Assembly: GCF_017654505.1 (NCBI RefSeq)
Contig: NC_054539.1
Coordinates: forward strand, 66,735,256 to 66,799,255
DNA length: 64,000 nucleotides
Direction of reading: 5' to 3'
Source: Polyodon spathula
Taxonomy: Eukaryota; Chordata; Actinopteri; Acipenseriformes; Polyodontidae
The notes beneath the pieces were generated by a model. It was not told the DNA's origin, did not search any database, and saw nothing but the letters and a program-made list of their open reading frames with translations. The translations under genes were made by a program, and so were the position numbers. This document shows positions 1 to 64,000 of this stretch, piece after piece (position 1 is the stretch's first letter; each line of letters begins with the position of its first letter).

Positions 1-2524
1 ATACCATCATACCTGGACACATTTAAAAGTTATGGCAGGAACTGTCGAGATGAATTTATAAATGTTCAGCATCAGATCACATAACTGCGCAGAGGGTGGG
101 TCCAGTGGCAGCAGGCAGGCAGACCGAAGAACGGACAGCGGGAGCAACGGCAACAAAACAAATTTTAACCTCAAAGTCTCTTTAAGAGGGACCCAAATCT
201 TTTGAGAAAAGCTGCAAGTTTAAAAGATATTTAAGAAACTATTTATTTTCAAAATGGGATAGGGAAACAACGTAGTTCAGGGAGAAGGAACAGCGATCAT
301 AATGGCGAGTTTTGAATACATTTGAATACTTACTTTTGGTTTTTTTCATTGCATTAATTAATCACTGGTGCCCGATTCAGATTAATTCAATATCTCATGT
401 ACACTCCGGTTTCCCAAAAGTTGAACATCAACATAAATCTCGTCGGTCATGTTTATTGCAATAAATTCCAATGTCTGCCGTTTTTGTGTTTAAATTCTAG
501 GTGTATGGATATCTGCCAGTGATTTGCCTGTTTTTGAAAAAAAGTGCTGACCATGGTGATATGCTGTAATATCAACACCCCCATGCAACCTATTTTGACC
601 AATCAGGATAGAGTATTTAAAATACCCATTTTATAAACTCAAATATTACACTTTTGTTTCTTTGAAGTCCACCGACGTCTGCACCTTTACATTCACATTT
701 AGAAGTTTTTGTACAAAACCTTTCATTAGTCTCTGTATAATGCAGTTTCCATCAATAAATGTAACACAGGAAACATTTATAAGGCCGGAAAAGAGTTAAA
801 TGTGACTATTGTACTGTACCAAGCTTTGCTAGGTGTAGGCTTATGCACAATATATGTGCTGTATGAAACCGAAACATTATGCTGGATTGTGTAGTTCTAA
901 AAGTTGTTACAGGAATGATGATCAGTATTTGTACTGAGAATCGATGCACATTCCTAGCCTGCATATTACAGCCTTATGCAATGTTTAATATCAAAGCAAC
1001 ATTCACAAAAGCTATACAAATATAAAACAATAATAGAAGGATATTATCCACCACAATGTCGTTCTTACATTTCTTGAATTTGTATTAATGGAAAATTCTC
1101 CTAAGCACCGCTTGCTGTCTTATTTATTCATGTATTTATTTATGTATTTATTCAGGTACTTGTCAGGAAAGTGAGATTATTTTTTTTGGCAGCTCCCTGT
1201 AGGTATAACCTTTCATAGTGATAACCTAGGTCTATTCCATCACAAGACATGCTCCCACTATACAAGCTGTGAAGCCCATCACATACTGTGCTCTCTCCTT
1301 GATTTATTTGTTTTCGTATCTGCCAGTTGTTCCCACATACTGCAAGGTGGTTGAGTTAGCCAGTACAGGAAGGCTTGCTTTTATTGTGACCTCAGCCACT
1401 GAACACCCTTGAAAGAAATGTGATTTTTTTTTTTATTATTTGAGTGAATGAGACGGATGAGATCCTACTAAGGTTCAAAAGGAACAATAACCCTTTTAGA
1501 ATATTGTACTGATTGTATATTGTAGTTGTGAAGCAGCGGTTCGGGCAGGCAGCTTTCGTGAACCTTTCAAATAATCTTCAAAAAAACGTTAACAGCAATT
1601 GAAATCTCAAGCAAACTCCCCTGAATTCTTAATATACAACAAAGCTCAGGCTAGACAGAGAGTTCCCTGGCAACTACCCTTTAACAGACAGCCACAAATA
1701 ATCACACCAGGAAATATAACCCTTTTGTCCCACCTGAGGCGATGCAGCATGACTGTTCAGTTCTGAAGGTGGAGGACTTCCTTGCTGGCGATCATCTGGC
1801 ACAGGTTACAGTTGCTATCGTAGTATGTTGTAACATTCAAACTTTACCGTGTTTCAATAGAAATTTGAATTAGGAAGTGGCCTGCTGCTGAATCTTTTAC
1901 AAAAATGTGTTTGACTCTGGGGAAATGCACAAATGAAATATACTGATTTCAGGTCCACCTTTAATTTAACAATATAATTTGTGTCAGTCTGCAAAAAACG
2001 TAATTATACAGGAGAGTCAATGTGCACTGCATCTTAAAAAAACAGCACCTGCAGAAGAAAATGCACTCAATGATCGCCTTACTTAATGGTTGCCATCTTT
2101 TTATTGCATGAAGGTGTCTTGTGGTATTTGTGGGCTTTTTGGAGATCCTGTAACACTTGCAGTCCAAGCTGCTATCTTCACCTTGCAGACAAGTGACAGG
2201 TGATGATAGGCATTTCTGATTTCGTGCCCAACCCTGTATAATATATGCTGTCAGTATGATTTTAGCAACTTTGATTATATTTTTAATTAAGTGCTTCCAG
2301 AAATGGAGGCAGGGAGGGACAAATCACTTTGTATGCTGGTGGCCACTAGTTTTCAAAACTTGTTGGCCAAGTTAACTTTTATGGTGGCCAACATTTTAAA
2401 ATGGAAACAATGTGAGGAGACATGCATATTTTGCACACACATTGCTTTTGCATGCTTTGTTTTCATGTATTTTTTTTTTTATTCTTATATTTAAATTATG
2501 GGAGGGAGACTATATACAATCAAT
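1..2524. other. AT-rich non-coding stretch, no gene recognised
   Basis: I see no coding exon, RNA gene or classifiable transposon here. The longest reading frames are under 70 codons, AT-rich and without known motifs. Short T-runs occur near 1425 and 2470. It could be intergenic or intronic; nothing in the sequence decides between them. Confidence 0.5.
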
Positions 2525-2527
2525 GTA

Positions 2528-2735
2528 CCAGAGAACTAACTCCATAAAATTCCAGGGAACTATAGTCTGTGCATAAAATGCCAGGGAACTACAGTATATA
2601 CATTAAATGCCAGGGAACGATATACTGTGTGCATAAAAGGCCAGTGAGTGAGGTATATACATACAATGCCAGGAAATAGAACTATCTTAATCAAATGCCA
2701 GGGAAGACAACTATAAAAATTCCAGGGACGTGAAC
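2528..2735. repeat. Degenerate minisatellite, about 29-bp unit, 8 copies
   Basis: The core CCAGGGAAC or a close variant recurs at 2528, 2552, 2581, 2610, 2641, 2669, 2698 and 2722, a spacing of 24 to 31 bp. Between cores there is an AT-rich spacer with ATAAAATG-like text. The copies differ from one another, so the array is old or not being homogenised. Confidence 0.75.
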
Positions 2736-4127
2736 ACTTTATTTTACTGTCCTAGACAAGCTGGCTAAAATACTAATACTGTTAGCACCTCCTCCTCTTC
2801 TTCTGTTAATCTCATCTTCATGGAGTTGGCAGATAGATTTGACTGTCGCTTCAGTTTCTTTGACATTGTATTTAGGGTAATTAAGAGATAGTTTGATATT
2901 CCGAACTGCAGACAACGCAGAATGAATTTGGAATGATAATTTCCACTGTTCTACCCTAACTTGACTGGCTGGTGTGTGTTACTATGGAAACAAGAAAAGG
3001 GGCCTGGTTCCATGAAAGGATCTGCACTGCAAAATCAACAGGGTTGTATAGATTCTGACCATTAAGCAGAAAGCTTTTATTATAAAACCAAAGTTCTGTT
3101 GTATATTCTGTAAATACATAGTCGCCATCATTGTGACTTTATGGTAAAATCTAATGGCCATATTAAAATTCAAAGTCGCATTTGGCGATTGGGTGACCTG
3201 ATTTCAACAACCTAAATGGTGGTAAAAAAAAAAGCCAAGTGACTCTTTAACTGCATCTGCTAAGGTTATAGTGGGTAATAATGGTTAAGGCAACGATTTT
3301 GGCTCTGTGATTTTTACTACATCTCGCGGACAAGTTGCGGAAAAAAAACAAAACATGAATTCACGGAAAGGCCACCCAATAATGTAGCTTTAGCTACATT
3401 AACATACAGAAGAACTTTTAACTAGTACACCAAAACCAAGAATATAAAGACTATTGCTTTTGACTGCTGACAAGCTTAAATGTTACTTTAGAGTACAAAA
3501 CTTAGTTACAGGTCCTTTCACACCAACGTAACATTTATTTTTTATTTGTTTTTATAATATTGTACGATGCAGACTTTGACACCGACCACGTAGAAAAAAA
3601 CAGTGCGTCTGAAGTAAACTGTTCCCATTTCTCTGTGCGCGTCCACCGTAAATGTACACACACACGCGGACGCACACGCACTTACTCACACAAATCAAAA
3701 TGAGCATGTCAAATAGTTGTTTTTATTACCGTGTTCAAAATCAAAAGGTATATATGTTTTCTTCAATAATAAGAACAAGACGTTTAAAGTGGTTGTTTTA
3801 CAAAGCACTGCCCCTTTAAAAATAAAAACAAACAAAAAACTGTTGAAGTGTCAAATCACACAAGCAGGCAAACCGTGTCCAGGAAAACGGGGCATCACAA
3901 CGATCTGAAAAAAGACTACAAAACAAACAAACCTCTTGTTTTATATACAGTTGCAGGAAATAATAATAAAACAAGATGTTCAACGACAGTGTGAAGAATT
4001 TTGTTTAGCAATGTTTAGTTTTATAGAAAGTGAGTATTTATTTTCAACAGACTGTTACCACAACGAAACTACAATGTTGAGGCAACTTTGTAGCAAATTA
4101 ATTTTGTTAGCTGGGTACTTAAAACCC
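2736..4127. other. Non-coding stretch, no gene recognised
   Basis: AT-rich sequence with short imperfect CA and ACGC runs near 3655-3685. The reading frames at 3717-3908 and 3936-4136 have no recognisable motif and look like chance openings in lysine/asparagine-rich AT DNA. Confidence 0.45.
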
Positions 4128-4310
4128 CAAAAGTAATGACTAAAGCTAAGGTTTGCAATTTTAGGAAGGCAAACTATGAAGGAATGAAACAGAGACTAAC
4201 ATAAGTAGATTGGAGTACAATAGAGAAAACACCCACGGAAAAAGGATGGGTATTTTTTAAAAATGGAGTACTAGAGGCGAAAAACAATTGCATCCCAAAA
4301 GTAGCATAAA
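4128..4310 (+). mobile_element. CR1 LINE fragment (end of endonuclease region)
   Basis: The stretch from the AAAGTAATGACTAAAGC text onward matches, with few changes, the segment at 15,890-16,045 of the longer CR1 copy. It covers the end of the endonuclease domain and the linker before reverse transcriptase. It lacks the rest of the element on both sides and has several stops. This is a third, very short copy of the same family in the window. Confidence 0.8.
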
Positions 4311-7300
4311 ACACATGTGAAGATTTGAGACTATCATTAGGTTAAATAAAATCATCTGAAACAGGATCAGTTGTCAAAAGTGTTTATTTTATTTATTTAT
4401 ATTTTTTGATTCCCTATGGTTGTTTTTGTTTTGAGAAGTGACCTTGACAGGAATTCAAGGCTAGGATGGCTTCCTCATCCTTGCTATAGCGATGCCCCCA
4501 TTCCCTGAAATTAACAGTTACATTTCTCAGTGAAACCAGATTGCTCAGGTCAATTCCAGGTGAGTCACTTGGTTTTGTAATTTATATCAGAAATTAATTG
4601 GATTGATTATTTTATTTTATAGTAATTTTTAATGTACAGAATTCCACTATGGTGTCAAATTAAGAGCAAAATGTAACTAATGAATAAGGGCTTACTGTTG
4701 TAACTATTAACTGCGAAGTCTGGAGGGAAATTAGAAATATGACCCAATTGTGTTAATAGGTCAGGAGTGTATCAGCACTCATGCATATCAGTTAAAATAA
4801 GGAATGGATGTGTTTTACTAACCACAAGGAATAAAGTGACATTTTAGGATTGTACGGGGTTGCTGTTACAGATAAATATTGTGGTGTATATTGTACCCAT
4901 ATTCTCAATGAAGTAAATAACGAATTGTGCTTGCTTACTGCTTACTGGGCAAAACAGTTGCATGATGTGGGGAATCTGCTTTATGACATCATAGTATTAA
5001 TTCCATCAGTGTAATGTCATTGTCATTGGGCTGGTTTCAAACAAAACCCTGGCACTGTTATCTCCGTGGAGAGCTATGGCAACATGACATCACGGCTGTG
5101 TTTGACCTTTTTACAATGTATCTAACAGAAGCAAATATGGAGTCAAATTCAGAATGGACATTCTATCCCAAATTTGGCCTTCTTGTAACCTGTCATCTTG
5201 AGAAAAAGTGCACCATCAATAGAGTTGCCGTACATAACTCAACGTCCACATTTGAGCGAACTGTACCAATGATGGCAGGGAGGAAACAGCAGGGTGAGTG
5301 TTGGAAGTTCAGAGTGCTTTAATATCTTGTCAATGATGTTAATTAAATACATATGTAATGTAAAAGTCAAATCTGTATTTAGATCCCCCTGTTTTAAATA
5401 CATGTTTGCATGTAACAGAATAAAAAAAAAAAATGAAGACAATAATACATAATAAACCTTTTTACCTTATTGCATAAATGTTTTGTTTTTTTTACACATA
5501 ATCCTGTAAACTAAAACATCTTTTTAATAATAGTCAGCCACGGTTTGTCAATTCTTTTTTCAGCCTTCCCAGAAATAATACTGCACAAGTTCAGCGCTGT
5601 TGTTGCTAAAACCACTGTAATCTGGGATGCTTTCCAAATTGCTAGCAGTAGCTCAGCGGCTAGCACATTTTCCTTAGACACCTGAACCACACTATTAGTA
5701 TTTAATCGAAATGTATTACTCCTACAATAGTAGTGCAGAGTCCTTGCTTTTGCATTTTGTTTATTAATTAAAACAAATATTATCCATGCAAAACATTGTA
5801 TCAGTGACAGAGATTAATCAACACTATAAGAGGTTAAGATATGCCTTATAGTGCAGAATGTTCCTCATAATTTAAAGCCATGTACTAGTGCTGACTTCAG
5901 TTAAACTGAAGATGCAATTCTCTACACTAATGTTAGATAGTTATTTGTAAGTGGTTTGACAACATTTCAATATTTAATTGTTATTTTATATTGTATTCTG
6001 ACTGGCACCACTATACTGCACAAACCTCCGAATGACTGAACAGACGATATACAGATTTTTAAGCAAGGTTTGATAGCTTACCATACTGGTATAACACTTG
6101 GTAAAGGATTTTTCCATGAATCACTACGAGCTTCAGACCAAAAATATATGTATTCATCATGCAAACAATACAGGTACTGTACCATTACATCCAATGATTT
6201 TTTTTCACATTACTGCAGTAGCATCTTCATTTTTGTAACCCCATTTCAATAATATGATGGACTTGAGAGTTGATTATCCTGAAATAGGGCTGTGATGTTT
6301 GCTAAACGGTTAATAGATTTCTTCATAGTAACTATAAAATTAACAACATTTGTCGATTCGTTAGTAAACAAATTGGTAGTGGAGAAGAGAGCATTCGAAA
6401 AGCATTTTTTACCATAGACACAGAATTTTCAAATTCCAAGGGGATGCCTTAGTTAGTCATCGACCTCCACCCTGTGGCCATTAAATTCAGATGCAATCAT
6501 AAATGTAAATATCACTGCTGCATTATTAATAAAAAAAGAGAATATGCCTTTAAAAATGCATCTGTTGAACATCATAAATTAAATAGTTTTTTTCTATAAA
6601 ACAAAACAAAAGTAATGTGATTAAGATTTATTGTTTCTTAGTTAAATGCAGTATTTATATAAAAAATTGAAATGTTTACTTTTATTAATAAATTGTCATC
6701 AAACATATGCAATTGATTTAATAATATAACAGACTTGAATGCTAACACCAACATTTCAAACAGATACATTTTTTTCTGTAACTGAAAAATGTACAATTTA
6801 AGATGACGCTTCAAAGAGCACAAAATAATTTATTTTAAAATAAATAATGTGCTAACCATTAAGGAGAAAGCAAAAAGTCACCATAGCGCAATTCCGTTCC
6901 AAATGGAAAACTACAGAGAAAATGCCTATTTACTGCAGTACTATTTCTGCCCCTTGATAAAGTGAAAATAGTAACGTCTACGTTTATAAAATAAGTGAAT
7001 GTTTTACTTTTTAGCAGCTACAATAGTTCTGATTGCGAACTGTGTTGGTATGTACTGAATAATGTATTTGCATTATGCAGGAACATTTAATTGTAGCCAT
7101 TTTAATAGATTGATTTCATTTAATTTCACGTTTTTAACGTGGTAGATCATTAATCACCTTTATCACTGAGCACCTGCTTAATTTTTGTTTTTACATTTAA
7201 CTATATTAGCATGTGTTGCTAATATAAAAGCTTAGATTTTTTAAAACATCAACTCAATGCTCATTTCTCGGCCCTCATGTCCTTTATTTGTAAGACCTCT

Positions 7301-8430
7301 GTCTCCAATTCACATGTCAAAAATCAGGAATTGAGTGGTGTCATGCAACTCATGTTCCTGCTTTAGAAATTTTCATTAAAAAAAAAAAAAAAACAATTGG
7401 TGGAAATAGATTGGAAAATGTGGCAATTCAAATAATACCTGTGGCTCTTTGAATGAACTCAATGAGTCGTTCAATAAATAGAATCTACCTTAACCAAATT
7501 TGATTAAAATTACAAGTTGTAAAGAAACCATTTATGTCATATTCCTCCCTATGCTAATTCATCACATGTTAATAGCTTCTGCCCATGTGCTATCTCTGTC
7601 ACAAACCTCAGTTACAGGAATTCATGTAATGCATTATACCTCTGTCAAATTATGACAAAAATGCAGTCTGATGCTTCCATAGCTCCCATTCTTGTTCTAA
7701 TGACACTGAAAAAGGTAGGCATGCCCCTAAAAGTGAATTTTATTATGATACAGAACCATGAAATTGTATTTTCTCATGAATATATTTCATTTCTTGGGTC
7801 CTTTAATTATAAAACATAATTTCAGAACGTTAATGATTGTTTGTCCAAGGTAAATAGTAATCTGTGGATGGCTGTATTACTATTGGAGTTTTGATGGTTA
7901 GTCTTTTTTTCTGGGATGTGACTTATTTCCAGAGCAAAATGTAGTAGTTATCACGCAAACAACACTCTAAATATGAGACAGATGTGCACAACCCTTACTA
8001 GATGGCTATCCAAAAAGACACATTCTCCAAAAAGACAAATCTGTATTTTAATCCTGCAGATGTTTTTCACTTATTAACATTTCAGAATACAATAAATTTA
8101 CACCCACTGCCCTTTGATTGACACCATTGAAGGAAAACATATTTTATATGAGATCCCGATGTCCTGTAAAAGATTCAGAGGGCCTCGGAGAAAAATGATC
8201 TGGGATAAAAAGAAATGGACAATTTACAGCAAATTTCACTGATGTCCATAAAAATTCTAAGACCACCTGTTTATGTGGTGATTTTTAGTCCCATGCGAAT
8301 TGGGTTTATGATACCTTTCTGGATAGTCTTCACTTCTTTTTTTTTTTTACCTTCCTTTTTTCTTGAATTTTGCTCACACTAGACAATTTTACAGTTAGTT
8401 AAGAATGATATATGATTATATTATCACAGA
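4311..8430. other. AT-rich non-coding stretch, no gene recognised
   Basis: No supported exon or RNA gene. A short piece at about 5645-5700 (TAGCTCAGCGGCTAGCA) resembles the A-box half of a tRNA-type SINE, but I could not find the rest of one. The stretch at 7560-7700 is unusually free of simple repeats and may be constrained. Poly-A occurs near 7380-7393. Open frames here are short and have no known domain. Confidence 0.4.
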
Positions 8431-8960
8431 GCATTGAAGAAGCTGTAACAGTAACCATGATTGGACTCTCCCGTGCTGTTCTGGTAATGAATCATATTTC
8501 TGCCCACTTGTAAAGGTTATTTTATTTCAAGATGTCATCTAAGTAACTACCAGTTGGTGCAGCACTCTCTCCAGTTGCTGGGAGTAAGTCTGTATGTTCA
8601 AGTTACCTGTTATCAGCTGTTACTGGCTGGGATGATCAATTAAGTTTCTAATTGATCATATACAAACCAAAGCTCTGATTTCAGCCTGTGTGTGACTTAA
8701 CCAAGAATGTGAGTGAGTCAAATGAATTTCGTGATTAAATAAATTACTCCATTAGCTTTTAGATTAGAAATTATTAGCTATCTTACAAGATTGATGCGGT
8801 TGGGGGCTTTCATTAACACAGTCTGTAGTTAGATTTTGCTGAGTTGCAAATGTCATCTGCTAATAAAGTTAATAAGTTGACCTTTCATTTGCCTTATCAG
8901 CCGAGAATGTACATCAAACGGATTTTCTTTAATTCAGCAGGAGGTTAATAGGGGGCTCAC
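8430..8960. promoter_or_regulatory. Candidate conserved non-coding element
   Basis: This stretch has balanced composition without microsatellites, and dense motifs of the kind seen in developmental enhancers: TAATTG/CAATTA homeodomain-type cores, TTATCAGC, and TGACCTTTCA resembling a nuclear-receptor half-site. It contains a perfect inverted repeat, TGATCAATTA (8633-8642) and TAATTGATCA (8649-8658), with a 6-bp loop. No reading frame explains it. The call is an inference from texture only; cross-species conservation cannot be tested here. Confidence 0.3.
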
Positions 8961-10270
8961 ACGTCTAAAAACAAAAAGGAATTAGAAATCTTAGCCATGG
9001 AAAACTACATGAATACTTCCAATACACACCAGGCACGTACAAGATCAGGATATCCTTAAGAGAAAATAGGAATTACTTCTGTAAACAAATTCTGCACTTA
9101 ATTCATACAGTAGTCCGGGATTGTCAGGTTTATATCCCTGCCATGTATTTTAGATTTTTCATGAATTGCCTGTAACTGAGGGTAGCCCTTATCCATTTAC
9201 TGTATTCAGTTAGTTATACAGTATTTTATAATATACATTCACTTATTCAGACACGTAAAATGTGTTTTTTTTATTACCATTATGGCTGTGCTTTATTTTG
9301 ATTATTACAATATTTGATAACTGGAATAGAACAGTGGAAGTCTGGAATTCATTGTTAATAGGAGAGATCTCGTTATAACCACTCTTTGGGTTTTTTGTAC
9401 AGCACTATATGGATTTTATTTTAAAATCCCAACCCAATCTTTAAAAGGTTTAACATTTGATCTGTCTCGATCTGGTATCTGCTGCAACAGATAATGTAAG
9501 ACTAGAAAGCCTTTTAGCATCTCACACATGAATAATCCAAACACATGCCATTATTCATGCCACAAATCTATCTAACTTTGTCATCTTCCCATTTTTTCAC
9601 CTGTAGGTTCCCCTTGGGGGAAGTATTGGTTGCTTTCTAGCCTTTGAGACCGATCGGTTTGGTCTCACCTCCGCAAGCCAAGGGGAATCTCTAAGCCACA
9701 AAAAACATCTCTCCTATTATCAATTCCAGAGGTTTCTTCCTCCTCACAGCCCTCGCTCATGTCCAGTGAATGTGTCTTGGGGACTAGAAAAAAGTCCATC
9801 ACTCCTTTATGTTTCTCCCAATGATAATGATGTTCTTTGTAACTTACCACAAAATAATACAAGATGGTTTTTAATCAAGGTATTTTAATCAGGGTAAAAT
9901 CTACTTTTGTTTCAAATTTATACTATTGATTGATGAAAACAAATCATATTGTCATAATGACTTTCACTTTGAATTCAGTTTACACAAGGAAGGGTTCCAG
10001 AAACCCAGTATGTCATGTGGTGATATAATTTCTAACAATCACATTAAAAAAAAATCTTTCTAATCACATATCCGGGGCATAAATAAGCTAAAATATAAAA
10101 CTGGTCACTTTTTTCTTTGAAGGATTTCTCATTCAGGATGGAGAATGCGCAATGTGGAGGATTTAAATTGCAATTGAACAGACAAATTATTGATGGATGA
10201 TAAAAATGGATTCTGACAGCTATCCACAATGCTGGCTGACTAGCGAATACACGATGACATCATGTAGTCT
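8961..10270. other. Non-coding stretch with one stem-loop
   Basis: No gene recognised. It holds a nested inverted repeat: TTCCCCTTGG at 9608-9617 pairs with CCAAGGGGAA at 9678-9687, and inside it GAGACC (9646-9651) pairs with GGTCTC (9661-9666). The rest is AT-rich. Confidence 0.45.
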
Positions 10271-10274
10271 TGAC

Positions 10275-10540
10275 CTCTCCAGCCTGCCATGCACCCTGCA
10301 AAACTAAATACGAACCGCTCGGCAATTAGGTAAAGAAAATAACCCTACTCGTTGGTAGGAGGAAACCTTAGGGAATCCATAGCCTTTCTCCAGGCTCTAA
10401 AGACGGCCGTCTCCCTATTTGATCTCGCCGTGCGTGACTGAGAGGCCAAACAAAAGAAGCTTTATTGTGCTTCGTTATGTCGTGCTGATTAGTGAGCGGA
10501 TTCTCCTTCCACAAATACAACCACGTTTTATAGGACATCG
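10275..10540 (+). repeat. Unclassified dispersed repeat, copy 1 of 3
   Basis: From CTCTCCAGCCTGCC to GCGGATTCTCCTTCC this segment is collinear with 18,478-18,644 and with 51,490-51,790. Shared landmarks in order are the CTCTCCAGCC start, a CAGGTAAG-like or AGGTAAAG site, a CTCCAGGC(T/G)CTAA block, and GGCCAAACAAAAGAAGC or its relic. It lacks the upstream part present in the 51-kb copy. No transposon hallmark (terminal repeats, poly-A tail, target duplication) was found. Confidence 0.65.
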
Positions 10541-12335
10541 CTGCATTTGCATCTATGTTTTAATCCACACCTACACTACCTCCTGCAATCGTGCTTGTTT
10601 TTTTGTTTTTTTTTTCTTATTGAACTTACTATATGAAGCTTAACAGCCTTCCACTGAATCTGTTTTCTGAAAGCACCACCATTTTCCTGTGGAATGTCAC
10701 ATTGCTTCACGCAGCAATGTAATATGAAACAGAAAAAAATGCAATGTGGTTAAAGTTACTTTAAATTTAAACAGAAGCTCAAAGCAGTGTCAGAAGATAA
10801 ATTCTCAGAAGTGTTGTGGGTTATTAGCCTAAAGGAAAAGATGTATTTGTTGACGCGCCAAGGATTACCGAATATCGACCCTAATATAAAATATGTTCTG
10901 TTCCATTCAAAGTAAACTAGAGTTTATTTGAACTGCTTCAGAAGCAGCTATCATTTAAAGAGGGGAATTGTGAATGCTTGTGGCATTCCAGCAGCACTGC
11001 AGACATTACCTTATCTTGCATGAACAGGCTCCTGCTAAGTGTTACTGTTGTTTTCCTATATGCTGCTTTTCATTGCATTTGCCGTTGTGACTAGTTAAAC
11101 TAAATGTGTCTTAGAGTCAGAGCAAATTTGTGTGTCTTTTCTGAACCAAGTGCAATACTTTGCCCTCTGAGAATTCATTACAAATCTGAACAAAATATCA
11201 ACATTGGCCAGCAAGTCCCCACTGTCTTGTAGTAACCAAAATTAATTCTTCCATTGCCTTGAAAGAGGAAGTCCGATAATGCTGTATACAGGAACACATT
11301 TTCTTATGGTAATGAGCCAGTAATATCTACAATTTACAAGGGGATCCAGGTGCCACTGTGCGATAAGGAATTCTGAAAAATAAGTCCATATAACATAAAG
11401 TCTTCTTGATTCCTGAATGATGTGCAATGCCAAACTGTTGCAGACATAAGATAAACTATGATTCCTGTTATTGGTACATGAAACAAGTCCAGGTTAAATA
11501 TGTATTAAACAAAGGGAAAATGAAAGGATCTAGGCCATATATCATTCCTCAACACCTTTTTATTAATATATGACTATATGTTTTAGGATCAAATACACTA
11601 GTATTTTGGACAAAGTAAAGTATTTATTATAGTGCAAAGTAGTTTTACAATATTGTAAGTTTGCCAGTGAGAGTGGTCCTTAAATATTTAGAAGCTGCCA
11701 ACAAAGATATACCTTTATTCTGACTTTACTCAATAAAGCTGTTTACAGTGTAATAAATATTATATTTAACGCCAGATTGTAAAAAGGAGGAAAAAGGTAT
11801 GATCATAAAGGCCACTTTTAAGAAACACATTTTTTTTCAAATAAAGGTTTTTAAAAATAGGATTACAAAATGTAATGTATTTTAGTATGGTTAAGATTCA
11901 ATTTGTTGTAATTTGCATTTAAAACATTTCCCTAAAACATCAAGGTACACTTTGAAATGTGTGTCGTCAGCCACCTGCTTCTTTTCATTATGCAGGCCTG
12001 CCATGTCGGAGGACCATGCAGCTCTGGGCTGCTATATGAAAGCCAGGGTGTAGCATTTTTTTTTTCTTATATTACTGTATTTTTTTTTTAAATCTATCGC
12101 TGAAGCATGCTTAGCAATCTAATTCAATATTGCTTTGTTTTGTAATGTTATATATGTGTGAAAATATGTCTTTGTATACTGAGAATCTCCATTGTAAGTA
12201 TGAAAATCTGTAGGGTGTATCCACAATTGATTCGTCTTCAAGTAATATCGACTAATGACTAAATGTTGATCTGAAAATGGTAGCTAATATTTTGTCAAAG
12301 CATTAACATTCTGTGAAATGAAGATGTTTATGGGA
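10541..12335. other. AT-rich non-coding stretch, no gene recognised
   Basis: No supported exon or element. Runs of T occur near 10,590 and 12,055-12,085. Short open frames lack known motifs. Confidence 0.45.
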
Positions 12336-12458
<123 letters not shown>

Positions 12459-12579
12459 CAATATAATACTGTAGTGAGTGTTTTTTTTTTCATTTATCAA
12501 TGTCTTAAATTACAGATTTATAATGCATGGCAAAAATTGTATAGCCAGAATTATTCAGAATTAAAAGTGTCCTGTAATG

Positions 12580-13942
12580 CAGTGCCGTAGGCATTTTATG
12601 GCCCATGGTAGACAATCATGTCTGTGTCCCGTCCCATTTTCTTTTTGGGTATATTTGATTAACTTACTATTATTTCCAAACCTCTCCTTTAACATGTTTG
12701 AAGGGAACAAGATATTACTTAAACAGAAATGAACTTAAAGGTTAGATTTCCTGCCTCTACGATTATATTCAGTCCAATCAGTAATAGTGGGTTTATTTTA
12801 CGTATGGTAAATTTTTGTTAGTCAGGGCTGGAGTTTAGTTTTTGACTACACAATAAAAGCTAAGGCAGAGATTAAGCTATGTGATTAGTAACTTGATTAG
12901 TAAGTGCATGCATTTGTGGAATTGTTAGCAGTGTCACTGCCTAAAACAATAAAAACTACAGTACAATTCTTTCAGCAGCCACATTAACCCTTACAAAATC
13001 TTTTAATATCTCTATAGCATCCTTGTATATATAACTTTTAAGTAACTTCATATGTGGTGTTTTCTCATACTCATTGATTGGTACTGTAAAAAAGCATGGA
13101 TTGAAAATAATCTTAACACAAACATGGATACTGCAATGACTTAATAGCATGAAGCATATTTGGAAAGACACAAAATCGCTTTTCCATTGATACAGTTAGC
13201 AAAAACAAAAATCTTCCGTTTTCCCTAAAGATCCAAAACGATGTAGAATTTGGCAAGAATTTGTTTTCAATTTTATTCTAATAAATAGAGATACCACATT
13301 CTTGTAGTTCAGGATGGTGAATTTTAAGGACTGTTTATTTGCATTTTCTTATTAATTTCTTGTTTGTTGTCTATCTTATTTTGCAGAAATGCTTGCCTTT
13401 AACAAATGAGAGCACTCTGTTTTAGTATGTAAACAAATACCACTATTTTAGGATTTTATAGTGCTCTGAAATATAGTCTACTTAGGTTTAAACAGGTCCG
13501 CGAAATGTCAGCGAAATCCACATTTTATTCCATAGCCTAACCGCGAAAAATACATAAATTTACCACGATTTAAATAGACCCCTATTGATAGTAGTGCTGG
13601 TCCTGAAGGCTGCAGAGGCAAGTAAATAAATAAGCTATCCTGCACACCGCAGGGAAGTAAACGACAAAGATATGCCATAATAACGAACTGGCGAAGCCGT
13701 GTTGTTGGATTGCATAGAGCCATGTTCGTGATCATTAAGACCGTTGCTAAGGAAGTGACCCATTCATTTTCTAGTGCAGAGGCACATGCAATCTTCAGAC
13801 TATGCTAGGGGGGCGCTGACAAGTGAAAACATTGTGAACTGCAAAACAAAATTATTAGTTGAGTGGCAATGCATTTCAGTCATTTTCCTGCCCCTCGCGG
13901 CTTTGCGCCCGGGGTGGCTGCCCCACTCTTGTTACGGCTCTG
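12580..13942. mobile_element. hAT-type DNA transposon, non-autonomous, copy A
   Basis: The element starts CAGTGCCGTAGGC and ends GTTACGGCTCTG, whose reverse complement is CAGAGCCGTAAC, so the termini are imperfect inverted repeats. It is flanked by a perfect 8-bp direct repeat, CTGTAATG, at 12,572-12,579 and 13,943-13,950. Eight-bp target duplications and CAG-starting termini are typical of hAT. Its right 215 bp (13,728-13,942) is the inverted relative of the left end of the next element (14,056-14,275). No transposase frame is visible in this 1.36-kb copy. The central part may contain unrelated insertions. Confidence 0.75.
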
Positions 13943-14055
13943 CTGTAATGTAATATATGTTGTTAGTATTGGAAGGTTACAGAAACATGTAGAAATCTAT
14001 AAGCTATTAACTTATTTGGTCATATTGTGATGTAATCCTTAGCACAGGACACAGG

Positions 14056-14872
14056 CAGAGCTGTAACTAGAGCGGAGTGAGCGGGCCAGCCGCCCCCAGG
14101 GTAAAGCCGTGAGGGGCAGAAAAATTACTGGAATGCATTGCGAGAAATAATTCTCAATGCTTTCTCTTGTCAGCTGTCAGAGCATCCTAGCATACTGTGA
14201 ATATCACTTACGCCTCTGCACTAGAAAAGGGAATACGTCACTTCCTTAGCAACGGCTTTAATGACCACGAACCTGGTTCTACACAAACCGTGAGATGTGA
14301 GAAACTTTTAATATTGAGCGAAAACAAACTAAATAAATAAATTAATTACCAAGATGCCTCCAAAAAAGCCATCTGGATCCAAATTCAGAAAACAAAATTG
14401 AGGGAGAAAAGAGGAAGCATGTAAGCTTTCTCAACAGTGCCAGAATTGGCTGACAGAGGTCGCTGACTCGGGTGGAAGCTTGCCAAGAACATCTCTCTAA
14501 CTTGACAATTCTCTCCAACAAGCACACTTTAACCAGCTCAATAAATTTCAACGGTGTAATAGATGAGCTTGCGAGTGCAAGGCTAGGAGTGTTCCTCTGT
14601 AAATGGGTCACCCTGTCAGCATTTCAAGCTGTGTTTTGATCAGGTAATTTTTTCCTATAATGATTTAGTTACAGATCGACTCATTACTGAAAAATGAAAA
14701 TAACACATTATATTTTTGCTAACTGTATAGATTCATTAAAAATGCAGTTTTATATCTTTCTGAATAGGCTTCATGCCATTAAGTCAATGCAGTATGGATG
14801 GGAGTGGAAAAAACAGGGGAGCACAAATATGATTGCCTGCCCCAGGCTCTAAAATCTCTAGTTACAGCTCCG
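14056..14872 (+). mobile_element. hAT-type DNA transposon remnant, copy B
   Basis: It starts CAGAGCTGTAACTAGAG and ends CTCTAGTTACAGCTCCG, which are inverted repeats matching at 16 of 17 positions. Flanks GACACAGG (14,048-14,055) and GGTACAGG (14,873-14,880) agree at 6 of 8 bases, consistent with an aged 8-bp target duplication. Inside, plus-strand sequence from about 14,352 reads MPPKKPSGSKFRKQN then a stop, resembling the basic PSG-x-F/NRK-type start of some hAT transposases. The rest of any transposase is gone. Its left end is the relative of the right end of copy A, in opposite orientation. Confidence 0.72.
14352..14396 (+). pseudogene. Possible start of a hAT transposase, truncated
   Basis: A short frame opens with MPPKKPSGSKFRKQN and meets a stop codon. 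The basic lysine-rich start with a PSG-x-F-RK pattern recalls the N-terminus of hAT and ZMYM-like transposase proteins. It sits inside an element with hAT-type ends, which supports the reading. No BED finger, DDE residues or dimerisation domain follow. The identification rests on about 15 residues and is tentative. Confidence 0.35.
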
Positions 14873-14880
14873 GGTACAGG

Positions 14881-15789
14881 AGCATAACTAACAGTATTTA
14901 GAGTCCTAGATGGTTTGAGTCCAGTCTTTGCAATATAGAGGAAGAGTAAGAACTGTTAAAAAATGTTTACTCTAAGTCTTGTCTGATTATCAGCAATCAC
15001 CTCCAGGCCACACAAATTCCTAAAAATTAAGTCAACCAATGCACACACTGTTCTGAGTCTCTGCATGCTATTTCCCCAACTTATACTTCATACAGCAGTC
15101 TATCAGGGATCTCCTTATAGAGAAGAGCATGCATCCTTGGAGCTCTGTGTTTGCTTTCTTTCCACAGTCTCTTGCTAGGAATTAGCATGTTTCCAACAAA
15201 ACCAGATTTGAATTTGAATGAGAAAACAATTACTGTGCCATGTGAGTCTAAAATAAAACATCACTTGAGGAACAATGCAAGTCTTTGTGACTATCATATT
15301 TATGTATTTATTTATCTGCTGTAAATGAAGATCCTTATTTATTCAATGTGTAGCCAGTTTGTTTCTTTATAGAGAGACACATTTTTTTTAAATAAGAGGC
15401 CACAACTAATAATACTCCTTGGAGTCTGCAGACAGTGGTGTAACTATGCAGCCTGTCTCAAAGCAGCAATCAAACAAGGAAAAAAAAAACCCATTGCACT
15501 TAAAGTTTGTATTGCCACAGCTGCCATCTTTGTTAAACCTGGAATGGTACAGTTAACATTTAATATGCATGGAAAATGAAAACCCATATAATGAATTTAA
15601 CCAAATTAAAGGCATCTATGTGTGATAAATGACTGCTGTTTCATAGCTTCTATTATTGCAGTATTTTTGATTGGTGGTTCCCTCATCCCTCGAATAAAAC
15701 TGCTTACTTCAGCGCTCCAGTATCTGATGCTCTGCTGATGTGCTGACTTGAATTCTCTCAATCTGACCAACAGTAACAGTCCATTATCG
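14881..15789. other. Non-coding stretch, no gene recognised
   Basis: AT-rich DNA between the hAT element and the CR1 copy. No exon, RNA gene or terminal repeats seen. Confidence 0.45.
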
Positions 15790-15798
15790 TTCAATAAG

Positions 15799-16080
15799 AT
15801 GAGAATAACTAAAACAGAGGTCAGAGAACCATTGGCAAACTCAGACCACAACATGGTCTCATTTGAAGTGTTTTTTAAATCCTCAAAAGTAAAGACTAAA
15901 GCTAAGGTTTACAATTTTAGAAAAAGCAAACTATGAAGGTATGAAACAGAGACTAACAGAAGTAGATTGGAGTAAAATAGAGAAAACACCCACAGAAGAA
16001 GGATGGTTGTTCTTCAAAAATGTAGTACTAGAGGCGAAAACAATTAGACAAATCTAAATGTAAAACTAAATTGCCAAAAT
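15799..16080 (+). pseudogene. CR1 ORF2 endonuclease C-terminus (fragment)
   Basis: The frame reads RITKTEVREPLANSDHNMVS, containing the SDH catalytic signature at the end of exonuclease/endonuclease/phosphatase-fold (APE-type) LINE endonucleases, which nick target DNA to prime reverse transcription. The frame breaks near 15,936, where an extra A in AGAAAAAGCAAAC shifts it. The same region is in frame longer in the minus-strand copy (21,168-21,611). The N-terminal active-site residues are missing because the copy is truncated. Not functional. Confidence 0.85.
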
Positions 16081-16348
16081 GGTTTAATAGATCAATTAAA
16101 AAAAATATTCAGCGAAAAAAGGCACTTTACAGAGCATTAAAAAAGGACCAAAAAGAAAGTACACAGAAAGAGTACACAGAACTGCAAACGCAAGTCAAAA
16201 AAGAATATTGCTAAGGGAGCTAAAACCAATTCCAAAATGTTTTTCCAATATTACAACAGCAAGAGAACATTCAAAGAGGAGATTAAATGTTTAAGAGATA
16301 CAAATGGCAAAATCGTAGAGGAAGAAAAAAAAATAGCAAATATATTAA

Positions 16349-17247
16349 ATGATTACTTTTCACAAGTATACTGACAACATGCCCCACATGTCACCCAGTG
16401 TTTTAAATAACTTTAGCATAACTGAGGCAGAAGTGTTAAAGGGACTAGGAGCTCTTAAAATAAACAAATCCCCTGGGCCGGATGAGATCCTCCCAGTAGT
16501 ACTCAAAGAAATGAAAGAAGTAATTTACAAACCGCTAACCAAGATCATGCAGCAGTCTCTTGACACAGGGGTGGTACCGACAGACTGGAAAATTGCAAAC
16601 GTAACACCGATCCACAAAAAGGGGAACAAAAAACTGAACCAGGTAACTACAGACCAGTAAGCCTGACTTCTATTATATGCAAACTTATGGAAACTATAAT
16701 AAGAGCCAAAATGGAAAATTACCTATATGGTAACAGAGTACTGGGAGACAGTCAACATGGTTTTAGGAAAGGGAGATCGTGCCTAACTAACTTGCTTGAT
16801 TTTTTTGAGGATGCAACATCGATAATGGATAATTGCAAAGCATATGACATGGTTTATTTAGATTTCCAGAAAGCTTTTGACAAAGTCCCGCACAAAAGAT
16901 TAATTCTCAAACTGAACGCAGTTGGGATTCAAGGAAACACATGTACATGGATTAGGGAGTGGTTAACATGTAGAAAACAGAAAGTACTGATTAGAGGAAA
17001 AACCTCAGAATGGAGTGTGGTAACCAGTGGTGTACCACAGGGATCAGTATTAGGTCCTCTGCTATTCCTAATCTACATTAATGATTTAGATTCTGGTATA
17101 GTAAGCAAACTTGTTAAATTTGCAGACGACACAAAAGTAGGAGGAGTGGCAAACACTGTTGCAGCAGCAAAGGTCATTCAAAATGATCTAGACAAGATTC
17201 AGAACTGGGCAGACACATGGCAAATAACATTTAATAGAGAAAAGTAA
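16349..17247 (+). pseudogene. CR1 ORF2 reverse transcriptase domain, broken
   Basis: This encodes the fingers and palm of a non-LTR reverse transcriptase, which copies element RNA at the nicked target. Visible motifs in order are LGALKINKSPGPDEI, IANVTPIHKKG, DSQHGFRKGRSC, YLDFQKAFDKVPH (motif A aspartate), SGVPQGSVLGPLLF, and FADDT at 17,119-17,133 (the two catalytic aspartates). A frameshift near 16,640 separates the first 100 residues from the rest, and a stop at 17,245 interrupts before the thumb. The start given is an in-frame Met of convenience, since the real ORF2 start lies upstream and is absent. Confidence 0.93.
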
Positions 17248-17272
17248 GGTACTGCACGCAGGAAATAAAAAT

Positions 17273-17827
17273 GTGCATTATAAATATCATATGGGAGATA
17301 TTGAAATTGAAGAAGGAATCTATGAAAAAGACCTAGGAGTTTTTGTTGACTCAGAAATGTCTTCATCTAGGCAATGTGGGGAAGCTATAAAAAAGGCTAA
17401 CAAGATGCTCGGATACATTGTGAAAAGTGTTGAATTTAAATCAAGGGAAGTAATGTTAAAACTGTACAATGCACTTGTAAGACCTCATCTTGAATATTGT
17501 GTGCAGTTCTGGTCACCTCGCTATAAAAAAGATATTGCTGCTCTAGAAAGAGTGCAAAGAAGAGCGACCAGAATTATTCCGGGCTTAAAAGGCATGTCAT
17601 ATGCAGACAGGCTAAAATAATTGAATCTGTTCAGTCTTGAACAAAGAAGACTACGTGGCGACCTAATTCAAGCATTCAAAATTCTAAAAGGTATTGACAG
17701 TGTCGACCCAAGGGACTTTTTCAGCCTGAAAAAAGAAACAAGGACCAGGGGTCACAAATGGAGTTTAGAAAAAGGGGCATTCAGAACAGAAAATAGGAGG
17801 CACTTTTTTTTACACAGAGAATTGTGA
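17273..17827 (+). pseudogene. CR1 ORF2 C-terminal region, broken
   Basis: This continues the reverse transcriptase thumb and the C-terminal domain of CR1 ORF2. Recognisable stretches are DLGVFVDSEMSSSRQC, KLYNALVRPHLEYCVQFWSP, LERVQRRATRIIPGLKG, LFSLEQRRLRGDLIQAFKIL and RTRGHKWSLEKGAFRTE, all common to CR1-type elements. An in-frame TAA at 17,618 splits the segment, and the normal end is degraded after 17,827. The remaining 170 bp to the octamer tail is the 3' UTR. Confidence 0.9.
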
Positions 17828-17973
17828 GGGTCTGGAACCAACTCCCCAGTAATGTTGTTGAAGCTGACACCCTGGGATCCTTCAAGAAGCTGCTTGATGA
17901 GATTTTGGGATCAATAAGCTACTAACAACCAAACGAGCAAGATGGGCCGAATGGCCTCCTCTCGTTTGTAAAC

Positions 17974-17997
17974 TTCTTATGTTCTTATGTTCTTATG
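17974..17997 (+). repeat. CR1 3'-terminal octamer repeats (TTCTTATG x 3)
   Basis: Three perfect head-to-tail TTCTTATG units end the CR1 copy. Such short tails are the point where target-primed reverse transcription begins in CR1-type elements. Confidence 0.9.
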
Positions 17998-17998
17998 A

Positions 17999-18285
17999 TC
18001 CGCTAAGAATCGGAGTACAAATCCGAACAAGACTAATAACTCGGTACTAGACATGTCTGTATAACACCAAAAACCACTTAGTCAGAAAGAGTCTACACCG
18101 TACCAAATCATATGTAATTGTAATTACATTAGTGGTGGTGGCACCGATTTTTTTTTTTTTTTTTTTTTTTTTACTTCTGCTAGATAAAAACAATAACTGT
18201 ATCCTGTGTTCTGTTCAGATGTTTTAAACTAAAAGGGTGAGGGAAATAAAGCACTCAATATGATTCAATACAATAACTTTGAATT
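17999..18285. other. Short non-coding stretch with poly-T
   Basis: A run of about 24 T occurs at 18,149-18,172. No gene seen. Confidence 0.5.
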
Positions 18286-18644
18286 GGTACCACCTCCCCC
18301 CAAAAGACAAGACTGCCACCAAACCATGACTGGAAAAAAGAAAATGATGAATGTTTATTGCAACATCTGCAGTGGCGCAATGCCACCTAGCCCTAAAAAT
18401 AGAAAAAGATGAATGAAAAGTAAACAGCTAAACACAGGCCTGCCCTTTGATCATGAAATGCACTGAGGGAGAACCCAGCCTCTCCAGCCTGCCACGCACC
18501 CTGAAGAAACTAAATACGAACAGCTCTGCACTCAGGTAAGGCAAAAAATTCATGGCTGAGGGTAGCCCTTCCTCCAGGCTCTAAAGACAGCCGTCTCCCT
18601 GTTTGGCCTCACTGCACGGGACTGAGCGGCCAAACAAAAGAAGC
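18286..18644 (+). repeat. Unclassified dispersed repeat, copy 2 of 3
   Basis: Collinear with 51,305-51,690: both share a CCACCTCCCCCCAAAA start block, AGTGGCGCA(A/C)TGCCACCTA, GAGA(A/G)CCCAGCCTCTCCA, GCACTCAGGTAAGG, and GGCTGAGGG(T/C)AGCCCTTCCTCCAGGC. The downstream half also matches 10,275-10,450. The 51-kb copy extends about 140 bp further upstream. No terminal repeats or target duplication found. Confidence 0.7.
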
Positions 18645-20420
18645 AACATGAATGAAGGCAGAGACTCACAGATTCTGCACCCTAAACCAAAAATATATTC
18701 TGCACTCATTTGTTTTGCAAATGCTTTCTCTTGTTCCAGCTGAACAGTATTTTCAGTATTAATTTTCATGGCCTGTTATTTTGCTGAAGGATGGTTTGGT
18801 GGGACAGTATCCTATATGTTTAGATTCATGAGCAGTTGCCTTAGTATCTATCATTTGAATGCACCTGTATCATTATAATGAGTATTCTTGGCTTCATTGC
18901 TGTTCCTGTCAATCACAAAGAGTGAAAGTTGAATCTGTTCAGTCAAGTGAATCAACACTGAATGAAGTTCAGACTTTGTAATGGCAATGTACTTATTTAG
19001 ATTTAATCCATACCAGGAAGGCATAGAAAAATATTAGCTACACTTATGTCATATTACCTCTGGGGCAGCATGAACAAGGATGTGAACTGGTCATTTCTTC
19101 CCCCTGAAACATTTGTTAGAGGTTTCCCTTTGCAAACATTTGAAGCTCAAGTATTTCAGTGGGGAGAAAACGACTGGCACACTCCCCTAGTTCTCATACT
19201 GGCCTCGTTACACTAATCCCATCTTGCTCAAGCTTTCCCCAAGACAAAAGGTAAATCTGTAGAAACATATTAAGAACACGCATCATGTCATAGATAGGTA
19301 CTGTATAAAAATTGACATTATGCAAATTCAGTGGGTATTTTATTTATTTAAGTATTATGAAGGATTCAGTCAAAGTACAGATATCAATATCTAGAATGTG
19401 ACACAAATCCAATCAGAATTTAAGGTAAACAATAATATACAGTCAAATTTAGACACTAAATTCTATTTATTTGCACATCCATAATTATTAACAAACAATA
19501 CAACTTGAAGTTGTCAATACACGAATGTCAATAACAGACATTCAACCTTATGACGTGTTACAAAAGGCATTTAAGAGAATCAGGTAAATTAAACCATTAA
19601 TAATGCAGGCCTACTATGGTAGCTGACGAACTGGCACCACACTATGCATGTCAATAAAAAAGCAGGTGAAGATCTAGTTCTGCTGTTAACATTTTACTAG
19701 GGGAGAGGGGTGTAATTTATTGATGATATTATTAAAACCACTATGGTGAATGCAATGAATATGCTGTAAAGATGTCTTCTACAGAGCAGGTTTAAAATCT
19801 GTCTGTTTAGATCATTAAAATAGACCTCAATATAATTTCTAATGATATTTACAATGTGTGCTTTAATGTAATAATGGGCTAATTATGTACTTAGGGATTT
19901 CACTATAACTATAACATTCAAGTAGATGTATGTCCAGCTAAGATGTAAATACACAGTTCTGGGTAGCTGAGAATGCTGAAAGGTCATTAAGTTTAGTTAT
20001 ATTGGATCAAAATTGCAGGACAGCATTAGTATTTTGCATCACATCTCTAAAGAACACTCCCTGCTACACCAGCACTGTGCTATCCTGCTCTTTAAATCTC
20101 TGTCCTCGAAGACAGACTTTTTGCTAATACTGTTTATGCTGAGCCTGCAGTTTTAGCAAACACCGATGAGAATATCTGCTCTCTTAACTTACAAAGGGTG
20201 GTCAATATCCTATGTAAGTGTTGAAGCTGGTGATTCAACTTCAAGAATTTCACATGATTTACTTTCTTCATCTTTATGTCTTCTTATGCCGTTCATTGTT
20301 CTAGTTCACAAATAGAACAATCAGAAAGAGTGGGAAAGAAAACTCATTGAAAATTCTTTGTAATATACTTAGTTATCAAAAGGTAAGAAGGTAGGTATGG
20401 GTAATTATTTATATATTTTA
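18645..20420. other. AT-rich non-coding stretch, no gene recognised
   Basis: No supported exon, RNA gene or mobile element. Sequence composition is typical of the rest of the AT-rich background. Confidence 0.45.
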
Positions 20421-20423
20421 TCA

Positions 20424-21167
20424 GATCGATGTTGCATCCTCAAAAAAATCAAGCAAGTTAGTTAGACACATTCTCCCTTTCCTAAAACCATGTTGACTGT
20501 CTCCCAGGACCCTGTTACCATATAGGTAATTTTCCATTTTGGATCTTATTATTTAGTTTCCATAAGTATGCATATAATAGAAGTCAGGCTTACTGGTCTG
20601 TAGTTACCTGGTTCAGTTTTGTTTCCATTTTTGTGGCTCGGTATTACGTTTGCAATTTTCCAGTCTGTCGGTACCACCCCTGTGTCAAGAGACTGCTGCA
20701 TGATCTTAGTTAGCGGTTTGTAAATAACTTCTTTCATTTCTTTGAGTACTATTGGGGGGATCTCATCCGGCCCAGGGGATTTGTTTATTTTAAGAGCTCC
20801 TAGTCCCTTTAACACTTATGCCTGGTTATGCTAAAGTTATTTAAAAGTGGATAGGAACTGGATGACATGTGGGGCATGTTGTCCGTATCTTCCTTTGTAA
20901 AAACTTGTGAAAAGTAATAATTTAATATATTTGCTATTTTTTTCTTCACCTACAATTTTGCCATTTGTATCTCTTAGACATTTAACCTCCTCTTTGAATG
21001 TTCTCTTGCTGTTGTAATGTTGGAAAAACATTTTGGAATTGGTTTTAGCCCCCTTAGCAATGTTCATTTCTATTTCTCTCTTGGCCTTTCTAACTTCCTT
21101 TTTGACTTGCGTTTGCAGTTCCGTGTACTCTTTCTGTGTACTTTCTTTTTGGTCCTTTTTTAATGCT
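20424..21167 (-). pseudogene. CR1 ORF2 linker and start of reverse transcriptase, truncated
   Basis: Minus-strand frames at 21,067-20,837 and 20,815-20,549 give KGAKTNSKMFFQHYNSKRTF, the linker found in CR1 ORF2, then LGALKINKSPGPDEI and IANVIPSHKNGN, the opening motifs of reverse transcriptase. Similarity to the plus-strand copy continues to the text for LLDFFEDATS and then ends at about 20,424. Motif A, the FADD box and everything beyond are missing. A frameshift lies between the two frames near 20,820. Confidence 0.88.
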
Positions 21168-22080
21168 CTATAAAGTGCCTTTTTTCGCTGAATATTTTTT
21201 TTTAATTGATCTATTAAACCATTTTGGCCATTTAGTTTTACATTTAGATTTGTCTACTTTAGGGATGTAATTGTTTTGCGCCTCTAGTACTAAATTTTTG
21301 AAGAACAACCATCCTTTTTCTGTGGGTGTTTTCTCTATTTTACTCCAATCTACTTCTGTTAGCCTCTGTTTCATACCTTCATAGTTTGCTTTTCTAAAAT
21401 TGTAAACCTTAGCTTTAATCATTACTTTTGGGGTTTTAAAAAACACTTCAAATGAGACCATGCTGTGGTCTGAGTTTGCCAATGGTTCTCTGACCTCTGT
21501 TTTAGTTATTCTGCCTTCCTTATTTGAAAAGACTAAATCAAGGCATGCCTCCCCTCTAGTCGGTGCCTTGACAAATTGTGTTAGGAAGCAGTCATTTGTC
21601 ATTTCCACCATTTCTATTTAATCCTTCATGCTACCCACCGGGTTTTCCCATTTTATATGAGGGAAGTTGAAATCCTCCATTAGTATAGCTTCTCCTTTGC
21701 TACACGCATTTCTAATGTCATTGTATAACAGATTATTTTGCTCACCGTCTGAATCTGGCGGTCTATAGCATGCTCCTATTATTATGCCCTTTGAATTTTT
21801 GTCCGTTATTCTGACCCATATTGATTCAGCTTTATTTTCTTTGTCCAGGTTTAACCCCTGGGCTTCAAGACTGTTTCTTATGTATAGCGCTACCCCTCCT
21901 CCTCTTCTGTCCTCCCTGTCTTTCCTATACAGTGTATACCCACAAATATTATATTCGTCCCCATCACTCTCAGACAACCAAGTTTCAGTAACACCTATCA
22001 CATCATAGTTACTTGTTAGTGCAGTAGCTTCAAGTTCTAGAATTTTGTTTCTGATACTTCTAGCATTTAGATCTTGTCTT
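21168..22080 (-). pseudogene. CR1 ORF2 APE-type endonuclease
   Basis: On the minus strand the frame reads through DLNARSIRNK, VIGVTETWLSES (catalytic Glu), YRKDREDRRGGGVALY, ESIWVRI, GACYRPPDSDGEQN, and ends with NSDHSMVSFEV (catalytic Asp/His). This is the normal motif order of the apurinic-like endonuclease of CR1, which nicks the insertion site. An in-frame TAA at about 21,612-21,617 separates two otherwise collinear halves (22,001-21,618 and 21,611-21,168). The expected DFN motif is preserved as MEDFNFPHIKWE. All key residues appear present, so only the stop and downstream loss disable it. Confidence 0.9.
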
Positions 22081-22151
22081 ACCTGAGTTGTTGTCCTTGT
22101 TTTGATGCGGTCTCCCTTCTGTTTTTTTGGTGATTTATCCCCCCTTCCTTT

Positions 22152-23093
22152 CTAGTTTAAATGCTTCTGAACCTGCTCGAGGATCTTTTCTCCAAGTAGA
22201 CTGGTTCCCTTGTTATTTAAATGCAGTCCGTCCCGTCTATACAGATAGTCCTCGTTGTAGAATGTGGTCCAATGATCAAGATAAGTGAAGCCTTCCCGTG
22301 TGCATCACGTCTTCAGCCATACGTTTTGATTAATTATTTCCAGCTGTCCATATGGTCCTTTGCAAGGTGCCGGTAGTATACCAGAAAATACCACAGTTTT
22401 GGTTTTCTCTTTTAATTTCCTTCCTAGCTCTCTGAATTTGTTTTGCAGGGATTTTAGTCTGTCTCTTCCAATGTTGGTTGTGCCGATGTGGACGACTACT
22501 ACCGGGTCGTCTCCTGTTCGTTCTAGGAGCCTGTCCACGTTCTCAGTGATGTGCTTGACCGAGGCTCCCGGAAGGCAGCACACTGTTGTAGTAAGGGGGT
22601 CCAAACTGCGAATTGAACTTGCTGTGTTTCTCAATATGGAGTCCCCAACAATCATGACCTCCCTTCTTTTTGCTATCTGGTCACCACTGTCAATAGGGTC
22701 CTGGATGTTGTTCCTTTCGTTCTCTTGTTGTTGGTTCTGCTCATCAAAATTCTGAAGTGACTCAAATTTGTTGGTTGTTTTGATTTCTGGTAGTTGTGTT
22801 CGACGAAGTTTCTTTTTTATCCTGCTTCAGCCTACCTGAACCCAGCTGTTCTGACCTTCTATCTCCCTGGTGGCTTTCAGTCTGTCAGGGGTGATGCAGA
22901 CTTCCATGAATTGTGGGTGTGCCAGTTCCTCAAGATCCTGTTGCTGCCGCACTTCTTCCAGCTCCATTTCTAGCATTTCAGTTTATTTATCCTGGATCGC
23001 GCGGCACTTTACGCAGACTTGGTTTAGCTCAGCTGGGTTTTCTCGGATTTCCCACATCAAGCAGGTGTCACAGATTACTGGCTTGAAGACCAT
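22152..23093 (-). pseudogene. CR1 ORF1 with zinc-knuckle-like motif and SGNH esterase domain
   Basis: ORF1 starts at ATG 23,093-23,091 (MVFKPVICDTC...) and ends at a stop at 22,154-22,152. The N-terminus has a CDTC then CVKC pair resembling a treble-clef or PHD-like zinc site. A charged, glutamine/glutamate-rich segment follows (EMELEEVRQQQDLEELAH), probably coiled coil. The C-terminal half is an SGNH-hydrolase domain: VGDSILRN supplies the catalytic serine block, VVHIGTTN the N/G block, and RDGLHLNNKG (about 22,210-22,237) the Asp/His block. Such an esterase is known in ORF1 of CR1-type LINEs, where its substrate is unclear. In-frame stops after RAIQDK and at WLKT (TGA replacing Trp) show it is dead. 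Confidence 0.85.
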
Positions 23094-23155
23094 GTTGAGG
23101 GTTTTTTTTTTTTAAGTTTAGCTTGTTCTGCAGCTGTCAGCCTGCTTTCAAACTG

Positions 23156-23513
23156 CTTCTAAACTGCTCTGTACTTTTCCACGCCTGTAATTCTCCCACT
23201 CGCTGTCGCTGGGAAGACTGCCTCGTTTAACTGCATTGTTCTGCTGTGCTGTAGGCTCCTCCCCTCACCCGTGTCTTAGAACGGCGCTGAATTTGAATCA
23301 GCTGCTCCGAGTTTCAGCTTGTTATCAGAAAAACACATGCGGCTGTTTGACTTTGAGCTGCTGTGTTTCCCCAATGTCCTCTGTTTTCTGATTAAAGCAA
23401 TTAAAGATGCAATTTCTTATACTGCTTCTAAACTGCACTGCACCTTTCCACACCTGTACTTCTCCCACTTGGTGTTGCTTCCACTCGCTGTCGCTGGGAA
23501 GACTGCCTCGTTT
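23156..23513 (-). repeat. Duplicated 5' UTR module of the minus-strand CR1
   Basis: Two imperfect copies, 23,156-23,228 and 23,425-23,513, share CTTCTAAACTGC, CTTTTCCAC/CTTTCCACAC, ACTCGCTGTCGCTGGGAAGA and CTGCCTCGTTT, offset by 269 bp. They lie upstream of ORF1 in the element's reading direction, where the internal promoter of a LINE would be. Tandem promoter monomers are known from some LINEs, so this may be a promoter duplication. Confidence 0.7.
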
Positions 23514-23520
23514 GTTTATG

Positions 23521-24125
23521 TTTTTTTGTATCTATCTGTGACTCACGTGTCCCACTTTCATAATTTTGACTAGATTTGCTTTAGTTTATCTTTTTTTTTT
23601 TTATATACAAGCTGCACTGTCATAAGTTATGTTCTTGCAGAGCACCCACATCCTCCACCAAAACAATATTTCAGTTTCTACAGATTCCCTTTCATCAAAG
23701 AATCTACTTGTTTCTGCCAGTTTCAGACAACATTTCTCTGCTAATCAAGAAAATGCCACACGCCCCTGTGTGAAAAGGTGGTTCTAAGACTGAGGGAACA
23801 ATATCTACATTTTGATGAAGCACCACATCAGATTAAATGTGTTTTTTTTTTTTTTTTTTTTTTTTATTGCACAGCCTCGATTGCATACATACATCAATTT
23901 CAATCTTCAGGGCTGTCATTTCTCTTTTAAAAAATGACTAATTTGTGATGAAACAAATAAGATTAATGGTAAGTGAAACAAAGGTCTGAATATTTAAACA
24001 ACTTAAAATAGGAAAAATAGATCCCTATGGTAAAACAATCAAATCAAGAGAAAGCAATGCCTCCGCCTTACAAAAAGGCATATATTCTCACTGTGTTAAA
24101 TAGCATAATGTAATAAAACTGGGTT

Positions 24126-24157
<32 letters not shown>

Positions 24158-25160
24158 CTGACAAATTTTAGATTGAAAATGTCCAACAGTCCAAAATACA
24201 TAAAGGAATTCACAAGCTTCAATAAGCCTTCCATCTGCCTGTAGAAAAGATTCAATGGACTACACTGTAGCCTTTTATTTAGGTTGAGAGGACACTGTTG
24301 TTTTGTACTAGCTATGATGTGGCTTTGCTTTAAGTCATCTGACACACGTAGACACAGCGAAATAACCTTGTTGCGTGCTAATACCTTCCTTTTGTTATAG
24401 TGTAAATACACATGGATAGTGACTTGCCCTATTCCCATATTACTGTATTCATAATTGATAATGGGTGAAAATAAGCTAATTAATAAAAAATGCATTGTAT
24501 CTCGAATAATTCATTTTTTTTAAGGACATGAGATATAAACAAAAGGTTATGTGGGCTTGAGTTGTTTTTTTAAATTGAATCCTGTGAGAAATACAGCACA
24601 TTTAAATAATTTGGTACAGCTGGTCCATCGGATCACACATTTAGTTATTAAAGGTAAAATAATTAAAAAAAAAAAAAAAAAAAATTCAAAATGCAATAAT
24701 TCTCTTAATTATGTGTCATACAGGATCTTCCAATTATTTTTTAGTTTCTGTTTTTCATTACCTCTGTGAAACATTTTTTTTGTGTGAGCTCAGCATGGTT
24801 TGTAGCAGTATTTTCTCTACCAAGCACCAGTAATAGGTGGTTCTAGTTAACTGTCCACAATGACTTTTTGCATCTAAAATGTGAGACTAATTAGACTATT
24901 AGACTCATCTTCAACACCTTTGTGAGTATATGGAGCTGTGGTTTCAAGAATGGCTTTAGAACTCTCATCTCCTTTTTATTTCCTACTGCAGGATAATTCC
25001 AGTATCATAGATGGCAGAGTAATACAGTCAATTCTGTTTTCCGAAAGATTCACATTTATTAAATAGCCCAGCCTCACAGTACTAGAAATGACATTTAGAG
25101 AATATAATTTGTCCCGAAACAAAATCTATAGAAAAAAAAAAAATCACATTGAATACGTAC
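23521..25160. other. AT-rich non-coding stretch with several homopolymer runs
   Basis: Long T or A runs occur at about 23,839-23,866, 24,131-24,155 and 24,664-24,684. No exon or classifiable element. Some runs could be tails of old retroposed copies, but no body was recognised next to them. Confidence 0.45.
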
Positions 25161-25161
25161 A

Positions 25162-25532
25162 ACAGCTACAATTTTGTATAATTTCACGCATAAGTTTTGC
25201 ATCACCCTGTAATTAACAGATTTTACTTCATAAAGTCGAATGAAACCTGTTGAATAATGTTATGTTAACATATTGAATTACATTTCCATAGACATCACTA
25301 ACAACTGACAAAAAAACAAAAACAAAAAACAACTGATGTTTTGAAATCTAACATGAAATACTGAACTACTATTATGGCTTCTGGTAGACTTTTGCGATAT
25401 CAATTTTTTTTAGCTTCTTTGATTACATGATGTTAAATAAAAGGTCTAAAGTATGTTTTTATAGTTTAGATTTTTTAAAGTATGTCTCAGTCCTAAAATT
25501 TTAGGTGATGCAAAACGTTTGGCAATAGCTGT
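25162..25532. mobile_element. Mariner/Tc1-type miniature inverted-repeat element
   Basis: The ends carry ACAGCTA (25,162) and TAGCTGT (25,526-25,532). Just inside, AAGTTTTGCATCACC (left, about 25,192-25,206) faces GGTGATGCAAAACGTTT (right, 25,504-25,520) as an inverted repeat. The left arm has about 16 extra bases. TA dinucleotides lie next to both ends. The element is 371 bp with no coding capacity, consistent with a mariner-type MITE. Confidence 0.6.
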
Positions 25533-26222
25533 ACATACAGCAATTGCTGACAACATTTTTAAATGATGCTGCGGCAGGCAATTAATAGATGGTACTTTAG
25601 GCTTCAATCCGTAAAAACTCTCATTTACATCATACCCAGTATGTTGTTGTTGTAACCAAGTCTACTATGTTTTCTGAGAATACGTTTCTCAGGTGTTTCA
25701 TTTTTATATCAAATCAAGAGTTTACAGGGTCATAGCCAAATACAACTGGCTTGTTTAAAAGTACAGACTAGGGGCTTTCCAATGACGTATTCAATGTGTG
25801 TATGTGGTACTCCTAGCAGGAAATACGATTGCCCGAAGTTATATCCTTCATCATGTGACAGAATTCACAGCTTACGTTTCGTTTTGAGTCAATGGACTGA
25901 ATACCCTGTGTGATGTTGGGCCACTACCTCGTGTGACCACTAATGCGTTGGTGCTCACATCACCAACCAGTACATCAGCAATGTAAGGTCCCTCCCAAGC
26001 ATTACCCCTGGACTTAACCTGCACCTACCTTTGATTATGTCCATAAGTAAAATTATACAAACAGCTTCCAGATGTAAATCAGAGTGATTTTTTCAAAAGT
26101 GTGTGCCACAGTATGTGTTCCAGATAAGCTTTCGACAATGCTGCATCTCTCCCCGCGCTACAAAGTTGCTGCATTATGCTGCTGCATTAACAGTACAAGC
26201 ACATCACCAGAGCAGATCAATG

Positions 26223-26450
<228 letters not shown>

Positions 26451-26456
<6 letters not shown>

Positions 26457-27503
26457 TGGTATCTACAGAATAAACACTGGTATTAGGAAACAAAGCATGA
26501 TGAAGTACTACTTTCGAAATTACTCAGAGAAATTTAACAATTACTTACTTATCTACTTATCAGGATCCCCTGTAAAGGAGGCCTCAGTCTCTACGGGTAA
26601 ATCTGGTTAAATAAATACATACAATAAAATATCCTTCTAAATCCAATGATGTGTGGAGATTTTCTACCAGCTCTTCCAGTGTGAGTGTTTCTACAGACTC
26701 ATTACACTTGGCAGTGATCTTAACCTGCAGGTTGCCTTCAAAACTGACATACTGCTTCTCTTCATTGTATAACCCCAATTAAATGCCTTCATTATATAAA
26801 TAATTCGCTATGATGAACATTCCATTTTAAAGAGCAACTGTATGTAGGGACATGATGTCTTGCTTTATTTATTTATTTTACATCCACTTACCAACTGCTC
26901 TTAGTGGTGTTTGTATTCCTGGAGTCTGTTTCGTCGTGTTTTAAATGGTCGGGAGAACTGTCAACAAGCAATATGCACATGCATCACGATCTGTAAGCCA
27001 GGTTTTACTGCGGTTTTTAAAGTTTTGAAGTGTAGTAATGTAATTGCGGAATATCATTCTTTTCAGCCGGAATGGACTGACATGTACGCCTTTATGGAGA
27101 AGTCAGGATCAGAAATCAAACCAACCAATTATAACACCATCTCATGATAAAACATACTGCGTTTACTCCACCCTGCCTTGATGGTGTTTTACCTTTTCAC
27201 ATGGTGTCACACAGACACAGATTGCGGTCGTATTTTGAAAAGTTACACTGGGGCAAGCTGTGTGCTTTAATTCGCTGGTTTTTACATTAATATAACTTCC
27301 GTTGGCATTGAACTTGCCTTTAAAAATCTAATCACGGTCAAGGAAATAAAGGCTGCATATGCAAGCATGTTGTAAGTCTGGGGAAGTTTTCCTTTTTATT
27401 GCCTGCAGACACTTTCTTAACCAGTTATTGTTGTTATTTGGGAGACGGTGGTAATGTACATTTTAATCTTTACTGACGCTTTGCTTGCCATTGTTGATAT
27501 CAA
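26451..27503. other. Non-coding stretch, no gene recognised
   Basis: The text around 26,570-26,620 (GTAAAGGAGGCCTCAG then GGTTAAATAAATA) resembles the 3' end of some fish LINEs but is too short to assign. No exon supported. Confidence 0.4.
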
Positions 27504-28070
27504 TCAATCAATTTTTATTTTATATAGCACCGTTCATAGTGGACCACCATCACAAAGTGCTTTACAAGATGCAGTAACAATAAGGAAATCCAAAATACTT
27601 TAAATACAGAGAAATGCATAATACATGATATACAGTAAAAAAAAAAAAAACAGTGCTTAATACACAATAGTAGCATAGTACATGAAATAGTAACAGCAAC
27701 ACAGTAGCTTATAGCAGATATCAGGCTTAAAGAGCATGGAAAGCAAAAGAGAACAGGTGGGTCTTGAGAGTTGATTTAAGGCGAGCAACGGTGGGAGCAT
27801 CACGCACCAAAGCTGGGAGAGAGGAAGCTAAATAAGTGTTCTCCAAGTGTGGTGCACTTTTGCTTGGGGATAACAAGCAGACCAGAGTCAGAGGACCTTG
27901 GGACCTGTGTGCTGAAGGGCCGTGTAGATAAGCAGGAGAGTTTTGAAAGTAATCCTGAACTTTACAGGTAGCCAGTACAGCTGGGCAAGATGGCGGATGA
28001 TGTGATCATGATTTTTTCATCTGCTAAGGATCCTGGCAGCGACATTCTGAACAAGCTGCAGTCGGTTTAT
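27504..28070 (-). mobile_element. L2-type LINE 3' fragment
   Basis: On the minus strand the sequence encodes the C-terminal tail of an L2-type ORF2, with recognisable pieces SLPALVRDAPTVARLKSTLK and THLFSFAFHAL before a stop, followed by a 3' UTR that contains TATATAGCACC-type text (in plus orientation) and ends at an ATCAATCAATCAAT microsatellite. This tail arrangement is common to vertebrate L2 elements. The rest of the element is absent, and the left flank of the ORF part is degraded. Confidence 0.8.
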
Positions 28071-28290
28071 GATATTCATTTACTTCACTCACTCATGGGC
28101 TTCTCACACACCTCCCACTTCCTTCTCCAACCAGTGACATCACAGGAGTGATTTCCAGCAATGACGGATTACAGTTTGATTGACCTTGGAATTTAAACAG
28201 CTCATTAGACATATAGCAATCAAAACAAACCTGAGATTACATTGCCTTCCCATCTATTTTATTATTTACAAACAAACCGAAAAGTGTTTT

Positions 28291-28702
28291 TGTGGCAAAG
28301 TGGTTTGCAGTGCACAGGTTTCTGCCTGTTTAACTACAGCTCCTGGAGTTTAGCCTTCTATAATGACAAATATCACAGTTAAATATACAGGCAAAGAAAC
28401 ACACAAAAACTCATGGTTTCTTTTTCGTTAGTACATCCTTTACAGGTCTTTCCATAACCATAACAAAGGAACAGATTGCTTGGCTGCATCCCCTGATATA
28501 CCTTCAGTCACGCCCCCTTCAGTAGCGAGTGCAAACACGTATCCTCCAATCTATGACTGACACATTGCCTATTGCATTAAGGCAACGACTTCTGGTATGG
28601 TGACTCCCCCACTTTCTGGATGGCCGAATTCTGACTGACCCTGGAATGAACTGGGGCACAGTCCAAAGATTGTTGATTAGGATTCATTCGCTCTCTGTCA
28701 CA
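28291..28702 (-). mobile_element. Solo LTR (412 bp), family shared with 39.5 and 47.3 kb
   Basis: Bounded in plus orientation by TGTGGCAAAG and CTCTGTCACA, with flanks GTTTT (28,286-28,290) and GTTTC (28,703-28,707), a 4-of-5 match fitting an aged 5-bp duplication. Internal text (AACAAAGGAACAGAT, GAGTGCAA, TCCTCCAATCT) is shared in order with the LTR at 39,545-40,258. This copy is internally shorter. Orientation is set by comparison with the 47.3-kb LTR. No internal retroviral-type genes lie beside it. Confidence 0.75.
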
Positions 28703-29170
28703 GTTTCCAATCTCGAAAGAATGGATTTATTTACTAGTGGCTCTAAAAATGTAATCCAATCAAAGATCTGATTTTGCAAATTTATCGTGTTTTCTACCAT
28801 GCTGTTTCAGGTGTGATACAAAGGTTGACCATAGTTTTATTAAAAGACTTGGATTAAAAATCAAATGTAGGGGGGCTAGACTTACTGTACAATAGCTGCC
28901 TACTCCTATCTCCTGTTGACAAAGAGGCTTGTGCAGATGTATAATCGTACAGAAGGTCAATGGGGAATGCTGCAGTCCCTAAGCTGACAGTATGCAATAC
29001 ATCAAGCTGAGAGATCGGTTCTTTACCAGCTCTCCTAGCAGGAGGTGTCCTTCAGTGACTAAATAAGTAGGGAAGTGAAGACTACTGTTGGAAGCAATGG
29101 GTCCCCTAATAGGTTGCCACTAATAGCAAGTATTCCCCTTGGGTGTTGCTTGAACTCGTACTTAGTGTGA
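28703..29170. other. Non-coding stretch, no gene recognised
   Basis: No exon, RNA gene or repeat hallmark seen between the solo LTR and the next LINE fragment. Confidence 0.45.
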
Positions 29171-29174
29171 TGTT

Positions 29175-30765
29175 GAGCACATTTAATTTTTTTTAAAAAA
29201 CCTTTATTTTACTAGGTAAGCACATTGAGATTAAAACCTCTTTTACAAGTGCGACCTAGCCAAGAAAGACAGCAGCAACACAATAAAACACGGTACACAA
29301 AACACAGATACAAAAATAAAATACAAATCATAATAATACACTCAACAATCAAATAGTAACAAACATGCACAACTCTCAAGTAGATAATCGTGCAGCTTAC
29401 TCTTAATTGTACTTGCACTGAGATTGCAGGTTAAGTCTGGAAATCTAGACTGGAAATCATTCCAAGACCAAGGAGCAAAACAGGCTAATTATCTTTTAGC
29501 AGCCTCTGGATGCACTTCAGTAACCGTGAAATTAAAACATGTATGCAATCAAATACTGGAGTTACAAAAAGCAACTATAAAGTATTTATCTATATATGGA
29601 GGTAATTTACAAAGAATAGCCTTATATAACAGAATATGTCAGTGCTTCATCCTTTGCAAAGCCAAGGCGGTCCAGCCAACCAAACTGTATAACACACAAT
29701 GATGAGTACTTAAATTTGTAATATATCTCAAGGCTGCATGATATATAGGATCCAGTTTGTTTAGTGATAAGGGTGATGCAAACCTATAGGCTGTGAATCA
29801 ATTTTTGGTAATAGTATACAAGCAATTAGCCTTTTTTTGTAACTACATAAAAACAAGATCTGATTCTATAAAAAAAGCCTATCATGAATTTAATTTTTTT
29901 TGCAAGATTATTAACATGGACCTTAAAATCCAGATTACTATCCAACCAAATACCCATATACTAATAGTTATCAACTATCTCAATAACTTTGCTATCTAAA
30001 GTGACGGAAGATAATTTTTTTTAGTAGCATTTGTCCTTGAAGAAGGAAATACCATAGCTTTTGTCTTACTATAATTTAAAATAAGCTTTAGATTAATTAA
30101 GGCTCATTGAATGGAATCAAAATCAGCCTGCAAATTAATGATTGCCAAGAAAGGGGAGGGATTACATGAGTATAAAATAGTATCATCTGAATAAAGATGG
30201 TACTTATAGTGTTTAATGTTATCACCAATGTTATTAATTTTTAGGATAAGCAATAACGGGCCAAGAATAGATCCCTGAGGAACACCCTTATTTAACAGGA
30301 TTTGACACCATGTGATCTATTAGCAAGTTAATTTTGAAACCATCCAGCTGCTTGCAATCCAATACCAGCAGACAATAACCTTTTATTGAGTAATGCATGA
30401 TCAATCGTATCAAAGACCTTGGAAAGATCAATAAACATAACTTTCAGTGCTGTAGTCATAGTACTATGACCTGACCTAAAACCAAATTGCATATTGTTTA
30501 AAATGTTGTTTGCATCCAAGTAATCATTAATTACTGGCCATAGATTCCAAAAGTTTTGCCAAAACTGACAATTGGTCTGAATTGTTCATGTCGGAGGGAT
30601 TTCCAGCTTTTAAGACAGGAATAACATAGGCCGACTTCCAGACATTAGGCAGTTCATTTGACTCAATTGAAAAATTATAAATATAAGTAATAGGTTCTGC
30701 AATAACTCCAGCAACTATTTGCCAAAACCAAATCTCTCCTGATAAGTGCATGTGGCATTAGCACT
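29175..30765 (-). mobile_element. LINE (L2/Jockey-type) fragment, minus strand
   Basis: The minus strand encodes the second half of a non-LTR reverse transcriptase and its tail. The 3' end lies near an AACCTTTATTTTACTAGGTAAG motif (plus orientation) at about 29,200, which is typical of a fish LINE 3' UTR. Sequence differs clearly from the CR1 copies and from the neighbouring L2 copy at 31.1-33.0 kb, so it is a separate family. It has stops and frameshifts, and is truncated before the endonuclease. Confidence 0.8.
30010..30751 (-). pseudogene. LINE reverse transcriptase, broken
   Basis: Minus-strand pieces in order: ELPNVWKSAYVIPVLKAGNP (30,751-30,527), MQFGFRSGHSTMTTALK and FIDLSKVFDTIDHALL (motif A aspartate; 30,519-30,328), then, after a break at about 30,320, [11 protein letters not shown] and LYSDDT (YxDD box, about 30,195) and a C-terminal piece ending near 30,010. 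Together these are fingers and palm of a non-LTR reverse transcriptase. The frame is broken by stops at 30,525 and 30,327 and by base changes. Function: copying of element RNA; not functional here. Confidence 0.85.
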
Positions 30766-31472
30766 GAAGGCCTAATTCAGCTCATGAAACATGAGTATGT
30801 AGATCATCGTGATGCATTATTATGTCACAGATGAGAAGTATTATGATGCCAATGAAGATGTAGAATTGAAACTGGCCATTGATTAGATCAAGCTGCCAGT
30901 AGCATCTGTCACACTGATCAAACATTGGTTTTTTTTTTTTTTTGAAGCTCTAACACTTTAAGGGGTTTTGTGTATTGCATTTATAGACAAAAACAAAAAT
31001 TTTCTGTTCAGTGTGACATAATGCCCACAACATCTTTTTCTTTTCTTCCTTCATCTTTTTATTTAAAACTTGACATGTAGAAAAGTGAAAAGTAAGAAAC
31101 TTGGAAAACCTTAAAGGGCCAAAACAGGGATAATAAGTTCACTTTTCCTGGTTTTAGTCAGAATTCTATTGATGGTATTCTGAACAAGCTATAAGTGGGA
31201 TACCACACGTTTTGGGACCAGTAAAAAGTGTATTACAATAATCAATTCTAGATGAAACAAAAGCATGTGTCAGTTTATCGGCATCAGATACAGAAATAAT
31301 TGATGTAAGACTGACTATATTTCTCAAATGGTAAAAAGATACTTTAGTAACTTCTCTAATATCAGTCTCAAATGATAGACCAGGATCAAAGATGACCCCA
31401 AAACTCTTAATTTCTAGTTTAAGTTTTTATGAGAGACTGCAAGGGTCGACTCATGTATTCCCACATTTCCTT

Positions 31473-31664
31473 TCAGTTGGTGCGCACTAGCATAACCTCA
31501 GTTTTATTTGTATTCAACTTTAGAAAATTCAGTGACATCCAATGCTTGATGTCTGTAAGGCAAGTAGCTGATAACACCCAGGCAGAAGAAATTCCTGGCT
31601 TTAGGGACAAATATAGCTGGGTATCATCAGCATTGCAATGGAAGTTCACTCTGTGTCTGCGGAT
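31473..31664 (-). pseudogene. L2 reverse transcriptase, downstream part
   Basis: About 65 residues after the hAT insertion, beginning with [18 protein letters not shown]. The catalytic YADD box appears as NADD, so the tyrosine is replaced. The following [20 protein letters not shown] and TEVMLV pattern is standard for L2-type elements. Further downstream (31,470-31,130) thumb sequence continues in other frames. Confidence 0.88.
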
Positions 31665-31672
31665 AATGTCAC

Positions 31673-32366
31673 TAGGGTTGCCACCTGGCCCCATAATTCC
31701 GGAACACTGTGAGACAGAACAGGATTTTGAAGTTGCCTTTAAACTGAAGGAAATCAACATGTAAATTGAGTCCTAAACCTTTGCTAAATTGATTCTGATG
31801 ATTAATTATCTTGAGGCAGCATGACAATACAATAATAGTTTTTAACAAATGAAATAAATAAATTAGTACATCATCAATATTTATTTATTTTCTTAATAGT
31901 TTTAAAAATATATATTTTAAAGTTTCTTTATAGTTTCTAATAGTGTATCACCTTCTCCCACTGAAATCATTAATACTGAGCAGCTGTTCACTATTTCTGA
32001 CACCAGACAGTGTGAACACTGGATCAGTGTTGTTATTTAATTGAGAGAGTCAATGTAAATTAGGGCTATATATTACTAATTAATAGGATATAAATAGCAT
32101 CTTTTAAATATTGAGAACTGAAATATAATTTTGTACAAAATAAAAATAAATATCTTGAATAAACCTACACACATGTTTATTCAAGATGCTTTTTTATTTT
32201 GTAAGATTTATATTATCACAATGATTTGGATAATTAAGAAGCAGTATAAATTAAGCAAGTGCTTAGTGCTCAATTCATGTGTTTATTGCTTTCAGTTTAA
32301 GGGCAACTTAAAAACCATGTCCCGTCCCAAAGTGTTCCGGAATTATAGGGCCAGGTGGCAACCCTA
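31673..32366. mobile_element. hAT-type miniature element nested in L2
   Basis: It begins TAGGGTTGCCACCTGGCCCC and ends with the reverse complement, GGGCCAGGTGGCAACCCTA. The terminal inverted repeats extend about 90 bp with scattered mismatches (inner landmark: TTAAACTGAA facing TTCAGTTTAA). Flanks AATGTCAC (31,665-31,672) and AATGTCAG (32,367-32,374) match at 7 of 8 bases, an 8-bp duplication as made by hAT transposases. It lies exactly between two halves of an L2 reverse transcriptase. The interior is AT-rich and non-coding. Confidence 0.85.
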
Positions 32367-32747
32367 AATGTCAGCTAATGGTAGCATATATAATGAAAAC
32401 AACAAGGGACCTAGAATGGAGCCCTGTGGAACACCACGGACAACCTCCGATAATGTTGATTTTACCTCCCCAATAGAGACAAACTGAAACCTATCAGAAA
32501 GATAAGATTTGAACCAGGATATGACCAGGCCAGACAGTCCCACTGTGCTTTCAAGTTGATTCAGTAGGATGGAATGGTTTACAGTATCAAAGGCAGCACT
32601 TAGATCTAGAAGACTTAAAACTGATGGGAAGCCTGAGTCAGAGCTTATCAGCAGATCATTCACAACTCTGACAAGGGCCGTCTCGGTGCTGTGTGCAGCA
32701 CGAAAACCAGACTGAAACTTCTCGAATATACCATTAAGAGTTAGCAA
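32367..32747 (-). pseudogene. L2 reverse transcriptase, upstream part
   Basis: About 125 residues open on the minus strand cover RT motifs from the GF-RxxHST block through motif A ([12 protein letters not shown], catalytic Asp), the SDRFQ-V segment, and [13 protein letters not shown]. The frame then runs into the right end of a hAT insertion. It would continue, after removal of the insertion, into the ADDTQLYLS block at about 31,640. It represents the palm domain of an L2 element and is inactive because of the insertion and truncation. Confidence 0.9.
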
Positions 32748-32975
32748 CTCTCTCTAGGACTTTATCTGAAATTGGCCTATCGTTATTGAGAACTTTAGGG
32801 TCCGAATTGTGTTTCTTTACCACATCTACCTTAAGTGCTGAGGGAACTATACCAGAGGAAAGTAAACAATTTATAATTTAAAATGTGGGTATTAATGACA
32901 CCAAGAACATCTTTTAAAAGTTTTGTTGGAATAGGATCAAGAGAGCATGTAGTAGCTCTGTCAGTTCCTGCAAGA

Positions 32976-33060
32976 CAGTGGTTCTCAATCTGGAGGGCGC
33001 AGACTGTATCGTGGGTGGTGGGGCGTTAGAAGGCTTTTTATTTTTTAATTAAAACTTTTT
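32976..33060 (+). mobile_element. hAT-Charlie-like terminal fragment
   Basis: CAGTGGTTCTCAATCTGGAG followed by a G-rich stretch (GGTGGTGGGGCG) matches the well-known 5' terminus of Charlie-type hAT elements. No matching right terminus was found downstream, so this is one end only, followed by AT-rich sequence. Confidence 0.5.
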
Positions 33061-34265
33061 TATTTTTTTATTTTTTTTTAATTACAGTGCATCTTAACCT
33101 AGGCTATATATCGTATAATGGGCAGAGATTTTATTCGGGCTTTATTGGCTATTTTGATTGGATTGTCAATAATACTTCCACGAATCAGAGGGTTGCATAC
33201 AGAACTCGTAGTGGTCCTCTGGCAGACTGGTATGCAGAACAGGATAAAGAACACAAAAAAGCTGCAAGAAATGCAGTCGTATATAAACCTGATCTTAGCA
33301 AATCCACTTCTGGGGAATATTAAAATAATGACACTATTTAGATTAAAATAGGCCTCACAGAGTGATGTAGTGGCAAGCGGGTGTAAACAGTGGGAGGCCG
33401 TGTGTCCTTACAACTAAAGCTATGGCAGGGGAATGCATTCTAATAAAGCACCATGGTAGCATGCCATATCTTAGATGATTTTGAATTGGCCGTTTGAAAT
33501 TTGGTAGAAACAATCGGAATAAAACTGATTAATAAAAACGGATTCATTGAAAAAATAAAACACACCAAGTGATTTTTGTGATCATAAAATTGACCTACTT
33601 AGAAACTAGCGATCCCATTGATTTTCAATTGGGATTTGGAACTTAGTTTTGTAAAAGTTGTTTTGTAAAAATAACTATTCTCAATTTAATATGGTAATGT
33701 CATCTGCCAGAGGGACAGAAAGATGAATGGATGACATAGGGATGACTATATGGACACTCATTGGTATGAATGGCCATAGAAATGATGGCATTGCAAACAT
33801 TGCATATTAGAGTTCAATTAAAAATGTTATCCCTACGTGGATTCTAAATCTACATCACCAAATAGTGTATGGCCTCATTAGTAAGACTATATACATGAAT
33901 AAATATGTAAAAGAACAGAGTTACTGCCTTCCTGGGCACAGCAGGTTAGTGGATGTGGCTGCAAGAGATGCTGGAAAACCACTTGGGCTGTATACCAAGC
34001 TTTAGAAAAAGTGCAAAGCTAGGGTACCACCAGGCTTCGATAAACAAGGACTCTAACTGGGTATAAAGCAAACCTGCCTAGGCACCAACGTGATTCCTTG
34101 GCCAGACCATTCGAGTGCCACCAATAACACAGTCAGTAGAATTCTCTGATTCATATATACAGTATATACAGATTATGTATTAGTTCTGTGTCAGTGTTTT
34201 TGTATTTCACTAATAACTGTAATAAAAATAGGGATTGATATCATTAGTTCTGGGCCACTAGGGAG
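33061..34265. other. AT-rich non-coding stretch, no gene recognised
   Basis: Two overlapping open frames of about 78 codons at 33,087-33,351 have no recognisable motif and may belong to the hAT-like copy or arise by chance. Nothing else supported. Confidence 0.4.
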
Positions 34266-34293
34266 CATCTATCTATCTATCTATCTATCTATA

Positions 34294-34377
<84 letters not shown>
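34266..34377. repeat. (ATCT)n-(AT)n compound microsatellite
   Basis: About 50 bp of ATCT tetranucleotides with one interruption is followed by about 60 bp of AT repeats. Confidence 0.95.
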
Positions 34378-34380
<3 letters not shown>

Positions 34381-35724
34381 ATACCTATATATATATAACG
34401 ACAAAAACATGCTATGCATTTGGATGACTTAACCTCTAACTTGCTGTTTTTGTAGTCTTCTCAATATACTTGCTGCATGCTGCCACTGTAGAAATGAATG
34501 TACGATCCAGGAGGAAAGTAATGTTGCTTATGAGTGTTTTAGCAGACAGATAACCTGTTTTTCATCTTATGACTGTCACATGCAAGATTTCAATTAACAA
34601 ATAAGCTTGACTAGATGCAGCTGTCATCTGATTCCAAGCATTACAAGATTTCTCAAAGTACTCAACTAGAGAACTGAATTTATTCAAGACCTATTTTTAA
34701 GACAGTCATGACATTTCTAAACAAAACAATACACATTCAGGTTCATTTTTTTTCCAGCCCTGTACTTTCAGTTTGGTGGCAAACATTGATAGCATGAATA
34801 ATAATAATAGTATAACTATTATAACTCAAATATGTCACGTGGAGTGCTAAAATTAACAGTAATTGTTGCTCTATACAGTAATAAACTGATTTCTACAATG
34901 TTACACTATGTATATTACCATTTTAGAACTATCACAATACTGCCACCTTAAACAGCATAACAATGTAGACAATACCTGTAAATGAAAACAATAACTAATG
35001 AGCTACATTATAGTCATTGTAAAAGTCTAACTTCCAAAAATGATTAAAAAAAAAAAGTTTAAATTTAGTGGCGAGATTGTGCTCTAGGACATGGGTAGAC
35101 AAACAGTGGAAATTAATTATGCCAGCAATAAAAAAAACAAAAAACAAAATGTATTTTAAATACTGTGTAAAAAGAGCTGACTGACTCTTGAAAGGCTAGC
35201 TTGAGCTATAGGTCCCTTTTCATGATTTGTATGCTAATCAATACCCCTACATCCTTGGCAATCACCTAATGGTCTATATGGATTGTTGCAGTTGTTGATT
35301 CTGCAGGAATATCAGCATCACTAGACCAGAAACTCAACATTATGTTTTGTCATTAATCTTCCATAAGCCATGCTACAATTATTTAACAATTTAGCTCAGG
35401 TACTTCAGATGACTTTACTCATTACAATTAGAAGAATATGATGAAATAGTTTGCAGTTGTCAAAATTTAATTACAGTCCATGATTCCCAAAACATATAAC
35501 CAAAATAAAAAAATAAAAACTGCAGGAGACATAAGACAATTTTTTTTATCATTGTAAATATAAAAGTAACTTATCTTGCACTACCTGGAACCCGGGGCAC
35601 TTTTAAAAAGGAAATGGCTCATATGAACACTCTGCAACTCTGTATACATTCTAATAATAGATACATATATATTCATATTCCATCGTGTACTTATGAAATG
35701 AATATATATGTATAACATATACGC

Positions 35725-35725
<1 letters not shown>
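34378..35725. other. AT-rich non-coding stretch, no gene recognised
   Basis: No exon, RNA gene or element identified. Confidence 0.45.

Positions 35726-35800
<75 letters not shown>
35726..35800. repeat. (AT)n microsatellite
   Basis: About 73 bp of uninterrupted TA repeats. Confidence 0.95.
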
Positions 35801-35801
<1 letters not shown>

Positions 35802-38800
35802 TGTATATTCTGGATTGGAAATGAGGTTGATAGACACTATTTTATTATTCTGTTACAATACATAGTGATGCCCTGAGCTTAGAGTGGAGTGTACTTCCCA
35901 CAATGATATTTTAATGCTACTTCTATGTAGGTTTCAGCACTTATTTCAGTGCAGGTTTTTATGATGTTATTTTACTGCCCACTGATTGTCACAAACTAAG
36001 TGGACTAAAGTCTTTATGGCTTAAAATGGCGGGCAGACGCTATTATATTTGGATTTATATGCATGGGGGTTGAAGTACATGAGAATAAACATAAGCGTAT
36101 TCAATGACTCAATGGAAGCTCATGTCTCTAATAGCGGAACAACAAATAACATCTCCAACTTCTGATGCTGGGATGCAAAAACAATGCCTGCCGTGAGCAT
36201 TCTCTGCACGTATCCTGAATATCATCTCCCACACATGAAAAATGTCCCAGTGATTCAGTGAGCTTGTCATCAATCTCTGTCATTGTCAGGTACTGCTACA
36301 TTACCAACAACTGCATTTGTGGCACTTTTCAACTCATTCTGTGTCTCTCATCTCATTGGTCTTTTTTTTTTTTACCTCCCTTAATATGTTTTATTCAGTA
36401 GTAAATCATCCACATCCTCTATATCCATCAACACAAGGTCTCCTCATCTGTGGGTTTGCCTCTCCACCAGTGCCTGCAGCATGTGATGTAAGACAATGTT
36501 AAATTATATTGGTGACAGGATATATCCAGCGCAAACAATTCCATCACTTTATCATCACTCCTTAGTTAAGCAGTTAAGATACAGTGTTGTTTTGAATGGC
36601 ATACAGTAGCAGACAGAGTTACAACTGACAACTGACATATTTGCATGATTACCCCAACATCAACAAATCCAGGTTGCCAGCTTCAGATTTTGCCATACAA
36701 TAAAATCAAATATTTAAATCAATGAATGTGTGAGGCACACTTAGGTATTCATGAACAAAAATAAGAACAATCTTACCTTGGTTTGAATTTACTGGTTTTG
36801 ATAGAAAAAAAAAAATCATTGCATGTTCAGATGGCAATGGCACAGCATTCTATTGCCTCCAGCACATAAAGAAAATCCGCAATACCACAGAAATAGGATT
36901 AGCTTTGTTTGTCGTTGCTACTGTGAGAACTGCCCCAGCAAAGCCTGTTACTATTTCTGAAAACAATATGGAAGCATGCTTATTCCTGCTAGAAACTGAA
37001 GTCTAGATGGTGTACCTGTAATATGACCTGCAAAGGCATGACTTTGCATTGTACTGTATATTGTTCTGTATTCTTGAAGTTGGTCATAGATGATCACCAT
37101 CCCATTTATATTCTCCTATATCCTGTCAACCAATGTATTTGTAGTGAATCAAAAAGGAAAGCTTTCCTAATGAGAGGTTAATCCACTTCAAAATAACACT
37201 GCCCTTTAAAAAAAAGCAAAAAAACAAACAAAAACCAAACACTTGGTTTCTAATTTAAATTTAATCTTGGCTTAGAAGTGCAATAGTGAGAGAGAAACAG
37301 TTGCCAGTACATTCAGTTCTTATCGGTTTTTATTTAGTGTTAATGTACAATCTAGTTGTACCGATAATATAAAAATAGTTTATCTCAAATGGAAACATGT
37401 TTCTATTGAATGAGCAGAGCGATTACACATTACAATGACTTCACATTATCTCTGTATTGAAAGAGTAGCAATGCATGCACTTGGTTTACAAAAACAGACT
37501 CAGACTGGTGCAAAATAAATGCAGACTGCAATGACTTTTACAAAATAATCAATTATTATTTCAAGTTTATTTTTCTAATGGCGATTTAAAATGATAAATT
37601 CTTAACAGAAAATGATAAATTAGAGGTAAGAGGTTTGATGGATTTATTATTTCGTCAGTTAGCCAATCACCTCTTTTCACCTAGCCAACCTAAGCAGTGG
37701 ACATTCCAGTGGAAAAGAAAAAAAAACCCTGATACTTCTCTCTAATCTGTGAGAGTGTAATACATAGCAGACCAATGGGTCACCAACCAAGATATGCATC
37801 ATGAATGAGATTTAAACCTGGAAGTTTCTGATCACATTACTCCCCCCCCCCTCCCCCCCCAATATTTATGATTAAAGCCAATTGAAAGTCTGAAGGTACT
37901 ACAGTCAGTCCATAAAGGTAAGTTGTGTGTACATACGGCATGTCAACTAAACACACGGAAGGTAACAAACCAACCGAATGTCTGAGTTACATTGATTGAC
38001 TATGGAAAAGCTTAAACCACAATCAGTTGAATGCAAGTTTCCTCATGTTCAGCAGTTTGCAGTATTGACTTAGTGAAGACCAATCTCTCTCATCCTGGTC
38101 TTGAAAAGGCAAAAAGCAATGAACTGTATCAGAAATATAACAGCTCTAAGTTGAAAACAGAATCATGCTCAAAAGTCAAGGTCTTTGTCATGCACATTAA
38201 TTCAAGTGTTCATTAGGTGACTGAAGTCTGGTCATTTTTTCCTCCAGCAGCATAACATGTCAGAACACATTAGACCATGAGAACGTGTATTCATTTAATG
38301 AAGGAAATTGTATTTCGGTGAAAAACCAAAAAAAGTTTCATTAAAAGGTAAATAGCTATACGTTTAAAATGCAACTTTATTAATTTGTTCACCTTTTATT
38401 TTTATGTTATTTCCAAGTATTTTGAGTCAGTGCTACGATATTGAATTGTAATCCTTTTCACCTGAGCCAGTAGAATCCTGTTTTTTAAGCAGGTGGAGCC
38501 AGTCTGAGTTGAAAGGTCACTGCATGATGTGATTTCTTTGGAATTAGAAGAGCAGGCAACTTGAATTCTATAGACTCACGTAGATAATGCCAAGTGGATT
38601 ATGATAATGAGAAAAACAAATATTGTATTTCATTTGTGGAGCAAATCAAAATGATAGTAAACAGCTAAATGGTAGGGGAATATAACATTTTAAGCTACTT
38701 AAGCCAATGTAAGGTCTTTGGGCTAGGGAAAAAAAAATCCTGCCTGAGAACTTGTTCACTAATGGCTTACATATTTTATTGCTGTATGTATCTGTAACTG

Positions 38801-39050
38801 TAATAGAAGAGATAGCTTTACTTTGTTGACTTTTTTGATTCTTAATAAAACTAGGCAGTATTATGTGAAATAAAGCTGCTTTATCATTTAAAATAGTGCA
38901 GCAATTCAATCACATCTTCCAAACTTAAATATAGCTTCATCATTTTAAAATAAGATTACAACCAGTTTGACTTAGATATTTAAAAAAAAACTTTTCTCAG
39001 AATATTTGATCCCCTCTGAATTTGCATAACCTTTAATCGTGTACAGTATC
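35801..39050. other. AT-rich non-coding stretch, no gene recognised
   Basis: A C-rich run (CCCCCCCCCCTCCCCCCCC) lies at about 37,842-37,860. Frames such as 36,317-36,502, 38,031-38,216 and 38,646-38,909 have no known motif. I see no exon or RNA gene. Confidence 0.45.

Positions 39051-39101
<51 letters not shown>
39051..39101. repeat. (TTA)n microsatellite
   Basis: About 50 bp of pure TTA/ATT trinucleotide repeats. Confidence 0.95.
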
Positions 39102-39544
39102 TGGCATGTTTAAAAAAGTCATTAAACAATTTGTCAAAGATGTTCCATTGAAAATCTTTTACAGTATTTATTGAAAACAAGTGCAATACTGTTCTGTTTC
39201 TAGAAGAGATCCCCAACTGGATATGAAAACATAATGCATCTGATTTACTACTGGAATTCAATAAACTTTGTTCCCAGGATATGGAATTGGGCTCCTGTAG
39301 GGGTACTTAGCTGGTTCAGCACCCTGGAGAGTTGCCAGGAAAAACAGTTTCCTGTAGGGTTTCAGCACCATTTACTGGACATCCGGGTGGAAGAGTGCTC
39401 AAGTGAAAGGCACGGTGGCCTGAAACACACTGCCTGTTAGCTGAAAGAGTAGAGAATAAATATGCACTTCTTAACAAGACAACTGGCTGCACTGCATCCT
39501 GCTAACATGTGCAATGTGGCGGAACAAAATAATTGAAAGGACCC

Positions 39545-40258
39545 TGTGGCAAAGTGCAGGTGATCAATAAACAGACAGACAATGATAATCCAGGTGCAAT
39601 GGTGTATTATTTTATATTCCAATGGCCTGATGGTGAAACAGCAGTAAATAATAACAATGATAAGGAATACAACAGCGTGTATTGCTTTACTGTAATCCAC
39701 TGTTGGTTCCAAAATCAAAAAACAATCCCGATCTTTTACACCCACACGTAACACAATCACAAGTCCACAGTGTGTGTTCTGATGCTTGTAGTGCAAATAC
39801 AGTTTATTGTGCAAACAAGGTGAAGTGTTGTCTGGGTTTAGTGCTGGCCTTTGGCGGCAGCTCCGGATTGTGTTAGCTGTCTAAATAACAAACAAGTACA
39901 CTTTAGACACAACAAACAAAACACTCACGGTTCACATTCATGATCTCCTTTTGGTTTTGCTTTAACCATTTACAAAGGAACAGATCACATCACTCCATCC
40001 CCTTTTGTACCATCTATCAGGAACCCTTGGTTAACGAGTGCAACATCTCCTCCAATCTGCGGCTGCCACATCGTTTCCCTTCTGTGTCGATGATTTAATG
40101 TACCGGAGCTTTGCCCCCTTTCTAGATGACCATTTTCCACCTAACCCTAGGAATTAATTGTCTGGCCATCCAGTCCAGGGTACTCTGTTCTCTTTACACA
40201 GCGCCCTCACAGGTTGGGAGGGAGATGTATCACTAAGGACCACTTTTTCTCTGTCACA
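39545..40258 (-). mobile_element. Solo LTR (714 bp), minus strand
   Basis: In plus orientation it runs from TGTGGCAAAG to CTCTGTCACA and is flanked by a perfect 5-bp duplication GACCC (39,540-39,544 and 40,259-40,263). Read on the minus strand it starts TGTGACAGAG and ends CTTTGCCACA; the LTR at 47,287 starts TGTGACGGAA and ends CTTTGCCACA, and both share CTCCCAACCTGTGAGGGCGC near the start. The TG...CA ends with a 5-bp duplication fit a Ty3/Gypsy- or retrovirus-type LTR left by recombination between the two LTRs of a full element. Confidence 0.88.
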
Positions 40259-40263
40259 GACCC

Positions 40264-42128
40264 TCTCCTTAAACAGACAGAAAAAAGAGATGGGCCTGCC
40301 TGGCCTACAATTAATTAATATTTGAACATGTATAAAATAATGATGTTAATTAGTTTAAATGAATGGAACAGGATGTGAATTCACACTTGTTGCACCCTCT
40401 AGTTATTAACTAATAGATGACAAGTGTTTTGGTGATATGCCTTTTTGAGCACTTAGGTCAGATATTACAACCAGTACATTTATCAACCTGGAAATTAACT
40501 TACAACATCCTTATCATATTATAAATTAAAACATCGGATGTCTACCTAGAATTTTACCACAGAGCGAGTTCTTTTTAGGTAATACTAGGGGTATGTCCAA
40601 ACTTGTATTTTCAGAGTAATTACCTTTAAGAAATTTGAAGTTGTTAAGTATTCATTTGATCAAATAAACTGTGTTAATTACTCGGCACAAAACAATGCAA
40701 TCCCTCGGTTTCCCTTGGTTACACTATTATTGAGCATTAATCAAAAACAATATGACAGTGTTATTTAATATAGAACCTCTCAATGGCCTTAGTTTCCTTA
40801 GAAATGCATCCTCTCTGCAATGAATTGTGAGATTATAGCCATGGGCAAGGTGTTATCTCTTATTAAACTTGCCAAATTGCCAGTTTACAGCCTAGGTAAA
40901 GCAGTATGGCAGCTTTTAAAACACCCAATACCAAAGTTAATAGTAATTGTTTGATGATCAATTGCAAAGGTGAGGGAAGTGCAGCTTTTCTTATCTTGAA
41001 ATACAACACATTCATAAAGGTGCCAACAAATACTTCTGAAAAGCGATTATGAGTATCAGCAAAATATGAGTATCATCACACCCCTAGATAATAATAACTT
41101 TTATTTATTTGACCTCTAACAGTCTTAATTGTATTGAATATATTATTTTTGGGTCATATATTCCACTACTGTGACGAAAAGCTACATTAATATCGATCAC
41201 ATTAGAAGCAGAATAACACGCAGTATTTAATCCTGTTACATCATCTTGTGCTTACAAAACACTTTTAAACATGTGCAATAACACAGTCAGTAGAGCGGAT
41301 GGCCACCATATGTCACAATCCCTCGATGCGTACTACCTCAGGGAAATAAGAGGGGGGAATGCACTGTGAATCACTCAAAGAGTCGCCCTTTTGAGATTGT
41401 TCCCCACAATCACCCCTCTGTGAATGCTGTTTTGCAGTTTGTGACTTGCAACAGGGAAAAGCAGCATTTATGCATATGTCACATATTGCAGGTGTTACTA
41501 ATGATTTACCCAACCTAGGCTATGATAACACCCTCATTGATATAGTCATTAATTTCATTACATTCAAAAACAGAGCTGGCTGAAGGTAGAACATTATCTG
41601 CAGTGCCTGTGATCTTTTCAAATGAACTGCACTAACCAGTTCAGCACTGTTTTGTTTTTTTTTTCAATTCTGCTGATATGTGCACTGCAGTTGCAGATTT
41701 TAAAACTCTTAGGGCGAAAACCTCTGTAACTTGTAAATAATTAGTAACACCTGCAATATGTGACCTACACTTGTAATGAAAATTATTAGTTTTAATATCT
41801 CTAAGATAAATGAAAAACATTTGATAAGGCTATTTATGGCTTATTTCAGGCTTACAAAAATCAAGAAAAAAGTTCAGATGAGTTTAATTTATTTTTTCAG
41901 CCAAGCAAAATCATTTTTCCCTAAGGTCACATAGGTGGGAAGGTGTCTTTTTTGCACATAAACATCAAAAACATCACCGCAGTGCATCTGAGGGTCAGTA
42001 GTGCATTGTACCACTTTCTATATCAGAAATGCTGATTAACAAACAATAAGCGCAGCCTTCCCTTACAAGTGAACCAACACCTGCTTTCTTTGTGGGCTCT
42101 TTTCTAAGTGCTACTGGATGCTTTGAAA
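40264..42128. other. Non-coding stretch; part may be conserved regulatory sequence
   Basis: No gene recognised. The interval at about 40,640-41,000 is free of simple repeats and rich in AATTA, TGATCAAT and TTTGATGATCAATTG-like text, which resembles developmental enhancer sequence. This is a judgement of texture only. Confidence 0.35.
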
Positions 42129-42129
42129 T

Positions 42130-43055
<926 letters not shown>

Positions 43056-43486
43056 GCTGTGAACAGGCTGGCTTGTGTGGTGACGTCAAGGCAGGAAGGA
43101 GTAGCACACACATAAACAGCACTGGGGTATGAAGGAGCTCCTGCGTGTTTTATTAATAAATCAAACGTTTAAACAAAACACTTATACAAAACAAAAATGC
43201 ACGTTGACCAAAACAGACAGACAAACAGACAGACATGGAACACACAAGTATCGTGCACTGGTATAATCCCAGCACGAATAGCAATTATAATGATTTATTT
43301 TAGTTTTTCTTTCTCTCATGTCTCGTTCCACCTCTGAACACACTCCGCGATCAGCTGCATGTTTATATACATGTGACCGTCTCCAAATTAGTAACAAATT
43401 AATCAATCAATCAATCAATCTGGAGACGGTCACATTCTGCAAGGGTTTAGCGTGGATGGGGAAGTTAACCCCATCCATGCTGCAAA
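43056..43486 (-). mobile_element. Probable solo LTR with stem-loops, boundaries uncertain
   Basis: Read on the minus strand, the segment has LTR-like order: a structured 5' part, a TATATAAAC box (around 43,365-43,373), then about 200 bp further an AATAAAAC poly(A) signal (around 43,150), and an end in ...GCCTGTTCACA. Two hairpins mark its 5' part: TGTGACCGTCTCCA (43,371-43,384) faces TGGAGACGGTCACA (43,420-43,433), enclosing an (AATC)5 run, and GGATGGGG...CCCCATCC at about 43,455-43,476. No target duplication was found, so the call and the ends are tentative. Confidence 0.45.
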
Positions 43487-43639
43487 AACAACAATAACAA
43501 AACATTGTGTTTTATACAAATTAAACAATAAGTTTTAAATAATAATACAACAAATACAAAATAATACACAAACATAGGGGAAGGGTGTACCAATGAAGCA
43601 TTTACAACATTAGATTACCCATTCTCTTTAATAAAACAT

Positions 43640-44181
43640 TTACTGTAGGAATCATGAAAAAGTGCTAAGCTGTGTAAAGGCTCTGTATTGGCATGACTCC
43701 ATAGCGGGGTACAGAAAGTCTATTTAATTTAAATCTGATCCAAGGAATGGAAACTCTGAACAGGAATATGAAACTTACATCCATTAATAGTAATTTTTAC
43801 TTTTTAATATTCTTTGGAGGATAAAAAACATTGGAAACAATCTCTGAAACTAATGGAATATTGATTAGGATTTTCAGTACAGCACAGAAGTATGATCATG
43901 TGCAAGCTTATAAAGGAGACACGGTAAAGGGTGCTTGCTGTTATAGACAAGGATGTAACTTGTTATGTTTTACAGTTATGTTTTATTGATTTTGCTCCTG
44001 CTCCCCTTTGTACTGTTCTTCTGTCACATCCTGACAGGTCTGCAGTAGGTCACATGGCATGATTGCAGCTAGACCTTTTGGAGTGAGTTTGATTGAAACA
44101 CATTAGGTACCAGGAAGCAGGAACTTTGCACCTATAGTAATGGCTGGACTTTCTGACTACAGGCGCTTGCTGTGGACCACT
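43640..44181. other. Non-coding stretch, no gene recognised
   Basis: No exon or repeat signature seen before the minisatellite. Confidence 0.4.
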
Positions 44182-44437
44182 GCTCTGCACCACCCTGCAG
44201 TGACAGACACACACATAAGCGAGGTCACAGACATGCATACTCTCTGCACCGCCCCGCAGTCACAGACACACATAGGCTCTGCAACCCCCGTGGTCATATA
44301 CCCACACAAGCTCTGCTCCGCCCCAAAGATACACATATACACTCTGCTCCACCCCGCGTTCATAGACCCATACAAGCTCTGCACCGCCGCGTGGTCATAG
44401 AAACACATACGCTCTACACTGCCCCACGGTCACAGAC
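44182..44437. repeat. Degenerate minisatellite, about 34-bp unit, 7 copies
   Basis: The core GCTCTGCACCGCCCCGC and variants recurs about every 34 bp, each followed by GGTCATAGACACACATA-like text. The second unit carries an extra 20-bp duplication. The GC-rich composition stands out from the AT-rich surroundings. Long overlapping reading frames here, on both strands, result from the repeat. Confidence 0.75.
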
Positions 44438-44529
44438 TAGTCCTACTTTTAAAGCCTTGGTTGGCCCCCTTCGTAATCTCCCTCTGTCCCGTTCGTATGC
44501 AAAAATCTTCACTCTGCTTCCTCCGAACC

Positions 44530-44835
44530 CAGAATCACTGAGTCTCTAATCCAAGTCAAGCTAGATAAAGAATTCATGGCTGGCTCCTTCCCAGCTCCGT
44601 TCTCAGAATTAACCCCATCGGAATAGCGACCCACAAAATATCGGGGAAAGCGCCTAGTCATCGATCATTCTGCCCCGAGAGGCAGTACCACTCTAGTCCC
44701 AATGCCCTAATTCCCCACGATCAATTCTCCCTTCATTACATTACAGCTTCCGACGCTATTAAATCCATCAAAGCAGCAGGCCACGCCGCCTGGTTGACAA
44801 AAGCAGATATTTTAGACACTTTTAAATCACACCAA
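44530..44835 (+). pseudogene. DIRS reverse transcriptase, N-terminal fragment
   Basis: Broken frames give LIQVKLDKEFMAGSFPAPFS, KRLVIDHSAPRGSTT and, in another frame, FSLHYITASDAIKSIKAAGH followed by WLTKADILDTFK. These are the block before RT motif A and motif A itself (DILDTFK, catalytic Asp) in the form typical of DIRS-like elements. The match is lost after KSH at about 44,833; no YxDD box is found, so the palm has been deleted or scrambled. At least three frameshifts are needed to link the parts. Confidence 0.8.
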
Positions 44836-45009
44836 TTCCTTAGCCCTCCCTTCACCACCTGTTCAGGATCAGCTGGGAAGACAACTTTCACCTTATATCA
44901 CCACCTTTGGACCCCCTCACTCAAGCAATCCTCCCGCTCAAGCAATCTTCAATCTGTGATCCGTGTTTTCTTCATTAGGCATCCTACTCTCAAGATAAGA
45001 GATTGGCCC

Positions 45010-45420
45010 GACTAGAAATCCTCAGAATCACCCGGGACACTGTCAAATCCAAAGCCAGCCTCCCACTTGACAATCCTGGAATGCATTCGTCAGCTCATTA
45101 TCAACTTCCAAATATTAAAATCAATCTCTAAACGCAACCTGTTATCTTTCCTCTGCAACTTCAATTCCCAAGGCAGAACATTCATATCACGCCTTCTCGC
45201 TCTTGCCAAACTGGATTCTCACGTAAAATATCTTTCAGAAGCAAGAAACCCTCCTCCAGAGCTTCCAATGCTCCAGCTTTCCTCCAATACTCGGATCATG
45301 GCAGCCATTTCCACAGTCAAGGCTAACGCTAATCCCCACCTAATATGTCCGCTCAACCTCTCAAATACTGCAACATTAATACATGGTGAGAGATGTGGTA
45401 TGAGAAATCTGTCTTGATTA
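45010..45420 (+). pseudogene. DIRS RT thumb / RNase H-region fragment
   Basis: The frame contains KRNLLSFLCNFNSQGRTFIS and RLLALAKL, which corresponds to the K-R-x-LLSLLG-x-LN...GR-x-FISRL segment joining reverse transcriptase and RNase H in DIRS-like elements. A short deletion has removed part of this conserved segment, as the residues between the LN and GR blocks are fewer than usual. Downstream of SRLLALAK the sequence drifts and stops at 45,417. It sits between the RT fragment and the recombinase, as expected for the family. Confidence 0.72.
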
Positions 45421-45739
45421 TGAGTTAGTGAGTTCCATTTTTAGGAGAATGACTGGAGCTGTGAAACCATAATCTCTGAATGTGAGTTCACCTTTTCCAT
45501 TCCAAGCAGACATGAACATAGCAAACCGTTGATCGATCCTGTATTAACTAACACACAGGATGATCGGCATCTCATCTCTCTAGGTTCCCCAGTTCCACCA
45601 TCTCATATTCAACTAAACCCATCGCTGCAAGATAATACATGTCATCAGCCCTCTCTCCATCTACCAGGTCCTCCTAAATTACAGATTGGTCGTCAATCTC
45701 TTCATTCTGTGCCCAGAACCGAATATCCCCTACCCCATT

Positions 45740-46340
45740 AATGAAAATTGGATTGCAGCATTCATCGTCCATGCATGAGACATTCTTCATCTTTTGCCAG
45801 CATCCATAAAATCCTACATATCAGGTATCCAATTTCATTATTGTAGTTTGTCCATCCCATCACCAACACTTCTTTCCAGCCCCGCAGTGCACCTCACACT
45901 CAGAGGAATTTCCAAGAATCTTCCCCCGTCATCTTCATCCAGACTATCCATATCTACAGACGTCCTTTCCCAATTAATGTCAATATTGTACTCAGGATGT
46001 TTGAACCAATTTAATGACCTGGTGAGGGATGCTACATGCCTGTCAGCTTTCTTCAGATTTCTAAGAAGTGCAGAATTCACAGTAGCATCACTATCCAGCT
46101 AAATCCCCTGTTTATTGATTGTTCCCATAATGTCAGCCAAGACACTGGTTCGCAACTCCCCTTTCTTCTCATATCTCCAGAGCAGGTCTATCTCCCCATT
46201 TCTATACCCCACACTCATTCAGGATCGCGCAGCCTCATCAGCAGAAAAAGCCAACGTTAGTAATCACCTTATTAAAACTATGGATCGCTGGTCATCAGCA
46301 ACAATCCACTACATTTGTTCTCTTCCTCTAGACATCTCAG
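45740..46340 (+). pseudogene. DIRS tyrosine recombinase, broken
   Basis: Tyrosine recombinases of DIRS elements insert the circular DNA intermediate. The N-terminal SAM-like half is seen in SIKSYISGIQFHY, VHLTLRGISKN, ISTDVLSQLMSILYSG and ATCLSAFFRFLRSAEFTVAS (45,794-46,102). The catalytic half keeps HSFRI at 46,212-46,226, the H-x-x-R box, and after a 1-bp deletion continues as SSAEKANVSNHLIKTMDRWS and SATIHYIC, where the tyrosine of the terminal block would be the nucleophile. The stretch with the first catalytic arginine (46,100-46,210) is too degraded to confirm. Frame breaks at 46,100 and about 46,228 make it inactive. Confidence 0.82.
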
Positions 46341-46438
46341 CAGCTCCCCAATCAATTGCTAGTATGCCTGTATGGGGACACCCTTCCCGCCAGGACCAGC
46401 AGAGGATTCCTCTCCACATAGTGGAGGGTTGCACATAG

Positions 46439-47281
46439 CCTGTCTTACTAACCAGCTCCCTCTTTGTCCTTGTTTGTCCTTCTTCCCTGTTTTTTGTTGC
46501 GCATTGGTATGCTGTCTTTTGTTTGTCTTCACAGGTGCTGTCCTTGTGGGAAGCCGATGGTCCATCCTTTTGAGATGTTACTGAGTCTCACTTCCCTGGC
46601 CTTGAATCAGCCGCAGCTACTCATGCCTTCATTAAAAGGGGGGTCCTTACTGCAACGAGTCGGAGGGGACCACCGGCCACACAGGCGCTTTTTCTTGTCT
46701 CACCCAGAGACTCTATTGTTTCTCTCTCACTGGACCAGTAAGAGCTGTAGTTATCTACAATCTTTAAATACTAACAAACCAAATACTAACAAACTCAATC
46801 TTTCAGCTACCCCTGTGGTAACCCAGTGCCTGTCCTTGGAGGACTTGCCTCACCTCTCTGAAGGTGGCTCCTGGAGACAGGGATTCTCTTTCCTTCCTTC
46901 TTTCCAGGTTATGAACCTTTCTGTCCTCTGGGAGCATGGCCCGGTCCATGAAGCAGTACCTCCAAGGATTCTCTGTAGTCAGAGGGTCCCGGGGGCTCAT
47001 GGGGCCGACCTCTGCAGTACGAGGTTCTTGTTGTATAAAGTCTGGACGCCATCCTTTGCCCTGGCCCGCAGGCCAGTAACATCTCAAAACAAGCACTCCT
47101 GGCCCACAGGCCATCATCACTCCCTCGAGGGTAAGCCTCTAAATACTAACCCATATCTTCACTCAGCCCTAGCTCCTGCCCATGAAATGCTTATGAAGGA
47201 GACTACAATAAGCTTTTAGCAGTGCTGCTTGAATTTTTTTTTCAGAGTAAAACAGGTTTAAAAGGCACTGAATCGCAAAAG
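46439..47281. other. GC-richer stretch, possibly the 3' part of the DIRS element
   Basis: The 251-codon frame at 46,464-47,219 has no recognisable domain and an amino-acid make-up (Ser, Leu, His, Pro) typical of chance openings in pyrimidine-rich DNA. A small direct repeat, AAATACTAAC, recurs at about 46,767, 46,784 and 47,142. Similar composition to the preceding DIRS remnant suggests, but does not prove, that it belongs to that insertion. Confidence 0.35.
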
Positions 47282-47286
47282 GACAC

Positions 47287-48012
47287 TGTGACGGAAAGAT
47301 GAATTCTGGTGATGAATCTTCCTCCCAACCTGTGAGGGCGCTAAAGAACGGGAGGAGAAGCATCTGGAAGGGCTGGCCTGACAGTTCGTTTCCGGGTCAG
47401 GGAAGTGGGTCAGCCTGGAGGGAAGCGCGACTCTGTTGTAAGACCGTATTGATTTGAGAGGTAAACGAGAGGCAGCTGCAAGTAATAAGGCAGCTGCAAC
47501 CGTTTATCTCGATATCATGCAGGATTACATATAGGGGCCAGGGTAACACTGGTCTTCTCCTTCGTTTGGGTTAAACGCTTGGAGAGAGAAGGATCGAGAG
47601 AGGAGCTCTCGTTGTAAAGAGGAATTGCGTGTTGTGTTTGTTTTGTAATTGTCTGCGTTTTGCACCACCAGACAGTTAACTCACCTGTCCGGAGCTGTCG
47701 ACCAGGGTCAGCACAATCCGGATCACCACTGCACGGAACCGTCACGAAATACAGTGTCTTCACCCACCACAAGCACGTCTGCACTCACCCAGGACTGGTG
47801 ACCGTGTGTTCGTTTTGTTCGGGACTGTGCCCTACTTATTGCTATCCCCGTGCTTTACACATTGTTGTGTATAGCCGGGGATTTATTATTTAACGGTCAC
47901 CAGACCTGGATTATAAATAAAAGCACCTTTTCACTGGAAACTGTTGTCTGCCTGTCACTCCTGCATCGCATCACCGCTATACCTGTTCCCCTCCACTAGC
48001 CACTTTGCCACA
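47287..48012 (+). mobile_element. Solo LTR (726 bp), plus strand
   Basis: Starts TGTGACGGAAAGATG and ends CTTTGCCACA, with a perfect 5-bp duplication GACAC at 47,282-47,286 and 48,013-48,017. The CTCCCAACCTGTGAGGGCGC block near its start is shared with the minus-strand LTR at 39,545-40,258. A poly(A) signal AATAAA lies at 47,916-47,921. No internal region remains, so this is a recombination product of an LTR retrotransposon. Confidence 0.9.
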
Positions 48013-48017
48013 GACAC

Positions 48018-48210
48018 TCAGTACTGTATCTCCAGCCAAGCCCCACCCCTTGTTCGATGTATTTTTCACATACCTCTTTATAGACATGCATACTGATAAA
48101 TCCTCTCCTGATCACAAGTTTTTATCACCAAACTCCTCAATAATGAGATCCAAGTCATTATTTTATTACTATAACATCTCAAAAAGCTCTGCAAATGTCT
48201 GTGATATTCT
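48018..48210. other. Short non-coding stretch
   Basis: Nothing recognised between the solo LTR and the TTAA-flanked element. Confidence 0.4.
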
Positions 48211-48214
48211 TTAA

Positions 48215-48482
48215 GCGCTGGATGCAGAAGCAGCTATCTCCTTTGTTTATGTCCGTGTTATCTCTGTAGTGCATGGGGCTATCAGACACGCCCTTTATTT
48301 TCAGCTTCATTCGGCTCCTATCGGTCTCAATGGGCCATTGAAAGTTTTCTCGGCTTTTACAGGAGATAAATTGACTAGACCTGTGCTTTTCGTCTTTTTG
48401 ATGATGTTGGACAGGGTCCGACATCAAACTGGAAAGGGAAAATTGTAATGTCGGACCTGGTCCAACATAAGAATGCAAAGGG
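48215..48482. mobile_element. TTAA-flanked DNA element (piggyBac or Kolobok type)
   Basis: The right end, read inward, is CCCTTTGCATTCTTATG and is directly followed outside by TTAA (48,483-48,486); the left side also has TTAA at 48,211-48,214. TTAA duplications are made by piggyBac- and Kolobok-type transposases. Two short palindromes occur near the right end: GATGTTGGAC/GTCCGACATC (about 48,402-48,423) and ATGTCGGACC/GGTCCAACAT (about 48,451-48,471). The left terminus does not mirror the right well, so the left boundary is less certain. No coding capacity. Confidence 0.5.
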
Positions 48483-48486
48483 TTAA

Positions 48487-48688
48487 TTTTAATTTGCATA
48501 ACAAAAGTAATAACAAACTGGGCTTTAGGATTTTAATCAATGGGAGCTCTGTAATAGTTTAACATAGACTGACCTATTAAGTTTGTCTTTCAGAAATGAC
48601 CTGAACTTGATTTGTTTACTTTGTCTCTGGTTGGTACAGATAAGGATAATCTGGATCAATGTAAATTGGCATGGACTTGTTGGCGCAT
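48487..48688. other. Short non-coding stretch
   Basis: AT-rich flank of the tandem array; nothing recognised. Confidence 0.4.
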
Positions 48689-49029
48689 ATTTACTGCAAC
48701 ACCATTACAGCCGTAGAGTATTTACTGCAACACCATTACAGCCGTAGAGTATTTACTGCAACACCATTACAGCCGTAGAGTATTTACTGCAACACCATTA
48801 CAGCCGTAGAGTATTTACTGCAACACCATTACAGCCGTAGAGTATTTACTGCAACACCATTACAGCCGTAGAGTATTTACTGCAACACCATTACAGCCGT
48901 AGAGTATTTACTGCAACACCATTACAGCCGTAGAGTATTTACTGCAACACCATTACAGCCGTAGAGTATTTACTGCAACACCATTACAGCCGTAGAGTAT
49001 TTACTGCAACACCATTACAGCCGTAGAGT
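48689..49029. repeat. Perfect 31-bp tandem repeat, 11 copies
   Basis: The unit ATTTACTGCAACACCATTAC plus AGCCGTAGAGT repeats head to tail eleven times from 48,689 with a constant 31-bp period; I see no difference between copies. It has no spacers, so it is a minisatellite and not a CRISPR array. Identity of the copies points to recent expansion or ongoing homogenisation. Confidence 0.97.
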
Positions 49030-50705
49030 ATTGAATGTAGTCTCACAGCCTTGCAGTTTTTCCCCATTCTGTTTGTTTCTGTTATTTTGCTACAATTCCT
49101 CTGTCGTTATTTTGTTAGCATTGCATTGACTAGTAATTTTCTTTTTGAATTACTTCAGTCCTCTGGTATTCATGTCATTGTAATACTCGAATAAATGCAG
49201 GTCTATATATATATCCTGTTCACAGCAATGCAAAATAAAAAAGGTCAAGAAAATAAGCAACACCATTCGTCCCGAAGGTGAATTGACTTAAATATATTCT
49301 TCCACTACAAAATGCTTTTTCTTCAGCAATAATACATTCTCACCTTGAATTCTGTCAGGTGCTCTAGAAAGGCTTTTTTGAGCCATCTCTCTTCTGAATA
49401 AGACCTCGGCCAATGCACCAGCAAAAAATGAATAAAACACTAACACCGTAGTTTGTCACCTGTGACACTATCACTGTACATATTGGGACATGTGTTTCTC
49501 TTTTGAGTTTAATATATATCTCTTTGTCGAGTTTTAAATCTTGCCCGGGACTGCAATCCCACAATTCCTTGCAGAAAGGACGCATTTTTATTTCAAAATA
49601 TCATAGAAAGGTAAAAACAGGTTAGGTTGTTTGATCAAGACAGGGTCTATATTAAATCACACTGTCAGATAGTTATTGATTGGTACACGAGAATTGTGTA
49701 AACAAGGGCAACTGAGGGAGCCTTTGTTTTCTGTAAAGTAATTAACTAATTTTCTTCCAATTACAACTCCTTAAAGGGAAGTCCAGGTATCTGCACAGCC
49801 CTAGTGTATAGCTAACCCTAACCATAACAAGTGGTAACATATTTAATGAAGTATTTATAATATATTGCGTATCTGTTGTCTGTGAGCAGAATAATGAAAC
49901 TGCATCACCACACTAACAAACTATTAATCTGCTAGTCAACACTACTTCTAGTGAAAATACAAATCTGTGGAAAACTCCTAAAATGAAAAAAGTGATCCCC
50001 ACCTTGCAAAAGAACTAAAGTAAAAAACAAACATGTAAACAAACAAACAAAACTTTGTATCAAAAATAGAAAAACAGCCAGGTTAAAACTTAATCTTAAA
50101 ATGGTCATAATCAAGAAATGGCCCATGTGCATATCAATATCCTGTGTGAAAAGATGCATTCATTTTCATAATGTTAAGGCAGACAAATCTACTAAGCTCA
50201 AAGTATTACAAATGCAAAAGGATTTCAGGATTCCCACAGCTTGTTGCGGTTTTCTTGTTAAGAATGATCTACAAGCACTACAGAAAGAAGGGTTTAATCA
50301 GCAAAAAAGTGAAATCACAAGCAAAGGGAGAACAATCACAGAAGCAATCTAATTTTGTCCTTGCCTTAACAGCACTTCATGGCACTGAGATACATTAACA
50401 TATGTTCAAACTTAATGAGAAAACAACAGATGGTGGCTCATCATCATGTTCCTCGATTTAATTTTGCATTTGGCATGACTTTGCAATTCTTTTTTTTATT
50501 ATTTTAATGAAAGTGCCATTTTTATTCAAGCACTATGCAGCTCATATTAGTTATTTGAAGAAGCTATAATATTTGTTCGATTCTAGCTTCATAGGGTTTC
50601 AATTTTATGATTCGTCTCATTTTCAATTTTGGTAGGTGTCCAATGCAAACATAGCACCCCAGCATTAATTTACAGTAACAAACATTAATGTAGAGTTTAA
50701 CATCA
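49030..50705. other. AT-rich non-coding stretch, no gene recognised
   Basis: Open frames (for example 49,364-49,585 and 50,101-50,398) lack recognised motifs. No RNA gene or element hallmark. Confidence 0.45.
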
Positions 50706-50707
50706 TA

Positions 50708-50940
50708 ATCTTGAGTGGTCCAGTGGCTAAAGAAATGAGCTTGTAACCAGCTCAGCCACTGAATTGTGTCGTTCTGAGCAAGTCACTTAACCTCCTTGTG
50801 CTCTGTCTTTCAGGTGAGATGTTGTTGTAAGTGACTCTGCAACTGATGCATAGTTCACACACCAAATGCTTTGTGATGGTTGTCCATTTAGGAAGTACAC
50901 TAAATACCAATTCATCTGTTTGAAATTCCCCAGTATACAT
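50708..50940 (+). mobile_element. tRNA-derived SINE-like copy
   Basis: The 5' part has TGGTCCAGTGGCTAAAG, a Pol III A-box-like sequence of a tRNA-related head. It is followed by GAGCAAGTCACTTAACCTCC and GTGCTCTGTCTTTCAGGTGA, then AGTTCACACACC and a degraded end CCATTTAGGAAGTACACTAA recalling the GGATAAAGGCGTCTGCTAAA end of common fish SINEs. The B box is degenerate. No clear tail or target duplication. Confidence 0.6.
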
Positions 50941-51087
50941 TTTTAAACATTTACTGACTGAAACATCTAATGTGTTATTTTAGTTATGGGTATGTGTACT
51001 GCATTAATGGTACAGAAGTAGTTACAAATAAACAAAGAGATAGAAATGAACCACAGTATTATTTATTTGCAACTTTCTAACATCAAT

Positions 51088-51112
51088 GTTTTTTTGTTTT
51101 TTTCAGCTCGGA
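51088..51112 (+). promoter_or_regulatory. Possible splice acceptor (polypyrimidine tract plus CAG)
   Basis: A T-rich tract ends in TTTTTTTCAG just upstream of the 51-kb repeat copy. It fits a vertebrate 3' splice site, but with stops in all the immediate downstream text in the relevant frame there is no proof that it is used. Confidence 0.2.
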
Positions 51113-51139
51113 GAATCAGCAATGAATGAATGATTGCAA

Positions 51140-51800
51140 CTGCAAATGATTTAATGACTGTAATGGGAGCTCAGGGCCCGAGTGAAAGATAAATTTGGCC
51201 GAAGGCCTCGTCCGCGGGTGCCCGACGACTACCTGCACGAGGCCGGCTGGAAAAACATGAACGGTTACACGCATACGAGTGCCGCAGATAGGAAGTGGCT
51301 GTGGGCCACCTCCCCCCAAAAAGACGAGGCTGCCAAACCATAAATGGAAAATAATAAAAAATGATTAAAGCACCCCACAGTGGCGCACTGCCACCTACCC
51401 CCCAAATATTAAAAAAAAATAATGAAAATGAGCAGCTGAGACATGGCCCGTCCCCCAGAGCATGACTGCGCCAGGGGAGAGAGCCCAGCCTCTCCAACCC
51501 GACCACGCACCCCGCAGAACTGAATAGGAACCACTCAGCACTCAGGTAAGGAAACCCCTACTCACATATTTTTTTATTTTTTTTAGGGGGAAACCTCAGG
51601 GAATCCACGGCTGAGGGCAGCCCTTCCTCCAGGCGCTAAGCGATCACTCCCATTTCAGCTTCCCAGCCCTTGACGACGCGGCCGAAACAAACGCAATACG
51701 AAAGAATAACACAGAGAGCTTTTATGCGCTTGCTGATGATGTGTTGGTTAAGGGCGGATTCTCCTTGCAGAAAAGCAACCAAGTTTACGATTTTTTTTAT
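51140..51800 (+). repeat. Unclassified dispersed repeat, copy 3 of 3, longest
   Basis: This copy contains the segments shared with the copies at 10,275 and 18,286 and an additional GC-rich 5' part (about 51,164-51,304). It is markedly GC-richer than its surroundings. It carries CAGGTAAGG, a good splice-donor-like site at about 51,542-51,550, and a downstream T-rich tract ending TTTTTTTTAG at about 51,585, a donor-acceptor pair only 40 bp apart. I could not assign a transposon class. Confidence 0.6.
51164..51343 (+). other. Open segment of 59 codons, function unknown
   Basis: A frame without ATG at its start is open from just after a TAA at 51,161 to a TAA at 51,341. It reads RVKDKFGRRPRPRVPDDYL, then HEAGWKNMNGYTHTSAADRK, then WLWATSPQKDEAAKP and stop. 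The balanced, charged and aromatic composition looks more like real protein than the AT-rich chance frames elsewhere. I do not recognise the family. It could be the last exon of a gene, a retroposed or transposon-captured coding fragment, or chance in GC-rich DNA. The downstream 3'-UTR-like text is what repeats at 18.3 and 10.3 kb. Confidence 0.3.
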
Positions 51801-52102
51801 TTTCATAAGGTGTATCTCTCAGTTCATAAGGTGACTGACAACTCTATACTACAGTCACAATCTTCACCTTTTCCTCCAGATGTAGTTTAAACAGTTGACA
51901 TTATGTCCAAGATACAGAGGGTTAAAAACATTTTTTATCATGTCTACTGTATTTCGTGAACAAGTAAACACAATGGTCTACTTTAAAGATGTGTCTAGTT
52001 TAACTTTGGTTTGTTCTAAACAAACAAATCTTTGCTGTCTTTATTCATACAGTTATCCTCTGTAAGATGGAGCTGCACATAGAATATTGATTTGTGTTAA
52101 AC
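51801..52102. other. Short non-coding stretch
   Basis: AT-rich DNA up to the target duplication of the LTR retrotransposon; nothing recognised. Confidence 0.45.
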
Positions 52103-52290
52103 ATCCCTGTAGCAGGGGGAGATCTGTGCTGACTCTGCTGGCGTGTTCATAGTACTGCAGGAAGAGGGCGGCAGTCATCCAACAACCGCCTGTGAGTCAT
52201 GACAGTGACACGGGGAGGTGGGAAAGTGGATGTGTGGACTTTCCCCCTCTCTGAATGGCTGAGAGGTGAGTCTTGGGAGATTGCTAGCCC

Positions 52291-52300
52291 TATAAAAAAA
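52291..52300 (+). promoter_or_regulatory. TATA box of the 5' LTR
   Basis: TATAAAAAAA about 180 bp into the LTR; the 3' LTR has TATATAAAAA at the equivalent place (56,307-56,316). It is the likely core promoter for the genomic RNA. Confidence 0.65.
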
Positions 52301-52748
52301 TGCTCTGCTGTTTCCTCAGGTCTGCCCTTTTAAACACGCCGAGAGTGCAGAAGCGCTGGTCCACGACCGAGAACCAGTTGGAGAGAACGGAACGGAGGTT
52401 CAGAGCGAGACAGTGAGGGCGGGGAACCCTTGGGCAGACCCCTTAAAAGTATAGCTGAGCAGGCTAGTTAGCCCGCAGCGTAGGACGGTGATCCGGGTTG
52501 CAGGGGCAGCGGCGACTGGGATATTGCTGCAGAGTGCAGCACCTTTTCTTTATAGTTTTGTTACTGTTTTATTTTCCCTGTTTCTTTGTGCCTTCTGTTT
52601 TGAATTATTGTTTTGAAGCACCTGCAAGGGCGTCGGTATTGTGTACCCTCGCTTGGCATGCCCATGGTTCTGTTTACCATCGTTGGTAAATCAGAGCACG
52701 GACCCACAGTGCCAACTGCAGTCTAAAAAGAAATAAGGCACCCTGCAA

Positions 52749-52754
52749 AATAAA
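52749..52754 (+). terminator. Poly(A) signal of the 5' LTR
   Basis: AATAAA in the context CTGCAAAATAAAACT, repeated at 56,766-56,771 in the 3' LTR, where it would direct polyadenylation of the element RNA. Confidence 0.6.
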
Positions 52755-52831
52755 ACTGGGCACCTGTGTGGTGTTTTCAAGTACACCTGTCTGTCTCCTG
52801 GTCAGTGAATTACCCACACCCCTTCCACACG

Positions 52832-52850
52832 TGGTGTCAGCAGTGGGATT
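52832..52850 (+). other. Primer-binding site, tRNA-Leu type
   Basis: TGGTGTCAGCAGTGGGATT starts two bases after the 5' LTR. It is complementary, with one mismatch, to the 3' end of vertebrate tRNA-Leu (…AATCCCACTCCTGACA plus CCA), as I know that sequence. It would prime minus-strand synthesis. Confidence 0.8.
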
Positions 52851-52898
52851 CACTGGCATTGCCCCAAGCAGTGCATTCACAGAAGGAGCAGACGGGCA

Positions 52899-53545
52899 AT
52901 GGATGCTACACAGTTTGCTGCGATGATGGACCTCCTGCGCCAGACGCTCACCGTAGCAGTGCAGGGGGCGGCTAGACCAGCAGCTCCAGAACCCCGGTTA
53001 CAACACCCCACAAAAATGACGGCCGAGGGTCGACCCGACGCCTATTTAGAGGTGTTTGAGGCCATGGCGACCTCGGCCGGGTGGGATCCAGCACAATGGG
53101 TTAGCTACCTGGGTCCAGCGACAGGCAGTACCAGGCAGAGGAGCCAACGCCTGGGAAACTGCCCGGGAGGAGTGCGGCTACTGGATCGTCTCCTCAACTG
53201 GCCCCGGAGAGGGCGAAGGGACTGGGGGGAACAGGTAGTCCAGGATTTCGTAGGGGGGCATCGGCGGGATCTCCCGGCCCAGGAACTGGGGCAGGGTGGG
53301 GATACCCACGGGCTGCTGCAGTGTCGGACCGGGGTCTCGCGCGGACACCTTATCGGCGAGCCCCTTTTATGGCTCCAGTGTTTCCCCCAATGGCTCGTGG
53401 GTGCTCCCCTGCCGCAAACTGCTCCTCCCGGAATTTCTTTCGATACCCCTCCGGTGTGGCCCCCTTTCGCGATCCAGAATGGTTTTGCCATAAATTTAGA
53501 CCCTGTCAAACTAAACGGGAGCGCTGGATCGGTAAGAATGAGGGC
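52899..53545 (+). pseudogene. gag remnant of the Gmr1-like element
   Basis: Gag forms the particle that packages the element RNA. The frame starts MDATQFAAMMDLLRQTLTV, 70 bp after the LTR, and includes HPTKMTAEGRPDAYLEVFEA and SAGWDPAQWVSYLGPATG, matching the usual Gypsy gag opening in which a K-M-T...D...YL-x-xFE segment precedes the capsid. After WVSYLGPATG (about 53,124) the frame is lost; later pieces in other frames (for example 53,321-53,560) are proline- and cysteine-containing but show no intact CCHC knuckle or DSG protease motif. Most of capsid, and all recognisable protease, are missing or degraded. Confidence 0.75.
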
Positions 53546-53550
53546 TGGCA

Positions 53551-53976
53551 ATGGAGGGAGTCGGAGAAGTGGGGGCGGTTGGCGAGTCGGGGGGGGAGGT
53601 CGCGGAGCCAGCGCAGGGGTCTGGCTCGGCTGCCTCTGCTTGGGATCGACCTGACCCCGAATTGGAAGCCATGGGAGCTGATTTCTTAGCTCGCTCCCGT
53701 GACTTCCGACTCCAGCACAACGTGCTGGGCAGGCTCTTTGACCAAGCAGCGGTGGTTAATGGTCGGGTGGTCGAACCCAGACGCGCCGCCACGTACCCCC
53801 ACTTTGAAATTGATCGAGACCTACTGTACCGTGTTGATAAATTACCACAGACCGGTGAAGTGCGTCATCAGTTGCTCATTCCTCAGCCCTTTAAGGAGGA
53901 TTTGTTGCAGCTGGCTCACGCTATTCCCCTGTCTGGTCATTTGGGAAGGGACAAAACTAAAGCAAGGAACATGTAA
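53551..53976 (+). pseudogene. Integrase N-terminal zinc-binding region, truncated
   Basis: The second half of this frame (from about LARSRDFRLQ through YPHFEIDRDLLYRVDK, LLIPQPFKEDLLQLAH and AIPLSGHLGRDKT) is the lead-in and H-x(n)-H part of the HHCC zinc-binding domain of a Ty3/Gypsy integrase. The expected sequence after GHLG-x-x-KT, with the two cysteines and the DDE catalytic core, is absent; within about 70 bp the sequence jumps to the very end of the core. The start used is an in-frame Met. Its location upstream of reverse transcriptase is the key structural feature. Confidence 0.85.
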
Positions 53977-54042
53977 GCTTTTGGGAATTAAGACCATTAG
54001 GACCTCCCCTAGTGGAAGCTGTTTCATCCTAGTTGGGCCAGA

Positions 54043-54676
54043 CCGACGGTTTTGGTGGAACGCTTTAATAAGACCCCTAAGAACATGTTGCGCAGTAAAG
54101 GTTTATTCCCAAGTAGTGATGTGCGTTACTGGGACCAGCTGATTCCCTCCCCTTCTCTTTGCGATCAGAGAGGTTCCCCAGGCTTCCACGGGGTTTTCAC
54201 CATTCAAGCTGTTGTATGGGCGGAGACCCCGGGGCGTGCTCGATCTGGTCAGAGAGATGTGGGAGGAGCAGCAGGACAATTCGACCAATACCGTCCGGTA
54301 TGTGTTGGACCTGCGCAAACGTCTTGAGTCTGTTGGGAAATGGGCGCATGACAATTTGCAGCAGGCACAGCACAGACAGGAGACCCAGTATAACCGAGGA
54401 GCCCAGTTGCGCACATTTCAGCCAGGGGATAAGGTACTTCTATTATTACCCAGTTCTGAGTCGAAACTCTTGGCTAAGTGGCAAGGACCCTTTGAGGTTA
54501 CCTGCCAGGTTGGGAAGGTGGACTATGAGATCTGCCAGCTGGAGCGACAGAGAGAGAAACACATTTATCATATCAACCTCTTAAAGCCTTGGTTGCAACC
54601 AGAGACGTTGTTAGTGGCGCATGCAGATGACGTCACGGACCTGGGACCTGATCTTTCTGTGTTGGCAAGAAAATGA
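54043..54676 (+). pseudogene. Integrase C-terminal region with GPF module
   Basis: It begins with LVERFNKTPKNMLR, the end of the integrase catalytic core in Gypsy elements, then (after a frame change near 54,190) MYGRRPRGVLDLVREMWEEQ, a helical segment, AQLRTFQPGDKVLLLLP, KWQGPFEVTCQVGKVDYEI (the GPY/F module, here GPF) and EKHIYHINLLKPW. This is the DNA- and chromatin-binding tail of integrase. The catalytic Asp, Asp and Glu residues have been deleted. A stop at 54,674 separates it from reverse transcriptase, which normally continues in the same polyprotein in this family. Confidence 0.9.
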
Positions 54677-54733
54677 TCGGTACAGATTGCTGAGAATCTG
54701 ACACCAACGCAGAAATGTCAGGCTCACGGTCTG

Positions 54734-55429
54734 GTGGCGGAGTTTCCTGACATGTTCTCTTCAGTCCCGGGGCAGACTCCAGTAGCCCATCATCACATTG
54801 ATATTGAGCCGGGGGCGCTAGTTTGCCAGAGGCCGTACCGTATACCTGAGCGTAAAAGACAGGTAATAAAAGCAGAAATTGACGAAATGCTGAGACTGGG
54901 GGTAATAGAAGAGTCCCAAAGTGACTGGAACAGTCCGATCGTTTTAGTCGATAAGCCAGACGGGTCAACTCGATTTTGCATTGATTTTAGACGAATCAAT
55001 GAGAAATTGAAATTTGACGCTTATCCGATGCCCCGGGTAGATGAGTTGCTGGAGCGTCTAGGCACGGCTCATTTTATGACGACACTGGATTTAACGAAGT
55101 GGTACTGGCAGATACCCCTGACTCCGGAATCTAGAGAGAGGACGGCGTTTTTGACTCCCTTCGGGTTGTACCAATTTAGGACCATGCCCTTTGGGTTGCA
55201 CGGAGCACCCGCCACTTTCCAGCGGATGATGGATCGCATCTTGCGGCCCCATCAGCAGTACGCCGCTGCTTACATAGATGACGTGGTCATCCACAGTGAG
55301 GATTGGCTGAGTCATCTGTGTAAGGTAGCGGCGGTGCTGCAATCCTTGCGGGAGGCGGGGCTCACTGCTAACCCAAAGAAGTGTGCCATTGGGAAGAGTG
55401 AGTCAGAGTATTTGGGGGGTATCGAATAG
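54734..55429 (+). pseudogene. Gmr1-like reverse transcriptase
   Basis: A 231-codon frame covering most of the reverse transcriptase: FPDMFSSVPGQTPVAHHHID (pre-RT), QRPYRIPERKRQVIKAEI, MLRLGVIEESQSDWNSPIVL, DGSTRFCIDFRRINEKLKFD, TTLDLTKWYWQIPLTPES (motif A catalytic Asp), PFGLHGAPATFQRMMD, and YIDDVVIHS (55,271-55,297; YxDD box with both catalytic Asp). All catalytic residues are present. The frame ends at 55,427 by a frame change in a G-run, YLGG then stop, before the connection to RNase H. The start is an in-frame Met, while translation normally enters from the integrase upstream. Confidence 0.95.
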
Positions 55430-56085
55430 GGGGTGGCCAGATCAGACCGCTGGTTGCTAAGGTGAAAGCTTTGGCTGACTGGCCGGTTCCTACAACCAAA
55501 ACCCAGGTGCGCTCTTTCTTGGGCTAGCGGGTTATTATAGAAAGTTCATCCCGAGCTTCGCTACGCTCGCTGCTTCCTTGACAGACCTCACCCGGAAGGC
55601 TGCCCCAAATACGGTTCAGTGGACGGAGTCGTGCCAGAGGGCTTTTCTCACCTTGAAGCGGAGGCTGTGTAGTAAGCCAGTGCTATGCAGCCCGGATTTT
55701 GGTAAGAGGTTCACCCTGCAGACGGATGCGTCAGAGTCTCGGGGCCGTGTTGTTTCAGGAGGTTCGGGGAAGCGAGCACCCGGTCCTGTACATCAGCAGG
55801 AAGCTCCTTCCCCGCAAGAAAAATTATAGCACCATTGAGAAGGAGTGTCTCGCAGTAAAATGGGCAGTCGAGTCACTCCGGTACTACCTCCTGGGGTGAC
55901 ACTTCACCCTGGTTACAGATCATGCCCCCTTAGCATGGCTTCACCGGATGAAAGGTAGCAATGCCAGAATCACACAGTGATACTTGGCCTTGCAGCCCTA
56001 TGCCTTCAGGGTAGTCCACCAAGCAGGAAAGCTGCATCAAAATGCAGAATTTTTCTCTCGGGAAGGCATGGGGGTGTAGGTTTTT
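55430..56085 (+). pseudogene. RT connection and RNase H, broken
   Basis: This carries the tether and RNase H that remove RNA from the hybrid. Visible pieces are [55 protein letters not shown] (RNase H first Asp), [20 protein letters not shown] with [17 protein letters not shown] (Glu), and TDHAPLAWLHRMKGSNARIT (Asp) then YLALQPYAFRVVHQAGK. At least one frameshift (about 55,740) and stops at about 55,896 and 55,978 (the latter TGA in place of Trp) disable it. The coding region ends at about 56,080 and is followed by the 3' LTR, with no integrase in between. Confidence 0.9.
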
Positions 56086-56109
56086 CGAATGAACCGGTGG
56101 TGTCATTCT

Positions 56110-56122
56110 GAGGGAAAGGATA
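56110..56122 (+). other. Polypurine tract
   Basis: GAGGGAAAGGATA immediately precedes the 3' LTR and would prime plus-strand DNA synthesis. Confidence 0.7.
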
Positions 56123-56846
56123 TGTAGCAGGGGGAGATCTGTGCTAACTCTGCTGGCGTGTTCACAGTACTGCAGGAAGAGGGCAGCAGTCATCCAAAAA
56201 CCGCCTGTGACACGGGGAGGTGGGAACGTAGGTGTGTGGACTTTGTGTGTGGACTTTTCCCCCTCTCTGTATGGCTGAGAGGCGAGTCTTGGGAGATTGC
56301 TAGCCCTATATAAAAATGCTCTGCTGTTTCCTCAGGTCTGCCCTGTTAAAACGCGCCAAGAGTGTGAAAGCGCTGGTCCACAACCAAGAACCAGTCGGAG
56401 AGAACGGAACGGAGGTTGAGAGCGAGACAGTGAGGGCGGGGAACCCTTGGGCAGACCCCTTAAAAGTTTAACTGAGCAGGCTAGTTAGCCGGCAGTGTAG
56501 GACGGTGATCCGGGTCGCACGGACAGCGGCGACCGGGATATTGCTGCAGAGTGCAGCACCTTTTCTTTATAGTTTTGTTACTGTTTTATTTTCCCTGTTT
56601 CTTTGTGCCTTCTGTTTTGAATTATTGTTTCGAAGCACCTGCAAGGGCGCCGGTATTGTGTACCCTCGCTTGGTATGCCCGTGGTTCTGTTTACCATCGT
56701 TGGTAAATCAGACCACGGACCCACAGCGCCATCTGCGGGCTAAAAAGAAATAAGGCACCCTGCAAAATAAAACTAGGCACCTGTGTGGTGTTTTCAAGTA
56801 CACCTGTCTGTCTCCTGGTCAGTGAATTAACCACACCCCTTCCACA
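56123..56846 (+). repeat. 3' LTR of the Gmr1-like element
   Basis: Homologous end to end to the 5' LTR, from TGTAGCAGGGGGAGATCTG to CCTTCCACA. It has an extra TTGTGTGTGGACTT-like insertion near 56,243 and lacks the GAGTCATGACAG segment of the 5' copy. TATA box at 56,307-56,316 and AATAAA at 56,766-56,771. It is followed by the ATCCC target duplication. Confidence 0.95.
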
Positions 56847-56851
56847 ATCCC

Positions 56852-57800
56852 CCTCAATGTGTCAATTTGGTCAGTGGATCTTTAACCTGGATAACAACAA
56901 GCTGGGCTATATTTTTTTCCCAGTAAAACAAATGCTTATTTCTCGCTACAAAACAGTCTAAAATAGATATTTCATGATTAAACATAATATTTATTAAAGC
57001 AGAAACAATTGTGTTTCACATTAAAAATTATACAAGTGTTTCTAAATATTTAAATAATTACCTGAACAACAGTAAATGCTAAACTGCAGAATATTTAGGT
57101 TTTAATGTCCACCATTAAAGACATTGCATTTTCATCATCAGTGAATTAACAAAGAAAATAATAAATACAAAAAAAGAATAAAAATAATAACAAATTGACA
57201 AATGAAATGGCCCCTTCTTCTACTGGACTAGTGATGTTTAGCATAAATATTTCTGATGTTGGATGCAACTACTGTCTTTTTCATTGAAGACATTTTTAAA
57301 AAATTGCGCAGCTGCAATGTTTAACATGAACAAACTAAACCAGCTGCCAGGTTCTTAATGTTTGTTGTTTATTTTTTTAAGTGCTAAAAAAAGATGGTAT
57401 TTACACTGTTCTTTCAGAAATGGAAATTTTCACAGGAATTACATATTACATGGAAATAAATGCAACCTTAGCAATAAGTAATCACATCAATTAATGTCTT
57501 TAGCAAAACACAACCAAACAAAAATGCCTGTATATAGTATGGAAAAAATGAAAAGAAAAAAAACTTTGTAAAATCTCAGACAAACAAGAAGTGTTTGTTT
57601 TTCAGTTTTAGACAACTTTTTAGAATATTTCTTCAATATCCTTTGAGTGTTTTATTGGCAATTGAATACAAAGTAAAAGAAAAAACAAACAAACTATTCT
57701 GGCTATATGGCTGTATTGGCTAAGAAAATGGTACTTAATGGTATAAAAAAAGGTCTCTAATGTTCCTCTCTTAGTCATGGGAACTGCTTTAACAGGTTTT
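56852..57800. other. AT-rich non-coding stretch, no gene recognised
   Basis: No exon, RNA gene or element hallmark. Confidence 0.45.
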
Positions 57801-57803
57801 GAG

Positions 57804-57885
<82 letters not shown>

Positions 57886-57890
57886 ACACA
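57804..57890. repeat. (TA)n-(CA)n microsatellite
   Basis: About 50 bp of TA repeats then about 35 bp of CA repeats with CG interruptions (ACACGCACACGCACACACA). Confidence 0.95.
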
Positions 57891-60526
57891 GGGGACTGGG
57901 CTTTGGTTACCTCTAATGATTACATATTGACTCGAAATGCTCCAGAGACTGAAAAAGAGTCTTTTAGAATCTGCATTTATGCTGTAAAAAACTTTTGGTT
58001 TTACAAAAAAAAATATCAATAATGGCACAGAATAAAAAAACAAAAAAAACAATGTTAAAACAGAAGTAAAGCAGAAAAAGGTCAAGCTGTTGTATGCTCT
58101 TATATTTTTACATTCTTTGGGGGAGACGTGGTCTGAAGGTTCTGGTCGGGACACAATTGCACTTTAACACAGCTACGAGTTCCAGCCCTTTCTTTCTTTT
58201 ATTATTTTCACAGCTGAGCGCAGACACAAGCTACAAAAACAAAACACAGAGCAGCGTGGACGATTACTACAAAACACAGAAGAAGATTACTACCTGTGCT
58301 TCAGTAAAACTGTTCAAGGATCAAGGAAACAATTTTAAAAAGCATTTACTGTGTTCATTCTAAATAGTTCCAATTGACCAAAAAAAATTATGCTTTTCCC
58401 CAAAAAGTATTAATATAAAACATCAGATTTATACAGTAGTTAAGGAGATTTAAACAACTGAATCTGTCAGGAGATAAAGTTATTCCTGTGCCATTTTCAA
58501 TATTCCCTGAATACACCTTAGCATCATATTGTGGATTTAGCTAGGGGAATAATCTTGTACATTACGAACTCAATAGATTTCATACTATAAGTTACGGGCC
58601 ATCTGAATTTTCTCCACTTCAGTACATGTAATCTGAATCTTGTTCAGATAACCATGCTCCAGGAAAATGCATTATTCCATACATGTGCTTAAATTAACAC
58701 AGTTTGGGCCGTATGAATAAAAGAAAACAGTATTTTCCAGACAGCAAATAAAAAAAAAAAAAAAAAAAAAAAAGGACTTGTCAGTATTTTACGTGGGGTT
58801 CATAAAACTACTGGCAGGTTATTGTACTGACCAGTAATGGTTTTAGATGTGATAGCCATATGCAAATGAGCTGTGCCCCCTACTTAAGGTATCCGAGAGA
58901 TGCTTGTTTGTTTACAGCTAGACGTTATGGGTTTTAACAAAGTTGGAGATGCTCATTAGAGATGATAAAAGCCTAAATTTAAACTCCCCAGGAAGGTGAA
59001 GTAATTTGTCAATGCAGCTCAATTGTTCAGAACAAAAATGGTGTCTGTGGCAGGGCAGATAAAAATTGTGGCTGGATATTACAGAGTGCGCCAATGCAGC
59101 TTTTAAAGACATTTACTGCTACATGACACATTATTCAACCAAAATAATCATGTACATGAAAATAAAACATTTTCCATATTGTAATGTAAGCTGCAATGGT
59201 AGTGTAAAATAAAAAATCAACATCCTGTAAAAAAAAACTAAAAAACTGCTTTTTCTGTTGTGCATACAGAACTGAACCTGAACTTGACAGATAATTCTAT
59301 ATGTAACTTACACCCAGTAAGATTGCTTTCCTTAAAAAGAGATGATCCAAAACACTTTGTTCACAATTCCAGCTGGTCATTTAGTTGCCCCAATTATTCT
59401 AATTGGTCCAGCTATGTATTTTGCTTATCCGATCACTTACCTAAACCAAACTCAATCTAATCAGTAAAGTGCATCTATCTATACATATGTTTAATGATAA
59501 ACCACAAATAGATAATAGCAGTAGAGTGCTCATTTGTTATTTCCTGGTTCGATAATTTACAAATTTGATTAATTCATCCATGCTGAACTCTCAAATAAGC
59601 ATATGATCTGGAAGGTGACCTGCATTGTCAATGCACTTAGATGAAGTGGAGTTGTGGGAATCCAACCTAAGAATTCCCATTTGTGTAATTTCCTCTGAGT
59701 GCTACAGATTGCCACTATAGATTGGACACATACCAGTTAAACTGCGTCAGTATAGTAATACCAAAAAATATATAAGATTCTGTAGCAAATGTTTTCTCAA
59801 TGTTTTCTCAACAGCATTAGTAATAAAGAAAGAAGGTGCATGTTGTCACCTAGCAGCATATCAAGATACCCCCCTTTGTACTGCCCACTGTTATAACTTC
59901 CTCTATATACACAAAGATGTACTTGAGTGTTATGAAATACTCCAGTGAAGTACTCATCACATCTCCTTCTCATATGGATTGGCTCTCTGTCCCAAAATTT
60001 TTAGATTGACATTTAGCACTGCCCAACTATCACTGTGAGATGATTTAAGTAAAGTCTTTGCACTTGTATTATTTTCACTGAAAAAAAAAAGCCATAATCA
60101 TAACAGGTTCTCTATGATCCTTACATCCAGCACATGGCCACACAGATTGGACACAAATGGATATGCAATGTCAGTAGACTGGCCGTCACATGACAAGCAA
60201 TGTATTGAAAACTATTGAAAACAATCAGTTGACTATGGGAGGCTACCCACATTCATGGGGCAACTATAGTACTTTGTGAACATTTATAGTGTATCCTCTA
60301 TTTATCTCATCTGATGATGACTTGCTTATCCATTACAAAAATACATATTTTCCAAAACCATGAGCATGTGTGTTTACCTTAATTTGTATGGTGTTTGAAA
60401 GTATTCTGAGGGGCATTCATTCTAATTGCCTGCCATAGTTCGATGAAACATGTGTCTTTTACATGCAAGAGCCAGTAAGATCTAGTGATCTGCCACTTCA
60501 GATACTTTTTGCCTAGCCTATACATA
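57891..60526. other. AT-rich non-coding stretch with poly-A
   Basis: A run of about 25 A occurs at 58,748-58,773. No exon or classifiable element; open frames are short and featureless. Confidence 0.45.
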
Positions 60527-60840
60527 CAGTGCCTATAGAAAGTCTACACCACCTTTCAAAATTGTCACCTTTTGTTGCCTGGAATTAAAATGCATTAAAA
60601 TAGTTTATTTTTTCATTTATCTACACATCCTACCCCACAACTTCCAAGTGAAAAAAATATTTTAGAAATTTGTAGAAAATAAAAATAAAAACTGAAATAG
60701 CTTGGTTGGGTAAGTGTCCACCCCCTTGTAATAGCAATCCTAAATTATCTCAGGTGTAACCAATCACCTTCAAAATCACACACCAAGTTAAGTGGCCTCC
60801 ACCTGTGTTAATATAAAAATGCTATGTTGTGAACTTAAGA
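60527..60840 (+). mobile_element. Tc1/mariner-type terminal fragment
   Basis: CAGTGCCTATAGAAAGTCTA after a TA dinucleotide, followed by CACCTTTTGTTGCCTGGAATTAAAAT-type text and CATCCTACCCCACAACTTCCAAG, matches the familiar end of a Tc1/mariner family of fish and amphibians. Only one terminus was found. No transposase frame. Confidence 0.55.
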
Positions 60841-62407
60841 GGAAACGAATCATCGGTACACAGCGTATTACTTTATACGTATTTCATTTGTGGGCTACTT
60901 AAGGAAGTGTGAAGCTATACATCATGCTAACCTTGCAGTGGTAAAGCCTTCATTAGGCTGGCTTGGAGTAGTGGAAGGATTTCGTGCATTTTGTTAAAAG
61001 CAATATAGTACATTTATTTATATAGCAGGATAATGAAATATAATAATTGTATTACACTTAATTACAATGTAATTGCATAATAATTACACACATGGTTGTT
61101 TGCATTACATTTAAACTACATGCTCACTGTAACAGGATATATATATATACAAAGTTGTACAAATATACAAAGTTGTTCTGCGTAGTTCTATAACTAAAAT
61201 AAAGATGAAGCTGCTTCATAACATCAACCTAATTAAAGAAGGTAAAAATAAAATTAAATATAACATCATTAACTCCCACTTTGCCCTAGGGATGAGCCTG
61301 TGATTATGTTTTGTTGACAACATAATGCAGATGTTTAAATTATTCATAATGAAAACCTGCCATGTAAGACACTCTGAAGTGTATAATTTACATTTTGAAA
61401 AGAATGCTCATCAAACAGTTATTGTAGAAGGTAAGATAAATCATATTTTATGAATCAGTAATAAATTACCATTAAAATAGTCTCATTTACATTCACCATG
61501 ATGTGTGCAGTTTTCATTTTGGATAACCTCAGGAATTTTGGTAGCACCATGTTTGAGGTCTTGTGTTCAGATGTGTGCCATTGATGTCAGTCACATAATA
61601 CAATTAATGTATCTGTAATGTATCAAGTTTTCCCTTGAAAGACTGACTCCTATTGTTATACGTTTTGGATAAAATTAGTACGTTTGAAAAGCTGCTCCTT
61701 TCATTTTTTAGAGTAGTTTACATGAATCTATGTGGAATAATCATGCAAATTCTATTACAAAAATGCATCTGCCTGCCCTAGTTGTATAGATTACAATACA
61801 ATTCATTATGCTTTTAACAAATGGCCTCTGCAGTCATTACTGCTGAGTAGAAATAATCTTCTAAAGTGGTTAAAAAGCAAATCGTTCAACTGAACAAAAT
61901 ATTTAGCACAATGCCTGTTAAAAGTGCTCTCGTTGACTTATGCATGCCCACTGAAATGTAAAGGGGCACTACAAAAAATACAGTAAGTCACATTCAACTA
62001 GATGCTTTATCAGTTGCCAGAAGAAAAAGTTGTCTGAAAGTTTCCTGGTCTTAAGGGCTTAGATAATGCGTTCTGAAGCACTGTACAAATCCCTAGCGAG
62101 ATATTCACTCTGCGGCTCTGAGAAACTAATTGAGGTTGAAGTGCTTTGTACGTGATATAATGAAAAGGGCAGCTATTAGGCATTAAAGGTGTCAACTCGA
62201 ATGCCCCTCTTGTTTATCTTAGTTAAGTCAGTCAGTCAGATAGTGAGTCAATACGGTTGTGTTCTTCATACTATATGGAATCAGAATTATTGAAAGCTGG
62301 CAGCTCTGGTTCCCTTAAGGATAAGCAGCTTCACATTTGTTGTTAGTTTTTTTCAGTCCCCTTCCCTTATTCATTCTAAATGGTTCTTATTGCACTGACT
62401 CAAATAT

Positions 62408-62408
<1 letters not shown>
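60841..62408. other. Non-coding stretch; part may be conserved regulatory sequence
   Basis: No gene recognised. The interval at about 61,850-62,230 lacks simple repeats and has a mixed, motif-rich texture (CTAATTGAGG, TGATATAATGAAAAG, CTTTATCAG), so it is a candidate conserved non-coding element on texture only. Confidence 0.35.

Positions 62409-62410
<2 letters not shown>

Positions 62411-62490
<80 letters not shown>
62411..62490. repeat. (GT)n-(AT)n microsatellite
   Basis: A short GT run leads into about 74 bp of pure TA repeats. Confidence 0.95.
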
Positions 62491-62491
<1 letters not shown>

Positions 62492-62820
62492 AATACTCTC
62501 AATTCATATGCCACAAGTGTCAGGCATATTAATCTCACATAACTGTGTTTTTGTGCAGGAGAATGTTGCCACTGAGATTTTTTTGTAGCTCTGAATTTTC
62601 AGTTCCTGACTGTATTTTTGTTACTCACTTGCTTGAAAGTATGTAAATGTCAAGAAGCAAAATAATGAGATTTTTTTTTTTCAAAATTAAGTGTTTACTT
62701 CAAATCAAATCAAATATTTTCCTTTTCAAACAATGAATAAAACTGAACAAAAACCTAATACCAACATGAACTGTACAAAATGAACAAATGAACGATTTAC
62801 ATCCCTAATGTGCTCAATGT

Positions 62821-62890
<70 letters not shown>
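62821..62890. repeat. (ATA)n microsatellite
   Basis: About 70 bp of pure TAA/ATA trinucleotides. Confidence 0.95.
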
Positions 62891-62892
<2 letters not shown>

Positions 62893-62939
62893 TAGAACTG
62901 CCAGGCAGTTTTACAGCTCCCAAGCCCCAGTATCAGTAC

Positions 62940-63645
62940 CTGTCTAAGCATGTTTAGTTCTCAATGTGCCAAGTTTAAAATCAGCAACTTCAACTGTTCC
63001 ACAGAAGAAGAATTTGAAAGTTTTTTTTGTTTCAAAAATGCATCAGGCAGCCATCTTGTTTAAAGCAAGTTTCTTAAAAGTCACAGTTACAGTGTCAAGG
63101 ATGATGCTTGTGAAGTTTCGAGTTAGTCAAGTAAATCATTTGTCAACTGAGGCAGTTTTAAATTTCAGATGTAAACGTACACCTGGTGGCCATCTTGTTT
63201 TATAAAACATAACCATGTCAACATTTTTGTATTCTGTTGTTACTGGGACAACAACTACCAAGTTTGGAGCTTGTTGGTCAAACTGTGTTCAAATAGAGCA
63301 GTTTGCTGTTAAGGGCGAGATTTGTTAAAGTTTGTGGCAGCCATTTCGACATTAAAATTTATTGCAGAAACTTCTGCTTTGCAAACTTGATGCGGGTTTG
63401 GATGCTGATGATATATACCAAGTGCCAGATCAATGGCTCCACCGGTTCCCAGGAAGATGATTTCGAAAGGTTTCAATGGTTGACAATGCGTCAAACGGCC
63501 ATTTTTGTTTCCGGTCAACACAATTTTTTAAAATCAGTTGTATTGATTTCAGGGAAGATGCTTGTGAAGTTTGGAGTTAGTTAAGTAAATCATTTGTCAA
63601 CTGACGCAGGTTTAAATTTCAAATGTAAATGTATAAGTTGAGTAC
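62940..63645. repeat. Imperfect tandem duplication, about 0.45-kb unit
   Basis: Segment 62,990-63,190 is repeated, diverged, at 63,440-63,640. Landmarks in both are a GTTCC(A/C)(C/A)AG-GAAGA block, a GGC(A/C)GCCAT-type block, GATGCTTGTGAAGTTT (63,103 and 63,557), AAGTAAATCATTTGTCAACT and TTTAAATTTCA(G/A)ATGTAAA. The offset is about 448-454 bp. No terminal repeats or coding capacity identified; it may belong to an unclassified repeat that continues between the two units. Confidence 0.7.
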
Positions 63646-64000
63646 ATAGATTACTCTTCAAGGCTACAAACAAAGTCAAGGTATGATTGGACAGCTTGTG
63701 ACCTCCCTTACAAAGTGATCAGAGAGATTTCACCATCAACAGATAGTTGTAAGACCAGAGCAACGAAACGCACAGCTAGTCAATCAGAATTGATTTTGAA
63801 CCATGAGGTACTAGACACATTGCAAAGGGGATATCTCAGCGATGAAATGGCGAATTCGGAAAATTCCTTCGCTGTTTGACAAAAAGGAAAACAACGTTTT
63901 TGATATTTAGTCAGCTTTTTTTGCTATTTTGCTTTTGTAATAATATTACAGATGATTTATGATATATAATGTGTAATTGCAGTACCATGTTCCGCCAGCG
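63646..64000. other. Non-coding stretch at the window end
   Basis: No gene or element recognised. It may continue the duplicated repeat before it. Confidence 0.35.

Follow-up and report, generated by a model that had tools for sequence, protein, structure and literature searches.

An internally deleted Gmr1-like Ty3/Gypsy retrotransposon with integrase upstream of reverse transcriptase in the paddlefish genome

Introduction

An initial annotation of a 64,000-nucleotide stretch of the paddlefish Polyodon spathula (NC_054539.1; this whole stretch is called the window) proposed a deleted Ty3/Gypsy copy with integrase before reverse transcriptase (RT), as in the Gmr1-like group. Did this copy inherit the order from its family, or was the order made by nesting or deletion in the copy itself? 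Here, we conclude that the window copy almost certainly represents one insertion, with internal deletions, of a Gmr1-like Ty3/Gypsy LTR retrotransposon, and that its integrase-first order is the product of neither nesting nor deletion.

Structure of the insertion

Positions 52108-56846 of the window are one LTR-retrotransposon insertion, in which both marks of such elements, an LTR pair and a target-site duplication (5 bp), were found. The two LTRs are identical at 670 of 709 aligned bases, with 39 substitutions and, besides, gaps of 13, 14 and 1 bases. The domains were called with Pfam on separate reading frames, and the internal region was compared with L040, a long-frame copy from the same genome. 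The features are as follows:

52103-52107, no strand: target-site duplication ATCCC, 5' copy (from the sequence)
52108-52829, plus: 5' LTR, TG...CA (LTR-pair alignment)
52832-52850, plus: putative primer-binding site (same site in L039-L041, one base different)
52852-53107, plus: leader and 5' part of gag (inside block 52830-53107, collinear with L040 2028-2305)
53125-53388, plus: gag part downstream of the SCAN-type capsid domain (collinear with L040 2663-2926)
53390-53464, minus: 75-bp inverted gag fragment inside the gag/protease deletion (93% to L040 2485-2411)
53462-53877, plus: protease-integrase linker (collinear with L040 from 3426; Pfam positions in L040)
53878-53967, plus: integrase zinc-binding domain, first half only, truncated by a deletion (Integrase_H2C2, profile positions 1-29 of 59)
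53966-54676, plus: end of the integrase core and C-terminal region with GPF module at 54485-54589 (collinear with L040 from 4320)
54677-55429, plus: RT with YIDD motif, open for 250 aa (RVT_1, 3.9e-31; 97% DNA identity to L040)
55430-56078, plus: RNase H region split over two frames (RT_RNaseH, RT_RNaseH_2; end placed from the L040 comparison)
56110-56119, plus: putative polypurine tract directly 5' of the 3' LTR (from the sequence; same place in L039-L041)
56123-56846, plus: 3' LTR, TG...CA (LTR-pair alignment)
56847-56851, no strand: target-site duplication ATCCC, 3' copy (from the sequence)

The internal order is thus the annotated one: truncated integrase zinc domain, integrase C-terminal GPF module, Ty3/Gypsy RT, RNase H and 3' LTR. 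The GPF module before RT was recovered as an Integrase_p58_C match (E = 1.7e-8), and RNase H was matched in two frames (3.2e-11 at 55479-55829 and 3.2e-17 at 55657-55899). In addition, RNase H ends about 44 bp before the 3' LTR, close to the 40 bp or so first given. The region 53551-53976 had been read as the integrase zinc region; its last 90 bp are indeed zinc domain, halved by a deletion, but most of it is the protease-integrase linker. The Integrase_H2C2 match is partial, and its E-value of 6.7e-4 falls below the Pfam curated cut-off. Furthermore, the SCAN domain (at about L040 2421-2678) is almost wholly deleted, the zinc knuckle and protease are deleted, and most of the integrase catalytic core is deleted. 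The putative primer-binding site may correspond to tRNA-Leu, the primer reported for the sturgeon relative Abr1 (PMC11640988). ARAGORN, run with bacterial settings on the window, listed no tRNA.

Relatives in the paddlefish genome

Host relatives were gathered by RT match in the 1.54-Gb genome, and L002-L008, whose best match to any element piece had an E-value of 0.003, were left out. The relatives form a young family with RT 96-98% identical, and frames of at least 1400 aa surround 92 of the 150 matches listed. Many intact-looking copies have integrase before RT, and this order is carried in one open frame of 1425-1466 aa. Two long-frame copies, L039 and L040, were scanned for domains in overlapping pieces, and both showed SCAN-type capsid (4.3e-18 and 2e-18, respectively), CCHC zinc knuckle, RVP protease, integrase (Integrase_H2C2, 9e-17 and 1.1e-16; rve, 5.2e-13; p58_C, 2.4e-10), RT (RVT_1, 5.6e-33) and RNase H (7.6e-40 and 3.9e-40), in this order. 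The proposed Gmr1-like order therefore also holds in long-frame copies.

Furthermore, integrase C-terminus, RT, RNase H and LTR follow each other in all 29 host loci L010-L038, and an upstream H2C2 and/or core piece is additionally present in 27 of them. The RT of the 29 loci comprises three distinct segments, with 27 loci identical, and four of the loci (L010, L017, L020 and L032) represent the copies L042, L039, L040 and L041, respectively, once more. Among these RT-found copies, with LTRs 74-81% identical to the window LTRs, the host family showed no relative in which integrase follows RNase H. In four canonical Gypsy copies from this genome (L001, L044, L045 and L046), the order is RT, RNase H, H2C2 and core.

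Deletions and LTR divergence

The internal region of the window copy aligns with L040 in four plus-strand blocks with the order kept, plus the 75-bp inverted piece, and integrase C-terminus, RT and 3' LTR lie in a single block, 95% identical to L040. Peculiar to the window copy are three deletions, the inverted gag fragment and an LTR divergence far above that of pol.

The window LTRs are only 74-81% identical to the LTRs of other host copies, whereas the RT DNA is 97-98% identical; thus, the closest LTR relatives are absent among the RT-found copies. One unlikely history is that template switching between co-packaged RNAs joined a nearly modern pol to an LTR, leader and gag start of older or foreign Gmr1-like origin. 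The inverted piece and the deletions would then be traces of switching, and the deleted form would have moved with borrowed enzymes. If so, the family sheds mobile deletion derivatives while it expands.

We consider it very unlikely that the window copy comes from a non-autonomous subfamily that carries diverged LTRs of its own and multiplied in the deleted state by the enzymes of intact copies. Such a subfamily would agree with LTR divergence much above pol divergence, and with the retention of LTRs, primer site, purine tract and target duplication. However, among the 33 loci L010-L042 (29 different copies, chosen by RT), not one spans any of the four junctions seen in the window copy. Here, junction 3 was covered by about 30 loci, and junctions 1 and 2 by about 2-5 loci on each side, since the majority of loci begin downstream of both. 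In addition, internal deletions with other junctions occur in L011, L012, L028 and L035. Therefore, deletions arise repeatedly in this family.

Homologues and phylogeny

Among the 120 homologues listed, 119 have core, C-terminus, RT and RNase H pieces, and integrase comes first in all 119; the remaining one has H2C2 and core before RT, without a C-terminus match. The integrase-first clade is widespread in vertebrates, with fish (sturgeon and cod included), turtle and frog relatives among these homologues. For instance, identity to the host integrase-RT-RNase H piece is 65% for P0001 and 64% for P0002, both from the Chinese sturgeon, and 57%, over 97% of the piece, for the Gadus morhua protein P0093.

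For the trees, 35 organism-named homologues were picked by hand from the 120 listed, and the 29 host loci were collapsed to three RT rows. The window copy was included in the RT tree. The integrase tree contains four host relatives instead, because the integrase core of the window copy is deleted, and L043 has no integrase row. A single branch separates the integrase-first rows from the canonical rows in the RT trees (98/98 with six canonical rows; 98/95 without Ty3; 100/100 without Ty3, L043 and L044) and in the integrase tree (96/91). In both trees, the host family groups with integrase-first elements of cod (P0093 among them), sturgeon, carp, turtle and frog, separately from the canonical rows. 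The trees contain neither Gmr1 nor most of the named canonical clades. Because the integrase-first rows were collected with an integrase-first query, the canonical branches are long, and Gmr1 is absent, a single origin of the order is not established.

It is extremely unlikely that the element is integrase-first through an independent origin in this fish lineage, outside the Gmr1-like clade. Such an origin could draw on the comparison having run without the named cod Gmr1, and on the weak support for the position of the host family within the integrase-first group in both trees. However, RT and integrase both fall with integrase-first vertebrate elements, and the family has the SCAN-type capsid, which is reported to mark Gmr1-like gag.

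Discussion

There is next to no chance that the window copy is a canonical Gypsy made seemingly integrase-first by a foreign integrase fragment upstream of an RT-RNase H remnant, for although its deletions and inverted piece show that rearrangement did occur, the relatives keep the same order in one frame, the 95% block with L040 takes in integrase C-terminus, RT and 3' LTR without interruption, and there is a single outer target duplication. Nested or shuffled integrase is ruled out by the collinear full-length relatives, and neither a target duplication of its own nor a break was found around the integrase part.

For the Gmr1-like insertion, the following course may be proposed, mainly from general knowledge of LTR elements. 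The source elements would encode SCAN-type capsid, zinc knuckle, protease, integrase, RT and RNase H in one frame, the order seen in the long-frame relatives. The element RNA would be packed by Gag and copied from a primer just after the 5' LTR, and integration would leave the 5-bp duplication. The polyprotein would be cut by the protease, and therefore integrase could work at any place in the frame. The window copy almost certainly inherited its order from such a source. Most of the capsid, the zinc knuckle, the protease and the integrase core were lost during its own reverse transcription or later, and it also gained the small inverted gag fragment and decayed. The activity, processing and priming of these elements are what we infer.

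The window copy is a broken copy of a known vertebrate element type, the Gmr1-like Gypsy, in a clade known since 2001-2002. The initial observation was right but ordinary, because the host genome has many intact-looking copies of the same order; likewise, the order survives in a deleted copy because intact relatives in the same genome have it. The suggestion that the locus adds a lineage is unsupported, because the clade is already widespread in vertebrates and a sturgeon member, Abr1, is in print (PMC11640988). The window copy leaves the picture of the Gmr1-like clade unchanged. Nevertheless, it points to a clean case in which nearly identical long-frame integrase-first copies lie beside canonical integrase-last Gypsy in one fish genome, and the SCAN-bearing gag is of use for comparison when tracing how SCAN transcription factors arose.

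Comparison with known systems

Gmr1 of Atlantic cod and the Gmr1-like Ty3/Gypsy clade reportedly go back to Butler et al. 2001 and Goodwin and Poulter 2002. The host family shares with them integrase upstream of RT, Gypsy-type RT and SCAN-type capsid. Its single gag-pol frame is similar in size to those of pufferfish Gmr1-4 (1506-1634 aa in PMC11117352). The Gmr1-like gag capsid is described as homologous to the SCAN domain in PMC4592553 and PMC3424704. This capsid was found in L039 and L040, and the gag piece of L040 matches the PDB SCAN domains of ZNF24 and PEG3; the corresponding part is deleted in the window copy. Gmr1-like elements differ from the window copy, which is missing most of the capsid, the protease and the integrase core; the cod comparison was made through P0093, not the named Gmr1.

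Abr1 of the Siberian sturgeon, from the same order as the paddlefish (Acipenseriformes), is a Gmr1-like fragment and the closest relative of cod Gmr1, with a tRNA-Leu primer site followed by gag, protease and integrase, according to PMC11640988. The likeness to Abr1 rests on that published description, and the sequence-level sturgeon comparison is with P0001 and P0002 of the Chinese sturgeon.

With canonical Ty3/Gypsy elements (yeast Ty3; L001, L044, L045 and L046), the family has homologous RT, RNase H and integrase in common. The best PDB match of the L040 RT-RNase H piece is Ty3 RT (4ol8, 2e-91), and the RT of Ty3 and five canonical host rows is 39-45% identical to that of the window copy. 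However, integrase follows RNase H in the canonical host copies, whereas it precedes RT in the window copy and its relatives.

Domain order of the window copy

The Gmr1-like Ty3/Gypsy element at 52108-56846 is immediately flanked on both sides by the 5-base sequence ATCCC. When the frames of its internal part were scanned separately by Pfam, a partial Integrase_H2C2, Integrase_p58_C, RVT_1 and RNase H followed one another in this order between the LTRs. In addition, the integrase C-terminal module contains a KWQGPFEV stretch, and the reverse transcriptase (RT) contains a YIDD motif. Thus, the initial annotation was correct in placing integrase before RT and RNase H. Its integrase zinc region (53,551-53,976) stood only in part, being mostly protease-integrase linker that runs into one half of the zinc domain. 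The two LTRs differ by 39 substitutions (26 transitions) and three gaps across 709 aligned bases (K2P = 0.057).

Features of the window copy (LTRs from pairwise LTR alignment, the rest from alignment to L040, a host copy with a long open frame)
52108-52829, 5' LTR
52830-53107, +, block 1
53125-53388, +, block 2
53390-53464, inverted 75-bp gag piece from the element itself, 93% to L040 2485-2411, occupying the gag/protease deletion
53462-53967, +, block 3
53966-56122, +, block 4
56123-56846, 3' LTR

Deletions and the inverted piece

Alignment of the window copy's internal part to L040 falls into four plus-strand blocks and one inverted piece. What is missing is almost the whole SCAN domain, both the zinc knuckle and the protease, and the greater part of the integrase core. 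Thus, the window copy belongs with the integrase-first elements as a relative that has undergone deletion. The inverted gag piece might be a trace of template switching or break repair. None of the window copy's four junctions was spanned in the 33 host loci L010-L042 (29 copies), most of which do not extend to junctions 1 and 2. Four of the 29 RT-selected loci (L011, L012, L028 and L035) have lost other internal segments, and the junction differs from locus to locus. The start and end of the L028 deletion are about 7 and 18 bp away from those of the window copy's third deletion, and the junction is not common to both. Short repeats were found at several deletion junctions (ten bases in L012), which is compatible with template switching during reverse transcription.

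The family in the host genome

The window copy's RT was used as a query against the host genome (1,541,705,134 bases), and 150 of 12,170 candidates were scored, so the counts are lower bounds. The RT matches numbered at least 150: the window copy and, at 96-98% identity, 149 more. Of the 150 listed, 92 sit in open frames of at least 1400 aa. Four copies were examined with their flanks (L039-L042). Three of them, L039-L041, consist of an LTR, a single frame of 1425-1466 aa and an LTR, each with a 5-bp target duplication; the 3' LTR of L040 is partly deleted, and the frame of L042 is broken into two. Pfam scans of overlapping pieces of L039 and L040 gave SCAN, zinc knuckle, protease, H2C2, integrase core, integrase C-terminus, RT and RNase H.

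Furthermore, every one of the 29 loci L010-L038, among which the copies L039-L042 recur, has the integrase C-terminus before RT, then RNase H and then the LTR, and an upstream H2C2 and/or core piece was present in 27. A 210-aa RT segment is identical in 27 of these 29 loci; as they are the best-scoring RT matches, the proportion does not apply to the family at large. Such identity points to a recent burst of the family.

With the same search pieces, the canonical Gypsy copies L044, L045, L046 and L001 of the host genome gave the order RT, RNase H, H2C2, core, the core of L001 being divided between two frames. In a further canonical copy, L043, RT alone was visible because the contig ends. L002-L008, which also matched RVT_1, had no match to any element piece better than E 0.003.

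Divergence of the LTRs

On the longest matching piece, identity between the window copy's LTRs and the LTRs of the other copies is 74-81%, and the other copies are 81-99% identical to the L041 LTR (L032, the same copy as L041, omitted). Against L039-L042, the window copy is 97-98% identical in RT DNA, 92-93% in the integrase C-terminal region and 83-92% at the gag start. Diverged LTRs beside a nearly identical RT could be caused by rapid LTR evolution in the lineage of the source element, by subfamily recombination, or by both; an LTR subfamily is a further possible reading.

Relatives and phylogenetic analysis

With the integrase-RT-RNase H piece of L040 as query, 7967 candidates were scored, and 2861 of them matched with an E value of 1e-10 or lower. 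The 120 listed matches included Chinese sturgeon (64-65%), carps, salmonids, cod (57%), bichir, turtles, frogs and a caecilian. In 119 of these 120, integrase came first and the core, C-terminus, RT and RNase H pieces were all present; 35 of the 120 matched the L040 SCAN piece.

In the RT trees, a single branch separated all 39 integrase-first rows, including the window copy, from the canonical rows (98/98, 98/95 and 100/100 with 6, 5 and 3 canonical rows). In the integrase tree, where four host copies stand in for the window copy, the integrase-first rows likewise split off from four canonical rows (96/91). The canonical branches are long, about which the tree tool issued a warning, the query that collected the integrase-first rows was itself integrase-first, and the trees sampled 35 of the 120 listed homologues. 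Therefore, we take the trees to show kinship of the integrase-first elements, and not one single origin of the order.

Other frames in the window

A 227-aa open frame at 16564-17247 (+) contains an RT domain (RVT_1, 1.6e-34) and is presumably LINE-like, judging from its sequence. A frame at 21618-22826 (-) contains an endonuclease/exonuclease domain (Exo_endo_phos, 4.3e-10) and is probably a LINE fragment; an adjoining 173-aa frame had no Pfam match.

Comparison with known elements

No paddlefish account of this family was located by title or abstract among the papers listed for Gmr1/sturgeon and for Gypsy/paddlefish LTR retrotransposons, which does not prove its absence. The Gmr1 lineage is described with a Copia-like integrase order (PMC2774666), and the SCAN domain is tied to Gmr1-like gag (PMC4592553, PMC3424704). 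Abr1 of the Siberian sturgeon, in which gag, protease and integrase come after a tRNA-Leu primer site, is reported to be the closest relative of the cod Gmr1 (PMC11640988). In addition, about 200 Gmr1-like copies are recorded in a frog genome (PMC4131045), and young Gmr families in pufferfishes (PMC11117352). Thus, from the papers on Gmr1 order, SCAN gag and Abr1, the kind of element, its occurrence in sturgeons and the SCAN capsid are already published.
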